This document shows, piece after piece, positions 1 to 64,000 of a stretch of DNA of 64,000 nt (its first letter is position 1; each line of letters begins with the position of its first letter). Origin of the DNA: Bacteroidota bacterium. GTDB taxonomy: Bacteria; Bacteroidota; Ignavibacteria; OLB7. The translations under genes and the position numbers were made by a program. The stretch covers positions 96,443 to 160,442 of the forward strand of contig JAFDZV010000035.1 of NCBI GenBank assembly GCA_018266795.1, given 5' to 3'. A model generated the notes under the pieces. It was given only the letters and a program-made list of their open reading frames with translations, did no database searches and was not told the DNA's origin.

Positions 1-30
1 CAACTAACAACTAACAACTAACAACCAACG
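1..30. repeat. Heptamer repeat, right arm, cut by window edge
   Basis: Four CAACTAA/CAACCAA heptamers run up to the aroKB start region. They match the right arm of the heptamer hairpins elsewhere in the window (for example 49285-49324). The left arm would lie outside the window. Confidence 0.7.
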
Positions 31-36
31 CCCATC

Positions 37-1662
37 ATGATCATCTGGCTGCAAGGCCCATCCGGAGCGGGAAAGACGACGATCGGTCGCGAGTTGGCCG
101 GTCTGCGCGGCGTGCCGTTCGTTGATCTCGATGAGGAGATCGAGCACCAGGAGGGGCGAAGCGTTGCCGATATCTTCTGGAGCGATGGCGAGGCGGCGTT
201 CCGGCGGCTGGAGTGGAATGCGTTGCTGGCGTTGATGGAGGGGGAGCGCTCTCCGAAGGTTGTGGCGCTGGGCGGCGGCGCGGTTGTCGATCACGATGTG
301 CGAAGCATGATGCGCGGCTCCGGTCTGCGCGTGTTCGTTGATGTGGAGCCGGACGTTGCGATGGCGCGGCTGGAGCGCGACGTGCCGCGGCCGTTGCTCT
401 ACGACGACGATCCGCCCGCGAAGTGGCGCCGGCTCTACAATGCCAGGCGTCGTTACTACGAGGAGACCGACCTGACGGTCCGTTCGGACCGGGCGCCTGC
501 GGAGGTGGCGCGCGCGATCGCGGACGAGATCGATCGGGCCGCCGATCCGCTCTGGACATGGCCCGCAGATATCGGCGGCGAGCCGAGCGTCGTCGCCGGC
601 TTCGGCGCGCTCTACGCACTCGCGCAGAGGATGCGGACGCTGACGCACGGGCATCGCGTCTGCCTGGTGACGGACCGGCTGGTGGAGCGCTACTATGCGG
701 ACTATCTTTTTCCGGAGCGTGAGCGCGAGGGGATGATCACGCTTGCTGTGGATGCCTCGGAGGAGACGAAGACGCTCGCCACCATCGAGGAGCTGGCCGC
801 GGGGATGGTTGCGGGGGGCTTTACGCGCGAGGGAGTGATCGTGGCCGTTGGCGGCGGAGTGGTGACGGACATGGCCGGATTTCTCGGAGCGATCTTCATG
901 CGCGGCGTGCGCACGATCTACGTGCCGACAACGCTGCTGGCGCAGGTGGATGCGGCGGTCGGCGGAAAGACGGCGGTGAACGCGGCCGGCGTTCGCAATC
1001 TGATCGGAGCGTTCCGGCAGCCGGATCATGTGCTCGTGGCATCGCAGTTCCTTCGCTCGCTTACCGCGCGCGAGCTGCGCTCCGGCTTCGTTGAAGCGGT
1101 GAAGATGGGGATCATCAATTCGCAGCCCCTGGCCGCCGCGGTTGACGCCGCGCTCCCGGCGATTCTGGAGGGGGAGCTCCCGCAGAACATCGATGAGGTG
1201 ATCCGCCTGAGCCTTCGCGCGAAGCTGGATGTGGTGGAGCAGGACGCGCGCGATTCGTCGCTCCGGCTCTCGCTCAACTTCGGCCACACCTTCGGGCATG
1301 CGCTGGAGGCGGTGGAGCCCGGTGTGTACGCGCACGGCGAGGCGGTTGCGTTCGGGATGATTGCTGCCGCGGCGATGGCCTGCGAACTCGGCACCATCTC
1401 CAATGAGCGCCGTGACTGGATCGCACAGCGTTCGCTGCCGTTCACCGTTCACGAACGCGACACGCATAACATGAACGCGCTGCTCCGCGCGATGGAATCG
1501 GACAAGAAGCGCGGAGGGAGCGGATACCGTTTCGTACTTCCCACGGAATCCACCGGCTTTGTGCTGCACGATACCGATGATCGCGAACTGGTTGTGCGTG
1601 CGATGGAGGCGGCGTTCCGTGAAATCGAAGCCAGACATCGTCCGGCCGGCATCAATGATTGA
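37..1662 (+). CDS. aroKB: Bifunctional shikimate kinase / 3-dehydroquinate synthase
   Basis: This 541-residue fusion covers two steps of the cytoplasmic shikimate pathway. Residues 1 to about 165 are shikimate kinase: a P-loop GPSGAGKTT at 7-15, DLDEEIE near 30-36 and a GGG turn at 79-81. From about residue 178 the protein is dehydroquinate synthase. That half has the NAD-binding [15 protein letters not shown] stretch, the substrate-side [16 protein letters not shown] stretch, and likely zinc ligands in [15 protein letters not shown] and HGEAVAFGM. Both halves look complete, so this is a real fusion rather than a read-through. The ATG at 37 puts the P-loop at its usual position. aroQ follows 14 bases after the stop and then aroC, so the three probably form an operon. 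Confidence 0.95.
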
Positions 1663-1676
1663 ATCATACGAGAGCC

Positions 1677-2126
1677 ATGAAGATCGTCGTCATCAACGGA
1701 CCCAATCTCAATCTTCTCGGCCGGCGCGAACCGCAGGTCTACGGCACCGATACGCTTGCGGATATCGAGCGCCGCGTGCGCGAGGCAACAGCGGAGCTCG
1801 GCGTGGAGTTGAGCTTTGCGCAGTCCAACATCGAAGGGGAGATCATCACCATGCTGCACGAGGCGCGCTACGAGGCCGGCGCCGATGCGGTTGTGATCAA
1901 TCCGGGGGCGTACACGCACTACTCGATCGCGATCCGCGATGCGATCGCGGCGATCGAAATCCCGGTGATCGAAGTGCACCTCTCCAACATCCACGCCCGC
2001 GAGCCCTTCCGCCATACCTCCGTTGTTGCGGCGGTCTGCAGGGGACGCATCGAGGGGTTGGGATGGCGCGGCTATGCAGCCGCCGTGCGGGTGCTGGCGT
2101 CGATGCACGACGAGTTGAACCGATAA
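1677..2126 (+). CDS. aroQ: 3-dehydroquinate dehydratase, type II
   Basis: This 149-residue protein is of usual length for type II dehydroquinase, which converts 3-dehydroquinate to 3-dehydroshikimate. It shows the family start [20 protein letters not shown], with the catalytic Tyr in QVYG. It also shows [16 protein letters not shown] and the active-site [19 protein letters not shown] six codons upstream is possible, but the ATG at 1677 gives the standard [10 protein letters not shown] start. It lies between aroKB and aroC, consistent with a small aro operon. Confidence 0.95.
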
Positions 2127-2141
2127 CAGCGAGGTGCATGC

Positions 2142-3236
2142 GTGGCGAATACATTCGGCTCGATATTCCGTCTGACAACGTTCGGCGAGTCGCACGGCGC
2201 GGCGCTGGGGGCCGTGATCGATGGATGCCCGGCGGGAGTTCCGTTCGATCTCGAGCTGCTCCGCCGCGATCTCGCCCGACGGCGCCCCGGGCAGGCGCTT
2301 ACCACGCCGCGCAACGAGGCGGACGAGCCGGAGGTGCTGAGCGGAGTGTTCGAGGGGCGTACCACGGGGGCGCCGATCGCCGTGCTTGTGCGGAACACCG
2401 ATCAACGCTCGAAGGATTACTCCGATCTCAAGGATCTCTACCGCCCTTCGCATGCGGACTATACCTACGCGGCGAAGTACGGCGTGCGCGATCATCGCGG
2501 CGGCGGACGCTCCTCGGCGCGTGAGACACTGGCCCGCGTGATCGGCGGCGCGGTTGCGCGCATGCTCCTTGCGGCCGGAACGGCCGTAGATGTGCGCGCG
2601 GCCGTAACGGCGATGGGCCCGCACTCCGCGGAGCGCCCGCTTGCGGAGATGGCCGCCGATGCCGTCTATTCATCCGCCGTTCGGTGCGCCGATCCCATTG
2701 CGGAGCCTGCGATGATCGCCTGGCTCGATGAACTGCGTGCGGCGGGGAATTCCACCGGCGGCATCGTCTCCGTTCGCGTGGAGAATGTGCCGGCCGGGCT
2801 GGGCGAACCCATCTACGACAAGCTGAACGCGCGGCTTGCAGGGGCGATGATGTCCATCAACGGCGCGATGGGCTTCGAGGTCGGGGCCGGATTCGGTGTG
2901 GCTTCGGCGCGCGGGTCCGAGAACAACGATCAGTTCATCCGCGGAGCCGACGGGCTCGAGACCAGCTCCAACAACTCCGGCGGCATTCAGGGAGGGATCT
3001 CGAACGGCATGCCGGTGGAGTTTCGCGTGGCGTTCAAGCCCCCATCATCCATCGCCCTCGCGCAGCAGCATGGAGCTGCAACAGGGGAGACGGTGGAACA
3101 CGCGGTCACCGGGCGGCACGACCCCTCCATCGTGGTGCGTGCCGTTCCCGTTGTCGAGGCGATGACGCTGCTGGTGCTCGCCGATATGTGGCTGATGGCG
3201 CAGGCAGGGAAGTCGTTGGTAGTCAGTAGTCAGTAG
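2142..3236 (+). CDS. aroC: Chorismate synthase
   Basis: This 364-residue enzyme converts EPSP to chorismate using reduced FMN. Visible signatures are TFGESHG (residues 13-19), DHRGGGRSSARETL, and SNNSGGIQGGISNGMP near the C-terminal third. It starts at a GTG 15 bases after aroQ; the following ANTFGSIFRLTTFGESHG is the standard N-terminus. The last residues, LVVSSQ and the stop, are encoded by the first units of a GTAGTCA heptamer repeat, so the native C-terminus has been replaced or extended by repeat DNA. The catalytic core is intact. Confidence 0.95.
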   Translation: MANTFGSIFRLTTFGESHGAALGAVIDGCPAGVPFDLELLRRDLARRRPGQALTTPRNEADEPEVLSGVFEGRTTGAPIAVLVRNTDQRSKDYSDLKDLYRPSHADYTYAAKYGVRDHRGGGRSSARETLARVIGGAVARMLLAAGTAVDVRAAVTAMGPHSAERPLAEMAADAVYSSAVRCADPIAEPAMIAWLDELRAAGNSTGGIVSVRVENVPAGLGEPIYDKLNARLAGAMMSINGAMGFEVGAGFGVASARGSENNDQFIRGADGLETSSNNSGGIQGGISNGMPVEFRVAFKPPSSIALAQQHGAATGETVEHAVTGRHDPSIVVRAVPVVEAMTLLVLADMWLMAQAGKSLVVSSQ

Positions 3237-3299
3237 TCGGTAGTCAGTAGTCAGTAGTCGGTAGTCAGTTGTCAGTAGTCGGTAGTCAGTTGTCAGTAG
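3214..3299. repeat. GTAGTCA heptamer repeat array overlapping the aroC stop
   Basis: About twelve tandem heptamers (GTAGTCA, GTAGTCG, GTTGTCA) in perfect period-7 register. This is the longest and cleanest copy of the family in the window. It begins inside aroC and has no obvious complementary right arm, unlike most other copies. Confidence 0.9.
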
Positions 3300-3474
3300 G
3301 CCGAGCGGTGCTTTGTTCTTGGCACTTCGTTTTTCGCTCGACGTTGTGGTTGTACATGATGGGAAGGCGGGAACAACAGAACACAACGCGGCCCGGAATA
3401 TTTCGCGATGCCCGGTCTGATGCGCGACATCGCAAGACGCTCTTCGCCCTTTCAGGACTCAATACCTATCGGCG

Positions 3475-4464
3475 TCACGTTCCCGCTGCCAGCAACTCCA
3501 GGATCTGTACGGCATTGGTGGCCGCGCCCTTGCGTACGTTGTCAGCCACCACCCACATGTTGATCGTGTTCGGTTGCGATGCATCCTTCCGGATGCGCCC
3601 CACGAACACCTCGTCGTGATCGCCGGCGTCCAGAACCGTTGGATAGTGGTCCTTCGCGGGATCGTCCCACACCACAATGCCCGGGGCCCGCTCCAGAATG
3701 CGTCGCGCCTTTGCCGGCGTAACCGGCGTCTGGAATTCGGCGTTCACCGATTCTGCATGCGCGGCAACGGTGGGGATGCGGACACAGGTCATGGTGCAGG
3801 CAAGCCTCGGGATGCCGAGGATCTTCCGCGTCTCGTTGATCATCTTCATCTCCTCCTCGCTATAGTCATCCCCTTCGTTGAACGAGTGGAAGATGGTGTT
3901 GAATGCCGCGGTGTGCGGGAACTTCCGGCGCTCCGGCGTGCGCCCCTTCAGTTCCGCCGTAAGCTGATCGATGCCGGCCTGCCCCGCGCCGGAGATCGCC
4001 TGGTAGGTGGAGACCACAACGCGCTTCAATCCGAAGGCATCGTGCAGCGGCTTCAGTGCAACCACGAGCTGAATCGTGGAGCAGTTCGGATTGGCGATGA
4101 TCCCCCTGTGCCTGAATGCCGCCTCGGGATTCACCTCCGGGACAACGAGCGGCACGGTACGATCCATGCGCCACGCGCTGGAGTTGTCGATTACCACGGC
4201 GCCGGCCGCGGCTGCTATCGGCGCATACTCGCGGCTCACCGATGCGCCTGCCGAGAAGAGCGCGAAGTCCACCCCCTTGAACGATGTCTTCCGCAATTCC
4301 TGCACGGTGTAGTTGTGCCCGCGAAAGCGGACGCACTTCCCTGCGGAGCTCCTGGAGGCGAGCGGCACAAGGTTCGCAGGCGCTATGTCATGCTCCTCGA
4401 GCACGCGCAGCATCGTTCGTCCAACAAGGCCGGTGGCGCCGACAACGGCGATCGAATAGCTCAT
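3475..4464 (-). CDS. asd: Aspartate-semialdehyde dehydrogenase
   Basis: This 329-residue enzyme reduces aspartyl phosphate to the semialdehyde, feeding lysine/diaminopimelate, threonine and methionine synthesis. It has the N-terminal NADP fold VVGATGLVGRTMLRVLEE, the catalytic Cys128 in ANPNCSTIQ, TYQAISGAGQAG, and the histidine region VRIPTVAAHAESVN. Length is normal. It lies downstream of the DUF4397 lipoprotein on the same strand. A hairpin at 4513-4538 and heptamer repeats separate the two, so it is probably transcribed alone. Confidence 0.95.
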   Translation of the reverse strand: MSYSIAVVGATGLVGRTMLRVLEEHDIAPANLVPLASRSSAGKCVRFRGHNYTVQELRKTSFKGVDFALFSAGASVSREYAPIAAAAGAVVIDNSSAWRMDRTVPLVVPEVNPEAAFRHRGIIANPNCSTIQLVVALKPLHDAFGLKRVVVSTYQAISGAGQAGIDQLTAELKGRTPERRKFPHTAAFNTIFHSFNEGDDYSEEEMKMINETRKILGIPRLACTMTCVRIPTVAAHAESVNAEFQTPVTPAKARRILERAPGIVVWDDPAKDHYPTVLDAGDHDEVFVGRIRKDASQPNTINMWVVADNVRKGAATNAVQILELLAAGT

Positions 4465-4512
4465 CGATGATTGCTGTAGTTGAGTTGAGGGAGGGAACCG
4501 CGCGAGAAGGAA

Positions 4513-4538
4513 GTGCCGCGACGGAAGCGCCGCGGCAC
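4513..4538 (-). terminator. Hairpin between the DUF4397 gene and asd
   Basis: Perfect 8-bp stem GTGCCGCG/CGCGGCAC with a 10-nt loop. On the minus strand it is followed by TTCCTTCTC. It may terminate the DUF4397 transcript or be a leader hairpin of asd, whose ATG lies about 50 nt downstream. Confidence 0.45.
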
Positions 4539-4570
4539 CTATGATGCACGCACACGGTTGGAGCGTGTTA

Positions 4571-4677
4571 CTGGTTAGTAGTCAGTAGCCATTGGTCAGT
4601 TGGAGAGCCGGGATCCGCTACCTGCCGTTTCATTCGATGCTTTCCTGCAACTGACCACGAACTACTAACAACGAACG
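4571..4677. repeat. Heptamer inverted repeat
   Basis: The left arm (GGTTAGTAGTCAGTAGCC... to 4601) and the right arm (CAACTGACCACGAACTACTAAC..., 4648-4677) are imperfectly complementary across about 45 nt. The right arm ends 6 nt from the DUF4397 stop codon. Confidence 0.75.
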
Positions 4678-4683
4678 TCCTCT

Positions 4684-6240
4684 CTACGGATTCAGATCCT
4701 CGGCAAGCGCATGCAGATATCCAACCTTGTCGCCATGCGATCCGCGTGAGAGGAAGACCGTGTAGGATTTGTTCGCCTCAAGCGGCGTCTTGTCCAGGAC
4801 CTGTGTGAGGAGAACGTTCCCCTGTTCGTCGATCACGTCCGCGGAGACGGCCCCGGCCGGAGCCGCGAACGAGTTCGTTCCCTCCGGGATCTCGCCATAG
4901 CCCATTGCGATGGGAGTGGCTGCGCCGTTGATCCGCAGGCGAAGCTTCTTCCCGTTGAACGTGCTTCCGAAGCCGCCGTTGAAGAAGCGTATCTGTGCCA
5001 TGCCCGATGGAGGCGCCGAGGTGTTGTCCAGCAGCAGAGCGCTGTGTGCTGCGAGCGAATCGTACGGACCGTACGCCACGATCGTATAACGCTTGTTGAT
5101 GGTCGGCGTAAATGCCGCACGCGGCACCAGCACATCCTGCTTGCGGTAATCGATCGATACCGTTCCGGTGGTACAACTGTGGCCGGTGCGATAGGGTTGG
5201 TGATACTCCACGCGGAACGGAAAGTCCTGGCGCAGCAGCAGGCTTATGTAGAAATAGCTCCGCGCTACCGGCTGCCCGTCCAGACCGAGCGAGGCAATCC
5301 CCTCCACGGTCTGCGGCTGGCCGATCAGATTGCGACGGAAGTTGTCGTTCTCGCAGAACTCCTGCGACGGGTCGTAGAACGTCACGTCGAGGAGCGAGTC
5401 GCCGCTCGCGGTGATGTTCGCGAATCGTGCGGCGGCGAAGTTGATGTTGATGGGGGAGGATCCGTGCAGCGAATCGGCGCCGAGATAGCTCTCCTGGAAC
5501 GCCGAGAAATTGAGAAATGCCTCATCGCCATGCGGTGCGCCGTTGCCGGTGAGCACGAGTGTGAATGTGGAGTTCGGCGGCAGCACGATGTACGGCGGCG
5601 TGATCGCCCGAATCTCCGCCCCTGATGTGTGGTCGTAGATCCACAGGCCGGTTCCCTTCGGGAAGTACTCCTTGCTCGGAATGTACTGGCTTGCCGAACC
5701 GTATGCGAGGGCGGTCACCACGAACGGCGACGTGTTGTCGTCCTGCCGCATGTCCAGTGGCGGAGCGTCCGGGCTCAGGTTCACCACGCGATACTTCATG
5801 GACTTGCCGGGGATCGTTGGGACGGCGATGGTGTCCGTGGTTACCAGCACGTGATAGCCGCGCGCCGCGTTGCCGTGGAAGTATGCCGTGTAGTACCCCC
5901 CCTTGGCGAAGATCAGCGTATCGGTGGCGAGCACGGTGCTGCCGGAGAGAAAGCGGATACGATGGGCGTTGCTGTCCGCCGGGTAGTAGCGCGCATTGTT
6001 GTTGGTTTCGCTGAAGTCCAGATATCCCTGCGGCGATGGAAAGAACAGATCGTCGTCCACCTTCACATCCACCTTCGGACTTCCCGCCGCTGCGTTGATC
6101 ACACGGAGAAATGCGCCGCTCTTGTGCACAACCGTGTCGGGCGGCCGGTGCGGTACGAACGGATCATCGGGCGAGCAGGAGGAAAGGAACGCCGCGCCGG
6201 CAATCGCAATGAATGCGGCCGTGAGCGTGCGAAGAACCAT
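4684..6240 (-). CDS. DUF4397-type lipoprotein
   Basis: Predicted secreted lipoprotein. From the ATG at 6240 it begins MVLRTLTAAFIAIAGAAFLSSC, a short basic start, hydrophobic segment and an LSSC lipobox. An in-frame ATG at 6306 would add 22 residues. The mature part carries several beta-rich segments of DUF4397 type: FLRVINAAAGSPKVDV, YRVVNLSPDAPPLDM, ARFANITASGDSLLDV and IRFFNGGFGSTFNGKK. The family is common in Bacteroidota and its function is unknown. No enzyme motif is visible. It is flanked on both sides by heptamer repeats. Confidence 0.75.
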   Translation of the reverse strand: MVLRTLTAAFIAIAGAAFLSSCSPDDPFVPHRPPDTVVHKSGAFLRVINAAAGSPKVDVKVDDDLFFPSPQGYLDFSETNNNARYYPADSNAHRIRFLSGSTVLATDTLIFAKGGYYTAYFHGNAARGYHVLVTTDTIAVPTIPGKSMKYRVVNLSPDAPPLDMRQDDNTSPFVVTALAYGSASQYIPSKEYFPKGTGLWIYDHTSGAEIRAITPPYIVLPPNSTFTLVLTGNGAPHGDEAFLNFSAFQESYLGADSLHGSSPININFAAARFANITASGDSLLDVTFYDPSQEFCENDNFRRNLIGQPQTVEGIASLGLDGQPVARSYFYISLLLRQDFPFRVEYHQPYRTGHSCTTGTVSIDYRKQDVLVPRAAFTPTINKRYTIVAYGPYDSLAAHSALLLDNTSAPPSGMAQIRFFNGGFGSTFNGKKLRLRINGAATPIAMGYGEIPEGTNSFAAPAGAVSADVIDEQGNVLLTQVLDKTPLEANKSYTVFLSRGSHGDKVGYLHALAEDLNP

Positions 6241-6439
6241 TCCACGCAGCGTGCCTCTGTGCGGGGCGCTCGCGTCGCTGGGCACTGTATTCTGTTCGGT
6301 CACCATGGAACTCTTGTTCGTGCTGGGAGCGGAAAGAACCGGATCACCGTACCGGACGGCTATTCTACGCCGGAGGTCCGTGATCTCCAATTGAAAACTC
6401 TCTGAAAGGACACGCGGCATCCGGGGGATGTGACAGGGG

Positions 6440-6513
6440 AGTCAGTGGCTGGTTGTCCGTGGTCAGTTGCCAATCCCGTACGCACGGCCGACTACCAACA
6501 ACTGACGACCGAC
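6440..6513. repeat. Heptamer inverted repeat
   Basis: A degenerate left arm (GTCAGTGGCTGGTTGTCC..., to about 6471) and a right arm (CCGACTACCAACAACTGACG, 6488-6507) lie between the DUF4397 gene and yidC. Confidence 0.65.
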
Positions 6514-6654
6514 AGAGGGAGCCCGTATGTCCCAAGGCTGTCGATGGGGCACCGCTACGCGGCGTGATCGCATGATCGGCCGTACCGTCGACGGCCATCA
6601 CAGGCGCCGCAGGCGTGCAGAGCCGGTTGCATGCGGGCCTGCCCATCATGAACA

Positions 6655-6692
6655 AGCGCCGCAGATGCGAACCATTCCACACCTGCGGCGCT
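6655..6692 (-). terminator. Hairpin downstream of yidC
   Basis: Perfect 10-bp stem AGCGCCGCAG/CTGCGGCGCT with an 18-nt loop. It has no U tract. It is a possible 3' end structure of the yidC transcript. Confidence 0.4.
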
Positions 6693-6713
6693 CAGCGATA
6701 TTTCAGGTACAAC

Positions 6714-6742
6714 GTGCCGGCGGGTTTGCCGTGTGCCGGCAC
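6714..6742 (-). terminator. Second hairpin downstream of yidC
   Basis: An 8-bp stem GTGCCGGC/GCCGGCAC with a 13-nt loop, about 45 nt past the yidC stop. No U tract is present. Confidence 0.4.
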
Positions 6743-6748
6743 TACGAA

Positions 6749-6785
6749 CCACCGACCAAGCACCAAGCACCAGGCACGAAGTACC
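6749..6785. repeat. Second-type heptamer repeat (ACCAAGC)
   Basis: ACCAAGC, ACCAAGC, ACCAGGC, ACGAAGT in register 7, ending exactly at the base before the yidC stop codon. It differs in sequence from the GTAGTCA family but has the same period and the same position at a stop codon. Confidence 0.7.
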
Positions 6786-8693
6786 TCAGCTCCGCTTGCG
6801 CTGTTCAACGGGCGTGCGGCCGTCGACCTTCTTGGCGGCTGCACCCTGCTGCGTCTTCTGCTGTGCTTCTGCCATCTTCTGCGCCTGCTCCATCTTCTGG
6901 GCAAGCCATCCCTTCTTCCTGTTCTTCGCTTCGGCACGCATCTGCTCCAGCGTGAGCTGGTTCTTGGCGAACTTCGTCATGTATACCTGCTGGCCGATCG
7001 CGAGGATGTTGAACGTCAGGTAGTAGAGGTTCAATCCGGACGGCAGGTTGGTGAAGGCGATCGTCAGCATCACCGGCATCAGATACACCAGCGCCTTCTG
7101 CTTCGGATCGGTAATCATCATCCGCTGCTGAAGGAAGAGCGTGGTTCCCATGATCAGCGCCATCGCGCTCAGGCTGCTGCCGATCAACGGCAGATGCCAC
7201 GGGAGCTGCACGATGTAGTCCGGCACGGAGAGATCGTGTATCCAGAGTGCGAACTGCGTCTGCCGCAGGTCGATGGCCGTGCTCAGTGTGTTGTAAAGGG
7301 CGTAGAGAATCGGAAGCTGCAATACCATCGGCAGGCAGCCGCCCATCGGGTTGATGCCGTACTCGCGATAGACCTTCATCGTCTCCATCTGCTGGCGCTG
7401 CTGGTCGTTCGCGAACTGCTCGCGCAGCTCTGCGATCTTCGGCTGCAGCAATTGCATCTTGCGCGATGACCGGATCTGCGGGATCGAAAGCGGCCACAGC
7501 ACGATTCGGATGATCAGCGAGAAGACGATGATCACCAATCCCCAGTTGCCGATGAAGCTGTGCAGGAAGCGGAACAGCGGGAGCAGGATGAACTCGCTGA
7601 TGGGGCGTGTGATGGAGTTGCCGAGCGCGATCATCGGCGTGATGCCGAGATCGTGCACGACGTCGTATTCCATCGGCCCGGCGAACACCGTGAAGTGCTG
7701 GGAGACATTGCCTCCCGCCGCGCTGGCGGCGATGCTCAGCGTGTAGTGCTCAACCGTTCCGCTGGAATCCGCCGAGGTTGCGATGGCATCCACGCTTGCG
7801 CTGCCGTTGGCGATCGGCTTCTGCGGGATGATCGCGGCACCGAAATACTTCACGTGCACGCCGACCCACTCCACGTTTCCGGCAAACTTCTCCTCGTGCG
7901 ACTTGCCCACGTCGTGCCAGTCCACCTGTGTGTGATCGCCGTTCACGGCGACCACGGCGTCCGACTTTGCGGACTCCTCCATGGAGTTGTGTTCCTGATA
8001 CTTCAGACCGTCGCGCCAGGTGAGCTCGTAGCTGGGGTTCGTTGCCGCCAGTTCGCCCGCCATGTTCTTGAACGCAACGTCCAGCCCAACGCCGTAGCTG
8101 TCGCCGTGGAACACGAATCGCTTCTCGATCACCGGTGCTGCGGCCTTGGCCGAATCCGTTGTGCCGCCAAGCGTAAGACGGGCCACTACTACGGCGGAGT
8201 CCTTGTCGCCGAGCCTGATGTTCTCCGGCGCATCGACGGTGTAGATCAGGTTCTCGGTGGAGACCGGACGGCCGTCGGCGCCGGTGAAGTTGAGCGCGAG
8301 AACTCCGGGGAAGCCCGCGGAATCGTTGATCAACTGTACAGGTGCTCCGTACCACGCCTTGTAGTTCTTCAACTCCATGCGTGCCAGCAGAGCGCCTCGC
8401 GTGTTGAGCATCGCCTTGTAGTGCGGGGTCTCGATGGTCACATAGTGGCCGGCGCCGCTGGCGAGAGCAGAGTACCGTGCCGGCGTAACCGGTGCCGGCG
8501 CAGCGGGCGCCGGCGCCTGCGGGGGAGGGGCCGGAGTCTGTGCCGGAGCCTGTCCCGTCTGCTGGCTCTGCGACTGTGCCGTCTGCTGCGGCGCCGGCGG
8601 CCTGGATGCCGGCTTCGGCATGAAGAAGAAGGCCCACAGCGCGAAGATCACCGCGATGAGCCCGAGAGCGAGAAGCGTTCGACGATCGAACAT
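6786..8693 (-). CDS. yidC: Membrane protein insertase YidC
   Basis: A 635-residue inner-membrane insertase of the long Gram-negative form. The N-terminal anchor MFDRRTLLALGLIAVIFALWAFFF is followed by a Gln/Pro/Ala-rich linker, a periplasmic beta domain (about residues 80-380) and the C-terminal insertase core. The core starts near ISEFILLPLFRFLHSFIGNWG and contains the GGCLPMVLQLPILYALYNTL segment; the tail is Lys/Gln-rich. The ATG at 8693 places the first membrane segment at the N-terminus. An ATG 26 codons upstream is less likely. It belongs to the rpmH-rnpA-yidD-yidC block, but a methyltransferase gene separates it from yidD. Confidence 0.95.
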   Translation of the reverse strand: MFDRRTLLALGLIAVIFALWAFFFMPKPASRPPAPQQTAQSQSQQTGQAPAQTPAPPPQAPAPAAPAPVTPARYSALASGAGHYVTIETPHYKAMLNTRGALLARMELKNYKAWYGAPVQLINDSAGFPGVLALNFTGADGRPVSTENLIYTVDAPENIRLGDKDSAVVVARLTLGGTTDSAKAAAPVIEKRFVFHGDSYGVGLDVAFKNMAGELAATNPSYELTWRDGLKYQEHNSMEESAKSDAVVAVNGDHTQVDWHDVGKSHEEKFAGNVEWVGVHVKYFGAAIIPQKPIANGSASVDAIATSADSSGTVEHYTLSIAASAAGGNVSQHFTVFAGPMEYDVVHDLGITPMIALGNSITRPISEFILLPLFRFLHSFIGNWGLVIIVFSLIIRIVLWPLSIPQIRSSRKMQLLQPKIAELREQFANDQQRQQMETMKVYREYGINPMGGCLPMVLQLPILYALYNTLSTAIDLRQTQFALWIHDLSVPDYIVQLPWHLPLIGSSLSAMALIMGTTLFLQQRMMITDPKQKALVYLMPVMLTIAFTNLPSGLNLYYLTFNILAIGQQVYMTKFAKNQLTLEQMRAEAKNRKKGWLAQKMEQAQKMAEAQQKTQQGAAAKKVDGRTPVEQRKRS

Positions 8694-8774
8694 GAGGAAT
8701 GAATCAATTGATGAGTTGAGGGCGCCGCGGCAACTGCGATTGTACCGTGCAGTTGCCGCGGGCGTCTCCATTCG

Positions 8775-9533
8775 CTACGGCGGCGAGCCGGTGGCACGCG
8801 TCGTCTCTGCGTATGGTGCCGTGACCTTGCGCATCACCAGATATGCATACGCCGTCACGGCCGGGACCGGATGCCGGATCAGCATCCGGGTAAGGGCACG
8901 ATGAATCTCGTACAGCGGCTTCACACGCGCATAATAGGTGTGCCCGAAGAACCCGTGGTAGGCATCGATCAGATACCCGAGTCGCTGAAGACGCCTCATC
9001 TGCCGGGGTATTGGCCCGCGGCACCATTTGTAGTATGCGGGGAACTTCGCATGCCGGCCCATCTGTTCCCGCTCACCCTGAACCATGGTCAGGAGCCATC
9101 GTGAGACCGGACCGGCGAGCACCTTGTTCGCCATGAAGGGAACGGCCATCAACGTGGGGAAATAATGAAATGCCGTTCCGCCGGCGCGAAGCAACCGATG
9201 CACGTTGCCGTGAAAACGCCGCGCATCGTTCACATGCTCGGCCACCATGCGGCTGAAGACCAGATCGAACCGGTCGTGCACGGCAAGCGCAGGGGAGAGA
9301 ATGTCCTGATGCAGCGTCCGATATCCGGCCGGGGCTTTCGCCAGTTCCTCTTTCGAAATATCGAGCACGGTGTATTCTATTCCGCGTTCGGTGAGATAGT
9401 CCAGCGGAAGTGCCGGATTGGCTCCGCCGCCAATCTCGCAGATGTGCCGCACGTTCCGTTCCGCAATCAATCGCATGAGCATTGGTTCAAAGCCGAACCA
9501 TGAATCCTCGAAGGTCCCATAATGGATCTCCAT
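8775..9533 (-). CDS. Class I SAM-dependent methyltransferase
   Basis: A 252-residue protein with a Rossmann-type SAM site: motif I ICEIGGGANPAL (near residue 31), an acidic end of strand 2 in YTVLDISKEEL, and FDLVFSRMVAEHVND as motif IV/V, followed by a RLLRAGGTAFHYFP segment. This resembles the Methyltransf_11/23 families. The C-terminal half is rich in Arg and aromatic residues, and the substrate cannot be deduced. It interrupts the usual yidD-yidC adjacency and is followed upstream by a repeat-containing gap, which suggests insertion into the origin block. Confidence 0.85.
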   Translation of the reverse strand: MEIHYGTFEDSWFGFEPMLMRLIAERNVRHICEIGGGANPALPLDYLTERGIEYTVLDISKEELAKAPAGYRTLHQDILSPALAVHDRFDLVFSRMVAEHVNDARRFHGNVHRLLRAGGTAFHYFPTLMAVPFMANKVLAGPVSRWLLTMVQGEREQMGRHAKFPAYYKWCRGPIPRQMRRLQRLGYLIDAYHGFFGHTYYARVKPLYEIHRALTRMLIRHPVPAVTAYAYLVMRKVTAPYAETTRATGSPP

Positions 9534-9841
9534 GGTGGTAGAACTCCATCCGTATGTGATACGCCTGTGGTGTGGCGTCGACGATCAGCTCGCGCACGCA
9601 CATGCGGCAAGTCGTCGTCGCTCTGGCACAAGAGTATATCACCGGATGGCCCGAAGAAAGGAGATTGCGTCTCCATTCAGGGGCAAAAATTCGTCCACAT
9701 CGAATGCTGCGAAGCGGTGAGCATGTACGAGTCAAAGAACGGGGAGAAGCTGGTTGCCAGCGGTCATTGGCCGGTCGTTAGTGGTCGGTTGCGAGATACG
9801 CAATACGACGAACTACTGACTACTGGCCAATAACTACTGAC
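9534..9841. other. Gap between yidD and the methyltransferase
   Basis: No convincing gene. The yidD-proximal part is a heptamer hairpin. The rest carries one TCGTCCACA (9691-9699), a 7/9 match to the DnaA box and identical to one in the rpmH-dnaA gap. Confidence 0.5.
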
Positions 9842-9843
9842 TC
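9751..9843. repeat. Heptamer inverted repeat overlapping the yidD stop
   Basis: The left arm (GGTTGCCAGCGGTCATTGG...) and the right arm (CGAACTACTGACTACTGGCC... to 9843) are complementary in the GGTCGTTAGTGGTCGG/ACTACTGACTACTGGCC stretches. The right arm runs into the yidD stop codon. Confidence 0.75.
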
Positions 9844-10141
9844 ACGGCACCGGATCGAATCCGCCCGGATGAAACGGGTGGCACTTCAGTATCCTCACAA
9901 CTCCCAGCCGGATTCCCTTCAACGCTCCATACTTGAGAATGGCCTGGCGTGTATACTCGGAGCAGGTGGGATGAAAGCGGCAGGAAGGGGGAGCCAGCGG
10001 CGAGATGTATCGTTGATAGAGGCGAATGATGCCGGCGAGCGTCCGGCGCAGCGGGCCGGCATTCTGTTCCAGCAACCGGACGCTCCGATCGTTCACGTCG
10101 GCATCTCGTTCATCGGCATTATCGTTGCTCACCTGTTGCAT
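9842..10141 (-). CDS. yidD: Membrane protein insertion efficiency factor YidD
   Basis: A 99-residue small membrane-associated protein thought to help YidC. It shows the family core [27 protein letters not shown], with the cysteine pair, then [30 protein letters not shown]. Start: ATG at 10141, overlapping the 3' end of rnpA by 23 bases; a TTG at 10168 would extend it. The N-terminal 30 residues are acidic and less conserved. It sits in the canonical place after rnpA. Confidence 0.93.
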
Positions 10142-10544
10142 CGTTGCGCCTGCGAAGACGTTTTGCAAGCGCGTCGAGTGCCGCCCGCATCTGTGCTTCG
10201 ATCACATCGAACCGCGGGTTGACCGCCTGCTGCGGCGTCCCCGACCAGAGAAAAACGATTGAGAGATCGAGACCTCCGGGGAGGCCGGCAGCGAAGGACG
10301 TACGTTGCAGCCTGTATGTTTCGCGCAACAGCCTGCGCACTCTGTTTCGACGTACGGCGCCACCGGTACCACGACGAACAACGAACCCGGCTCGGATTGC
10401 TCCGGCGCCGGGTTGATGCACGATGTATTTCAGTATCAGCTCTCCTCGGCGCAAACCCTCGCCCGAGCGAAAGATCGAGCCGAAGGCATCGTAACCGCGC
10501 AGTCGTGCTTCCCGCGGCAGTCCCGCTTGCGGGCGATTCTGCAT
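10119..10544 (-). CDS. rnpA: Ribonuclease P protein component
   Basis: A 141-residue basic protein that binds RNase P RNA for tRNA 5' maturation. The ATG at 10544 is preceded by AGGAG at 5-nt spacing, which fixes the start. Family features are the N-terminal [18 protein letters not shown], the [26 protein letters not shown]-binding helix with the RNR signature, and the basic C-terminus. It lies 66 bases downstream of rpmH and overlaps yidD. Confidence 0.93.
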
Positions 10545-10609
10545 GACGCTCCTGGAATGCACTGACATCTTCCTGCATCGAGGCATGCATCCCCGATGCG
10601 CCACGGTTA

Positions 10610-10768
10610 CTAGCGGGAGTAGCGAGGCTCGTCGCTGACGGTGAGGCGCCAACGTCCCTTGGCCCGGCGACGCGCCAGAACCTTGCGCCCGTTCTTCGAG
10701 GACATCCGCTCGCGGAAGCCGTGCTTGTTGCGCCGCTTGCGGCGGCTCGGCTGATAAGTACGCTTCAT
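10610..10768 (-). CDS. rpmH: Ribosomal protein bL34
   Basis: A 52-residue gene read directly from the minus strand. It starts [20 protein letters not shown], continues with [19 protein letters not shown], and ends DEPRYSR. This is the complete bL34 signature. It heads the rpmH-rnpA-yidD block and faces away from dnaA, the classic bacterial origin arrangement. Confidence 0.97.
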
Positions 10769-11250
10769 GACTCTTCGTGCTTGTAGCCTCCATCATGGAG
10801 CACCGCACTGCCGAACGGCGATGAGGTGCAACCCGCTGCTGATGGAAGCTGTTTTTGAGTTGCTGTTTCGATTACAGAAGGGCAAAGATACGAACCGAAT
10901 GATTCTATGCCATCATAATCCCGTTTCATCTTGCTACGGCCTCAGAAAATCTTCCGTGGAACTGTGGAACTGTTGCGCCTCGAATTGCCCGCGTTGTAAC
11001 TTCGTCCACAAGCTTTCCGCACATCCTCTTTCTGGAAGACGGTCCTTCATCTCCCTGCCGTCGCCACCGGAAGAAGAGTTATTCCCAAACGACTCAGGCA
11101 CCGTTACATGCCCGGAATCCCTCGTGGATCGATCCGGGCGAGTGCGTCGTATGCCCCTATCGTTCGGTAGAGCGTCGCTGAACACCCCGCCATCGGCGTC
11201 CGGAAAGCTTCTCGAAACGGCAACCGTAACGAGACGAACGCGCGGACGGA
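10769..11250. other. rpmH-dnaA intergenic region, candidate oriC
   Basis: This 482-base gap between divergent rpmH and dnaA is where many bacteria carry oriC. It is less GC-rich than its flanks in the part near rpmH. DnaA-box-like sites are weak: TCGTCCACA at 11002-11010 (7/9), TTATTCCCA at 11079-11087 (one mismatch to TTATNCACA), and a direct repeat GTGGAACT twice at 10956-10971. No perfect TTATCCACA was found, so the assignment rests mainly on gene context. Confidence 0.5.
10883..10890 (-). promoter_or_regulatory. Putative -7 element of the rpmH promoter
   Basis: On the minus strand the sequence reads TATCTTTG, a perfect match to the Bacteroidota -7 consensus TAnnTTTG, about 115 nt upstream of the rpmH ATG. 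No clear TTTG -33 element was found, so confidence is low. Confidence 0.35.
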
Positions 11251-12813
11251 ATGATATCAACCCTACTCACGTACGACACAAAGCCTGCCCCGGCAGGCAC
11301 CGGCGATCAGGATGCATTCGTGCCTTCCCCCGTATCGGCACACACTCCGCGCGAGGCGTGGGATGCGTGCCTGGAGATCGTCCAGGGGAGCATCACTCAT
11401 CAGGCATTCAAGACCTGGTTCGAACCGACGAAGGCGATCAGACTGGAAGAGGCCACGCTCACCGTACAGGTGCCCAGCCGTTTCTTCTACGAATGGATCG
11501 AGGAGCACTACTACGGCCTGCTTCGCAAGAGCATCGTGCAGGTGCTGGGGGAGGGGGCCCGGCTGATCTATCACGCTGCCGGCGACGATGTTGTTGAAAC
11601 CGCCTACGATCGCGCCGTGACGCTTCCGGTGCGCGCTGCGGAGCATGCATCCGATGCGCCGCAGCGCCGCACCGGCCCGGTGTTCTCGCCGATCGCATCA
11701 TCCATGTTCCAGCAGCCGGTACGCGCCGCCAATCAGGCGCCGGCCCCATCGAATCCCACACAGTCCGGTACGACTCCCCAGCAAAGCTATCTCAATCCGA
11801 GATACACGTTCGAGAACTTCATCACCGGGGACTGCAATCAGCTTGCCTATGCCGCGGCGCAGGCAATTGCCGACAATCCCGGCGGCACACGGTTCAACCC
11901 GCTGGTTGTGTATGGGGGTGTGGGGCTTGGGAAGACACATCTGGTGCAGGCGATCGGCCATGCGATCCTTGGAGCCCGCCCCAACTGCTCGGTGGTCTAC
12001 ACCAGTTCGGAACGGTTTACCTACGAGTTCGTCAATGCCATCCAGCACAACAAGTCGCAGGAGTTCACGAATTACTATCGCTCCGTCGACGTGCTGATCG
12101 TGGACGATATCCAGTTCTTCGCCGACAAGGAGAAGACGCAGGACAACTTCTTCCATACGTTCAATGCCCTGCATCAGTACGGCAAGCAGATCATTCTCAC
12201 CAGCGACGTTCCCCCCAAGCAACTGCGCGGCGTGGACGATCGCCTGATCAGCCGTTTCCAGTGGGGGCTCACAACGGACATCCAGCCGCCGGATCTCGAG
12301 ACCCGCATCGCGATCCTTCAGAAGATGTCCACCGATGAAGGATATCAGCTTCCGGGAGATGTTATCGATTACATCGCCCGGAACGTCACCACCTCCGTTC
12401 GCGAACTGGAGGGATGCCTCATCTCGCTCCTCGCGGAATGCTCGCTCCGCAACCTCTCGCTCACGCTGGATCTCACGCGCGAGGTGATCAGCGGCATCGC
12501 CTCCGTGCCGGAGCAGGTTGTGAACGTGGAGCAGATTCAATCCGTTGTCTGCACGCAGCTCAACATTCCCCACTCGCTTCTCGTGGGGAAGACCCGCAAG
12601 CAGGAGATCGTGTTCGCCCGCCAGGTTGCGATGTACCTGATCCGCGAGCTGACCGGCGCGTCGCTGAAGACGATCGGCAATCATTTCGGCGGCCGCGATC
12701 ACACAACCGTGATGCACGCGATCAGCACCATCGAAACGCAGCGTACCCGCGATGACCATACGCGCCGCATCCTCTCCGCCGCGCGCCGCGAGCTTGGCGT
12801 GAACGATCGCTAG
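11251..12813 (+). CDS. dnaA: Chromosomal replication initiator protein DnaA
   Basis: A 520-residue AAA+ initiator. Domain I (about 30-115) includes ITHQAFKTWFEPTKAI. A variable linker, domain II, spans about 115-180. Domain III starts at YTFENFITGDCN, with Walker A GGVGLGKTH near 221 and Walker B VLIVDDIQF near 280, plus the DDRLISRFQWGL sensor/arginine-finger region. Domain IV carries the DNA-binding signature GRDHTTVMHA near 481-490. The ATG at 11251 fits the family length. It is followed by a strong hairpin at 12849. Confidence 0.97.
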   Translation: MISTLLTYDTKPAPAGTGDQDAFVPSPVSAHTPREAWDACLEIVQGSITHQAFKTWFEPTKAIRLEEATLTVQVPSRFFYEWIEEHYYGLLRKSIVQVLGEGARLIYHAAGDDVVETAYDRAVTLPVRAAEHASDAPQRRTGPVFSPIASSMFQQPVRAANQAPAPSNPTQSGTTPQQSYLNPRYTFENFITGDCNQLAYAAAQAIADNPGGTRFNPLVVYGGVGLGKTHLVQAIGHAILGARPNCSVVYTSSERFTYEFVNAIQHNKSQEFTNYYRSVDVLIVDDIQFFADKEKTQDNFFHTFNALHQYGKQIILTSDVPPKQLRGVDDRLISRFQWGLTTDIQPPDLETRIAILQKMSTDEGYQLPGDVIDYIARNVTTSVRELEGCLISLLAECSLRNLSLTLDLTREVISGIASVPEQVVNVEQIQSVVCTQLNIPHSLLVGKTRKQEIVFARQVAMYLIRELTGASLKTIGNHFGGRDHTTVMHAISTIETQRTRDDHTRRILSAARRELGVNDR

Positions 12814-12848
12814 TTCGGCCCTCCCAGCGGGCAATCGGTCTACAATAC

Positions 12849-12886
12849 AGAACCGCCGTTCCACGGACTCGTGGAACGGCGGTTCT
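12849..12886 (+). terminator. Terminator-type hairpin after dnaA
   Basis: Perfect 17-bp stem (AGAACCGCCGTTCCACG and its complement) with a GACT loop, 36 nt after the dnaA stop. It lacks a U tract, but stem strength and position suggest a transcription end. Confidence 0.65.
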
Positions 12887-12887
12887 C

Positions 12888-12965
12888 GTTGGTGGTCAAT
12901 CGTCAGTAGTCAGTTGCCAGTGGAACATGCATCAACTGACTACTGACGACCAACAACTGACAACG
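12888..12965. repeat. Heptamer inverted repeat
   Basis: The left arm GTTGGTGGTCAATCGTCAGT... and the right arm CAACTGACTACTGACGACCA... are nearly perfectly complementary around a short spacer. The element ends 2 nt from the stop codon of the converging secreted-protein gene. Confidence 0.85.
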
Positions 12966-12967
12966 AT

Positions 12968-15900
12968 TTACTTCACGTATATCATCGTGCGCGAAAGCGT
13001 TGCGCCGCCTTCAGTTGTAAGCACGCAGCGATATGCACCGGATGCCAGGCCGGCGGGATCGAACTCGACGGCGTGCGAGCCGGCATCGTAGCGATCGTCA
13101 ACCAGCGTGTTCACCGGCCGGCCGGCGGCGTCGAACACGGCCAGCCGGACGTGCATCGCCTTCGGCAGTGTGAACGCAATCCGCGTTGTGGTCACGAACG
13201 GATTCGGCGTGTTCTGTTCCAGCGCCATCCCATCGGGAACCGTCGCCCCGGCAACACCGAGCAGCGGAGGCGGTCCTGCGGAGTTGTGGCTGTCGCAGCT
13301 GATGATCTTGTAGATGTTGCCGCTGTAATCGCTCACCCAGAGGTTGCTGTCGCGCGGGTCCAGTTCCAGGCCGCGTGCATTGATATAGCCGGAGAGGATG
13401 GGGGACGTCAGGGAGATCTGGCACTGGTTCTGCTGATCCGGGAGTGTGAACTTGTTCGCCACCGCGGTCTGCAGCGCCTCACCCGTGAAGTCCGTGATCA
13501 CCTGATAGATCGTCTTGCCGTCCGGGCCGAGTGTTGCGCCTCGCGGCCCGTACTGCACCCGGTTGTTCCGCTGCAGCTGCTGGATCAGCGTGGCAGGGTT
13601 CGACGCATCCAGAAGGAACATGTTCTGGCTGCCGTTGCGATCGGTCACCAGAAGCTGATCGCCCGAAGGATTCGGGAGATAGACCAGGCCGATCGGATAG
13701 GAGGCTCTGGATGTCCAGCGGCCAACCTGATGCCCGCTCTTGTCCACCTCGAAGAGGAGGCCGCCCGGCGAGGCATCGGATGTGTTGTTCAGCTTGTGTA
13801 TGAACAGGTGCCCGTTCTTCGGATTGAACGCCATGTCCGTGAACAGGCTGTCGCCGATCGAGGCGTCCAGCTGCACCCTGCCCACCGTTGCAAGCGTGTT
13901 CGGATCCAGCTGAAGCAGTTTGCTGCCGGCGAAGTCGGATGCCCAGAGGTATTGGCCGTCGTAGGCGAGGCCGTACGGAACGGATGTCACCTGTGCGGCG
14001 CGCACCAGGCCCCCCACGGAGAACTTCGTGATCGTGAAGCTGTTGCTGGTTGCCGTCTTGCCCGCGTCCGTCATGGATGTAACGCGCACGCGCGCCTGCA
14101 CCGAGGCGGTATCGAAGACGTTCCAGCGGAACGATGTCACGTTGTCGATCAGCGGATACCAGTGCCCGCCGTCGTCCAGCGACACCTCGATCTTCACCGC
14201 GCCGGATATGTTGCTCCAACTGATTGCATGCTGTGTGCCCGCCATCCAGACCTCACCTCCCTGCGGCGAGAGGATGGAAGGGGGAAGGTCCGGCTTCTCG
14301 AGCGCGATCTCCCACATCGAACGTCCGTGCGATGCCATGCGGAGCTTGCCGGATGACTTGTGCACTTCCAGATCGGCCACCGCAACGCGCGGCAGACCCT
14401 GATTGTAGTTGGACCACGACTTGCCGCCGTCGGTGGAGATGAACATGCCGATGTCGCTTCCAACGTAGATGATGTTCTCGTCATCGGGGTGGAGTGCGAT
14501 GGCGTTCATCGGGATATCGGGGAGCTCGCCGCTGATATCGGTCCATGTCTCGCCGAAGTCCGCGGACTTGAAGACGTGGCCGCTGTAGAAGCCGGAGACG
14601 GTCATGTACACGGTACCGGCCTTCGTTCTGGAGGGGGCGAAATCGGTGATCGCGCGATTCGGCGCGCCGGGCGCCGTAGTGCGATCGTCCCAGTGATCGC
14701 CGCCGTCCTGGCTTACGAAGATCTCGCCGCGATCCGATCCGGCGTAGATCACGCTGGTGTTCACCGGCGAGATGCCGATTGCCGACGACTGCCCCTGCAG
14801 CGTCAGGTTGCTGGCCACCCAGGAGTTCCCCTGATCGAATGTTGCGTAGATCGTGTGACGGCCGTGCCACAGTGTGGAGGGGGTGCCCGGGTCCATAACC
14901 AGCGGGGCGGACCATGCGGCCGCATCGTTCGGATCGATGCCGTTCATGATCGAAACCGTGCTGCCGCCGAGATCGATCCGGCGCAGATCGCCGTTCGGAT
15001 TTTCCGCGTAGATGAGGTTCGGATTCGTGTAGTCCACGCAGACATAGAATCCGTCGCCGCCGAGCACATTGCCGGCGAAGCTGGATGCGGAGGATACCGT
15101 CCCGTTGTCCTGCGTTCCGCCGTATGTGGTCGAGGGCTTGGACTGATCCACCGCCATCGCGTAGAACTGCGTGATCGCCAGCCCGTTGGACTTCTTGGCA
15201 TAGGTTGTGCCGTTGTCGTCGCTCCGGTACAGGCCGCCGTCGTTGCCGAGATAGATCACATCGGTGTTGGCAGGATCGAACGCGAGGGAGTGATGATCCG
15301 GATGCGGGGCATTGCCGCCGGCATAGGAGTTGATGTAGTACCAGTTGTTTCCGCCGTCGGTAGTGCGCACGATGCTGATGCCGGCCGCCACGCAGGTGTT
15401 CGGATCGTTCGGCTTCACCACCAGGACGTTGTTGTACCAGCCCTGTGTGTTGCTTCCCAGGTTCAGGAAGTCCTGGCCGCTGTAGACCGTTATCCAGCTG
15501 TCGCCGGAATTGGTGGACTTGTAGATGCGTGCGTAGTTGGTGGCCGTGGTGCCGGTGCCGTTGGTTTCATGGATCAGCGCATAGAGCACGCTCGGGTTCG
15601 AAGGCGCACACTGCACGGAGGTGCGCCCCTTCGTGTTGCCGATCTGCCCCAGGTCCACATTCTTTTCCACCCACGTCTTTCCGCCGTCATCGGAGCGATA
15701 GACGCCCTTGGACATGGTGGCGACCCACAACTGATTCTGGTTGGAGGGATTCACCGTGACGTCGGAGACGGCGTCGGTGAAGGTGCGCGACCACGTGTTG
15801 CCGCCATCCTCGGAACGGTACAGCCCGCCGTTGTTCTTGGTGGCGCCGGCGAAGAGCAGGTTGCTGTTCGCCGGATGTACCACGACCTTGGAGAAGGCGC

Positions 15901-16483
15901 CCACGTTGGTGAGCCCGATCGGCCGCCACGTGCTCCCGCCGTTGACCGACTTGAACAGGCCGGCGCCGTTGTAGGCGTCGATATTGGAACTCATCTCACC
16001 GCTTCCCGCGTAGACCGTGTTCGGGTTCCTGGGATCGATCGCGATGGCGCCCATGGATATTGCGTTCTCGAAGTCCATGATCGGTGACCAGCTTTCGCCA
16101 CGATCGGTGGACTTCCACACTCCGCCGTCGGCCGCGCCGATATAGACGGTTTTCCCGTCGGTAGGGTGGCAGGCGATGGAGTTGATGCGGCCGCCGATGT
16201 TGGACGGACCGATCATCTGCCATTGATTGACCGAGAGCATGCTCTGGCCGTCGTGGCCGAAGCGCGGAATCTTGGAGTCGCTCTGATACAGCGCCTCGAG
16301 CCGGGCATTCTGCGGAATGCGCCCGAACGGATAGGCACGCATGCCGTAGAAGTACAGCTCACGCTGTTTCGGTGTAAGCCCTGGCTCGGTTGTCTGAAGC
16401 ACCTGCTGCTGCGCCGGAAGCGTTCCGCTCAGCAGTACGAACGCCAGAGCCAGGAGCGAGGCACGGAGTGTGATTGATCCCAT
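12968..16483 (-). CDS. Secreted VPS10/BNR-repeat protein with T9SS sorting domain
   Basis: A 1171-residue secreted protein. From the ATG at 16483 it has a signal peptide, MGSITLRASLLALAFVLLSG ending near PAQ. The first ~800 residues form tandem BNR/Asp-box units such as GVWKSTDRGESW, LYRSEDGGNTWSR and GVYRSDDGGKTW, as in sortilin-type or xyloglucanase-like propellers. A second region (about 890-1080) looks like a further beta-propeller. The last ~80 residues (TPNPFVTTTRIAFTLPK ... GAYRCVLTTEGG) form a type A T9SS sorting domain. The function is probably cell-surface binding or a surface hydrolase; no catalytic residues were assigned. It has two paralogs, at 58642 and 62449. Confidence 0.88.
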   Translation of the reverse strand: MGSITLRASLLALAFVLLSGTLPAQQQVLQTTEPGLTPKQRELYFYGMRAYPFGRIPQNARLEALYQSDSKIPRFGHDGQSMLSVNQWQMIGPSNIGGRINSIACHPTDGKTVYIGAADGGVWKSTDRGESWSPIMDFENAISMGAIAIDPRNPNTVYAGSGEMSSNIDAYNGAGLFKSVNGGSTWRPIGLTNVGAFSKVVVHPANSNLLFAGATKNNGGLYRSEDGGNTWSRTFTDAVSDVTVNPSNQNQLWVATMSKGVYRSDDGGKTWVEKNVDLGQIGNTKGRTSVQCAPSNPSVLYALIHETNGTGTTATNYARIYKSTNSGDSWITVYSGQDFLNLGSNTQGWYNNVLVVKPNDPNTCVAAGISIVRTTDGGNNWYYINSYAGGNAPHPDHHSLAFDPANTDVIYLGNDGGLYRSDDNGTTYAKKSNGLAITQFYAMAVDQSKPSTTYGGTQDNGTVSSASSFAGNVLGGDGFYVCVDYTNPNLIYAENPNGDLRRIDLGGSTVSIMNGIDPNDAAAWSAPLVMDPGTPSTLWHGRHTIYATFDQGNSWVASNLTLQGQSSAIGISPVNTSVIYAGSDRGEIFVSQDGGDHWDDRTTAPGAPNRAITDFAPSRTKAGTVYMTVSGFYSGHVFKSADFGETWTDISGELPDIPMNAIALHPDDENIIYVGSDIGMFISTDGGKSWSNYNQGLPRVAVADLEVHKSSGKLRMASHGRSMWEIALEKPDLPPSILSPQGGEVWMAGTQHAISWSNISGAVKIEVSLDDGGHWYPLIDNVTSFRWNVFDTASVQARVRVTSMTDAGKTATSNSFTITKFSVGGLVRAAQVTSVPYGLAYDGQYLWASDFAGSKLLQLDPNTLATVGRVQLDASIGDSLFTDMAFNPKNGHLFIHKLNNTSDASPGGLLFEVDKSGHQVGRWTSRASYPIGLVYLPNPSGDQLLVTDRNGSQNMFLLDASNPATLIQQLQRNNRVQYGPRGATLGPDGKTIYQVITDFTGEALQTAVANKFTLPDQQNQCQISLTSPILSGYINARGLELDPRDSNLWVSDYSGNIYKIISCDSHNSAGPPPLLGVAGATVPDGMALEQNTPNPFVTTTRIAFTLPKAMHVRLAVFDAAGRPVNTLVDDRYDAGSHAVEFDPAGLASGAYRCVLTTEGGATLSRTMIYVK

Positions 16484-16602
16484 GTCAATGACCAGATATG
16501 ATGATGTGAGACGGAAATTCGTATCGCATTCGGATGTCTTCCGGCTTCTCGGAGGGCCGAGGTACGGGGCCGGAGACGCTCCTCGAGTATAACACCGCAA
16601 CC

Positions 16603-16660
16603 GGACCGGAGTCTCAGGCTGGCCGGAGTCACGGATCGATCGGCCGGAGTCACGGATCGG
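16603..16660. repeat. 21-bp tandem repeat
   Basis: GGCCGGAGTCACGGATCGATC at 16621-16641 is followed by a near-copy at 16642, with a degenerate partial copy before it. It lies in the gap between dacB and the T9SS protein gene. Period 21 equals that of the repeat at 58238. Confidence 0.65.
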
Positions 16661-16708
16661 ACGGACAGCCGCGTCCACGCCGTTCGCCTCCGGCGTGCAG
16701 GGAGATAT

Positions 16709-18295
16709 CTATCCTTTGCGGGAGAAACTTGCAAGACGCATCGCTATCAGATCCTGCGCCGTATTAACGACGCTCGTGGGAACCGAATAGTTGTTGGCCA
16801 CGATGCTGTAGGCCAGCAGCTCGCCGTCGCGTGTCCTGACGTAGCCGCTCAGCGCACGGATTCCCCCCAGGTATCCCGTCTTGCCGACGACATTGTTCTC
16901 GGCCAGGGAGTTGCGCATGCGGCTGGCCAGCGTGCCGTCCCGTCCGGCGATCGCAAGGGACTCCGTGAAGTCGCTCGCGATCGGCGACCGATGAGCCCAG
17001 CGGAGAAGCGTCGTGATATCCGCCGGGGCGATCATATCCTGCCGCGAGAGGCCGGAGCCGTCGTACAGGCGGATATGCTCCACATCCACGCCGATCTCGG
17101 CCAGCATCCGCTTCACCACCTCCACGCCTGCGGCCGTGGAACCATTGCTCATGAACTCGCGCCCCAGCTTCTTCAGAATCATCTCCGCGGAGAGATTCAG
17201 GCTCTGCTTGTTGGTTGCCGCAACAATCGCGCGCAGTTGAGGCGACAGCCACGTTGCGACCCCGCGCAGCGAGCCATAGGAGAATCGCTCCGGATAGTCC
17301 GCCGCATTGAAGGCCATGCCGTGAACCACGATGCCGTTTCGTTCCAGTTCCTCCTTCACCAGCGTGGCGAAGAAGAGCGGCGGATGGTCCACGCTGACAT
17401 GCTCCACATAGGGCTCCGCGTTGGCCGCGATATTGCCGCTGACGGTAATCACGCTGCCGCCGCGTTCACGGCGGATGTCGAGCGTGGAGGCGGAGTCGCC
17501 GCGCGAGGTGGTTGCCGTCACCTTGATCGATATATAGGCAGTCGAGGGCGACACGTCTATTGAGACCGGCGCACCCTGTTCCCTGCCGGGCTTCACGGTT
17601 ATCTCCACGCCGTTGTCGTAGATCGCGGCGCCGCTGATCTGTGCGTTGAAGCCGAACGGCTCATCGTCCCATGCCCAGCCCGGAGCGTAGGGAACCGAAT
17701 CGAAGCACGCGGCGTCCACCAGGACATTCTGCAGCGAATGGATGCCGAGGGAGTCCAGCGACCGGGCCCATCCGCGGATCATACTGCGCGGATCCACGCC
17801 GAAGCTGGGGGAGATCGACGGATCGCCCGACGTCCGGATTACCAGATTGCCGCTCAACTGGCCGTCAGCACCTATCGTGCCGCCGATGAAGAGATCGGTA
17901 GCGTAACGATAGTCGCCGCCAAGCCGGCGAAGCGCTGCAGCCGTTGTGAGCAGCTTGATGTTCGACGCCACCTGCCGGTTGCGCGCATCCTGAAAGTGAT
18001 ACAGCAACTCGCCGTTGTCGCACGATACCACGGAGATCCCCCACGAGGCATCGATGAAATTCCGGTCCGCCAGAATGCTCGTGATGTCCCGGGCCAGAAC
18101 CCCGATCGCCTGCCGGCTGCGCTGCGACGCCGGATACCCCGGCATGCTTTCGGCCGGCTGCGCAGCGGCATGAGGGATCGCTGCAAGCTGAATGCCAATG
18201 CCGCACGCGGCTGCCAGCGCCAGCATCCTGCGGTTGCGCAGGAGGCTGGCGGCAGGTGAATGCGAGTGGGATGACGTGCAGCTTGGGGTTGCCAT
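16709..18295 (-). CDS. dacB: D-alanyl-D-alanine carboxypeptidase/endopeptidase, PBP4 (S13) family
   Basis: A 528-residue periplasmic peptidoglycan hydrolase. A signal peptide follows NRRMLALAAACGIGIQLAAIPHAAA. The three penicillin-binding motifs are present: SNIK (Ser111 and Lys114), SLN in KQSLNLSAEMILKKLG, and KTG in VVGKTGYLGG. The insert between the first and second motifs is long, as in the S13 family. It cleaves D-Ala-D-Ala or crosslinks during wall remodelling. An internal ATG at 18226 is an alternative start. Confidence 0.93.
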   Translation of the reverse strand: MATPSCTSSHSHSPAASLLRNRRMLALAAACGIGIQLAAIPHAAAQPAESMPGYPASQRSRQAIGVLARDITSILADRNFIDASWGISVVSCDNGELLYHFQDARNRQVASNIKLLTTAAALRRLGGDYRYATDLFIGGTIGADGQLSGNLVIRTSGDPSISPSFGVDPRSMIRGWARSLDSLGIHSLQNVLVDAACFDSVPYAPGWAWDDEPFGFNAQISGAAIYDNGVEITVKPGREQGAPVSIDVSPSTAYISIKVTATTSRGDSASTLDIRRERGGSVITVSGNIAANAEPYVEHVSVDHPPLFFATLVKEELERNGIVVHGMAFNAADYPERFSYGSLRGVATWLSPQLRAIVAATNKQSLNLSAEMILKKLGREFMSNGSTAAGVEVVKRMLAEIGVDVEHIRLYDGSGLSRQDMIAPADITTLLRWAHRSPIASDFTESLAIAGRDGTLASRMRNSLAENNVVGKTGYLGGIRALSGYVRTRDGELLAYSIVANNYSVPTSVVNTAQDLIAMRLASFSRKG

Positions 18296-18452
18296 GTTAA
18301 CACGGAAACTTACACTGCCACGGCGGAAGGAACAAGGAACAGTGGGGGATCGTTCCGGCTGGTGAATTCGCCGGCGGGTTCGCCGGCACGAGGCTTCGCG
18401 GATCGTGGCGGCCCCTGTCCGAAGCTTGTCCGAAAAATCGTACTTTCATGGC

Positions 18453-20564
18453 ATGTTTGAACGAGTCATCGCGCAGACCATCCAGAAGATCACGACGGAG
18501 ACGCTGCAGGATCGCGCGGTTATTCCGCTTCTCGACATCCTTCAGGATACCCGCATCCCCGCCCGGATCAAGCCCTTCTTCGAGACCGAAGTTCATTGGT
18601 GGCTGTACAACGAAGCGCTTGCGCGCGCCGCGAACAAGCGCTTCGACTACGACCATCCGGAACTTGCGGCCCTGTTGAACTATATCGAACAGGTGCAGTT
18701 CCGCCATGCCCGCTTCGAACGCGAGGAGTTCACGGCCGTGCTGGACAGCGCCGTGAAGCTTACCTACAACTATCTCTGCCGCCCGCAGACAACGCTCAAG
18801 TGGTACATCTTCCGCGGGCAGCCGGTGAAGCCGTTGAACGAGGTGCTCCTCCGCTTCAGCGCCTTCGTGGACTACCCGTACTTCCGCGATGTCTTCACGG
18901 ACTGGGTGGACCGCAAACGCACAGAGCGGCCAACGTTCGATGCGATCTCCGCAACGGAGTTCGAGCGCGTTATCCGGCGCATCGACGATCAGATTCTGCT
19001 CAACTGTACGGTGGAAGGGCTCCTGGAAATGATGGAGCCGCTCTTCGACTTCATCGGCGAGGGGACCGATCAGCTGACCCCGGTGGATGCGCTCGTGATC
19101 TTCTTCGACGACAAGAATATCAAGAAGCTGGTTGATCAGCTGGAGGAGTATCACAACGGCGGCGGCCATGCCGTTGGGCGCGAGGGGTTCGTTGTGCTGC
19201 TGGACGAGCTGCTCAGCTCGACGGACGACGAGCCGGAGGCGGACTTCTCGAGCGTCTATCAGAATGATGCTCTGGACGATGTTGTTCGCGAGCACCTGCG
19301 GGGCGGGGCCGGTGAAGCCGGGGGCGGATACTCCTTTACGCCGCCGGAGTACGAGAGTCCGTCCGGCTACCAGCCCGAACCGGCGTCTGCATCCACCGGA
19401 GCGGCAGCGGCGGAGGCCCGTCAGCAGGCGCCCGAAGTGCCCGGTGACGTTCACGATTTCCCCACGGAGCCGGCAAGCCCGATTGTGCCGCCGGCCGCCG
19501 GGCCTCTGCACGACGCGGAGTTGCCGGGGGCGGCGGATGGCGTTGCGCCGGACAACGTCTCGATGGAGGTCGCGCCGGCGAACCCGGCTCCGCAGCCTGA
19601 GCCGGTGTTCCACGGGGATGTTCCGGCCCGGATGGCATCTGCGAATGCCTCCGGCCGCACCGATATGCTGTCGTACCATGAGGCTGCCGACTTCGAGGCT
19701 GCTCCACCGGAGCTGCCGGCGATTGATACCACCGAACACGTCGCCGCGCCGGTGCCGGAGGTGTACGGCGACGTGAGCGAATCGCGAGAGCATGCGGGCG
19801 CCTCTTCATCGATGGAGATCGGCGAGCCTGATACACGAGCCGATGCCGGTCCCGCGCACGAGGTGGAGACCGGCCCGGAGGGGGCGCCCATTCTGCATGC
19901 GCGAACGTGGCATGCCGGGACCGTGATCGCGTCCGAACGCGAGGTTCAGTACGACTTCGATGATGATGAGGAGATGCCTGGCGAGCGCTCCGATGATATC
20001 CTCGAGGATGTGCCCGCAGCCGGCGCGGAGGTTGTTGCGGATGTGGAGACCGAGGGGCCGATCGATTGGGACGATGCGGACGAACTTGTTCCGTCGGCCC
20101 GGAGGATCATGGCGAACCGGACCGAGGGCGAGCCGGAGGACGAAGTGGATTCCTCCATGCTCGTTGCCGAGGATGACGAGGATGATGACGATGACGAGAT
20201 GGGGCTCCGCAGCTTCGACGCCACCTCGATTACCGAAGGGCTGCGTGCGATCGAGTTCGCAGGAGCCGCCGCAGGCGTCGGGACGGGCGATCTTCCTGCA
20301 AGCGGTATGGCGCCGGAGGGCCTTCCCGATGTGCGGCGCTGCATAGACCCTGCGCTGGAACGGAAGGTCGTGAAGAAGATCTTCAAGAAGCGGCGGAGCG
20401 AGTACGATGCCGTGCTCGATCGCCTGAACAGCACCACGACGTGGCGCGAGGCTTCGCACATTCTGGACGAGGCGTTCATTCGAAACGAGGTGGATCCGTA
20501 CATGCGTACGGCAATCCGCTTCACCGACAGCGTCTACGGCCGCTACCTGCCCGCGCATCGCTGA
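18453..20564 (+). CDS. Large acidic protein of unknown function
   Basis: A 703-residue protein with no recognised family. From the ATG at 18453 the first ~270 residues (MFERVIAQTIQKITTETLQD...) look like a helical, well-folded domain. Residues about 280-600 are low-complexity Pro/Ala/Glu-rich linker, with an acidic block EDDEDDDDDE. The last ~75 residues (VVKKIFKKRRSEYDAVLDRL ... IRFTDSVYGRYLPAHR) look like a second folded, basic-helical domain. No signal peptide is seen, so it is probably cytoplasmic. A GTG at 18405 is an alternative start. The folded-linker-folded layout suggests a scaffold or tether, which is speculative. Confidence 0.75.
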   Translation: MFERVIAQTIQKITTETLQDRAVIPLLDILQDTRIPARIKPFFETEVHWWLYNEALARAANKRFDYDHPELAALLNYIEQVQFRHARFEREEFTAVLDSAVKLTYNYLCRPQTTLKWYIFRGQPVKPLNEVLLRFSAFVDYPYFRDVFTDWVDRKRTERPTFDAISATEFERVIRRIDDQILLNCTVEGLLEMMEPLFDFIGEGTDQLTPVDALVIFFDDKNIKKLVDQLEEYHNGGGHAVGREGFVVLLDELLSSTDDEPEADFSSVYQNDALDDVVREHLRGGAGEAGGGYSFTPPEYESPSGYQPEPASASTGAAAAEARQQAPEVPGDVHDFPTEPASPIVPPAAGPLHDAELPGAADGVAPDNVSMEVAPANPAPQPEPVFHGDVPARMASANASGRTDMLSYHEAADFEAAPPELPAIDTTEHVAAPVPEVYGDVSESREHAGASSSMEIGEPDTRADAGPAHEVETGPEGAPILHARTWHAGTVIASEREVQYDFDDDEEMPGERSDDILEDVPAAGAEVVADVETEGPIDWDDADELVPSARRIMANRTEGEPEDEVDSSMLVAEDDEDDDDDEMGLRSFDATSITEGLRAIEFAGAAAGVGTGDLPASGMAPEGLPDVRRCIDPALERKVVKKIFKKRRSEYDAVLDRLNSTTTWREASHILDEAFIRNEVDPYMRTAIRFTDSVYGRYLPAHR

Positions 20565-20615
20565 TCGAGCGATCCACGCAGCATCAATATTCACTCAGGA
20601 ATTACCAGGCAGTTC

Positions 20616-21611
20616 GTGTTCATCGACAGTGCAGAGATTACGGTTCGTGCCGGCAGGGGGGGGAACGGGGTCGCGACGTTTCGTCGCGAAAAGTTCGTGC
20701 CGAAGGGAGGTCCCAATGGGGGCGACGGCGGTGACGGCGGCGACGTTGTGTTTATAGCGAGCACGCACATTGCAACCCTGATGGACTTTCGTTACCAGCA
20801 TGAGTACGCGGCCGAGAACGGGCAGAACGGTGCGGCCGGAAACAAGACCGGGCGCAACGGCAAGGCGATCGAGATCAAGGTGCCGGTGGGCACTATCGTG
20901 CGCGACGCGGGGACTGGCGACGTTGTTGCGGACTTCGTGGAGGATGGGCAGGCGGTGGTGATTGCGCGCCACGGCGACGGCGGTCGCGGCAACAGCCATT
21001 TCGCGACATCTACCAATCAGGCGCCGCGCTTCGCCGAGAAGGGAAGGCCAGGCGAGGAGCGGCATGTCTCGCTGGAGCTGAAGCTGCTGGCCGACATAGG
21101 GCTCGTGGGATTTCCGAACGCGGGCAAGTCCACATTGATCTCCCGGATCAGCGCGGCCCGGCCGAAGATTGCGGATTACCCGTTCACCACGCTGGTTCCG
21201 AATCTCGGCATCGTGCGGGTGGACGAGGGGGAGTCCTTCGTTGTGGCGGATATTCCGGGACTGATAGAGGGTGCAAGCGAGGGGAAGGGACTTGGGCTGC
21301 AGTTCCTTCGCCATGTGGAACGCTCCGGCGTGCTCTGCTTTCTGATCGACGGCCTGAGCGAAGATCCCGTGAAAGACTACGAGACGCTGACTGCGGAACT
21401 GCAGCGCTACAACCCGGAGATGCTCGGGAAGCGTCGTCTTGTCTGCATCACCAAGATGGACGCGCTTCCTGCGGAGCGCATGGACGAGTTGCGCGGGCTT
21501 CGCTTCGACGGCATCGCGCCGATGATGATCTCCTCAGTATCTGGCTTCGGCATCGATGAGCTTGTGCCGCGCATGAGCCGGGAGTTGAAGGCGTGGCGCG
21601 AGGAAGGATGA
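20616..21611 (+). CDS. obgE: GTPase Obg
   Basis: A 331-residue ribosome-associated GTPase. The glycine-rich Obg fold is at 1-160 (AGRGGNGVATFRREKFVPKG, GGDGGDGGDVV), then come G1 GFPNAGKST (165-173), G3 DIPGLIEGASEGKGLG, and an ITKMD G4 motif. It lacks the C-terminal OCT domain, as in many short Obg proteins. The GTG at 20616 gives the standard MFIDSAEI start. Its stop overlaps the ATG of the BtuC-type permease (ATGA), implying translational coupling. Confidence 0.95.
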   Translation: MFIDSAEITVRAGRGGNGVATFRREKFVPKGGPNGGDGGDGGDVVFIASTHIATLMDFRYQHEYAAENGQNGAAGNKTGRNGKAIEIKVPVGTIVRDAGTGDVVADFVEDGQAVVIARHGDGGRGNSHFATSTNQAPRFAEKGRPGEERHVSLELKLLADIGLVGFPNAGKSTLISRISAARPKIADYPFTTLVPNLGIVRVDEGESFVVADIPGLIEGASEGKGLGLQFLRHVERSGVLCFLIDGLSEDPVKDYETLTAELQRYNPEMLGKRRLVCITKMDALPAERMDELRGLRFDGIAPMMISSVSGFGIDELVPRMSRELKAWREEG

Positions 21612-22657
21612 TTCCGGCCGTGCGTACCGGACGCGCGCCGGCGTTCCGCGTACTCACGCGTGCAATGCTTCTTCGGCGCGTGGGGATCGGGCTTCTGGTG
21701 CTGGCTGCCGTTGGCTGCGCCGCGCTTGCAATCGGGCCCCATATCATCTCCCCCCTGGAGTTCTTCTCCGGTCTGGGGGGTGATGCATCGGGTTCCAACC
21801 ACACCGTCATCTTCGATCTCCGCCTTCCGCGCATCATTCTTGCCGTGAGTGTCGGGGCCGCGCTGGCCTTCACCGGCACCGTGTTTCAGGCGTTGCTGCG
21901 CAACCCGCTGGCTGAGCCGTACATCCTCGGCATCTCCAACGGCTGCGTGATCGGCGCAATGCTGGGCATCGTTCTCGGCGTCTCGCCGTTTCTCCATCCG
22001 GTCCTTTCGTTTGTCGGCGGCGCCGTTGCGGTTCTGGCCGTGCTTGCCATCGGGCGCGATTCATTCGGGCTGCGCTCGGAGTCAATGCTGCTTGGAGGAA
22101 CCATGGTTGCCGCCATCGGGGCGGCCGTGATATTCCTTCTGCTCCACATCGTGGGCCCGAATCTCCGGACGGCGGTTCAATGGATGCTCGGCGATCTGAG
22201 CAGCACGCAGAAGGGGCTTGGCTACGCCTCCGGTATTCTCTTCCTGCTTCTTCTGGTTGCCAGCTTCTTCTGCGGCCGTGCGCTCAATGCGCTGGCCATG
22301 GGGGATGAGGAGGCCGCGAGCCTTGGCGTGAATGTGGTGAGAGCGCGAGCCATCGCGTACATGGCGGCCTCGTTCATCGTTGGGCTTACCGTTGCTCTCT
22401 GCGGCGCGGTCGGGTTCGTGGGGCTCGTTGTGCCGCACATCCTGCGGCGGATCGTTGGTCCCGATCATCGCGGGTTGCTTCCGCTGGCGGTGATTGGCGG
22501 CGGAGTCTTCCTTCTGATCTGCGACACGGTTGCGCGCTCCATTCTCCCGGCAATCGATTCCTCCGCCACCGAACTCCCGGTTGGCGCGATAACCGCGATG
22601 ATCGGCGCGCCGCTATTCATCTACCTGCTGCGGCGCGGCGCGGCGCAGGGGCAGTAG
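21608..22657 (+). CDS. BtuC/FecCD-type ABC transporter permease
   Basis: A 349-residue inner-membrane protein with about 9-10 hydrophobic helices. FecCD signatures are LRLPRIILAVSVGAALAFTGTVFQALLRNPLAEPYILGISNG near residues 60-110, and GFVGLVVPHILRRIVGPDHR in the C-terminal half. It should import cobalamin or a siderophore together with an ATPase and a binding protein. The only matching partner in the window is the BtuF-like lipoprotein at 55049-56002; no ATPase gene is nearby. The start overlaps the obgE stop. Confidence 0.88.
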   Translation: MIPAVRTGRAPAFRVLTRAMLLRRVGIGLLVLAAVGCAALAIGPHIISPLEFFSGLGGDASGSNHTVIFDLRLPRIILAVSVGAALAFTGTVFQALLRNPLAEPYILGISNGCVIGAMLGIVLGVSPFLHPVLSFVGGAVAVLAVLAIGRDSFGLRSESMLLGGTMVAAIGAAVIFLLLHIVGPNLRTAVQWMLGDLSSTQKGLGYASGILFLLLLVASFFCGRALNALAMGDEEAASLGVNVVRARAIAYMAASFIVGLTVALCGAVGFVGLVVPHILRRIVGPDHRGLLPLAVIGGGVFLLICDTVARSILPAIDSSATELPVGAITAMIGAPLFIYLLRRGAAQGQ

Positions 22658-22942
22658 TACGGCGAGCCTGCGCTCGGCGTCCGGTGCCGCCTGTTCGGGG
22701 CGCCCGACAGAACAGGATGTTGTTGCGTTCCGCTCCGCACGTTCCCGGGACCGACAAGGAACTCGCCGCCTGCGAGCGTACAGGGAACCGCGCCCCTGGT
22801 TGCGCGAGAGGCCGTTGACAACGTGATCGTCCTTTGGGTCGGAACCCTCGAGCGCACGCCTGCCGGCGCGATGTAGTACCGGTTCGCTGCCGTCGGGATT
22901 TTCCACCACACATCATCCCGCATGATCTGTTACCAATAACGC

Positions 22943-22972
22943 TTGCACGGCGGGTACCCGGCGCCGTACTTT
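22943..22972 (+). promoter_or_regulatory. Possible promoter ahead of the terminator at 23024
   Basis: TTGCAC, 18-nt spacer, TACTTT. Initiation near 22980 and stop at the poly-T would give an RNA of roughly 75 nt. Confidence 0.3.
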
Positions 22973-23023
22973 AGCAACGAGCTGAGCGGTAGCCTTCCCC
23001 TGGTTGCTGCGCAAGATGCTCCT

Positions 23024-23056
23024 AGCTGGTCTGTCCCCATGACCGGCTTTTTTTTT
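23024..23056 (+). terminator. Intrinsic terminator with nine T
   Basis: Stem AGCTGGTC/GACCGGCT (8 bp, one G-U) with a 9-nt loop, immediately followed by a run of T. It is the only textbook poly-T terminator seen in the window. It lies 366 nt after the permease stop, so it either ends a long 3' UTR or ends a separate small RNA. Confidence 0.75.
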
Positions 23057-23218
23057 GTACCCATGCCTTCGGGAACATCGATTCCGCCCCAGCGTCACGA
23101 AGCACGATACGCATCTGCGCGAGAACGGCGCCGATTGGTGCATTTCAATTGACGTTCGATCGCGTATATTGCGCCCGTTCGTCAACGTATCCAGCATTCA
23201 AGAACGATAAGCAAACGT

Positions 23219-23605
23219 ATGGCCAAGCAGAGCCCGACCCCTTCCGCTCGCAGAACAGCCCCCACGCCGTCGCGCTCCGTAGCGCGTAAGCCCGCGACTG
23301 CCGCACGTCGTGCAAAAGAACAGTCGAAGGTACACTTCGAATTCCCGTGGACGCACAAGAACGTGATTGGAGTGGTGATCGGTCTGGCAGTGATCGCCAT
23401 CGGATATCTGCTGATGGGAACCGCCGTCTCCGCCGACGTCGCCAACAACGACGGCATCTGGAACCGTCCGGAGGCAGTCACCTACGCGCCGATCCTTCTT
23501 GCGATCGGTTACTGCGTGATCATCCCCTACTCCATCTTCAAGCGCTTCGATTCGTCGGATGCCGCCGGTGCGGAGCAGCCGGGGAGCGCGCAGCCCTCGC
23601 TCTGA
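23219..23605 (+). CDS. DUF3098-like small membrane protein
   Basis: A 128-residue protein. The first ~38 residues are basic and disordered (Ser/Arg/Ala-rich). Two membrane helices follow: VIGVVIGLAVIAIGYLLMG and TYAPILLAIGYCVIIPYSIF. This resembles the DUF3098 family of Bacteroidota small membrane proteins, which have the same FPW/helix/helix layout. Role unknown. It stands alone with its own possible promoter (TATATTGC) and is followed by a hairpin at 23669. Confidence 0.75.
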   Translation: MAKQSPTPSARRTAPTPSRSVARKPATAARRAKEQSKVHFEFPWTHKNVIGVVIGLAVIAIGYLLMGTAVSADVANNDGIWNRPEAVTYAPILLAIGYCVIIPYSIFKRFDSSDAAGAEQPGSAQPSL

Positions 23606-23668
23606 TCCCGTTCAACCGGGCGGCGCCCCGCTGCGCTACGTGAACTGCGGGCACCCGCGAGAATTGCA

Positions 23669-23699
23669 GAGGCCGGAACGGTACAACCGCTCCGGCCTC
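23669..23699. terminator. Bidirectional hairpin between the DUF3098-like gene and hutI
   Basis: A 13-bp stem GAGGCCGGAACGG/CCGCTCCGGCCTC with one mismatch and a 5-nt loop, between two converging genes. GTTCGTTTG follows on the plus strand. Confidence 0.6.
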
Positions 23700-23825
23700 G
23701 TTCGTTTGCGCACTTCGGATGGGAGGCCGCCCCGGGGGTGCAGCGGTGGGCCGAGGTTGAAGTATGCGGCAGTCGTTCCATCGCCCATGCGCTGCCCTGG
23801 CGCCCGTTGGTTCAGGACCCGGGGC

Positions 23826-25082
23826 TCAATCCCGGAAGCTGTGCACCCGGCCCCGCTTTATCACTGCCGCAACCTGGTTCACGCCGTAGTGGTAGACGAT
23901 GCCCGGATAGTCCGGCAGGTTGTAGAGAACGAGATCTGCCTGCTTGCCGGGTTCGATCGAGCCGACTTCACCGGACATTCCCAGTGCCGCGGCGCCGTTC
24001 AGTGTCGCCGCGGTGATCGCTTCCTCAACGGTCATCCGCATTCCCATGCATGCGAGCGCCAGCGTCATCTGCATGTTCTCGCACATGTTCGATCCGGGAT
24101 TGCAGTCCGTGGCGAGCGCAACGGTCAGGCCGGACTGGATCATCCTGCGTGCAGGGGCGTAGGGGAGGCGAAGATAGAATGCGGTGCCGGGAAGAAGCGT
24201 TGCCACTACGCCGGCCTCACGCATCGCCTCGATCCCTTCGTCCGAAATCATCAGGAGGTGATCGGCTGACACGGCTCCAACCCGTGCGGCCATCTCCGCG
24301 CCGCCGAAGCTGGAGAGCTCGTCGGCGTGCACCTTCAACTCCATGCCATGCTCGCGCGCCGCGGCAAGGATCCGCTCGGACTCCTCGACGGTGTAGTAGC
24401 CGGTGTCGCTGAACACATCGCAGAACCGGGCAAGGTTCCGCTCCGCGACCGCCGGGATCATACGCTCCACGATCTCGCGGATGTAGGGCTCGTGATCGTC
24501 GCGATGTTCCGGCGGGAAGTCGTGCGCGCCGAGAAACGTGGCAACCACGTCCGCCGGCTCCAGATCCCCAAGCCGTGCGATCGCCTCCAGCAGTTTCAGT
24601 TCGTTCTCCGTATCCAGTCCGTAGCCGCTCTTCGCTTCGATCGTGGTGGTACCGTGACGAAACGCGGAGCGGACAAGGCCGCGTGCACGCTGCGTGATCT
24701 GATCGATGGTGCCGGAACGAACGGCGCGCATCGTGCTCAGGATGCCGCCGCCGGCTGCAGCGATCCCCTGATAGGTTGCGCCGCGCAGCCGCATGGCGAA
24801 CTCGCGGGCGCGATCGCCCGCGAACGCCACGTGCGTGTGCGAATCCACGAAGCCCGGAAGCACGGTCATGCCGCTGCAGTCCATCCGCTCCGCGCCGTCG
24901 AACCGCCGGGTGCCGGTTTCGCCGATCCATGCAATCCGTTCGCCGTCGATCGCCACGTCCGCGCCGTGCACCACGCCGACATCGGCCATCGCGGCGCCGC
25001 TCCGTCGCGGCCGTGCCTCGGTTCCCGGTTCTGCGGCTACCGTGACAAGCGCAGCGATGTTCTCAAGCAGCAGGGTTGGCAA
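23826..25082 (-). CDS. hutI: Imidazolonepropionase
   Basis: A 418-residue amidohydrolase, the third step of histidine degradation (imidazolonepropionate to formiminoglutamate). Metal ligands are His82 and His84 in DSHTH. Other signatures are FRHGTTTIEAKSGYGLD, KVHADELSSFGG, SADHLL, and ATDCNPGSNMCENMQ. It starts at TTG 25082, preceded by GAGGAG at 7-nt spacing, and overlaps the PfkB kinase by 20 bases. No other hut gene is in the window. Confidence 0.95.
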   Translation of the reverse strand: MPTLLLENIAALVTVAAEPGTEARPRRSGAAMADVGVVHGADVAIDGERIAWIGETGTRRFDGAERMDCSGMTVLPGFVDSHTHVAFAGDRAREFAMRLRGATYQGIAAAGGGILSTMRAVRSGTIDQITQRARGLVRSAFRHGTTTIEAKSGYGLDTENELKLLEAIARLGDLEPADVVATFLGAHDFPPEHRDDHEPYIREIVERMIPAVAERNLARFCDVFSDTGYYTVEESERILAAAREHGMELKVHADELSSFGGAEMAARVGAVSADHLLMISDEGIEAMREAGVVATLLPGTAFYLRLPYAPARRMIQSGLTVALATDCNPGSNMCENMQMTLALACMGMRMTVEEAITAATLNGAAALGMSGEVGSIEPGKQADLVLYNLPDYPGIVYHYGVNQVAAVIKRGRVHSFRD

Positions 25083-26004
25083 TGCTGATCTCCTCGTGCT
25101 CGAAATGCGAGAGATGCTTGAACGCCTGGATCCGCTCGCGGATCTTCTCCTGTGTGAGATCTTTCAGCGCATCCACGGAGAACTTCTCCACGCAGAAGCT
25201 CGCCATCGCGCTGCCAACCACAACTGCCTGGCGAAGATTGGACTCGGTGATCTCTCCCTGCCGCGCCAGGTAGCCGATGAAGCCGCCGGCGAACGTATCC
25301 CCCGCTCCGGTGGGATCGAAGATGTTCTCCAACGGGAACGCCGGTGCGCTGAAGATTCCCTCGCTGGTGAAGAGGAGTGCGCCATGCTCTCCCTTCTTGA
25401 TGATCAGGATGTGCGGGCCCATCTGCATGATCATGCGCGCGGCGCGCATGAGGTTCGGTTCGTTCGTCATCAAACGTGCCTCGCTGTCGTTGATGATCAG
25501 ACAGTCCACGCGTGCGAGCACCAGACGAAGATCGTCGAATGCTCCCTCGATCCAGAAGTTCATCGTGTCGCAGACGATGAACTCCGGCGCGATCATCTGA
25601 TCCAGCACCTTGGACTGCAGCGCCGGCGCGATATTTCCGAGACAGACGAACCGCGCGTTCCGCATGGACTCCGGGATCACCGGGTCGAACTCCGCGAGAA
25701 CGTTGAGCTGCGTGTCCAGTGTGTCGCGCTGGTTCAGATCATGATGGTATCGGCCGGCCCAGCGAAACGTGCGGCCGTCCGTCTTGATCTCCACTCCCGA
25801 GATATCCACGCCGCGACTCTGAAGGAACGCGAGGGCCTCGGACGAGAAGTCTCCGCCCACGACACCCACAACTCCCACAGGCTGTGTGAAGTAGCTGGCC
25901 GATGTCGCGATGTATGTGGCGGACCCGCCCAGCGCGTCCTGAGCGCTGCCGAATGGGGTTTCGATCGAGTCGTACGCAAGCGTGCCGATAACGCAGAGAT
26001 CCAT
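25063..26004 (-). CDS. PfkB-family carbohydrate/nucleoside kinase
   Basis: A 313-residue ribokinase-type kinase. It shows ALGGSATYIATSASYF near residues 24-39, and the C-terminal PfkB signature DPTGAGDTFAGG at 230-241 with catalytic base Asp236. The substrate cannot be assigned from sequence alone. The ATG at 26004 gives the usual MDLCVIGTLAYD start. It is translationally coupled to hutI, whose SD and start lie inside its last codons. Confidence 0.9.
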   Translation of the reverse strand: MDLCVIGTLAYDSIETPFGSAQDALGGSATYIATSASYFTQPVGVVGVVGGDFSSEALAFLQSRGVDISGVEIKTDGRTFRWAGRYHHDLNQRDTLDTQLNVLAEFDPVIPESMRNARFVCLGNIAPALQSKVLDQMIAPEFIVCDTMNFWIEGAFDDLRLVLARVDCLIINDSEARLMTNEPNLMRAARMIMQMGPHILIIKKGEHGALLFTSEGIFSAPAFPLENIFDPTGAGDTFAGGFIGYLARQGEITESNLRQAVVVGSAMASFCVEKFSVDALKDLTQEKIRERIQAFKHLSHFEHEEISIANPAA

Positions 26005-26643
26005 GGCGAAGGAGGAAATGTATGAGAGATGAAGGGATTGTCGGTTCCACGGAAGCGGCGTTGTTCCCGGCTGCGCGAACATGCAACGGCCATGCACGGG
26101 GTTCGTGCTGCGGCCTTCCGCCGAATGGAAGCCAACAAATGTAGCGTCACGTGCTCCGCCGTGCAAGCTGCGGTCCGCACAGGAATGGCTCATTTTGAAT
26201 CTCGCGTGAACCAACGGGCACACAGGATTGCCTAGATCGCCGCGGAGGAAGTTGAGAAATCAGAGGTGTCAGACACACGAGACCCGGCAGCCGTGGCTCG
26301 TGGCCGCAAGGGTGGTCAACCGGGGGTAAACCCCGTGCTGCATACCCTGACGTAGGAGCAGGGTAAGGAGGTCGCACAGACAGTGGAAGGGGAAAGAATT
26401 GAATACAGATTCATGCTTGACTGTAAGCATTTCTTCTCCGTACATTGCTAGGTGTTCATCGGAACACCATTCTGCCTATATAAAACTTCACGGACTTTTG
26501 CAACGTCTTTGCGATTGCGTGGGAATGGTCCCGTTGTACATTCGAAGCGCGATTCATCGGATGATCTGCAAGCATCGGGGGCCAATACACCCCAACGGTT
26601 ATCGATGAGAGTAGGAATTTCGGAACCGCAAAAGGGAGCAACG
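26005..26643. other. Leader of the toxin-antitoxin island
   Basis: 639 bases without a supported gene. Sequence becomes AT-richer from about 26390. It contains a run of hairpins at 26266-26468 and the SD GGGAG in front of the antitoxin gene. Confidence 0.5.
26266..26468. other. Hairpin-rich segment upstream of the Panacea gene
   Basis: Five perfect short inverted repeats in about 200 nt: GTGTC-A-GACAC (26266-26276), CGGGG-GTAAA-CCCCG (26321-26335), TACCCTG-9 nt-CAGGGTA (26343-26365), ATGCTT-GACTGT-AAGCAT followed by TTCTTCTCC (26413-26430), and GGTGTTC-ATCG-GAACACC (26451-26468). The ACCCT of the third can also pair with AGGGT near 26309, enclosing the second hairpin, so alternative folds are possible. 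It may be a structured RNA, an attenuator, or a set of operators. Confidence 0.5.
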
Positions 26644-27189
26644 ATGGCGACACAAGGGCATCAGAGTGACAAGTATGTCGCACTGGTTCATTATATCTGC
26701 TGGCGATGCCAAGATCCCAGCAAACTTGGAAAGACGAAACTGAATAAGATCCTCTTCTATTCGGACTTCGCCAGTTACCTGTATTACCGCAAGCCTATTA
26801 CCGACACGGGGTACATCAAGCTACAGTTCGGCCCTGTACCAAAGGATATCGATCAAGTCATTATTCGCTTGCGGCATGAAGGAAAGGTCGTTGAACGCGA
26901 TGCGCAGCACTTTGGGTACCCGAAGAAAGAGTTCATTGCTTTGACGCGGCCGGATATCAGTGCTTTCACTGCTGAAGAGATTAGTCTGGTCGAAATGTAC
27001 ATTGAAGATATCTGCAACGAACATACTGCCACATCGATCAGTCAGGCGTCGCATACGTTGGCATGGGAACTCGCGGAGATGGGCGAAGAGATTCCCTATC
27101 CTGCTGTGTTCGCCTTTCAGTTCGGGGAAATATCCTCGGAAGATTTGGCTTGGGCCCAGAAAGAAGTGGAGAGGTACGCAAAGGCATAG
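26644..27189 (+). CDS. Panacea-domain (DUF4065/SocA-like) antitoxin
   Basis: A 181-residue protein with the Panacea core. KLGKTKLNKILFYSDFASYLYYRKPI matches the family's LxKLLYFaq-like helix, and GYIKLQFGPVPKDIDQVIIRL matches its W/YGPV-like segment. The C-terminal half, from about 100, is a helical extension. Panacea proteins neutralise many unrelated toxins. The ATG at 26644 has a GGGAG SD at good spacing. The toxin-like gene overlaps its 3' end in another frame. The island is AT-richer than its surroundings, suggesting horizontal transfer. Confidence 0.85.
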   Translation: MATQGHQSDKYVALVHYICWRCQDPSKLGKTKLNKILFYSDFASYLYYRKPITDTGYIKLQFGPVPKDIDQVIIRLRHEGKVVERDAQHFGYPKKEFIALTRPDISAFTAEEISLVEMYIEDICNEHTATSISQASHTLAWELAEMGEEIPYPAVFAFQFGEISSEDLAWAQKEVERYAKA

Positions 27190-27488
27190 TTGTTATTGCT
27201 ACACCCAGATACCGGACTGTCTTTTTTGACAATCTCGTTGCAGAACACATCGATCGATGCCGTGAAATGTACCCAAGAATCGATGATGTGATACGAGGTC
27301 TTGAATGGGCAATAGTACGCAAGCCCGAAAAGGGCTTGCCCCTGCGCTATATTGACGGCATCACCTATTTCCTGTGGAAGACTTACGATTCCTCCGATGT
27401 AGAGGGCGCACCTGTCGGTGTCACCGCAGTATACTTCTTCGATGATAACACTGTCACGATCTTCGCCCTGCGAGTCATAGACCGCTGA
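27150..27488 (+). CDS. RelE/ParE-like toxin, start uncertain
   Basis: About 100 residues of RelE/ParE/HigB-like character: PRYRTVFFDNLVAEHIDRCREMYPRIDDVIRGLEW at the N-terminus, then AIVRKPEKGLP and a terminal beta hairpin VTAVYFFDDNTVTIFALRV. Likely an mRNA interferase or gyrase-type toxin paired with the upstream Panacea protein. There is no ATG near the expected N-terminus. The nearest plausible in-frame start is TTG 27150, inside the antitoxin gene; an ATG lies at 27063. A coupled or rare start, or an inactivating mutation, is possible. Confidence 0.65.
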   Translation: MGPERSGEVRKGIVVIATPRYRTVFFDNLVAEHIDRCREMYPRIDDVIRGLEWAIVRKPEKGLPLRYIDGITYFLWKTYDSSDVEGAPVGVTAVYFFDDNTVTIFALRVIDR

Positions 27489-27804
27489 TATCCCCGCCGC
27501 ATACCACACAAACACATTCCCTTCATTATACCTGCATAGACAACCGTTGCCCATAGATGAATCATGGAGGTCTCTCTCCATTGGCCCGGCCATGAACATT
27601 CGCCGTACTTCGGGATGGTGGCAGAGATGCTTACCATCGATCTCCGGATATCCGAGCATCCTCCGGATATCCGGAGCATCGGCTCCAGAGATGCGGCACC
27701 GCGTGGCTGTGGCCCGGTTCGCTTCGGTTCCGCATCTTTGCGGGCGCAATCCCGGACTATGACTATTGTCATGGTATTGCATCACACAATGTTCCGAAGT
27801 TGAT
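27489..27804. other. Gap with palindromic direct repeat
   Basis: 316 bases between the toxin gene and the oxidase cluster, with no supported gene. The centre carries the CTCCGGATATCC repeat (27642-27676). The rest shows nothing recognisable. Confidence 0.5.
27642..27676. promoter_or_regulatory. Tandem palindrome CTCCGGATATCCGGAG
   Basis: A perfect 16-bp palindrome at 27661-27676, preceded by a near-identical copy lacking one G (27642-27656). Each copy is followed by CATC, making a 19/20-bp direct repeat. This looks like a double operator for a dimeric regulator. It is 129 nt upstream of the first oxidase-cluster gene and 154 nt after the toxin stop. Confidence 0.5.
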
Positions 27805-28710
27805 ATGATTGCCGATAGATACCGGCGGCTCATGCGGCGGAATGCCTTGCCTGCCGCAGTTCTGGCATCGCTCGTAGTGCTGGTAGCCGGCGGCTGCCGG
27901 AGCGAGCATCACGATGACGCCGGCCAGTTGCAGTCGTGGCAGAAGGAGAAGATGCCTGCTCACGTCACTGCCGAACTGCCGAAGGCGAACTACACTGCTG
28001 TCGAGGTGCGTGACGGTGGTTCGATTACCGGCAGTGTGCGCCTTGCGGGGCCTGCCCCGGTGCTTCCCGATTTTCAGATCGATGGCGCCGCCAATGCATG
28101 CGCGTCCGCCGCTCACAACAACCGGCTTACTGTTGGAACCAACCGCGGCATTGCAGGCGCGGTTGTGTATCTGGTGAACGTTGCGCAGGGGAAGCCGATG
28201 CCGGCCTTCGCACATGGCGAGCTGGTTCTGGATCAGAATGGTTGCCAGTACCGGCCGCACGTACTCGCGGCGCCGGTGGGCGCGGAGGTGGACTTCCTGA
28301 ACAGCGACGACATGCCGCACAACGTGCGGGTGCAGAGCGTCGGGCACGACTCCGTGCTGCTGAACGTGACGCAGGGGGCGCGCGGAAAGAACGATCCCTG
28401 GCTGATCGATCGCGCCGGTCCGCTGGAGGTATCGTGCGACTATCATCCCTGGATGAATGCCTATCTCTTCGGCGTGGCCAATCCCTACTACGCAGTCACC
28501 GCGACCGACGGGAAGTTCACGATCCGGGATATCCCGCCGGGTACGTACACACTGAAGATCTGGCTGAACGGTTTCGAGACCACGCCGAAGCGGGACAACC
28601 GCGGGCAGTTGGTCGGCTATGCGTTCGGCCATCCCTACATGCAGGAGCAGAAGGTGGAGGTGAAGCCGGGGAAGCCTGCGAGTGCGGTCTTCGAAGTGCG
28701 CCCGCGCTGA
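27805..28710 (+). CDS. Cupredoxin-like lipoprotein with carboxypeptidase-regulatory-like C-terminus
   Basis: A 301-residue exported lipoprotein: a basic start, then ALPAAVLASLVVLVAGGC with lipid Cys31. The middle shows a type 1 copper pattern: His172 (MPHNV), then Cys211, His214 and Met217 in CDYHPWM. The C-terminal part, AVTATDGKFTIRDIPPGTYTLKIW, is a carboxypeptidase regulatory-like beta domain. Likely a copper-binding electron carrier or copper donor for the oxidase encoded downstream. The next gene starts 20 nt after its stop. A paralog lies at 29082. Confidence 0.8.
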   Translation: MIADRYRRLMRRNALPAAVLASLVVLVAGGCRSEHHDDAGQLQSWQKEKMPAHVTAELPKANYTAVEVRDGGSITGSVRLAGPAPVLPDFQIDGAANACASAAHNNRLTVGTNRGIAGAVVYLVNVAQGKPMPAFAHGELVLDQNGCQYRPHVLAAPVGAEVDFLNSDDMPHNVRVQSVGHDSVLLNVTQGARGKNDPWLIDRAGPLEVSCDYHPWMNAYLFGVANPYYAVTATDGKFTIRDIPPGTYTLKIWLNGFETTPKRDNRGQLVGYAFGHPYMQEQKVEVKPGKPASAVFEVRPR

Positions 28711-28730
28711 TGGCGATTCAAGGGGCTGCC

Positions 28731-29018
28731 ATGAAACGGAATCCCACAGGAACTCTTCGTAGAGGCGTCGCTGTTTCACCGGTGTGTGGCGGCGTGCTCG
28801 TTGCAGCACTGCTTCTGCTGGGCGCAGCATCCGCGCATGCATGCCCCAACTGCGGTATCGACGCCATTGCCGCGCAGAAGGGGGGAGCGGATGCGGCGCA
28901 GGGATTCGTCTACGGCACTATCGCTCTGGCAGGTGCCCCCGTTGCAGTCATTGCGTCGCTGGTCACAATCATCGTACGTGCGGTTCGTCGTCGCGACGGC
29001 TCCGGCATCGTCTCCTGA
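28731..29018 (+). CDS. Small CPNC-motif membrane protein
   Basis: A 95-residue protein. A signal peptide (GGVLVAALLLLGAASAHA) is followed by ACPNCGIDAIAAQKGGADAAQGFVYG, then one membrane helix TIALAGAPVAVIASLVTIIV and a basic end. The CxxC just after the predicted cleavage site could bind copper or act as a thiol pair in the periplasm. AAGGGG-type SD at 6 nt supports the ATG at 28731; an ATG at 28710 overlaps the upstream stop. The position between two cupredoxin-like lipoproteins suggests a role in oxidase copper handling. No named family was recognised. Confidence 0.75.
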   Translation: MKRNPTGTLRRGVAVSPVCGGVLVAALLLLGAASAHACPNCGIDAIAAQKGGADAAQGFVYGTIALAGAPVAVIASLVTIIVRAVRRRDGSGIVS

Positions 29019-29081
29019 CCGCATGCCCCGCCGTTCCTCCGCGTATCATCGGCTCGTACCCGCATTCAACGTATCTCGTCC

Positions 29082-29861
29082 ATGAATTCCAGCCGTTCTC
29101 TTCGCCTCGGTGCATGGCTTCTTCCTGCGCTCCTCCTCGCGTTCGCGCTCGCATCGTGCGGCGGCGATTCCGGCGATGATGCCGATGCGAAGAAACCGCT
29201 CGCCACGATCGATCCCGCCACGGCCGCTACCATCACCGGAACGGTGACGTTCCAGGGAACGCCCCCCGCTCCGAAAAGCGTGAGGATGGAGGCCGATCCG
29301 CACTGCAACGCGACTCCGGAGAACGAAACGCCGGAGGTAACGCAGGAGGTGGTGGTGAACAACGGCCGTCTTGCCAATGTCTTCGTCTACCTCAGCGACG
29401 GCGTGAAAGGGCGTTACGCTCCCACGGCGGACTCCGTGGTGCTGGACCAGCGGGGGTGCCGCTATCATCCCCATGTGCTGGGAGTGATGGTGGGCCAGCG
29501 CATGGTGGTGCGCAACAGCGATGCCACGCTGCACAACATCCACGCGGCGGCGAAGATCAACAAGGAGTTCAACATCGCGCAGACGCAGCAGGGGCAGCTT
29601 ACCGATCAGGTCTTCACGCATACGGAGGTGATGATACCCGTTGCATGCGATGTTCACGGATGGATGCGAAGCTTCATCGGCGTTCTGTCGCATCCGTTCT
29701 TCGCGGTCACGGCCACGGATGGTTCCTTTGTGCTGAAGGGAGTTCCTCCAGGCACCTATACACTGACCGCATGGCACGAGAAATACGGTACCCTGCAGCA
29801 GAAGATCGAGGTGAAGGAGCGTGAGAGCACGGCTGTCGATTTTGCGTTCAAGGCTCCATAG
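29082..29861 (+). CDS. Cupredoxin-like lipoprotein, paralog
   Basis: A 259-residue lipoprotein with LASC lipobox (Cys26). It has the same layout as the gene at 27805: ITGTVTFQGTPP start, conserved Cys75 and Cys126, then His151 (LHNIH) with Cys189, His192 and Met195 in CDVHGWM. It ends in the regulatory-like domain AVTATDGSFVLKGVPPGTYTL. Presumably a periplasmic copper protein serving the terminal oxidase. Its 3' end overlaps coxB by 41 bases. Confidence 0.8.
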   Translation: MNSSRSLRLGAWLLPALLLAFALASCGGDSGDDADAKKPLATIDPATAATITGTVTFQGTPPAPKSVRMEADPHCNATPENETPEVTQEVVVNNGRLANVFVYLSDGVKGRYAPTADSVVLDQRGCRYHPHVLGVMVGQRMVVRNSDATLHNIHAAAKINKEFNIAQTQQGQLTDQVFTHTEVMIPVACDVHGWMRSFIGVLSHPFFAVTATDGSFVLKGVPPGTYTLTAWHEKYGTLQQKIEVKERESTAVDFAFKAP

Positions 29862-30654
29862 CGTAGGGCGATGGGCTGCGCCGCCGGCGTTCGCCGTTCT
29901 GCTGCTTCTGGCCGCAGGTACCCGGGCAGGCGCCGGCCCCGTTGCCGACTCGTCGAGCCACGGCCACCGCTGGTGGCTGCCGGCGGCCTCCACGGCCGTT
30001 GCCGGACGTATCGACTCGCTCTTCATTCTCATTCTCTGGATCACCTCCGCCTTTCTGGTTCTCGTCGTTGCGCTCTTCGTGGCCTTCGTGATCCGCTATC
30101 GGCATCGTGAGGGGCGCCGCGCCGCGCACGTAACCGGCAACATGCTGCTGGAGATAGTCTGGATGGCGGTTCCGGCGGCATGTCTCATTGCGATAGCCTA
30201 CGCGAGCAACGGTGCGTGGTCCGCAATGAAAGAGGAGTTCCCTCGCGAGAGCGAGTCGCTGGTGATCATCGTGAAGCCGCGGCAGTTCCAGTGGGATGTG
30301 GTCTACGCCGGTGCCGACGGCCGCTTCGAGACCGCGGACGATATTACGGCGATCAATCGCCTGGATGTGCCCGCCGGAAGGAACGTGATCGTCAAGCTGA
30401 TGGCGCAGGATGTGATTCACAGCTTCTTCGTTCCGCAGTTCAGGATGAAGCAGGATGCCGTGCCGGGGATGACAACCGAGATGTGGTTCAACGTCCCGGC
30501 GCCGGGAACGTTCGAGATCGCCTGCGCGGAGCTGTGCGGCCTTGGGCACTATCGCATGCAGGGGCGGTTGATCGTACACGCGCCGGCCGAGTACGATGCG
30601 TGGTATGCAGGACGATTGCGGGAGAAGGCCGCGGAGTCGGCGAACGCGCGATGA
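29821..30654 (+). CDS. coxB: Cytochrome c oxidase subunit II
   Basis: A 277-residue subunit with an N-terminal hydrophobic leader, two membrane helices (about 63-93 and 108-130) and a periplasmic cupredoxin domain. The CuA ligands are all visible: His200, Cys235, Glu237, Cys239, His243 and Met246 in CAELCGLGHYRM. No CxxCH heme site is present, so it is not a caa3-type fused subunit. It starts at GTG 29821 inside the preceding gene, implying coupling. Confidence 0.95.
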   Translation: MRARLSILRSRLHSVGRWAAPPAFAVLLLLAAGTRAGAGPVADSSSHGHRWWLPAASTAVAGRIDSLFILILWITSAFLVLVVALFVAFVIRYRHREGRRAAHVTGNMLLEIVWMAVPAACLIAIAYASNGAWSAMKEEFPRESESLVIIVKPRQFQWDVVYAGADGRFETADDITAINRLDVPAGRNVIVKLMAQDVIHSFFVPQFRMKQDAVPGMTTEMWFNVPAPGTFEIACAELCGLGHYRMQGRLIVHAPAEYDAWYAGRLREKAAESANAR

Positions 30655-30736
30655 GCGCGTACCGACAGGATATGACGGCGAGTCGATGGCCCGGAGCCGC
30701 GGATGCAGGCTCCGTCTTTGGAACCGAACCGGAATC

Positions 30737-32527
30737 ATGAGCAACCAGGGGGCAGGCGCTCTCATCGATGCGACGGTGCGGCCGCGGAGGCTGGCACGGA
30801 TCTTCTCGCGCGATCATACCGTGATCGCGAAGCAGTTCTTTGCCATGTCCATCTTCTTCCTCTTTGCCGGCGGCCTCCTGGCACTCTTCGTCCGGTGGCA
30901 GCTCGGCTTTCCGGGAAGCGCCGTGCCGGTGCCGTTCAATTTCCTGATGACCAGGACAATGGCGCCGGGGGGGGTGATCGCGCCCGATGCCTTCAACGGG
31001 ATGTTCACGCTCCACGCCACCTTCATGGTCTACTTTGCGGTGCTCCCGATGCTGGTCGGGGCGCTGCCGAACTTCGTCCTCCCGCTTCAGATCGGTTCGC
31101 CGCGGATGGCGTTCCCGACGCTCGGCATGCTCTCGTTCTGGCTCAGCCTGCTCGGCGGCCTGCTGATGATCGCCACCTACTTCGTGGATGGTGGGCCGGC
31201 CTCCACCGGTTGGACGGCTTACGCGCCGCTTGCCGCAGTGAGCCACTACACCGGAAGCTCCGCTGGCCAGAATCTGTGGATACTCTCGCTTGCAATCCTC
31301 GGCATCGGATTGATACTCGGAGCCGCCAATCAGGTGGTGACAATCGTCAACCATCGCGCGCCGGGGCTCACCATGTTCCGGCTTCCGCTCACCGTCTGGT
31401 CCTTCCTCGTCACCGGCCTGCTGGTGCTGCTGGCACTGCCGGTGATCACCGCGGCGGTTGGGATGCTTCTCATGGACCGGACGCTCGGCACCAGCTTCTT
31501 CGTTCCGGCGGGACTCTCCGTCTCGGGAAGCCCGCTGGCAGGCTACGCCGGAGGCGGACAGCCGCTCCTGTGGCAGCATCTCTTCTGGTTCTTCGGGCAT
31601 CCGGTGGTCTATATCATGATCCTGCCGGGGATGGGAGTAGTGTCCGATGTACTCGCCGTCTTCGCGCGCAAACCGCTGTTCGGATATCGGGCGATGATCT
31701 ACTCCACGTTCGCCATTGCCGGACTCGGCTGGCTTGTCTGGGGGCATCACATGTTCCAGTCCGGGATGAACCCGCTCCTTGGAACAACCTTCATGGCCTC
31801 GACCATGGCGATCGCCATCCCATCCGGCGTGAAGGTCTTCGGCTGGCTTGCCACGCTCTGGCGCGGACAGATTCGCTTCGGCCTGCCGATGCTCTTCGCG
31901 CTCGCCTTTCTGCTCACCTTCACCGTTGGTGGGCTTTCCGGAATCTTCATGGCGAGCACGCCGGTGGATGCATTCATCCACGATACCTACTTCATCGTCG
32001 GGCACATTCACTACGTCCTCTTCGGCGGTTCGCTCTTCGCAATCTTCGCAGCGATCGCCTACTGGTTTCCGAAGGCCACCGGGCGCATGCTGGGGGAGCG
32101 GCTGGGCCGGCTCCACTTCTGGCTTACGCTGGCCGCGTTCAACTGCACCTTCTTTCCGATGCACATTCTGGGGATCGGCGGGCATATGCGCCGCATCTAC
32201 GATCCCACGGTGTACGCATTCCTGCGCGACCTTCAGCCGGTGAACACCTTTATCACGATCTCGGCAATTACACTCGGTTTCGCGCAGCTTCTTCTGGTCG
32301 CAAACATTTTCCTTAGTTTGAAAAACGGCCGCCGGGCGGAGCCCAATCCATGGCGGGCCGCAACGCTGGAGTGGACCCTTCCCTCGCCTCCCGGAGACGG
32401 AGCCTTCGCAGTAGTTCCCGAAGTTCATCGCTGGCCATACGATTACAGCCTGCCGAACGCCATCGAGGATTACCTTCCGCAGACCTCCCTTCACGTGAAT
32501 GGTACTGGAACGGGGACCGACTCATGA
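30737..32527 (+). CDS. coxA: Cytochrome c oxidase subunit I
   Basis: A 596-residue heme-copper oxidase core with 12 or more helices. Low-spin heme ligands are His93 (LHATFMVYF) and His425. CuB ligands are His288, His337 and His338. Tyr292 in GHPVVY is the cross-linked tyrosine of A-type oxidases, and His423 in GHIHYVLFGG ligates heme a3. The hydrophilic tail runs from about 525. It reduces oxygen to water and pumps protons. The ATG at 30737 is 82 bases after the coxB stop. Confidence 0.96.
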   Translation: MSNQGAGALIDATVRPRRLARIFSRDHTVIAKQFFAMSIFFLFAGGLLALFVRWQLGFPGSAVPVPFNFLMTRTMAPGGVIAPDAFNGMFTLHATFMVYFAVLPMLVGALPNFVLPLQIGSPRMAFPTLGMLSFWLSLLGGLLMIATYFVDGGPASTGWTAYAPLAAVSHYTGSSAGQNLWILSLAILGIGLILGAANQVVTIVNHRAPGLTMFRLPLTVWSFLVTGLLVLLALPVITAAVGMLLMDRTLGTSFFVPAGLSVSGSPLAGYAGGGQPLLWQHLFWFFGHPVVYIMILPGMGVVSDVLAVFARKPLFGYRAMIYSTFAIAGLGWLVWGHHMFQSGMNPLLGTTFMASTMAIAIPSGVKVFGWLATLWRGQIRFGLPMLFALAFLLTFTVGGLSGIFMASTPVDAFIHDTYFIVGHIHYVLFGGSLFAIFAAIAYWFPKATGRMLGERLGRLHFWLTLAAFNCTFFPMHILGIGGHMRRIYDPTVYAFLRDLQPVNTFITISAITLGFAQLLLVANIFLSLKNGRRAEPNPWRAATLEWTLPSPPGDGAFAVVPEVHRWPYDYSLPNAIEDYLPQTSLHVNGTGTGTDS

Positions 32528-32543
32528 TACAGCACTGGAGACG

Positions 32544-33653
32544 ATGATCATGCACTCCGAATCCTCACCTGAGCGCTTCGGCATGCGCCCCATCCGGGCG
32601 TATGCAACCCGTCGGCGACTGCATCGCTTTGCGATCTTTACATCGCTCTGGATCTTTGCGCTGATATTTCTGGGCGGCATGGTGAAGAGCACCAACTCCG
32701 GGCTCTCCGTTCCCGACTGGCCGAACACCTACGGGCATTTCATGTTCTTCTTTCCATGGAAGGATATGGTGGGCGGGATCTTCTGGGAGCACTCGCATCG
32801 CATGGTCGCCTCCGTGGCCGGCCTTCTTACGTTCGCACTCACAGCCTTCGTCTATCTCGTCGATGACCGCCGCTGGGTTCGCCGTCTCTCGATGTGGGCC
32901 TCCGTGGCCGTGCTGGCGCAGGGAGTGCTTGGCGGCCTGACGGTGCTGCTGTATCTCCCCACATGGGTCTCCAGCAGTCACGGCACGCTTGCGCAGTTGT
33001 ACCTCTGCATGGTGGTTACCATCGCGGTTGCAACATCGGAGCGGTGGAAGGATGATATCGAGCCGATCACGGAGCGTCCGGGCCGGTCGCTCCGGCGGCT
33101 TGCGCTTGCAACCACCATCACGATATTCTGCCAGCTCGTGATCGGTGCGGTGATGCGCCACTCGGAGGCAGGGCTCGCCGTTCCCGATTTCCCCACGATG
33201 TTCGGGAGCTGGGTGCCGCCGCTGAGCGCCGCACGCCTGGAGTCGGCGAACCGCGAACTGATCGCCATGGATCTGGCTCCGGTTACCATGTGGCAGATGG
33301 TTGCGCATCTGATGCACCGCCTCGGCGCGCTTGCCGTAACCACGATGATTCTCTGGACCTCCACCGTGGCGCTTCGCCGCTACCGCGATATTCCGGTCCT
33401 GCGCCGCAACGCCCTGATGCTGCTGGCGTTGCTGGTGGTTCAGCTTACGCTGGGCATCCTTACCATCCTCACACAGAAGCAGCCGGAGATAACATCGCTT
33501 CATGTGGTTACCGGCGCCGCGACCCTGGTAACCAGCCTGATCCTCACCGTTCGCGTGCGCTACCTCGTCGCTTCCGGAGCCGCAGGCGCGCCTGCACGCC
33601 GTGATGCCCGTGCCGGAAGTCCGCGGAAGGAGATGGAGGAGGCGATGACATGA
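32544..33653 (+). CDS. ctaA: Heme A synthase, CtaA/Cox15 type
   Basis: A 369-residue polytopic membrane protein with eight helices. Heme-binding histidines appear in WEHSHRM (83, 85), SSHGTLAQ, VAHLMHRLGA and TSLHVVTGA, spaced as in two four-helix halves. It oxidises the heme O methyl to formyl to give heme A. GGAG precedes the ATG at 32544. Its stop overlaps ctaB (ATGA). Confidence 0.93.
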   Translation: MIMHSESSPERFGMRPIRAYATRRRLHRFAIFTSLWIFALIFLGGMVKSTNSGLSVPDWPNTYGHFMFFFPWKDMVGGIFWEHSHRMVASVAGLLTFALTAFVYLVDDRRWVRRLSMWASVAVLAQGVLGGLTVLLYLPTWVSSSHGTLAQLYLCMVVTIAVATSERWKDDIEPITERPGRSLRRLALATTITIFCQLVIGAVMRHSEAGLAVPDFPTMFGSWVPPLSAARLESANRELIAMDLAPVTMWQMVAHLMHRLGALAVTTMILWTSTVALRRYRDIPVLRRNALMLLALLVVQLTLGILTILTQKQPEITSLHVVTGAATLVTSLILTVRVRYLVASGAAGAPARRDARAGSPRKEMEEAMT

Positions 33654-34555
33654 CCGAAGGAAACCCGACGACCATTGAGGCAACCGGGGCCAAGCGCTCC
33701 GCGCGCGTGGTTGAATACGTGGAGCTGACGAAGCCCCGGCTTACGATGCTCTCCGTGCTCACCACACTGGGCGGCTTCTACATGGCGTCGCACGGGCCGC
33801 TGGACCTTTCCCTGCTGGTGCATACCATTATCGGCACTTCGATGTGCGGAGCAGGATGCGGAGCGTTGAACATGTTTGTGGAGCGGGAGCACGACGCGAA
33901 GATGCGCCGCACCATGCAGCGGCCGCTTCCTTCCGGCAGGCTGATTCCCGCCGAGGCACTCCTCTTCGGTCTCTTCCTCGTCGTGGGCGGGGTAACGTAC
34001 CTGGCCCTGGCAGTGAATCTTCTTACCGCCATTCTCGGCGCGGCAACGGTGATCAGCTACGTGCTGCTCTACACTCCATTGAAGCGCCTCTCCACGTTGA
34101 ACACGGTCGTAGGCGCCATACCTGGTGCGCTTCCGCCGGTGATGGGATGGGCCGCGGTTCGCGGCAGCCTTGACATCGAGGCTCTGGTGCTCTTTGCGCT
34201 CCTCTTCTTCTGGCAGATGCCGCACTTCCTCGCGCTCGCGTGGATGTATCGCAACGACTACGAGCGCGCCGGCTACAAGATCCTCTCCGTTCTCGATCGC
34301 GATGGCGGAAGCACGAGCCGCCAGATCCTGCTCTATACCTCCGCGCTTCTGCCGGTGAGCCTGCTTGGAACAACGATCGGAATGACCGGGCCGTACTATT
34401 TCTACAGCGCGCTCGTGCTGGGCGTGGGATTCCTGGCGTTCGGCCTCCGCCTGGCGTTCACCCGCAAGAACAAACATGCGAAGCATCTGTTCTACTACTC
34501 GCTTCTCTATCTGCCGCTGATCATGCTCGCGATGGCATTGGACAGGCTTTCCTAG
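33650..34555 (+). CDS. ctaB: Protoheme IX farnesyltransferase
   Basis: A 301-residue UbiA-type prenyltransferase that makes heme O. Asp-rich motif one is visible in NMFVEREHDAKMRRTMQRPL, followed by YTPLKRLSTLNTVVGAIPGALPP, and motif two in YRNDYERAGYKIL. About nine membrane helices. It overlaps ctaA by four bases, so the two heme A enzymes are coupled. Confidence 0.95.
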   Translation: MTEGNPTTIEATGAKRSARVVEYVELTKPRLTMLSVLTTLGGFYMASHGPLDLSLLVHTIIGTSMCGAGCGALNMFVEREHDAKMRRTMQRPLPSGRLIPAEALLFGLFLVVGGVTYLALAVNLLTAILGAATVISYVLLYTPLKRLSTLNTVVGAIPGALPPVMGWAAVRGSLDIEALVLFALLFFWQMPHFLALAWMYRNDYERAGYKILSVLDRDGGSTSRQILLYTSALLPVSLLGTTIGMTGPYYFYSALVLGVGFLAFGLRLAFTRKNKHAKHLFYYSLLYLPLIMLAMALDRLS

Positions 34556-34567
34556 CGTGATGAGTTA

Positions 34568-34638
34568 TTTGTCAGCGGTCAGTTGTTGGTAGTCGGTAGG
34601 AAAGACAACTACTGACAACTGACTACCAACGACTGACT
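34568..34638. repeat. Heptamer inverted repeat
   Basis: Left arm GTCAGCGGTCAGTTGTTGGTAGTCGG and right arm CAACTACTGACAACTGACTACC sit between ctaB and coxC, starting 12 nt after the ctaB stop. It is inside the oxidase gene cluster. Confidence 0.85.
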
Positions 34639-34682
34639 CCATTGCCTCCGAACCATCCGGCGGATGATGGGCAGGCCGGCAT

Positions 34683-35279
34683 ATGAACCACGAATCGATG
34701 GCACAGAATTCCTCCGTGATCCGGGGCGGGCCGATGGCCAACGCACGGTTGGGCGTGATGCTCTTCATCGCCGCCGCGGTGATGTTGTTCGCCGCGCTCG
34801 TTGCCGGGTTCTTGGTGCTGCGCTTCGGAAGCCACGGGTTTGCCGGCATGCCGTCGCTTCCCGGCTCGTGGAACGGTCTGCTGTTTCCCGTTCTCCTGCT
34901 TACGCTCATCGCGCTGATGCGTGCTACCGTGCATCTGCGTGCGCTCGAGGTGAGGGCCACGCGGCTCTGGATCGCGCTCGCGCTCGCCTCGTCGATCGCA
35001 TTCGTCGTGATTCTCGTGCTGAGCTGGAACGCTGCGCTTGCGGTTGGTATCGCCCCCGGCACCAATGTGCGCTTCGGGCTCTACTACCTGATGACGGGTG
35101 CCCACGGCGTTCATGCGCTTGGCGGTGTGGTGCCGATTGCAATACTGGCGATGCAGGCGCGCCGCTCCGGCGACCCGCATCGCTTCCTTCCGTTCCTTCA
35201 CGCAACCGAGCTCTACTGGCGATTCGTGATTGCCGTTGGCCTTGTGCTGTTCGTACTCCTGTACGTGGTTGATGCGTGA
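34683..35279 (+). CDS. coxC: Cytochrome c oxidase subunit III
   Basis: A 198-residue protein with five membrane helices, the short form of subunit III. Signatures are YYLMTGAHGVHALGG and the C-terminal HATELYWRFVIAVGLVLF, close to the family's HxxELYWHFVD end. Starts at 34683, 34698 and 34734 are all possible. It stabilises the subunit I oxygen and proton pathways. Confidence 0.9.
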   Translation: MNHESMAQNSSVIRGGPMANARLGVMLFIAAAVMLFAALVAGFLVLRFGSHGFAGMPSLPGSWNGLLFPVLLLTLIALMRATVHLRALEVRATRLWIALALASSIAFVVILVLSWNAALAVGIAPGTNVRFGLYYLMTGAHGVHALGGVVPIAILAMQARRSGDPHRFLPFLHATELYWRFVIAVGLVLFVLLYVVDA

Positions 35280-35419
35280 GGGGGTGGCCGGTTCGAGCCT
35301 GGAACGGTGATCGCCTGGCTGCACCCTGCTCTAGATCATGGTTCTTCGATCGCTCGGCTCGATGCCACGGCATCGGCCGCGCTGTAGAGCTCGGCAACGG
35401 ATCTGCCGCTTGCCGCTGT

Positions 35420-35500
35420 CCTGCGAAGCGCCGGGACCCAGGCACAAAGCACTAATTCACCCTGCGAAGCACCAGGGCCCGGGCACAAAGCACTGATACC
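35420..35500. repeat. Second-type heptamer repeat, duplicated 41-bp unit
   Basis: CCTGCGAAGC(G/A)CC... with AGGCACAAAGCACT in two tandem units of 41 and 40 bp, ending 2 nt before the sco1 ATG. It resembles the ACCAAGC/AGGCAC repeat beside yidC. Confidence 0.65.
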
Positions 35501-35502
35501 TT

Positions 35503-36162
35503 ATGGATACCGTAAGCGGAACCGATACCCGGATGGGATCGCGGCGGCTGCCGTGGCTCATCCTCATTACCGGCCTTCTCCTGGTGGCCACGGCGATTGC
35601 GGCATGGAAGTTCATGCCGGGCATGGGCGGGGAGTCCCGGCCGGCCGCATCGCAGCTGGCGGACTACGGCGTGGTGCCCGATGTGCAGCTGACGGAGCGG
35701 AACGGGCATCCGATGCACCTCGGTGAACTCAAGGGGCGGATCTGGGTGGCCAACTTCATCTTCACACGATGCGCTGGAAGCTGCCCCGCAATGTCCGCTC
35801 AGATGCAGGAACTTCAGGACTCACTCCGCACCGTCGGGGATGTGCTGCTTGTGTCGTTCACGGTTGATCCGGATCATGACACGCCGGGGCAGTTGCAGAA
35901 TTATGCGCGGGAGTATGGAGCGCGCGAAGGGAAGTGGTTGTTCCTTACCGGAACGCACGCCGCCATGCAGAGGCTAGCCAAGGATGATTTCCATCTTTCG
36001 ATGCAGGACGGAACGGATCCGGCGGAGCCGATCATTCACTCCAAACGCTTCGTGCTGATCGATCGCTCCGGGCATATCCGGGGCTATTACAACAGCGATG
36101 AGAAGGACGCCAAGAGCCGTCTGCTTCGCGACATCACCGTTCTCGGAGAGGAGGGAGCATGA
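35503..36162 (+). CDS. SCO1/SenC copper chaperone
   Basis: A 219-residue protein with an N-terminal anchor (LPWLILITGLLLVATAIAAW) and a thioredoxin-like periplasmic domain. The copper site is Cys90 and Cys94 in TRCAGSCPAMS, with His179 in IIHSKRFVLID. It delivers copper to CuA of subunit II. Its stop overlaps the DUF420 gene (ATGA). Confidence 0.95.
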   Translation: MDTVSGTDTRMGSRRLPWLILITGLLLVATAIAAWKFMPGMGGESRPAASQLADYGVVPDVQLTERNGHPMHLGELKGRIWVANFIFTRCAGSCPAMSAQMQELQDSLRTVGDVLLVSFTVDPDHDTPGQLQNYAREYGAREGKWLFLTGTHAAMQRLAKDDFHLSMQDGTDPAEPIIHSKRFVLIDRSGHIRGYYNSDEKDAKSRLLRDITVLGEEGA

Positions 36163-36599
36163 AGTTCGATGTGATGATGCTGCCGGCGGTGAACGCTACG
36201 CTCAACGGCATTGCAACGGTGCTGCTTCTCGTTGGCCGCTCTCTGATCCGAAGAAGGCACGTGGCCCAGCATCGCAAGGTGATGATAACCGCCTTCAGCG
36301 TCTCGGTTCTCTTTCTCATCTCCTATCTCACGTATCATGGCATGCGCGGCGGGATCACCACCCACTTCGGCGGCCCCGGCGCAATTGCAACCATCTACTA
36401 TGCCATGCTGATCTCGCACGTCACGCTGGCTGCGTGCGTGCCGGTGCTCGCAATCATCACGATGCGTCGCGGGCTGCGAATGGATGTGGCGCGGCACCGG
36501 AAGATTGCCCGATGGACCTATCCCATCTGGCTCTACGTGTCGGTGACCGGCGTGCTGGTCTACTTCATGCTCTACCAATGGTTCCCCTCGGCCCCGTAG
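36159..36599 (+). CDS. DUF420 family membrane protein
   Basis: A 146-residue protein with four membrane helices. Conserved DUF420 histidines lie in HVAQHRKVMI, SYLTYHGMRGG, LISHVTLAA and MDVARHRKIARWTYP. The family is almost always next to SCO or oxidase genes and is thought to support oxidase assembly. A strong SD (GAGGGAG) overlaps the sco1 end. Confidence 0.9.
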   Translation: MKFDVMMLPAVNATLNGIATVLLLVGRSLIRRRHVAQHRKVMITAFSVSVLFLISYLTYHGMRGGITTHFGGPGAIATIYYAMLISHVTLAACVPVLAIITMRRGLRMDVARHRKIARWTYPIWLYVSVTGVLVYFMLYQWFPSAP

Positions 36600-36631
36600 A
36601 ATCGGTGACGCGCCGGTGCATCGTGGGAGGG

Positions 36632-36681
36632 GACAGTAGTTGGTAGTCAGTCGTCGGTTGATGCATTTTCCACCGACCAAA
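36632..36681. repeat. Heptamer repeat, degenerate right arm
   Basis: Left arm ACAGTAGTTGGTAGTCAGTCG, then a short ACCGACCAAAG that may be the remains of the right arm, 30 nt after the DUF420 gene. Confidence 0.6.
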
Positions 36682-36873
36682 GCTCGGCGCAGCCGAGCGT
36701 ACCGACAGCCAATCGCCGGTAGCCAGCCCCCAATCTCGAGTACTGCCTTGCATATCTCGCCGGCCCTCCGCTATTTCGTGGCCGAATCATGCAGCCGTTC
36801 GCTGACTCGGGCCGCCGTCCGTATTCGAGATGCGGCATCGATCGGTTCAATCGTTCATAACAGCACTCCCTAC

Positions 36874-37830
36874 ATGCCCCTGATTTCCGGTCGGGTTTAT
36901 CATGCCGTGATTGCCGGTCTGTTCCTTCTCGTGACCGGCTCCGCGTGCGCCCAGCAGACGTACGTCTACGACTTCCTGCACAACGATGCTTCGGCACGTT
37001 CGGCCGCGATGGGGGGGGCTTTCGTCACCATCGCGAACGATCCCAACGGACTCTACTACAATCCGGCAACGTTGTCCACGGTGGATTCGACGCAGGCCTC
37101 GTTCACCTACTTCAAGCATCTGCTCGATATCAACAGCGGAACGGCTACGGTGGCGACTACCATCGAGGGGATCGGCCATGTGGGCTTCGGAGTGAGTTAT
37201 ACCAGCTACGGCTCGTTCACGAGAACGGACAAGACGGGGCAGGAGATCGGCGACTTCGGCGCGAACGATATCGAGGCGGTGATTGGCTGGGGAACGGAAC
37301 TGGGGGAGGGATTCTCGGCCGGCCTGAACGGCAAGGCGATCTTCTCATCGATCGACAACCTCAGTTCGGCAGCGCTCGCGGTGGATGGCGGCCTGTTCTA
37401 CCGCGACACCTCGATCCGCTTTCAGGCGGGCGTTTCGATTCTCAATCTCGGGGCGCAGGTATCATCCTTCGGCGTGGACAACGAGAAGCTTCCGATCGAT
37501 CTGAGGATCGGAGTCTCGCATCAGCTGCGCGGCCTTCCGCTGTTGGTCGCGCTGAACTTCAACAGGCTTCTGGATGAGACGGACAACTTCGGCGATCGCT
37601 TCTCCTCCTTCAGTCTCGGAGGCGAGTTCACACTCTCCAAGCCGCTCCGCCTTCGCATCGGCTACAACAATCGCGTGCGGCAGGATGTTGCATACGGCGA
37701 TTCCAAGGGACTCTCCGGCTTCTCCGGCGGCGTCGGGATCGTGGTGAAAGGCTACCGGTTCGATTACGGCTTCAACAGCTACGACAAGATCGGCGGCGTG
37801 CATCACATATCCGTGAACGCGATGTTCTAG
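36874..37830 (+). CDS. porQ: PorQ-like type IX secretion system protein
   Basis: A 318-residue outer-membrane beta-barrel protein. Signal peptide MPLISGRVYHAVIAGLFLLV ... ACA, then VYDFLHNDASARSAAMGGAF, matching the PorQ/PorV start with its SARxAAMGG motif. The repeated Gly/aromatic strands and GVSYTSYGSFTRTDKTGQEIG agree with PorQ. It fits the T9SS cargo in the window. The ATG at 36874 is chosen because it begins the signal peptide. Confidence 0.82.
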   Translation: MPLISGRVYHAVIAGLFLLVTGSACAQQTYVYDFLHNDASARSAAMGGAFVTIANDPNGLYYNPATLSTVDSTQASFTYFKHLLDINSGTATVATTIEGIGHVGFGVSYTSYGSFTRTDKTGQEIGDFGANDIEAVIGWGTELGEGFSAGLNGKAIFSSIDNLSSAALAVDGGLFYRDTSIRFQAGVSILNLGAQVSSFGVDNEKLPIDLRIGVSHQLRGLPLLVALNFNRLLDETDNFGDRFSSFSLGGEFTLSKPLRLRIGYNNRVRQDVAYGDSKGLSGFSGGVGIVVKGYRFDYGFNSYDKIGGVHHISVNAMF

Positions 37831-37831
37831 G

Positions 37832-37918
37832 GGTGGTCAGTCGTTAGTAGTCAGTAGTCAGTAGTTAGTAGTGTGCTTGGCTACTGACAACGAACAACTG
37901 ACAACGAACCATTGACTT
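37832..37918. repeat. Heptamer inverted repeat
   Basis: Left arm GGTGGTCAGTCGTTAGTAGT..., right arm CTACTGACAACGAACAACTG..., beginning 2 nt after the porQ stop. Confidence 0.85.
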
Positions 37919-38067
37919 CCATGGCCACGTCATCGTAGTGCGATACATTGCGTCCGCGATTCACGACAGCCCACAGTTCCGGCCGGGCGGGCTCCGCGGC
38001 CGGGACGATACAGACCTTGCGATGTGAGCACCCTGGAACGTCAAGCCCTCATCACGTATTCCGGATC

Positions 38068-40482
38068 ATGATGAAGCATCTGGCCATCGGCATCCTCGCA
38101 TTCACCTCCATCCTCCCGCTCGCTCATCCCGCTCCTCTTCACGCGCAGAAGGTGCCGGCACCACTCTCGGCGGACAGCCTCCTCTCGCGCAGCCTCGACA
38201 TGTTCGATCTCCCGCCGTTCGAGTGGGACGGGGCGCCGGAGCCGCTGCGTCCGCGTCTTGGCATCTATCTGTCCGCAATTCCGGCGGACAGTCTTGCTCT
38301 CATTCCAGGACTGGCGGGAACCACGAACCCGCTCCGTATCTGGCACGTGATGCCGCACTGGTCAGCCGATGAGGCCGGTGTGCTGATCAACGACGTTCTG
38401 CTTTCGATAGACGGAAGGCCGATCGGTGATTCGCTCTATCAGGGTGAGGAGTACGTGAACGTTCTCGCGCGGGACCATGCGCCGGGGGATACCATCCGGA
38501 TGACCATCGTGCGCGGCGGCGTTCGCCGCGACATCCCCGTGCCGCTTGCCGCACCGGTGCGCGTGCCAATGCCGGTGCCTGCCGCACCTGCGGCGCTCGG
38601 ACCCATCCGTACCGGGACGTGGCTTCAGAAAACCATTGCAACCAATGCCCTTGCGGACCGCGCACGCAGCATTCAGAAGCAGATGCGCATCGTTGCCGAT
38701 CAGGACTTCTGCACCGTGCCGTTCGCCGGCCGGCCGAATCCCTGGAGGCTCGGCGCGGTAACGTATCTGCATCACAACCCGACGCGCGTCGGGGCGTACT
38801 CCCGCTGGCTTGTCGACGACTGCTGGCGGCATGTCCGCGCAGGCGTGGGCCTTTCCGGCGCCGTGGAAGCGGCCGCCCGCCATCTGGACGTGCAGCTCGA
38901 CGCTCACGAGAATCTCTACGATCGCCCGCACGTCCCCTCGGAACTCGATGGATTCATGCGCACGATTCAGATCCGGCTGGACAAGGCGTATGCTCCCGTC
39001 AGGAAGGATCTCGGGGAGATGACGAAGTCGCTGGCCCATCTGCTCGACATGGACAACAACTGGGAGGAGGAGCTGGACAGCACCAGCGATCCTGTTGCCC
39101 GGCGAGCGCTGCGCGTGGCCCACGAGAAGCGTCTCGCCGCGCTCTTCACCCGTGCGGACTCCGTGGATCTCCTCTCGCTCACGCGCGGCGGCATGATGGC
39201 TGCGTCGCTGGCGGACTCCGCATGGCTCGTCACGTTCGCGCGCGCACTGGAGACGGCGCCGGGAGGGAAGCCGGCCAAGCCGGTGAAGATGGATGGAGTG
39301 GAGGGGGAGATCGTGATGGCGTGGACGACTCCGCTGGGGCGTTATGTGATCGGGGGAAAGGGCGCCAATCATTATACCGGCAACTTCCGGTGCATCATCG
39401 ATCTCGGTGGAGATGATGTCTACGATCTCTCGCCGGCGGAGCCCGGGACCGTTCGCTTCATTGCCGATCTCGCCGGCAACGATGTCTACCGCACGCCTGC
39501 GGCGGGGATCGCATCCGGTATCGGCTGCGTGGATGTGCTGGCCGATCTCGGCGGCGACGACACGTATCGTTCGGCCTACTACTCCGAGGGAGCCGGCCTG
39601 CTGGGTGTGGGCCTGCTGGCGGACTTCGGCGGCAACGATACCTATATCTCGCACTGGTGCTCGCAGGGGGCCGCGTTTCTGGGAATCGGTCTGCTGTGCG
39701 ACTGGGATGGTTCCGACTCCTACAGTGCCGATGTCTACTCGCAGGGCTTCGGCTACGTGCACGGCTTCGGCGCGATCCTGGAACGTGCAGGCAATGATTC
39801 CTACCGTGCGGGGTGGAAGTATCCGGACTCCCGGATCCCGAACCGCGCTCACCTGGCGATGTCGCAGGGCTTCGGCTTCGGCATGCGGCCGTGGAGTATC
39901 GGCGTCGGCGCCGACGGCGGAATCGGCGTTCTGAGCGATCTCGCCGGCGACGATCTCTACGCATCCGATCTCTTCAGCCAGGGGGGAAGCTACTGGTACT
40001 CTCTCGGCATCCTTCACGACGAGCAGGGGGCGGATCGGTACACCGCAGGACAGTATTCGCAGGGGAGCGGCATCCACCTCTCGTTTGCCGCGTTGCTGGA
40101 CAATGCCGGCGACGACATGTACGATGCCTACGCCGGGCTGGAACAGGGGAACGCGCACGACTGGTCATCAGGATGCCTGGAGGATGCCGGTGGGAACGAT
40201 ACCTATCGCGGTTCCGGAAGCAGCCAGGGCTCCGCGCTCACCGTCTCGTTCGCATGGCTTCTGGATGCATCGGGCGACGATCAATACTATGCCCGCCTCG
40301 CTGATACGGCGCTCAGCCAGGGAGGCGGTAATACCATCCGGGCGCGCCGCGCCGGCTCGCTTGGGATGCTTATCGATCTCGGCGGCGGCGACGACTACTA
40401 TGTGGAGCCGAGGGAACGCCAGGGGACTCTGTTGATCAAGGGGAACGGCCTGATCTTCGATGACGGACCTGCACCGAAGTGA
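38068..40482 (+). CDS. Secreted PDZ protein with tandem DxxGxDxY repeats
   Basis: An 804-residue exported protein. The signal peptide starts MMKHLAIGILAFTSILPLAH. A PDZ-like domain covers about residues 60-165 (PHWSADEAGVLINDVLLSIDG). A helical, charged middle follows. From about 440 there are ten or so repeats built on DLGGDDVYD, DLAGNDVYR, DLGGDDTYR and DFGGNDTYI, each with a YSQG/SEGAG turn, likely a calcium-dependent beta solenoid. No protease triad is evident. Function unknown; possibly a surface protein that scaffolds through the PDZ domain. No T9SS tail was seen. Confidence 0.8.
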   Translation: MMKHLAIGILAFTSILPLAHPAPLHAQKVPAPLSADSLLSRSLDMFDLPPFEWDGAPEPLRPRLGIYLSAIPADSLALIPGLAGTTNPLRIWHVMPHWSADEAGVLINDVLLSIDGRPIGDSLYQGEEYVNVLARDHAPGDTIRMTIVRGGVRRDIPVPLAAPVRVPMPVPAAPAALGPIRTGTWLQKTIATNALADRARSIQKQMRIVADQDFCTVPFAGRPNPWRLGAVTYLHHNPTRVGAYSRWLVDDCWRHVRAGVGLSGAVEAAARHLDVQLDAHENLYDRPHVPSELDGFMRTIQIRLDKAYAPVRKDLGEMTKSLAHLLDMDNNWEEELDSTSDPVARRALRVAHEKRLAALFTRADSVDLLSLTRGGMMAASLADSAWLVTFARALETAPGGKPAKPVKMDGVEGEIVMAWTTPLGRYVIGGKGANHYTGNFRCIIDLGGDDVYDLSPAEPGTVRFIADLAGNDVYRTPAAGIASGIGCVDVLADLGGDDTYRSAYYSEGAGLLGVGLLADFGGNDTYISHWCSQGAAFLGIGLLCDWDGSDSYSADVYSQGFGYVHGFGAILERAGNDSYRAGWKYPDSRIPNRAHLAMSQGFGFGMRPWSIGVGADGGIGVLSDLAGDDLYASDLFSQGGSYWYSLGILHDEQGADRYTAGQYSQGSGIHLSFAALLDNAGDDMYDAYAGLEQGNAHDWSSGCLEDAGGNDTYRGSGSSQGSALTVSFAWLLDASGDDQYYARLADTALSQGGGNTIRARRAGSLGMLIDLGGGDDYYVEPRERQGTLLIKGNGLIFDDGPAPK

Positions 40483-40499
40483 CCGGCCGGCTGGCCGGT
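40482..40499 (+). terminator. GC hairpin at the stop codon of the PDZ protein
   Basis: ACCGGCC-GGCT-GGCCGGT, a 7-bp perfect stem starting at the last base of the stop codon. No U tract. Confidence 0.35.
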
Positions 40500-40831
40500 G
40501 ACCGGCAGCTGCCGGGTCGTAGGTGACTTGGGCACAATCTCATCTGAAAGACATCGGAACGTCCGGTTCCGCCGGTGATGTGACGGACTGTGATGCGCTG
40601 AAAAAAATATGGTGGATTGGACCTGATGTACTAATTTAGGGCCCTCGTCGATGCTGCGCCTTGGACCTCGCCCCCCTGCGACACAGGCTGTGATAGTGGT
40701 TCGAGCGCCGGCACTAAGGTCCCCCTGTTCGATTTCTCCCTCGGCGAGCAGGTATTGGTCTCCCCACCATGCGGGCAGTGCATTGCTGTGACATAAAACT
40801 CTACACGACTCATACTTGCAAAGGACCTTCC
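40483..40831. other. Gap before the tail-fibre-like gene
   Basis: 349 bases without a gene. After the hairpin it is mixed composition, with an AT-rich stretch near 40600-40640. It probably holds the promoter of the repeat protein. Confidence 0.4.
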
Positions 40832-43800
40832 ATGAAACACTCACGTACGACATTGGCATTCGTGCTGACAGCGCTTACGGCGGCAGCCACGGCGCAGGCA
40901 CAGATGCCGAGAACGATCGCTTACCAGGGCTATCTTGCAACACCCACAGGTGCCCCTGTTGCCGACAACAACTACACCTTCATCGTCAAGATCTACGACG
41001 CTGAGACGAGCGGCAACGTGCTGTATACGGAAACGCAATCCGTGGGTGTGGTGAAGGGCATCTACAACCTCATCATCGGCTCCAGCACGCCGGGCGGCAT
41101 TCCGGCAAGCGTCCGGTTCGACCGCCAGTACTGGCTCGCCGTCAACGTCAACGGCAGCGATCTTCTGCCGCGCACGCAGCTTACCACATCTCCGTACTCG
41201 TTCAGCTCGTTGATCGCAGACAGCGCCCGCGCGGTTGCTCCTGGTGCGATCGGACCCGAGCATCTTCGCGACGGCTCCATCTCGCCCGCGAAGTTGAACG
41301 CCGTCGGCATTCCGGCCGAGCAGGTGCTCGTCTCCACCGGAACGGGCGTGGCATGGCAGCCGTTCTCCTCGCACACCGTTACCAGCCTCAACACGCTGAA
41401 GGGTGATGTCGAGATCCTCGGCGGCACGAACATCCAGGTCACCAAGAACACCTCGACCAACAAGATTACCGTCACGTCGCTCAATGTTGGAACGATCAAC
41501 ACCATTCAGAGCACGGACGATGCCATCGTGGTGATCGATCCGAACGGACCGACAACTTCGCTCGCCATTCGCGGCACCGGCATCAAGCGCGAGTACCTCG
41601 CCGATTCCGCCGTCAACACGGCGAAGCTGGCCGATAACTCCGTCACAACCGCGAAGCTGGCGGACAACTCCGTCACCAGCGCCAAGATCGTCGATGGAAC
41701 GATCATGGATGTGGATGTGAACCCGAGTGCCGCCATCGCCTACAGCAAGCTCAACCTCGCCAACAGCATCAAGACGGCGGACATCACCGACGGCACGATC
41801 ATCAACGCCGATGTGAGCCCGACCGCAGCGATCGCCTACGGCAAGCTGGCCCTCACCAACAGCATCGTTGCGGGTGATCTCACCAGCGGCGCGGTGACCC
41901 TCCCGAAGATTGCCGGCACCGGCGCGACGGCCAATCAGGGAATCATGTTCGACGGCACGAACGTTGTCTGGGGAAATCCGCTTCCGGGCGGCTCCGCGGG
42001 CGGCGATCTTACCGGCAGCTACCCGAACCCGACGATCGCGGCGAACGCGGTTACCTCCGCGAAGATTCTCGACGGCACCATCACCAACGCCGATGTGAGC
42101 CCGACGGCGGCCATCGCCTACTCGAAGCTGGCGCTTACCGGCAGCATCGTGAATGCCGACGTGAGCGCAACGGCAGCAATCGCCTACTCGAAGCTGGCAC
42201 TTGCCAACAGCATCGTCAGCGGCGACATCGTTGACGGTACGATCGTGAATGCCGACGTCAGCCCGACGGCGGCCATCGCCTACGGCAAGCTGAACCTCAC
42301 CGGCAGCATCGTGAACGCCGATGTGAGCCCGACGGCGGCGATCGCCTACAGCAAGCTGAACCTGACCGGCGGCATCGTGAATGCCGACGTGAACGCAGCG
42401 GCGGCCATCGCCTACTCGAAGCTGAATCTTGCCGGCAGCATCGTGAACTCCGACGTCAGCCCGACGGCAGCCATCGCCTACAGCAAGCTGAATCTGACCA
42501 ACAGCCTGGTCACGGCCGATCATGTCGATGGTTCGATCACGCTCCCGAAGCTCAGCGCAACCGGCGCTTCCTCGGGCCAGGGAATCACCTACAACGGCAC
42601 GAGCATCGTCTGGGGCAGCCCTTCACCGGGCGGCGCGGCCGGTGGTGACCTTACCGGTACCTATCCGAACCCGACGATCGCGGCGAACGCGGTTACCTCC
42701 GCGAAGATTCTGGACGGCACGATCGTGAACGCCGATGTGAGCCCGACCGCAGCGATCGCCTATTCGAAGCTGGCGCTCAGCAACAGCATCGTGAGCGGCG
42801 ACATCGTTGACGGTACGATCGTGAATGCCGACGTCAGCCCGACGGCGGCGATCGCCTACAGCAAGCTGAACCTGACCAACAGCCTGGTCACGGCCGATCA
42901 TGTCGACGGTTCGATCACGCTCCCGAAGCTCAGCGCAACGGGTGCTTCCTCGGGCCAGGCGATCACCTACAACGGCACAAGCATCGTCTGGGGCAGCCCT
43001 GCACCGGGCGGCGCGGCTGGTGGTGACCTGACCGGCACGTATCCGAACCCGACGATCGCGGCGAACGCGGTTACCTCCGCGAAGATTCTAGACGGCACGA
43101 TCGTCGATGCGGACGTCAGCCCGACGGCTGCGATCGCGTACAGCAAGCTGAACCTGGTGAACAGCATTCAGAATGCCGATATCGTTCCCAACGCGATCAC
43201 GACGTCGAAGGTTGCCAACGGCACGGTGACGACGTCGAAGCTTGCCGACAGTGCGGTCTCCGGCCTGAAGCTTCTCACGAACGCGGTCAACACGGCTCAT
43301 ATCGCCGACGGTGCGGTGACGTTGCCGAAGATCTCCAGCACCGGCGCATCCGCCAACCAGGCGATCGTGTTCGACGGCACGAACGTTGTCTGGGGAGCTG
43401 CTGTTCCCGGCGGCGCGGCTGGTGGTGACCTGACCGGCACATATCCGAATCCGACGGTCGCCAACAGTGCGATCACGAGCGCGAAGATTCTGGACGGCAC
43501 GATCGTCGATGCGGACGTGAGCCCAACGGCGGCGATTGCGTACAGCAAGCTGAACTTGGTGAACAGCATTCAGAATGCCGACATCGTTCCCAACGCGATC
43601 ACGACGTCGAAGGTTGCCAACGGTACGGTGACGACGTCGAAGCTTGCCGACAGTGCGGTCTCCGGTCTGAAGCTGCTGACCGCCGCGGTCAACACGGCCC
43701 ACATCGCCGACGGTGCGGTGACGGACGCAAAGGTTGCCAACGGCATCAGCTACTCGAAGCTGAGCGGTGCGCCGACCTCGCTGCCGCCGAGCGGCGCGGC

Positions 43801-44533
43801 TGGTGGTGATCTGACCGGCACGTATCCGAACCCGGTGATCGCAGCCAATGCGGTTACCTCGGCGAAGATTGCCGACGGCACGATCACCAATGCGGACATC
43901 AGCGCAGCCGCTGCGATCGCCTACTCGAAGCTGAACCTCTCCGGCTCCGTTCAGGGTAGCGACATCGCGGCCGGTACGTTCACGACCACGAACGCGCATC
44001 ATGCCCTGGGCAACAACGACAACACAGCCCGCGAGCTTCGCTTCCTGGAGCCGAGCGGTTCCGGTGTGAACTACACGGCGTTCAAGGCGCAGGCCCAGGC
44101 CGGCGACATCACCTACACGCTTCCGAACACCGCTCCGGGAGCCGTCAACCAGGTGCTGCAGGTGCAGGCGGTTGCTGGCAACAACGCAACGCTCTCGTGG
44201 GGCGCCATCGGCGGCGGTTCGATCCTCTTCTCGCGTACCGGAGTTACTGCCAACGCCGGCAATACCTCCTACACCGTGACGGCTGCCGACGATATCATCG
44301 GCGTCAACATGTCGGCTGGAACGAACTTCACCGTGAACATGCCGCCGGCAACAACGTCGGGCAAGATCGTCATCGTCAAGATCGAGCGCTACAACAACGC
44401 GCTGCTTCCGGTCCTGACCGTTCAGCCGAACGGAACCGATAAGATCGACGGTGCCAACAACGACGCGTTCGGCAATCAGAACGGCGTTCGCGACTACTAC
44501 TCCGACGGTGCCGGCAACTGGTACTCGTGGTAA
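40832..44533 (+). CDS. Giant repetitive tail-fibre-like secreted protein
   Basis: A 1233-residue exported protein with signal peptide KHSRTTLAFVLTALTAAATA. Residues about 25-150 form a globular head (YQGYLATPTGAPVADNNYTF) typical of fibre/adhesin N-termini. The bulk is some 30 repeats of about 20 residues, such as SIVNADVSPTAAIAYSKLNL, alternating with AAGGDLTGTYPNPTIAANAV blocks. Several DNA blocks are almost identical, for example 43082-43290 against 43490-43700. The C-terminal ~100 residues form a cap (DDIIGVNMSAGTNFTVNMPP). No T9SS tail. Likely an extended trimeric fibre or adhesin. Confidence 0.82.
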   Translation: MKHSRTTLAFVLTALTAAATAQAQMPRTIAYQGYLATPTGAPVADNNYTFIVKIYDAETSGNVLYTETQSVGVVKGIYNLIIGSSTPGGIPASVRFDRQYWLAVNVNGSDLLPRTQLTTSPYSFSSLIADSARAVAPGAIGPEHLRDGSISPAKLNAVGIPAEQVLVSTGTGVAWQPFSSHTVTSLNTLKGDVEILGGTNIQVTKNTSTNKITVTSLNVGTINTIQSTDDAIVVIDPNGPTTSLAIRGTGIKREYLADSAVNTAKLADNSVTTAKLADNSVTSAKIVDGTIMDVDVNPSAAIAYSKLNLANSIKTADITDGTIINADVSPTAAIAYGKLALTNSIVAGDLTSGAVTLPKIAGTGATANQGIMFDGTNVVWGNPLPGGSAGGDLTGSYPNPTIAANAVTSAKILDGTITNADVSPTAAIAYSKLALTGSIVNADVSATAAIAYSKLALANSIVSGDIVDGTIVNADVSPTAAIAYGKLNLTGSIVNADVSPTAAIAYSKLNLTGGIVNADVNAAAAIAYSKLNLAGSIVNSDVSPTAAIAYSKLNLTNSLVTADHVDGSITLPKLSATGASSGQGITYNGTSIVWGSPSPGGAAGGDLTGTYPNPTIAANAVTSAKILDGTIVNADVSPTAAIAYSKLALSNSIVSGDIVDGTIVNADVSPTAAIAYSKLNLTNSLVTADHVDGSITLPKLSATGASSGQAITYNGTSIVWGSPAPGGAAGGDLTGTYPNPTIAANAVTSAKILDGTIVDADVSPTAAIAYSKLNLVNSIQNADIVPNAITTSKVANGTVTTSKLADSAVSGLKLLTNAVNTAHIADGAVTLPKISSTGASANQAIVFDGTNVVWGAAVPGGAAGGDLTGTYPNPTVANSAITSAKILDGTIVDADVSPTAAIAYSKLNLVNSIQNADIVPNAITTSKVANGTVTTSKLADSAVSGLKLLTAAVNTAHIADGAVTDAKVANGISYSKLSGAPTSLPPSGAAGGDLTGTYPNPVIAANAVTSAKIADGTITNADISAAAAIAYSKLNLSGSVQGSDIAAGTFTTTNAHHALGNNDNTARELRFLEPSGSGVNYTAFKAQAQAGDITYTLPNTAPGAVNQVLQVQAVAGNNATLSWGAIGGGSILFSRTGVTANAGNTSYTVTAADDIIGVNMSAGTNFTVNMPPATTSGKIVIVKIERYNNALLPVLTVQPNGTDKIDGANNDAFGNQNGVRDYYSDGAGNWYSW

Positions 44534-44570
44534 TCGTTCCGCGACTTCCGTCTTAGCGTTCGACGAAATG

Positions 44571-44603
44571 CCAGGGACACCCGCACAGCGTGGGTGTCCC
44601 TGG
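44571..44603 (+). terminator. Terminator after the tail-fibre-like gene
   Basis: Perfect 12-bp stem CCAGGGACACCC/GGGTGTCCCTGG with a 9-nt loop, followed by TTTCATTC, 37 nt after the stop codon. Confidence 0.75.
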
Positions 44604-44673
44604 TTTCATTCAGGGACGACGGCAGCATCGCGGACCAGTCGTCCAACCATCCATCATACCAGTTCATGCTCCA

Positions 44674-45015
44674 ATGCAACCGCAAGCAGATCCTGTTCCA
44701 AGCCCATATACCTGCGATACATTCCTTCCACATGTCGGCAATACGTTCGTGCTCACGTCGCGCAGCGGCTCGGCCGTGGATCTCGAGCTGATCACTGCCG
44801 AGCCGGTGAAGTTGAACCCGATCGACGGCAGAGCCGTGGGGCGGTCCGGCTTCGTGCGGCGCGATCCCTTCCGTCTGCTGTTCCGCGGGCACGGCGAGAT
44901 GCTGCCGCAGGGGCTGTACGGCTTCCGGCATGAGACCATGGGTGACTTCCAGATGAGCGTTGTTCCGGTGGGACCCGGTGAGAGCGGGTGGTTGTACGAG
45001 GCGGTGTTCAACTAG
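44674..45015 (+). CDS. DUF6916-like small protein
   Basis: A 113-residue protein. The C-terminal ~80 residues (FVLTSRSGSAVDLELITAEPVKL ... FRLLFRGHGEMLPQGLYGFRHETMGDFQMSVVPVG ... YEAVFN) match the DUF6916 type. This type is often encoded beside Microcystis-dependent (tail-collar) proteins. No export signal is evident. The ATG at 44674 is the most plausible start. It converges on the GNAT and tail-collar genes. Function unknown. Confidence 0.7.
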   Translation: MQPQADPVPSPYTCDTFLPHVGNTFVLTSRSGSAVDLELITAEPVKLNPIDGRAVGRSGFVRRDPFRLLFRGHGEMLPQGLYGFRHETMGDFQMSVVPVGPGESGWLYEAVFN

Positions 45016-45085
45016 GGATAGGGGCCGGCAGGCCCTGGCACCCCGGATGCCGCTGCGCTGCGTGCGGCATCCGAAGATGGAGCGG

Positions 45086-45607
45086 TTACTGCGGTACAGT
45101 GCCGCTGCGATGCGGTTCGTGTTGATACTCCATCAGCCAGTGCGATGAGAGATCCTCGACAACTGCAAACTGTTTGCGCTGATAAAGATTGAACGCCCGG
45201 TTTGCCTTCTCCACATGAAGGCGGATCGGGCGGTTGGTTTCCAGACCGCGATGCACGTATCGGTCCATGATGTAGCTGCAGATGCCGCGGTTCTGGTGTG
45301 CCGGCATGATCATCAGATCCCCCAGGCGTACCTCGTCTTCGAACTCGATGATGATCAGGCGGCCAACCGGTTCATCGTTCCTGTGGATGATGGAGATGTC
45401 GGCGAATGGATAGTTGGAGCTGTAGTGGAGCGTCTGCGCGTCGAACTGATACTGTATCAGCGTCTCGATTTCATCACTGCTCAGATTTGTCTGTTCGAAC
45501 GGCATCTGCGAGCGGAGCGTAATGCTGTACAGCGAGCGAACGAAGGCTTCATCCGTCTCCGTTGCGGGTCGGAATGCATACTCTCCAAGCGGATCCAGAA
45601 GGAACAT
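45086..45607 (-). CDS. GNAT-family N-acetyltransferase
   Basis: A 173-residue acetyltransferase. Acetyl-CoA motif A is visible in VRLGDLMIMPAHQNRGICSYIMDRYVHRG, and the C-terminal VEKANRAFNLYQRKQFAVVED is the family's neighbour-strand motif. It is transcribed after the three tail-collar genes on the same strand, 117 bases beyond the last, so it may modify that protein or a shared partner. The substrate is unknown. Confidence 0.9.
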   Translation of the reverse strand: MFLLDPLGEYAFRPATETDEAFVRSLYSITLRSQMPFEQTNLSSDEIETLIQYQFDAQTLHYSSNYPFADISIIHRNDEPVGRLIIIEFEDEVRLGDLMIMPAHQNRGICSYIMDRYVHRGLETNRPIRLHVEKANRAFNLYQRKQFAVVEDLSSHWLMEYQHEPHRSGTVPQ

Positions 45608-45724
45608 GATGTGCTGTTGCGTCGGGGTTGGCGTTGATGCCGGGCTCGCACACAGGAGCCGGTTGAACGATTCGGCCGGCGCGAATCGATGATCGGCGCC
45701 GGCCGGACGTTGCTGCGGAAGCTG

Positions 45725-46249
45725 TCAGTTGCGCGAGGGGAAAATCCCTTCCAGTGCGATGCAGAAGTTGATCACCAGGTACGGCTGCATGTTGTTGTGC
45801 GGCTGGTTGCCGCCTGCAAGGCCGATGGATTGGGGATTCAACGCGGAGCCGTCGGAGGTTGGACGGTAGAATGCCACCTGATTGGAGCTGCTGGCGCCGA
45901 GGAAGTTGCCGTTCGGCTGGCCGAGCGCGCCGCTGACGTTGGTCACACTGAACAGGTGGTTGTGCATCGGCATCTCGCTGTTGATCAGCGTGTGCGTTTC
46001 CTCACCGGACGCCTCTCCCATGGTCCGGTTCGTCAGGCCGGGCCCCTGTCCCTGATGGATGGGTACGCGGCCGCGCAGGTCGGGAAGCCCGAATGTCACG
46101 CGGCCGTCACCGCCGAACGTTGTTCCGAGGAGAGAGAAGAGCGCGGTGTTCTGCGCGATCGAGAGGAGCTGGCCATCGCACGTTGCGTAGCCGATCGGTG
46201 CGAAGTTGAAGCCTGCCTGGATGATCTGGCCGATGAAGGGTTCTGCCAT
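45725..46249 (-). CDS. Tail-collar protein, Microcystis-dependent type, copy 3
   Basis: A 174-residue protein of the phage tail-collar (PF07484-type) family: MAEPFIGQIIQAGFNFAPIG, FGGDGRVTFGLPDLRGRVPIHQGQG, MPMHNHLFSVTNVSGALGQP and the end NNMQPYLVINFCIALEGIFP. These are thought to be fibre-tip or adhesin-like proteins. Third in a head-to-tail series of near-identical copies. It has the most divergent spacing segment (EASGEETHTL). Confidence 0.9.
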   Translation of the reverse strand: MAEPFIGQIIQAGFNFAPIGYATCDGQLLSIAQNTALFSLLGTTFGGDGRVTFGLPDLRGRVPIHQGQGPGLTNRTMGEASGEETHTLINSEMPMHNHLFSVTNVSGALGQPNGNFLGASSSNQVAFYRPTSDGSALNPQSIGLAGGNQPHNNMQPYLVINFCIALEGIFPSRN

Positions 46250-46362
46250 TGATTGAGCCTCCTGCAATAGTCTTGAAGGGGAAGGGGGCCTCGAAATATC
46301 GGGGGGATATTGAAGCAGTGGCCGGACATCGCGTCCGGCCACTGCTCTCTCGTGCGAATCGG

Positions 46363-46887
46363 TTAGTTACGCGAGGGGAAGATCCCTTCCAACGCGATAC
46401 AGAAGTTGATCACCAGATACGGCTGCATGTTGTTGTGCGGCTGGTTGCCGCCGGCGAGGCCGATAGCCTGGGGATTCAGCGTGGAGCCGTCCGAGGTTGG
46501 ACGGTAGATCGCCACCTGATTGGAGCTGCTGGCGCCGAGGAAGTTGCCGTTCGGCTGGCCGAGCGCGCCGCTGACGTTGGTTACATTGAACAGGTGGTTG
46601 TGCATCGGCATCTCGCTGTTGATCAGCGTAACCGTCTCCGAACCGGATACCTCACCCATGGTACGATTGGTCAGGCCCGGTCCCTGTCCCTGATGGATGG
46701 GTACGCGCCCACGCAGATCGGGAAGCCCGAATGTCACCCGGCCGTCACCGCCGAACGTTGTTCCGAGGAGCGAGAAGAGTGCGGTGTTCTGGGCGATTGA
46801 AAGAAGCTGGCCATCGCACGTCGCGTAACCGCGCGGTGCGAAGTTGAAACCGGCCATGATGATCTGGCCGACAAATGGTTCTGCCAT
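46363..46887 (-). CDS. Tail-collar protein, copy 2
   Basis: A 174-residue paralog, nearly identical to its neighbours. It differs at only a few positions: MAEPFVGQIIMAGFNFAPRG at the start, and GEVSGSETVTLINS in the middle. It lies 171 bases downstream of copy 1. Confidence 0.9.
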   Translation of the reverse strand: MAEPFVGQIIMAGFNFAPRGYATCDGQLLSIAQNTALFSLLGTTFGGDGRVTFGLPDLRGRVPIHQGQGPGLTNRTMGEVSGSETVTLINSEMPMHNHLFNVTNVSGALGQPNGNFLGASSSNQVAIYRPTSDGSTLNPQAIGLAGGNQPHNNMQPYLVINFCIALEGIFPSRN

Positions 46888-47058
46888 GTGTTGATTCTCC
46901 TGATGTTGGAGTTCCTAACCTGGAGCGCTGCAGGGCCTGCTGGCGCTGAGATGCGCGCGGTTATGATTGGAACTGTTATCGGAATGATCCGGTTTGTTTC
47001 GATGCCGCGGAGCGTACCGCCGAAGGATCGACGTCCGCTCCGCGCTCCGCCGTGTCGA

Positions 47059-47583
47059 TCAGTTGCGCGAGGGGAAGATCCCTTCCAACGCGATACAGAA
47101 GTTGATCACCAGATACGGCTGCATGTTGTTGTGCGGCTGGTTGCCGCCTGCAAGGCCGACGGCCTGGGGATTCAGTGTGGAGCCGTCCGAGGTTGGACGG
47201 TAGAGTGCCACCTGATTGGAGCTGCTGGCAGCGAGGAAGTTGCCGTTCGGCTGGCCGAGTGCGCCGCTGACGTTGGTTACGTTGAACAGGTGGTTGTGCA
47301 TCGGCATCTCGCTCGAGATCAGCGTTACCGTCTCCGAGCCGGACATCTCTCCCATGGTCCGGTTCGTCAGGCCGGGCCCCTGTCCCTGATGGATGGGTAC
47401 ACGCCCACGCAGATCGGGAAGCCCGAACGTCACGCGGCCGTCACCGCCGAACTGTGTGCCGAGGAGCGAGAAGAGCGCGGTGTTCTGTGCGATCGAAAGA
47501 AGCTGCCCGTCGCACGTCGCATAGCCACGCGGCGCAAAGTTGAAGCCTGCCTGAATGATCTGGCCGATAAACGGTTCTGCCAT
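47059..47583 (-). CDS. Tail-collar protein, copy 1
   Basis: A 174-residue protein, first of the triplet, with a good SD (AAGGAGAAG) before the ATG at 47583. It has FGGDGRVTFGLPDLRGRVPIHQGQG and GEMSGSETVTLISS. Apart from a few substitutions it matches copies 2 and 3, pointing to recent duplication or gene conversion. Confidence 0.9.
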   Translation of the reverse strand: MAEPFIGQIIQAGFNFAPRGYATCDGQLLSIAQNTALFSLLGTQFGGDGRVTFGLPDLRGRVPIHQGQGPGLTNRTMGEMSGSETVTLISSEMPMHNHLFNVTNVSGALGQPNGNFLAASSSNQVALYRPTSDGSTLNPQAVGLAGGNQPHNNMQPYLVINFCIALEGIFPSRN

Positions 47584-48677
47584 GAGAACTTCTCCTTGAT
47601 GATCTGGTTGGATGTCAGTAACAAGCGGCCTTTAGCCGAAGTTGAACGTCAGCAACGTGTGGACCGCCGATGCCGGTGAGGAGAGCCTCAGGGGAATCCA
47701 ATATCAGGCAGTATCCGATACTCGAGGTTGTACAGAGTTGACAAAACGCCACGGCCTGCAATGAGTGCCGTGAATCGCTCTGCGCGAGGATGCAGACTGG
47801 GTGAGTGCGGACAGCATTCGGGGACCGCGATCCGGAACTGACGCTTGGGGAGGCGCGGACCGGATGGGCGGCGTGTCGTCAACTGTCCTGCCGATCTTCA
47901 ACCGACATCGTACCGGGATCGGGAGCGAGAAGGGGAAGCTCACGATGGATCGTGCGGTGCAGGCTCGGATCGAATGAATGCATCTGGAGGAATCAACGCG
48001 CCATACAGCGGCTCCTGAGGAGCCGGATGGCTGCAACTACCGTGGCAACGATGGCCTCACGAACAAACGCCGTGAACCACCCAGTGGGACCTTGCACGAA
48101 CTGCGCTGCATGTGGTTGACAGGCCGGTCACGCATGCAGCAACGGTTTCCAAGATACGACTGTTTCTCCGTTTGTAAAGAAGGAATTCACGTAATTCGTC
48201 ACATTATCCAACAAAAATCCCGGCTCTGCTATCGCAACGCGATCCATCGTGGGCATGAATTCGAAGCGTGATGCACCCTCGCCGGGCCCCTTCACGGAGC
48301 CTCTGCCGTACCCGGTGGATGCCGCCGGTACCGGGCGCAGCGCGGCGCGCAGGGATTGCCGGAGGCAGGCGCCGGATGCAACCGGTCGGAATCAGTTTCC
48401 GGTTCGGCATCACCATCAACCTCGCGTTGGCGGCTTCCTGGTAAATCCTCCGTGCCGGCGGCATCAGAGCAATATTCGCAACAGATTCCATGATCCGGAG
48501 GTGACCGGCGTTCCGTATCTTCGAGATTGGCGCGCCGATACCATCCGGTGAGCCCGCAGAGAAACAACAGAGCGCCTCACATTGCGTCCTTGTATCCACA
48601 CTCCGGCACAACCGGGGCACGGCCGGATACCGCGCGTGGCGATCTGCCGTTGACGTTGAACGCTGAGCAGTGAAATC
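47584..48677. other. Long gap between the tail-collar genes and def
   Basis: About 1.1 kb with no supported gene. It contains the promoter side of the tail-collar operon and a small hairpin CGGCTCC-TGA-GGAGCCG (48009-48025). The stretch near 48150-48240 is AT-rich. Reading frames here have no family features and may be remnants. Confidence 0.45.
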
Positions 48678-49229
48678 ATGAGCATCCTTCCGATCTATAC
48701 GTTCGATCACCCGATTCTTCGAAAGCGGTTGAAGCTTGTCGAGGAGATTACCGACGATCTGGTTGGGCTTGCGCTGGACATGCATGCCACCATGAAGAAT
48801 GCGGAGGGGATCGGTCTTGCCGCCAATCAGGTTGGGCAGGACGTTGCCATGACCGTGATCGACGTTGGCCACATCAAGGGGAACGAGGGGATGACACCGC
48901 TTACGCTGATCAATCCGGTGATCGAGGCGTTCAGCGACGAGGAAGTGGCCGACGAGGAAGGCTGCCTGAGCCTTCCGGATCTTCGCGCGGACGTGCTTCG
49001 CCCGGTGGGCGTGCAGGTCCGGTTCTACGATCTCGAGATGAAGGAGCATGTGATGGAGGCCGAGAAGCTTCTCGCACGCGTGATGCAGCACGAGATCGAT
49101 CACCTGAACGGCGTCTACTTCATCGATCATCTCAAACCGATGCGCCGCGCCCTGATGAAGCGCCGGCTGCAGGAGATCAGCCGCGGCGAGATCGAAGCCG
49201 AGTATCCGTTGTACCGCGCGGGAAGCTAG
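48678..49229 (+). CDS. def: Peptide deformylase
   Basis: A 183-residue metalloenzyme that removes formyl from nascent proteins. All three motifs are present: GIGLAANQVG (44-53), EEGCLSLP (93-100, metal Cys96) and QHEIDHLNG (His138, His142). The stop codon TAG lies at the beginning of a heptamer repeat arm. Confidence 0.96.
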   Translation: MSILPIYTFDHPILRKRLKLVEEITDDLVGLALDMHATMKNAEGIGLAANQVGQDVAMTVIDVGHIKGNEGMTPLTLINPVIEAFSDEEVADEEGCLSLPDLRADVLRPVGVQVRFYDLEMKEHVMEAEKLLARVMQHEIDHLNGVYFIDHLKPMRRALMKRRLQEISRGEIEAEYPLYRAGS

Positions 49230-49324
49230 TCAGGTGGTCGGTCGTCCGTGGTCAGTAGCCGGTAGTCGGTCTGCAAGGCATCCATCAACTACTACCTACT
49301 AACAACTGACCACTAACTACTAAC
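49228..49324. repeat. Heptamer inverted repeat
   Basis: Left arm AGTCAGGTGGTCGGTCGTCC..., right arm CAACTACTACCTACTAACAA... to 49324. It starts in the def stop codon and ends 32 nt before the alaS ATG. Confidence 0.85.
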
Positions 49325-49356
49325 GCTCCAGCATCCCGCTCTCATATTCCCAACTC

Positions 49357-52083
<2,727 letters not shown>

Positions 52084-52215
52084 GCACTGTCTGATCGTTG
52101 GTTCGTTTGCCGGCCGCTCGCAACCGGGCCCGGCAGGATTGTCGGAACGAGCCCGGGCCCTGATGGCCTTCAGTGCATGCCGGATGAAGGCATGTCATCC
52201 TTCAAACCGTATTCG

Positions 52216-52938
52216 ATGCGCACATCGCATTCAACCCGGTTCGCGTACGTACTCGTGTTTGGGCTGCTTCTACTCGCGCTGCCGGCATGCGCGCAGACGC
52301 AGGCTCACAGCCCGATCCCGCTCGGGCTGTACTCCGTTGATGCCGCCGTGGAGTCGACCATGCAGTCCGGCCCGCTGCAGGGCAATCCATTGCTGCAGGC
52401 GGTGGGCAACTGGTTCAACTGGTACGGCGGCACCGGGGTGATCCTGCTTGCCATGCTTCTCTGGCTCGGCGGCCGCTTTCTGCGAAGACCGCAGATGGCG
52501 GAGACGGGGCTGCGCGGGCTGGAGGCGATTGCCGCCGCAAGCCTCGTGGGATGGGTCGGCAAGGTGGCTGCCGGCCGCGAGCGTCCCTACGTCGCGCCGG
52601 GCGAGCCGTGGCACTGGAATCTCCTGCACAGCCTCTCGGACACGCACTACTTCTCGATGCCCTCCGGGCACACGATTGCCACCTGCGCCTTTGCGGGCGC
52701 GGTCTGTTTCATGGCCCTGGGCTTCGCTCCTCTTACCAGGCGAACAGTTGTCGCTCTTGCCGTTCTATCCTCCCTTCTCGTCGCGTTCGCGAGGGTGTAT
52801 ACCCATCAACACTGGTTGAGCGACGTGGCCGCCGCAGCACTGCTGGGCAGCCTCTGCGGCGTGGCTGTGGCACGCTGGCACGCAACCCGGCCGGGACGCG
52901 CCTTCGACCGCGTGATGCTCGGCTCCGCGAATGTCTGA
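52216..52938 (+). CDS. PAP2-family phosphatase
   Basis: An exported/membrane phosphatase of about 240 residues. The signal or anchor begins MRTSHSTRFAYVLVFGLLLL. The three PAP2 motifs are present: KVAAGRERPY, SMPSGHT, and ARVYTHQHWLSD. Likely a lipid or undecaprenyl-type pyrophosphatase acting at the inner-membrane outer face. ATGs at 52177 and 52192 are alternative starts. Confidence 0.85.
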   Translation: MRTSHSTRFAYVLVFGLLLLALPACAQTQAHSPIPLGLYSVDAAVESTMQSGPLQGNPLLQAVGNWFNWYGGTGVILLAMLLWLGGRFLRRPQMAETGLRGLEAIAAASLVGWVGKVAAGRERPYVAPGEPWHWNLLHSLSDTHYFSMPSGHTIATCAFAGAVCFMALGFAPLTRRTVVALAVLSSLLVAFARVYTHQHWLSDVAAAALLGSLCGVAVARWHATRPGRAFDRVMLGSANV

Positions 52939-53027
52939 TTCCTCTCCCGGTACGGTAACCCTTTGATGCAGCCATGGTCGTGACCCGGCGGCGTGCCGCC
53001 GGGTCATGCTACAAACACACGATCCTT

Positions 53028-54803
53028 ATGAAGCACATCGTTCCCGCAATTCTGACAACGACGTTTCTGGCACTGGCTTCGGCGCTTGTTCTATCCGCAC
53101 AGCCTGCGGCCTCCGCGGGCAGTGCGGTCCCGGCGGGCAGCGGGTTCGCGGCGTTGCACGGCTGCGGCACCTTCCTGTTCAACGATTCCGCGCTCGAGGC
53201 GCGCGCGGCCGCGAACACCGCGGCGCGCAATCCCGGGCTGTATCGTGCGATGCTGGAACGGAGCCGGAGCAAGGGCCCGGGCCGAACGGTGCTTGGCGGC
53301 AACGATGAGTTCAATCAGTTCTTCGTGCTCAACAGGGTCAGCGAACAGTTCGACCAGATCGCCGCGAAGCTGATCTACAAGGGGCGGCGGGCCCGGATCT
53401 GGATCGATCTGCAGGATACGCTGCGTGTGAAGACCTCGACCATCGCGGCTCTCGCGCGAGGACTGGATTCCGCAACGGCCGCTGGCTCCCGCGATCCCGG
53501 CAAGGGAGTCATCGAGAACGACGAGGACGTTTTCGGCCTCCCCCCCGCGAACCGCTTCGACGCGGCCACGCCGAACGTGGAGGACTTCCTTCTCACCGAT
53601 ATCCAGGATGGTCTCACCGGCGGAAACGTGCTCGGCTATTTCTCCCCCTACGATCAGACGGACAACCCCGGCTCGAATCAGATGAACATTCTCTACATCG
53701 ATTCGCGGGAGGGGATCGGCAACCAGAATGCCGGCGCGATCGCCAGCCTTGTCAGCACGCTTGCCCATGAGTATCAGCACCTGATTCACTTCCGCTACAA
53801 TCCGAACAGCGAGACCTTCTTCAACGAAGGATGCAGCGAGGCCGCGAGCACCATCTGCGGCTACAACGATCGCGACAACACGCTCTATCTCACGGCCTCC
53901 AACATCCCGCTCCTTCGCTGGAGCAACGACTCCGACTTCAACAGCCTCGAAGTGGATTACGAGCGCGCGATGACGTTCATCCGCTACAACTACGAGCAAT
54001 TCGGCGAGACCTTCCTGAAGAAGTTCGTGGCGACGCAATCCACCGGAATGAATCGCATCGCCGCCGCGCTCACGCAGATCGGCAGCACCGTCACGTGGCA
54101 GAACATGTTGAAGGGATTCATGGTGGCGAACTATGTGCGGAAAAGCTTCAGCGATCCGCAGTATACATACAGGCTGGCGCTCTCCAGCACATTCGCTCAC
54201 GTGACCAACAGCTACAACGGCACCTTCCCCGCAACCGGGCAGGTAACGCTGCAGCAGTACGCTCCGGCATACAACTACTACAACTTCACGAAGCAGCAGG
54301 GGATGACTATTCGCTTCAACGGCACGCAGCCGTTCAAGGCGATGGCGCTTCTGTACCGGAACGGCGCACTGCTGGAGATTCGCGAGCTGATGCCGAATCA
54401 GCCCAACACGATCGAGGCGAATCCCGGCTACTCGCGCATGGTGTTCGTGATCTGCAATCTCTACCCGTCCAGCCAGACCGTCAACTGGAATGTGGAGTCC
54501 ATCGCGAGCGGTGTGGAGGATGCGGCCGATGCGGCGAACACCCTTGCGATCGCCGGCGTCTCGCCGAACCCCGCCACCGGCCCGATGCACGTCGCCTACC
54601 GGGCCGCGGACCATGGTCCGGTCACGGTCAGCCTCTTCGACCTCCAGGGGCGGGAGTTGCGAACAATGGTTGATGCGGAACAGTCGTCCGGCGGCCTTCG
54701 CGCGATGACGTTCGATACCGGTGCGCTTCCCGGCGGCGTCTACATGATCCGGCTGGAGCAGAGCGGCCACGCCGTATCGCGGGCGGTTGTAGTACAGAGG
54801 TGA
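53028..54803 (+). CDS. Secreted M30-like metallopeptidase with T9SS tail
   Basis: A 591-residue secreted protein. Signal peptide MKHIVPAILTTTFLALASAL. Zinc site HEYQH (247-251) with a downstream Glu267 in FFNEGCSEA, resembling hyicolysin/M30-like peptidases. The C-terminal ~80 residues (VSPNPATGPMHVAYRAADHG ... GGVYMIRLEQSG) form a T9SS sorting domain. A close paralog is at 56493, separated by btuF. Confidence 0.85.
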   Translation: MKHIVPAILTTTFLALASALVLSAQPAASAGSAVPAGSGFAALHGCGTFLFNDSALEARAAANTAARNPGLYRAMLERSRSKGPGRTVLGGNDEFNQFFVLNRVSEQFDQIAAKLIYKGRRARIWIDLQDTLRVKTSTIAALARGLDSATAAGSRDPGKGVIENDEDVFGLPPANRFDAATPNVEDFLLTDIQDGLTGGNVLGYFSPYDQTDNPGSNQMNILYIDSREGIGNQNAGAIASLVSTLAHEYQHLIHFRYNPNSETFFNEGCSEAASTICGYNDRDNTLYLTASNIPLLRWSNDSDFNSLEVDYERAMTFIRYNYEQFGETFLKKFVATQSTGMNRIAAALTQIGSTVTWQNMLKGFMVANYVRKSFSDPQYTYRLALSSTFAHVTNSYNGTFPATGQVTLQQYAPAYNYYNFTKQQGMTIRFNGTQPFKAMALLYRNGALLEIRELMPNQPNTIEANPGYSRMVFVICNLYPSSQTVNWNVESIASGVEDAADAANTLAIAGVSPNPATGPMHVAYRAADHGPVTVSLFDLQGRELRTMVDAEQSSGGLRAMTFDTGALPGGVYMIRLEQSGHAVSRAVVVQR

Positions 54804-55048
54804 CGGGGTAGTGACTCATGTTGCATTTCGATGGGAGTAGTCTGTGCCTGCATGCAGGCCCCGGGCCGTTCCGCTGGAGCTTGAAGATTCCATTCGCTCC
54901 TGTGCTACCGTGGGGACGCTACGCGGCTTGATGGCATGTCCAGCTGCATCAGTTGCAATCGTTGTCGCGGAGTTGCGCTCCGCGACTCGTACGATTCCTG
55001 TACCAACGCTGTCGCGGATTTGCCACAGATCGTCCTTCGTTGTTCTCC

Positions 55049-56002
55049 CTATGTTGGGGTGTTCGCCATGCGCTGTGCGTCCTCGAAGAGCCGGTGCGGC
55101 TCCGCGCCGTGCAGCGCACGGTACAACAGCTCGAGCCCGATACCGATGCGTGGTCCCGGGCGCTCGATGACATCGGGAGGAAGGACGTACACTCTGTTGG
55201 TGCGTACGGCGCGAAGCTGGTGCCACTCCGGATAGGTGTTCAAAAGGTCGGACACTCCATGCCAGTCGGGGCCTGGCACGATGATCACCTCCGGATCGAG
55301 CCGAAGCAGTTCCTCACGGCTGTACGTTGGATACTGCGTGACGCCTCCCCCGGCGATGTTTCGTCCGCCGGCGGTTGAGAGCATCTCGGCGATGAACCCG
55401 CTGCTGACGGTCATCAGCGGCGCACGATCGATCACCACGAAGACCGTTACCGAGTCGTTCCGAGCAAGCCTTCTGATGGAGTCCACGGTGTTCCGCAGGC
55501 GTCCCGCCACGGCCTTGCCGGCTTCGGCGCGTCCCACCAGGGCGCCGAGCAGCTCGAACCCCTGGATTACTTCACCGATGGTGGAGTCGTGGAGTTCGAA
55601 CGGCCGAAGCCCGAGCTCCTTCAGCTTGTTGTAGCTGGTTTTCATGTTCCCGACGAACGTCATCGGCAACAGATCCGGCTTCAGCGCGATGATCTTCTCG
55701 TAGTTCAACTGCTGCATGTCCGCCACCGGCTCGATTCGTGTTGCTGCCGGCGGGTAGTCGCAATACGTGGTGCGACCGATCAGCAGATCCTGCGCGCCGA
55801 TTGCAAACAGCATCTCCGTGATGTTCGGAGCAAGCGAGATCACGCGCCGCGCCGGTGTTGCCAGACGGACCGTGTCCTGCATTGCGTCCACTTCCACGAC
55901 TGCATAGTGTGCCGCGGGCGTGCTTTCGGGCGCCCGGGCGCGATCGCAGGCAGAGCAGGCAAGTGCCAGACAGAGCGCCGTGAGAAGTGATGTGCGATGC
56001 AT
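55049..56002 (-). CDS. btuF: BtuF-like substrate-binding lipoprotein
   Basis: A 317-residue periplasmic binding protein. The lipoprotein-type signal is MHRTSLLTALCLALACSAC, followed by RVISLAPNITEMLFAIGAQDLLIGRTTYCDYPP, a strong BtuF/PF01497 signature. It should bind cobalamin or a related corrinoid. The BtuC-type permease lies 33 kb away at 21608. A TATCTTCG element sits 67 nt upstream (56069-56076, minus strand). Confidence 0.88.
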   Translation of the reverse strand: MHRTSLLTALCLALACSACDRARAPESTPAAHYAVVEVDAMQDTVRLATPARRVISLAPNITEMLFAIGAQDLLIGRTTYCDYPPAATRIEPVADMQQLNYEKIIALKPDLLPMTFVGNMKTSYNKLKELGLRPFELHDSTIGEVIQGFELLGALVGRAEAGKAVAGRLRNTVDSIRRLARNDSVTVFVVIDRAPLMTVSSGFIAEMLSTAGGRNIAGGGVTQYPTYSREELLRLDPEVIIVPGPDWHGVSDLLNTYPEWHQLRAVRTNRVYVLPPDVIERPGPRIGIGLELLYRALHGAEPHRLFEDAQRMANTPT

Positions 56003-56492
56003 TGTTGTTGTATGCGGGATCATGGCCGATGGGTCCGATGTCATCCTGTGACTCGAGTCGATGGAGCGCGAAGATACGCCGTGAATGCTCCGCGGGCGAT
56101 GGAGCGGCTCGGCAGGCACGCTCGCGCAGGCACGCTTGGTGCCGCGTGCTCGGATCTTCCGTTGGAGAAGCGCGGCATGGCTTGCGGCCGACTTGTGAGA
56201 GTTCGTATTGTTCGTGACGGCCTCCCGGCCCGTAGTGTCTATAACATTGCGGCCCTGGCGATTCGGTACGGTAACGGCGGGCGGGGCAGCCGGGCGCCCG
56301 ATGAATGATGCGAGATTCGAGCGGAACGGATTCCAGGCGGAGGAACGCCCGCGAGCCCCGTCTCCGGCGCCCATGAAACCCTTCGGCGGGATGGAGCGTG
56401 CAGCGAAGGCCCGGGGCACCCGAACTCTCCGCAGCCGCAACAGCGGTGTCGTGGTGAATTGCAATGCCAACCCTTCAAGATAGAAACGAGCA
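56003..56492. other. Divergent gap between btuF and the second M30-like gene
   Basis: 490 bases between divergent genes with no supported gene. It holds a putative -7 element for btuF at 56069-56076. No cobalamin riboswitch motif was recognised. Confidence 0.45.
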
Positions 56493-58259
56493 ATGTTCAC
56501 ATCTCTCTCCAGGCATCTCGTGGTGGCCGCTCTGATGGTTGCGGCGCCGTTGTTCCTGCATGCGCAATCCGCGTCGGGACCGGACGAATCGGCGGTTGAT
56601 GCCAACGGCGGCCGGTGCGGCGTACAACTGTTCGGCGTGGCCGAGGCGCAGGCCGCGATGGCGAACACCGCACGCAATAATCCGGATGTGTATCGCCGGA
56701 TCGTTGAGCGTTCGAAGAAGGAGGGAGGGGAGCAGATGCTTTCCGTGGCGGGTATTACCACGCATACCTTCAACGTGCTGAACCGGGTCACCAATCAGTT
56801 CGACGAGGTGGTCGGCCGGCTGGTGTTCACCGGCAAGCGCGCCCGCATCTGGATCGACGAGCGCGACACCGCACGCGTGAAGGCCGCGACGATCGCTGCC
56901 CTTGCACGTGGTGTTGATACGGCTACGGCGGCGACATCGCGCAATCCGAACAAGGGGCTGATCGAGAACGATGAGGATGTGTTCGGCCTGCCGCCGGTGA
57001 ACCGCTTCGATGCGGCCACTCCCTCCATGGAGGATTTCCTCCTGACCGATATTCAGGATAATCTGAACGGCGGTTATATCGCAGGCTTCTTCTCGCCGAT
57101 GGATCAGACCGATTACGACGGCTCCAACAGGATGAATCTGCTGTACATCGACTCGAACCAGGGCCTCGGCACGCAGACCGCATCCGCGATCGCCAGCATG
57201 ATCGGCACGCTTGCGCACGAGTACCAGCATCTGATCCACTACCGGCAGAACCCGAACAGCCAGGCTTTCTACAACGAGGGCTGCAGCGAGACCGCCAGCA
57301 TTCTCTGCGGCTACAAGTATCGCAGCAGCTCCGCCTATCTGCTCAGCACCAACGTGCCGCTGTTCCGCTGGAGCGATGGAACGGTGTTCAACGATCTCGA
57401 GATCGATTACGAGCGCGGGATGAGCTTCATGCGCTACTGCACCGAACAGTATGGCGAGGCCTTCCTGACGAAGTTCACGCCGTCGCGCGCAACCAACATG
57501 AACCGCGTCACGGATGCGCTGACGCAGAGCGGCGCGGCCGCGGACTGGAAGAGCACGTTGAAGGGATACGCGGTGGCCAACTACGTGCGGAAGAACTTCG
57601 CCGACAATCGGTACATCTACATTGTGCCCCTCTCGAACGCCGTGGTGAAGCCGGCGAACACCTACAGCGACAGCGGCGCTGCGGCTGCCGGGCAGGCCGC
57701 CGTACAGCAATACGCGGCCGTCTACAATGTCTACAACTTCAAGAAGCCATCCGGACTCAGGATCCGGTTCAACGCGACGGTGGCGCAGAACTATGCGGTG
57801 ATGGCTCTCCTGTATCAGAACGGCCAGCTTGTCGATGTTCGCGAGATGACGACCAATGCGCTGAACACCATCGATCCCGGCTACGACAAGATGGTCTTTG
57901 CCATCCTCAGCCTCTCCTCGACCAGCCAGTCCATCGGCTGGAGTGTGGACGCCGTGACGAGCGGCGTGGAGAGCATACCGGACGCTGCTGCCGAGCAGAC
58001 GGCCGTGTCGGACATCTCCCCCAACCCGGCGACCGGCCCGGTACGTGTGGGGTATCGAACCGTTGGCGCCGAGCCGGTGACGATGCAGTTGTTCGACATG
58101 CAGGGGCGCCTGATGCGGACGATGATCGCCGGGGTGCAGATCGAGACCGGAGCGCATGAGCTGACGCTGGATCCAACCGGACTCCCGGCCGGCGTCTACC
58201 TGGTGCGTCTTACGCAGGGAGGAGCTGCGTCCGTGCGGGCCGTTGTGAACGAACGATAG
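56493..58259 (+). CDS. Secreted M30-like metallopeptidase with T9SS tail, paralog
   Basis: A 588-residue paralog of the gene at 53028. Signal peptide MFTSLSRHLVVAALMVAAPL. HEYQH at 242-246 and Glu262 in FYNEGCSETA. It shares ENDEDVFGLPPVNRFDAATP with the paralog and ends in a T9SS domain (SPNPATGPVRVGYRTVGAEP ... GVYLVRLTQGG). Its stop codon lies in the first unit of a 21-bp tandem repeat. Confidence 0.85.
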   Translation: MFTSLSRHLVVAALMVAAPLFLHAQSASGPDESAVDANGGRCGVQLFGVAEAQAAMANTARNNPDVYRRIVERSKKEGGEQMLSVAGITTHTFNVLNRVTNQFDEVVGRLVFTGKRARIWIDERDTARVKAATIAALARGVDTATAATSRNPNKGLIENDEDVFGLPPVNRFDAATPSMEDFLLTDIQDNLNGGYIAGFFSPMDQTDYDGSNRMNLLYIDSNQGLGTQTASAIASMIGTLAHEYQHLIHYRQNPNSQAFYNEGCSETASILCGYKYRSSSAYLLSTNVPLFRWSDGTVFNDLEIDYERGMSFMRYCTEQYGEAFLTKFTPSRATNMNRVTDALTQSGAAADWKSTLKGYAVANYVRKNFADNRYIYIVPLSNAVVKPANTYSDSGAAAAGQAAVQQYAAVYNVYNFKKPSGLRIRFNATVAQNYAVMALLYQNGQLVDVREMTTNALNTIDPGYDKMVFAILSLSSTSQSIGWSVDAVTSGVESIPDAAAEQTAVSDISPNPATGPVRVGYRTVGAEPVTMQLFDMQGRLMRTMIAGVQIETGAHELTLDPTGLPAGVYLVRLTQGGAASVRAVVNER

Positions 58260-58321
58260 GCCGTTGTGAACGAACGATAGGCCGTTGTGATCGAACGATA
58301 GGCCGTTGTGATCGAACGGCA
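58238..58321. repeat. 21-bp tandem repeat carrying the CDS stop
   Basis: Four units of GGCCGTTGTGAACGAACGATA, some with GATCG for GAACG. The first overlaps the end of the preceding peptidase gene. Because 21 is three codons wide, each copy puts TAG in the same frame. Confidence 0.85.
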
Positions 58322-58641
58322 GATCGATCGGGCTCGTGCATTGTTGCTGTCATCGCGTGAGCAGTGCTGTCGTTTTGAACGAGCGGAGCGAGTGAAGGAT
58401 CTCGTGATCACCGGCTCATCGAGATCCTGTGCCTTCGGCTCGGGATAACTTCCCGGCTCTGCACAAGTACCGTAACGATGTACCAGGAGCGCGCCCGCAC
58501 CGGTCCGTACGCCCGTGCGGCGCCGACTGCAGTTGCCATCGGACTGCTCCACTGTATTCTTGTAATTTGTTCCGCCCGGCCCGGTATGCCGGGCGTCCGC
58601 ATAACCTGGTGCGGTTACAACGTTCAGATCTGGAGATGATC
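58260..58641. other. Gap with tandem repeat and hairpin
   Basis: Contains the rest of the 21-bp repeat, a GGATCTCG/CGAGATCC hairpin near 58397-58427, and a GAGCGGAGCGAG stretch often seen as a dispersed repeat in related genomes. No gene. Confidence 0.5.
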
Positions 58642-61600
58642 ATGTCCCTCGGTTTCAGCATGCAGCCTGCCCGTGGCTTCGTTCCCGTCCTTGCGGCACT
58701 TCTGTGCTGGCTGCTCCCGGGCTCCGGCCTGCTGATGGCGCAGGGCGCGGCGCGTGAGGATTCGGCGAGGGCGGTGAACATTCGCCAGGAGCGCTACGAT
58801 TCCTCCGTTGCGCGCCCCAAGATTCCGGGGTTCGAGGAGGACGTGCTTGGACGTGAGGAGTGGTTCATGTTCCAGCGGCGCTACCCGTTCGATGTGGTGC
58901 CCGCAGGCGCGCTTGCTTCGGCCATCCGCGCGATCCAGGGGATGCAGTCGCAGCTGGACGAATCGCGGGCAAAGGGGGACCGGCAGGCACATCTTCTGGC
59001 GGCGAGCACGTGGGAGGCGATCGGGCCGGTCAACATCGGCGGCCGCATCCAGGCGATTGCCCAGCATCCAACCAAGCAGGGGGTGATCTTCATCGGCGCC
59101 GCATCCGGCGGCGTCTGGAAGAGCACCGACGACGGCGCCACCTGGAACACGACGTTCGACAAGCAGGCATCGATCAGCATCGGCGCCATCGCCATCGATC
59201 GCACCGATCCGAATATCATCTACGTGGGGAGCGGCGAGCCCAACACGCCATCCGCCACATACTTCGGCCACGGTGTCTTCAAGTCCACGGACGAGGGAGC
59301 CACGTGGACCAATATCGGCCTGGAGACCGTGGGCGGCTTCTCCAAGATCTACGTTCATCGCCAGAACCATCAGATCGTCTACGCCACCGGCGTTATCAGC
59401 AACCAGAGCGACGGCGGCTTCTACCGCTCCGTTGACGGCGGCGCCACGTGGACGCGCACGATGTCCGGGACCGTGTACGATCTCTCGGTGAACCCCGCCA
59501 ACTGCGAGGAGCTCTTCATCGCCACCGCATCGGCGATCTCCTATTCCACCGATGGGGGACGCAGCTTCACCAAGCGGGTCAACGGCATCAACGTCGCGAT
59601 CGCCTATCGAATCAGCGTTGCGATGGCGCCGAGCGATCCGAACCATGTCTACGCCCTGGTGGCCGGGCGCCCCGGCTCCGCCGGGCTGGACGATTCGAAG
59701 TTCTACGCCTCCACCGATCGCGGAACAACTTGGACGATGCGCGAGCAGTTCTCCGGTCAGTTCTTCCGCGATCAGGGCTGGTACGACAACGCGGTGGTGG
59801 TTCATCCGGATAGTCCGCTCGTGGTGCTGGCTGCCGGCATCGATGCCTTCCGTACGGAGGACGGAGGCGATCACTTCATCAACTATACGGATGCATACGC
59901 GAATCTCGGCGATCCGAACGCAGTGCATGCCGATCAGCATGTGATGGAGTTCGACCCGAAGGATCGCACGCGCCTCCTTCTCGGCAACGATGGTGGACTG
60001 TTCAGGTCGGAGAACAACGGGATCCAGTGGAGCAAGATCGGTGTGAAGCTCCCGATCACGCAGTTCTACAAGATGGATGTGGACGCCAACAACGTCAACC
60101 TCGTCTACGGCGGCGCACAGGACAACGGCTCCAGCGGGTATCTGGGCACGCACTCCAACGCGCTGCAGTGGGACAATCTCTCCGGCGGCGACGGGTTCTA
60201 CGTTGCCGCCGATCCGTTCCGGCCGGGCATCGTCTTCACGGAGATCTACTACGGCCAGCCGGTCTACAAGGTGGATATCAGCCAGCCGGGGTTTGCGCTT
60301 CCGATCTCCGACTATATCGACAACACTGCAGGCGACAAGGGGGACTGGTCCACGCCGATGGCGATCGGCCTTTCCGACGGCAGGTTCTACAGCGGCCGCC
60401 ACTATCTCTGGCGCACCAGCGACGACGGCGGCTCGTGGGAACAGCTGCGACCCGGCACCGGCGGTCTGATCTCCGCGATCGGCGTCTCCCCGTACGGCGG
60501 CAAGCTCATGGTTGGCAGCAACATCGGCGACGCACGCTTCTCGGTTGACGACGGCCACACATGGGCCGCCGCCAAGGGATTGCCGCGCCGCACCGTGAGC
60601 GACATCCGCTACGACTTCACGGCGGAGAGCAGAGTGTTCATTACGCTGAGCGGAACCGGTTCGCACCACGTGTTCCAGTCGGACGACGACGGCGCCAACT
60701 TCGCGGACATCTCCGCCAACCTTCCGGACGTGACGGTGAACACCATCGCCGTGGATCCGCAGAACAACCAGCATCTCTTCATCGGAACCGATGCCGGTGC
60801 GTTCGTGAGTCTGAACGGCGGCAAGTTCTGGTATCCGTTCAACGATGGGCTGCCGCTGGCGCCGGTGGTTGATCTGAAGATCAACGATCAGGCGCGCACA
60901 TTGATCGCCGCCACGCACGGGCGCTCCATGTTCCGCATCAACATCGCCAAGCTGGAGATTCAGCCTACGGTGATCCGGCCGGTAAGCCGTTCCACGTACG
61001 AGACTCCGGGGCCGGTGACGATGCAGTGGTACGGTCTGACGGGCCCGGTGCGTGTGAGTATCAGCTATGATGGCGGCGCCAACTTCTCGGAGCTTGCCAG
61101 CGGTGTTGTGGGGGATAGTCTCGTTGCCATGCTGCCGCTTGCCAGAACGGCGAACGCGCGCGTGAAGGTGGAGGAGCAGGGAACCGGGAACACGGCAGTC
61201 TCCAGCGACTTCACGTTGACGCCGCACGCCAACGGCTCCGGGTTCGCCTCCAAGGGGTTCGTGGCCGAAGCGATCGAGTGGCGTCGTGGAACGATCTGGG
61301 CCACCGCGCGCGGGACGGACTCCATCTACACCCTGCGCACGCCGCTGCTTGGCGGCCTTCTGGGGCATCTGCGTACCGGTATCACCGGCCACGTTCGCGA
61401 CATGGCGTACGACAGCGTCGCGGACCGGTTCTACCTGCTCGTTGCGGACGATGACTTCGGCCATCCGAGAATCTTCCCGATGGACACCGACTGCGTCGGC
61501 GGAGCGGAGATTGTGTTACCGGCGGAGATCGCGCATGCCAGCGGCATAGCAATGACCTCTGAAGGGCTTGCCGTGATCACGCCCGGCGCGACGGCACAGG

Positions 61601-62232
61601 TGTACATCCTCGGTGACTCCGGCGCGATTCGCCGCACCACGCATACGTTCGATGCCCCGGCGGAGAATCAGCGCATCTCGCTCGCGTGGGACGGCCAGCT
61701 TGTGCAGGCCGTTACACTGGCCTCTCCGGGCACCGTTTTTCCGAGCCGCCTGGAACGCGTTCGCCTGGCCGATACGCTTCAACTCATCGAGGCCGTGCCG
61801 GCGATCGTGGGGAGCGGGCAGCGCATCGATTTCGCCGGACTGGCGGTGGATAACAGCAATCCTTCTCAGATCGTGTACTGGGCCACGGACACGAACGGCA
61901 TCTTCTACAAGTTCACGCAGCTCTTCAGCGGTGTACGGGAGCCGAACGGCAGCTGGAGCGTATCGGGTGCGCTTCGCCTGGGGAACGTGACGCCGAATCC
62001 GTTGCGCAGTGCGGCCGTGGTGGATGTGACGGCATCCTCGAACGGCGCGGCGTCGCTGGATCTGTATCGTGCCGACGGCTCGCTGGTTCGCCATCTCTTC
62101 GACGGCATGCTCGAGGCGGGCAGCCGCGGCATGCAGCTCGATCTGGGCGACGTGGCCAGCGGCGTCTACTACCTCGTCGTATCCGATGCGCGCGGCAACC
62201 GCGATGCGCGGAGTGTGGTGGTAGTCAGGTAG
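58642..62232 (+). CDS. Secreted VPS10/BNR-repeat protein with T9SS domain, paralog 2
   Basis: A 1196-residue protein. Signal peptide MSLGFSMQPARGFVPVLAAL ... MAQ. N-terminal EEWFMFQRRYPFDVVPAGAL is shared with the gene at 62449. BNR units such as GVWKSTDDGATWN, FYRSVDGGATWTR and LFRSENNGIQWSK fill the first ~800 residues. C-terminal T9SS domain, VTPNPLRSAAVVDVTASSNG ... GVYYLVVSDARG. The GGAG SD favours 58642 over 58636. Confidence 0.87.
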   Translation: MSLGFSMQPARGFVPVLAALLCWLLPGSGLLMAQGAAREDSARAVNIRQERYDSSVARPKIPGFEEDVLGREEWFMFQRRYPFDVVPAGALASAIRAIQGMQSQLDESRAKGDRQAHLLAASTWEAIGPVNIGGRIQAIAQHPTKQGVIFIGAASGGVWKSTDDGATWNTTFDKQASISIGAIAIDRTDPNIIYVGSGEPNTPSATYFGHGVFKSTDEGATWTNIGLETVGGFSKIYVHRQNHQIVYATGVISNQSDGGFYRSVDGGATWTRTMSGTVYDLSVNPANCEELFIATASAISYSTDGGRSFTKRVNGINVAIAYRISVAMAPSDPNHVYALVAGRPGSAGLDDSKFYASTDRGTTWTMREQFSGQFFRDQGWYDNAVVVHPDSPLVVLAAGIDAFRTEDGGDHFINYTDAYANLGDPNAVHADQHVMEFDPKDRTRLLLGNDGGLFRSENNGIQWSKIGVKLPITQFYKMDVDANNVNLVYGGAQDNGSSGYLGTHSNALQWDNLSGGDGFYVAADPFRPGIVFTEIYYGQPVYKVDISQPGFALPISDYIDNTAGDKGDWSTPMAIGLSDGRFYSGRHYLWRTSDDGGSWEQLRPGTGGLISAIGVSPYGGKLMVGSNIGDARFSVDDGHTWAAAKGLPRRTVSDIRYDFTAESRVFITLSGTGSHHVFQSDDDGANFADISANLPDVTVNTIAVDPQNNQHLFIGTDAGAFVSLNGGKFWYPFNDGLPLAPVVDLKINDQARTLIAATHGRSMFRINIAKLEIQPTVIRPVSRSTYETPGPVTMQWYGLTGPVRVSISYDGGANFSELASGVVGDSLVAMLPLARTANARVKVEEQGTGNTAVSSDFTLTPHANGSGFASKGFVAEAIEWRRGTIWATARGTDSIYTLRTPLLGGLLGHLRTGITGHVRDMAYDSVADRFYLLVADDDFGHPRIFPMDTDCVGGAEIVLPAEIAHASGIAMTSEGLAVITPGATAQVYILGDSGAIRRTTHTFDAPAENQRISLAWDGQLVQAVTLASPGTVFPSRLERVRLADTLQLIEAVPAIVGSGQRIDFAGLAVDNSNPSQIVYWATDTNGIFYKFTQLFSGVREPNGSWSVSGALRLGNVTPNPLRSAAVVDVTASSNGAASLDLYRADGSLVRHLFDGMLEAGSRGMQLDLGDVASGVYYLVVSDARGNRDARSVVVVR

Positions 62233-62407
62233 CGGGATGGCTGGTAGTGCCTGGAACGCTCGCCCCGATTTCATCGGAGGCTGGCGCAGGACTTGGCAAT
62301 GGGCGCCTGCTCGATACCATCGAAGTGCGAAGGCCCGAGAACGAAGAACAACGTCCTGACCACGTTGCCGAGGTCCGTTCACTCCCCGCGATGTCACGCT
62401 CGCGTGT

Positions 62408-62414
62408 TATCTTG
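62408..62414 (+). promoter_or_regulatory. Putative -7 element upstream of 62449
   Basis: TATCTTG, 35 nt before the ATG, resembling TAnnTTTG with one T fewer. Low confidence. Confidence 0.25.
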
Positions 62415-62448
62415 TTGTGCTCAGAACACACGTTACTCACAATACAGA

Positions 62449-64000
62449 ATGAACCGTACAACGTTCACGCAGTTTGTCCGGGGGATGCTGGCATGCACAA
62501 TGGCCTGCCTGCTTCTCTGGAACCATGCATCGGCGCAGGAGCGCCAGCCGAAACTCGATCCGGAGGGGCAGCTCAAGCGTCTCGAGGAGATTCGCCGCGA
62601 GGGGGCCGCAAGTGAGGCCAACCGGGATGCCGGGGAGGATGTGAAGGGGCGCGACGAATGGTTCTCCTTCGTCAGACGCTATCCTTACGATATGATCCCC
62701 GCCACGCTCCGCTCGGACGCCATCCGTGAGATGCAGCGTCAGACGGCGCAGATCGAACGGGCTCTTCACGGCAAGCACTACGAAGCCACCGTGCTGGGAG
62801 CCAACAGCTGGCAGCAGATCGGCCCGTCCAACGTGAGCGGACGTACGCGCGCGATCGCCGTGAAGCCGGGCGATGCGCAGACGATGTTCATCGGTGCGGC
62901 TGCCGGCGGTGTATGGAAAACCGTGGATGGCGGAACAAGCTGGGCCACGACAACCGATACGCTTCCATCGCTGGCTGCATGCGCGCTCGGCATCGACCGG
63001 TTGAGCCCGAATATCATCTACATGGGGACCGGTGAGAACTCCGTCAACGTTGATTCCTATCTCGGGAAGGGAATCTTCAAGTCCACCGACGGCGGGCTCA
63101 CGTGGAAAAGTTCCGGCCTTGCGAATGTCGGTGCGTTCTCCAAGATCGTTGTGCACCGGCAGAAGCATCTGACGGTGTACGCCGCGGCCACGAAGGCGAA
63201 CGGCGGGTTCTATCGGAGCGAGGATGGCGGCGCCACATGGGCTCTGGTTGCGGGAACCGGCGGCGACACGTGGGATCTCTCGATCAATCCGCAGAACAGT
63301 GATGAACTCTTCATCTCCACTGCATCCAAGATCCGGCATTCCACCGACGGCGGGAAGACGTTTACCGACGTCATCACCGGCATCAACCGCACCGGCGCCA
63401 TTCGCATCAGTGTTGCGGTTTCGCCCGCGCAGCCCACACGCCTCTATGCGCTCGTGGCGCGCGATCCCGGCAGCGGTGCGAATCATATCGGCGAGGCCTA
63501 TGTCTCCGACAACAGCGGTGCGTCGTGGACGCTGAAGAAGACGTTCGATCAGGCGTTCTTCAATCTGCAGGGGTGGTACGACAACTGTGCCGCCGCCGAT
63601 CCGTTCGATCCGAACGTTGGCCTGGTTGGCGGCATCGATATCTATCGCACCACCGACGGCGGCAACAACTGGAGCAACGTGACCCGCAGTTATCTGGGAG
63701 GGAACGTACATCCCGACCAGCATGTGCTGGAGATCAGCGACGAAAATCCCGGGCTCGTGGTTCTCGGCAACGACGGTGGCGTCTATCTCTCGTTCGACGG
63801 TGCTGCTACGTGGCAGCAGATCAGCAAGAACCTTCCCACCTCCCAGTTCTACGGGCTCGATGTGGACCCCAGCCGCGAGTTCCGCGTCTACGGCGGCACG
63901 CAGGACAACGGCACGCATGGCTCGTACGGCACGTCGAGTTTCCCCGGCGACTGGCAGCGTGTGCTGAGCGGCGATGGATTCCAGGTGGTGGTGGATGCCG
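62449..64000 (+). CDS. Secreted VPS10/BNR-repeat protein, paralog 3, truncated by the window
   Basis: An open frame of 517 codons running off the window. It starts MNRTTFTQFVRGMLACTMAC with an export signal ending near ASA. It shares DEWFSFVRRYPYDMIPATLR and the BNR units GVWKTVDGGTSWATT, GIFKSTDGGLTWKS and FYRSEDGGATWAL with the genes at 12968 and 58642. A T9SS tail is expected beyond the edge. Confidence 0.85.
   Translation, partial: MNRTTFTQFVRGMLACTMACLLLWNHASAQERQPKLDPEGQLKRLEEIRREGAASEANRDAGEDVKGRDEWFSFVRRYPYDMIPATLRSDAIREMQRQTAQIERALHGKHYEATVLGANSWQQIGPSNVSGRTRAIAVKPGDAQTMFIGAAAGGVWKTVDGGTSWATTTDTLPSLAACALGIDRLSPNIIYMGTGENSVNVDSYLGKGIFKSTDGGLTWKSSGLANVGAFSKIVVHRQKHLTVYAAATKANGGFYRSEDGGATWALVAGTGGDTWDLSINPQNSDELFISTASKIRHSTDGGKTFTDVITGINRTGAIRISVAVSPAQPTRLYALVARDPGSGANHIGEAYVSDNSGASWTLKKTFDQAFFNLQGWYDNCAAADPFDPNVGLVGGIDIYRTTDGGNNWSNVTRSYLGGNVHPDQHVLEISDENPGLVVLGNDGGVYLSFDGAATWQQISKNLPTSQFYGLDVDPSREFRVYGGTQDNGTHGSYGTSSFPGDWQRVLSGDGFQVVVDA

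Follow-up and report, generated by a model that had tools for sequence, protein, structure and literature searches.

A gene module of tail-collar proteins, a GNAT enzyme, and DUF6916 beside giant genes suggests a widespread bacterial surface-assembly system

Organization of the locus

The DNA analyzed here, called the window, is a stretch of 64,000 nucleotides from a Bacteroidota bacterium (G000:C28:96443-160442). It meets our definition of the module, in which three collar genes, a GNAT gene, and a DUF6916 gene are adjacent, and a giant fibre-like gene lies beside them:

40832..44533, plus strand: giant secreted fibre-like protein, 1233 aa (ATG at 40832, ORF open from 40769)
44674..45015, plus strand: DUF6916 protein, 113 aa (PF21880, E 8.6e-22), convergent with the GNAT gene
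45086..45607, minus strand: GNAT-family acetyltransferase, 173 aa (PF00583, E 8.1e-7)
45725..46249, minus strand: collar protein C, 174 aa, leaderless, no lysine (PF07484, E 5.2e-26)
46363..46887, minus strand: collar protein B, 174 aa, leaderless, no lysine (PF07484, E 4.5e-28)
47059..47583, minus strand: collar protein A, 174 aa, leaderless, no lysine (PF07484, E 1.2e-26)

The fibre and DUF6916 genes follow each other in tandem on the plus strand, and the GNAT gene is downstream of the collar genes in transcription order. The housekeeping genes def and alaS (the latter identified from sequence) adjoin the module upstream of the collars. The Pfam matches and the strand layout confirmed the description in the earlier note, which had reported three 174-residue tail-collar genes with few differences, a GNAT gene after them, a convergent DUF6916 gene, and, outside its own interval of 44674-47583, the giant fibre gene next door. 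The three collars score 92.8, 97.4, and 90.8 bits against PF07484, above the curated cut-off of 24, and each starts with MAEPF. Any two of them differ at 8-12 residues and by 31-36 synonymous codon changes, from which we infer that they are maintained copies and not a fresh duplication.

The fibre protein carries, as judged by eye, a Sec-type signal sequence at the N-terminus and contains tail-fibre-like repeats (DUF5907; PF19264, E 3.2e-13 in Pfam), and it matched tail-fibre families of PHROG with values down to 1e-45. Relatives of this gene adjoin the module in L013, L014, and L016. The fibre gene is directly preceded by an ORF of 844 aa (37948-40482), in which a PDZ domain comes before numerous DLGGDDxY-type repeats. 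Further collar genes lie elsewhere in the genome of the window: a distant set in which two collars are fused and one is separate (L018, G000:C29:130825-132118), and a lone divergent collar next to a very large ORF (L017, G000:C39:30978-31148). GNAT and DUF6916 are absent at both places.

Co-occurrence of the module across bacteria

DUF6916 was found in five of 61 relatives, each time with a GNAT relative and collar genes no more than about 3 kb away; G001, G022, and G058 among them also have the fibre gene at the locus. In a sample of 296 Bacteroidota genomes, nine encode DUF6916, and eight of the nine loci contain GNAT and collars. A DUF6916-seeded search of Acidobacteriota detected the gene in 16 of 199 genomes, 15 of which have GNAT and/or a collar triplet nearby within wider flanks (exception, G412). 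Four rhizobial plasmids carry the module as well. Those of Sinorhizobium meliloti, Rhizobium bangladeshense, and Phyllobacterium have three genes annotated as 'tail fiber', an N-acetyltransferase gene, a convergent hypothetical gene (DUF6916), and an adjoining giant gene with putative Ig content, while Ensifer adhaerens has the same set, unannotated.

A scan seeded with type-2 collars, from which the best 80 loci were kept, covered ten phyla. Exactly three collar ORFs are present in 76 of these 80 loci, and both GNAT and DUF6916 lie within 8 kb in 61 of them, representing nine phyla; because of the type-2 seeding and the restriction to the best 80, these fractions are not prevalence estimates. 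Among the 61 relatives, the co-occurrence of DUF6916, GNAT, and collars is far above chance. The neighborhoods that the earlier note had mentioned from other bacteria, proposing a survey, are real and far more widespread and ordered than it had claimed, and its condition for refutation, an absence of joint occurrence outside this genome, does not apply. The conserved gene module is well supported, with its mechanism being inferred. GNAT and DUF6916 are not obligatory, since leaderless triplets without them occur in Paenibacillus, Hydrogenedentes, and some Hymenobacter.

Variants of the arrangement were also observed. A single GNAT gene is flanked on either side by DUF6916 genes in L085, L087, L127, L139, L144, and L145, and in Mesorhizobium (L082, L090, L095, and L103) an ORF of ~410-450 aa is inserted between the third collar and GNAT, with weak FG-GAP similarity in L082.

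No description of the module was found in the searched open-access literature, which leaves out most subscription papers and preprints. DUF6916 is not mentioned anywhere in that literature of 5.39 million papers, which agrees with the earlier view that the function is not established; nothing in it combines 'tail collar' with 'twin-arginine', and one granule secretome paper mentions tail sheath but not collar.

Three collar types and the question of a heterotrimer

The collars fall into three types with the motifs MAEPFLSEI/INQNQALF, MAQPYVGEI/ISENETLF, and MADPFVAEI/LSQNTALF. Motif assignment in the 80 loci gave 78, 79, and 77 collars of types 1, 2, and 3, usually one of each per locus. In a maximum-likelihood tree of 120 collars, the type clades are supported at 98/83, 97/95, and 100/94, and each spans many phyla; in our reading of the tree, the three types are ancient. 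The rhizobial and G010 type-3 rows are placed outside the 100/94 clade. The first-pass motif labels misplace a few tree rows, so the label counts in the tree output exceed the minimum.

The canonical form of the module, with one collar per ancient type, is not met by the window. A class-specific clade apart from the three types (100/98) unites its collars with their counterparts from G001, G022, G058, and G249, all of them lineage-specific copies. G010 belongs to the same class but has the three standard types, and the window is therefore a divergent, homotypic variant. Judged by these sequences, three distinct ancient types are the norm, and three near-identical collars are unusual.

In one relative (L071), the three collars are contained in one ORF of 547 aa, and in two Paenibacillus a type 2-type 1 fusion is accompanied by a separate type 3. 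Given these fusions, the homology of the collars to T4 gp12 structures, and the constant number of three, a heterotrimer is the simplest reading. A collar trimer is likely, and the fusions support a three-part, probably heterotrimeric complex, which is not proven and for which there is no structure. A heterotrimer in the window is doubtful, since its collars are outside the three types. The AF2 model of the collar monomer is poor (pLDDT 55); it is compatible with an intertwined trimer but gives no evidence for one.

The collar domain in phage T4 is part of a trimeric fibre, and collar-bearing phage fibres such as T4 gp12 bind cell-surface receptors. The collar region of the module proteins is detectably homologous to this short tail fibre (PF07484; 1ocy, 1pdi, and 5iv5). 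In contrast to gp12, the module collars are free-standing proteins of 165-180 aa without a shaft, usually comprising three different chains, and the module includes GNAT and DUF6916 and lacks phage genes. Phage-like trimeric fibres used by a bacterium are described for Bdellovibrio, the mosaic adhesive trimer (MAT) fibres of which have a conserved N-terminal domain after the signal peptide (PMC10769870). The window fibre matches Bdello_MAT_N weakly (1.3e-8), with 34.8 bits against the NCBIfam cut-off of 60, which is not met. Unlike in the module, the tips of MAT fibres lie within one polypeptide, and 'collar' is absent as a word from that paper (PMC10769870).

Properties of the GNAT and DUF6916 proteins

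Comparison of the GNAT family profile with the PDB revealed N-terminal acetyltransferases at the head of the list of solved structures, with RimI, archaeal Ard1, and NAA50 as relatives (PDB 6wqb, 9mto, 4r3k, and 3tfy). The likeness is limited to the GNAT core, and the substrate is inferred. The window GNAT reaches only 18.5 bits against the NCBIfam rimI equivalog (cut-off 86.4). Its CoA loop reads QNRGIC where the family alignment has RGxGIG, a departure that counts against the surface-fibre reading favored below.

The earlier note proposed a search for acetylated residues; on the window collars these cannot be lysines, because none of the three contains lysine, and lysine acetylation of these collars is excluded. 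Lysine averages 0.82% across collars and is missing altogether from 65 of 284, and position 2 is occupied by A, S, G, T, or P in 219 of 244; both features fit Met removal and N-alpha-acetylation. Our best guess for the GNAT target is the collar N-terminus exposed in this way, with both the activity and the substrate being predictions.

The AF2 model of DUF6916 (pLDDT 87) is all-beta apart from one short helix. Foldseek returned nothing at E<=0.001 for this model, only weak matches to phage tail-tube, neck, and viral-protease proteins, and the best VIA-align match, to the N-terminal part of the PilZ proteins MrkH and YcgR, has a Z of 7.5, which lies in the range that the tool regards as common. 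These fold matches are middling and contradictory.

Export signals of the collars

Most collar triplets, including that of the window, have no signal peptide. The window also yielded no Tat partner, so that export is unproven here. The genome of the window encodes TatC. Signal-bearing relatives do occur. Hymenobacter triplets have Tat-type (twin-arginine) N-termini on two or three members, a Sphingobacterium triplet has one only on the first of three, in L267 (Hymenobacter) the triplet is leaderless and a fourth collar bears the Tat signal, and L158 and L159 (viral-collection contigs) have Sec-like leaders on the triplet. Together with the giant neighbors, these relatives support a surface location.

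Genome-wide searches of the two Hymenobacter genomes and one Sphingobacterium genome of L122, L128, and L141 detected neither DUF6916 nor the module-type GNAT. None of 61 Hymenobacter genomes has DUF6916 above its cut-off; collars are present in 33 of these genomes. The mutual exclusion of leaders and helpers gave a Fisher p of 0.004 (3 versus 53 loci, not phylogenetically independent). A need for GNAT and DUF6916 where no leader is present would fit these data, though only weakly, and it is no rule, since leaderless Hymenobacter and Paenibacillus sets without helpers exist. Separately, a gene for a Tat-type PhoX phosphatase adjoins the collar triplet in L126 and L143 (Paenibacillus) and L092 (Desulfosporosinus), identified by Pfam match in L126 and L092 and by similarity of the ends in L143.

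Giant proteins next to the module

An ORF of at least 1000 aa abuts the module in 49 of 56 complete loci with at least 3 kb on either side, compared with 9 of 97 control points located 5 kb away. The giant neighbor has an autotransporter barrel in S. meliloti, a T9SS sorting tail in Dyadobacter, SLH domains in Paenibacillus, IPTL-CTERM in Delftia, and, in Desulfosporosinus, an SlpA-like region that is under the cut-off of that model. The predicted anchors thus differ by lineage and are lineage-typical in these examples. In their repeats and anchors, the neighboring giants resemble giant adhesins with Ig/cadherin repeats (BapA/LapF type, CshA, and SprB-like); to our knowledge, those systems include no collar partner proteins.

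Outside Bacteroidota, proline is the last residue of 24 of the 35 long ORFs that directly precede the first collar, compared with 25 of 288 background ORFs (Fisher p 9e-15; the rows are not independent, and the background ORFs are partly spurious). The proline is often preceded by a nearby cysteine, as in GGAACPTP, GFSNCSLP, and VAPGSCGTFP. This C...P tail was seen on giant ORFs of several phyla (L077, L083, L085, L088, L096, L097, L099, L108, L142, L151, and others), and no NCBIfam or sorting-signal model covered it in the three giants tested. It may be a docking or sorting tail. The adjacency to giant genes could also reflect shared regulation only.

Discussion

We tentatively favor, at a little under even chances, a domesticated phage-derived surface-fibre module, in which the collar trimer works with a giant surface protein as its head, its cap, or its partner in assembly. 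The gene set, the three types, the fusions, the signal-bearing variants, the giant adjacency, and the anchors in the examples are observed. From these we infer that the three gp12-collar homologues would form a small trimeric head in the cytoplasm, usually with one chain of each type and in the window with three near-copies. The GNAT would most likely acetylate the N-terminus exposed by Met removal (MA/MS starts), and DUF6916 may help assembly or export, both roles being inferred. The folded complex would then exit the cytoplasm, via Tat where signals are visible, and take up one of these roles on the giant surface-anchored neighbor, here the 1233-aa fibre; that the complex touches the giant protein and serves adhesion is likewise inferred. 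A bolder version, which we regard as unlikely in full, is a pan-bacterial capping or assembly device for giant adhesins in general. In it, an obligate heterotrimer of three paralogs would be acetylated at its N-termini by a dedicated GNAT, matured by DUF6916, carried out of the cytoplasm in folded form, either through Tat or by some unknown leaderless route, and docked irrespective of the anchor.

The collar complex might instead stay in the cytoplasm or periplasm and help the giant protein to fold or to be exported, without being displayed as part of it, and with GNAT and DUF6916 regulating or assisting; for this we see only a modest chance. Most collars are leaderless; the collars remain constant while export and anchoring of the giants vary by lineage, and the C...P tail of many giants could be what such a factor binds. 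However, some collars carry a Tat or Sec-like signal themselves, so at least these leave the cytoplasm, and the homology is to a receptor-binding tail-fibre protein.

We find it improbable that the collar complex is a secreted lectin-like or receptor-binding effector against other cells or phages, with the giant merely a co-regulated neighbor. Receptor binding by phage collar fibres and the existence of collar-only and multi-triplet arrays are consistent with an effector, but the excess of giant ORFs at the module speaks against it, and no defence model was matched. An anti-phage defence system was rejected in the absence of any PADLOC match. One multi-triplet array, L157 (positions 1-5453, an IMG/VR contig labelled viral), has nine consecutive collar genes that apparently make up three triplets and fill the short contig.

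A prophage or tailocin remnant, suggested by the matches of the collars and fibre repeats to phage tail families, is very improbable and was rejected, in accordance with the earlier note, as neither GNAT nor DUF6916 has a PHROG match, a search of 50,697 phage records gave no hit for DUF6916, def and alaS adjoin, the same ordered set recurs in nine phyla, and (non-exhaustive) PHROG scans of the flanking window proteins gave tail matches only in the fibre and collars and no capsid or other head, sheath, tube, or baseplate genes. Among the collar loci of the viral collection, DUF6916 is present in none of 79 and GNAT in two, and scanning viral contigs with the DUF6916 alignment revealed no interpretable pattern. 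In L156 and L160, IMG/VR contigs labelled viral, a module-type GNAT lies directly before the collar triplet without DUF6916, which may represent host DNA or phage cargo.

The recurrence of this gene set in at least nine phyla, nearly always next to a giant cell-surface protein, suggests a widespread, apparently undescribed surface-assembly system, of which the window carries a divergent version. In many genomes the module genes bear the labels 'tail fiber protein' or 'hypothetical protein'. Should they constitute one surface system, they would be annotated as a conserved cell-surface device and no longer as phage debris, DUF6916 would gain a context, and the natural variants, such as fusions and Tat-tagged members, would offer handles on heterotrimer assembly and the export of folded complexes.
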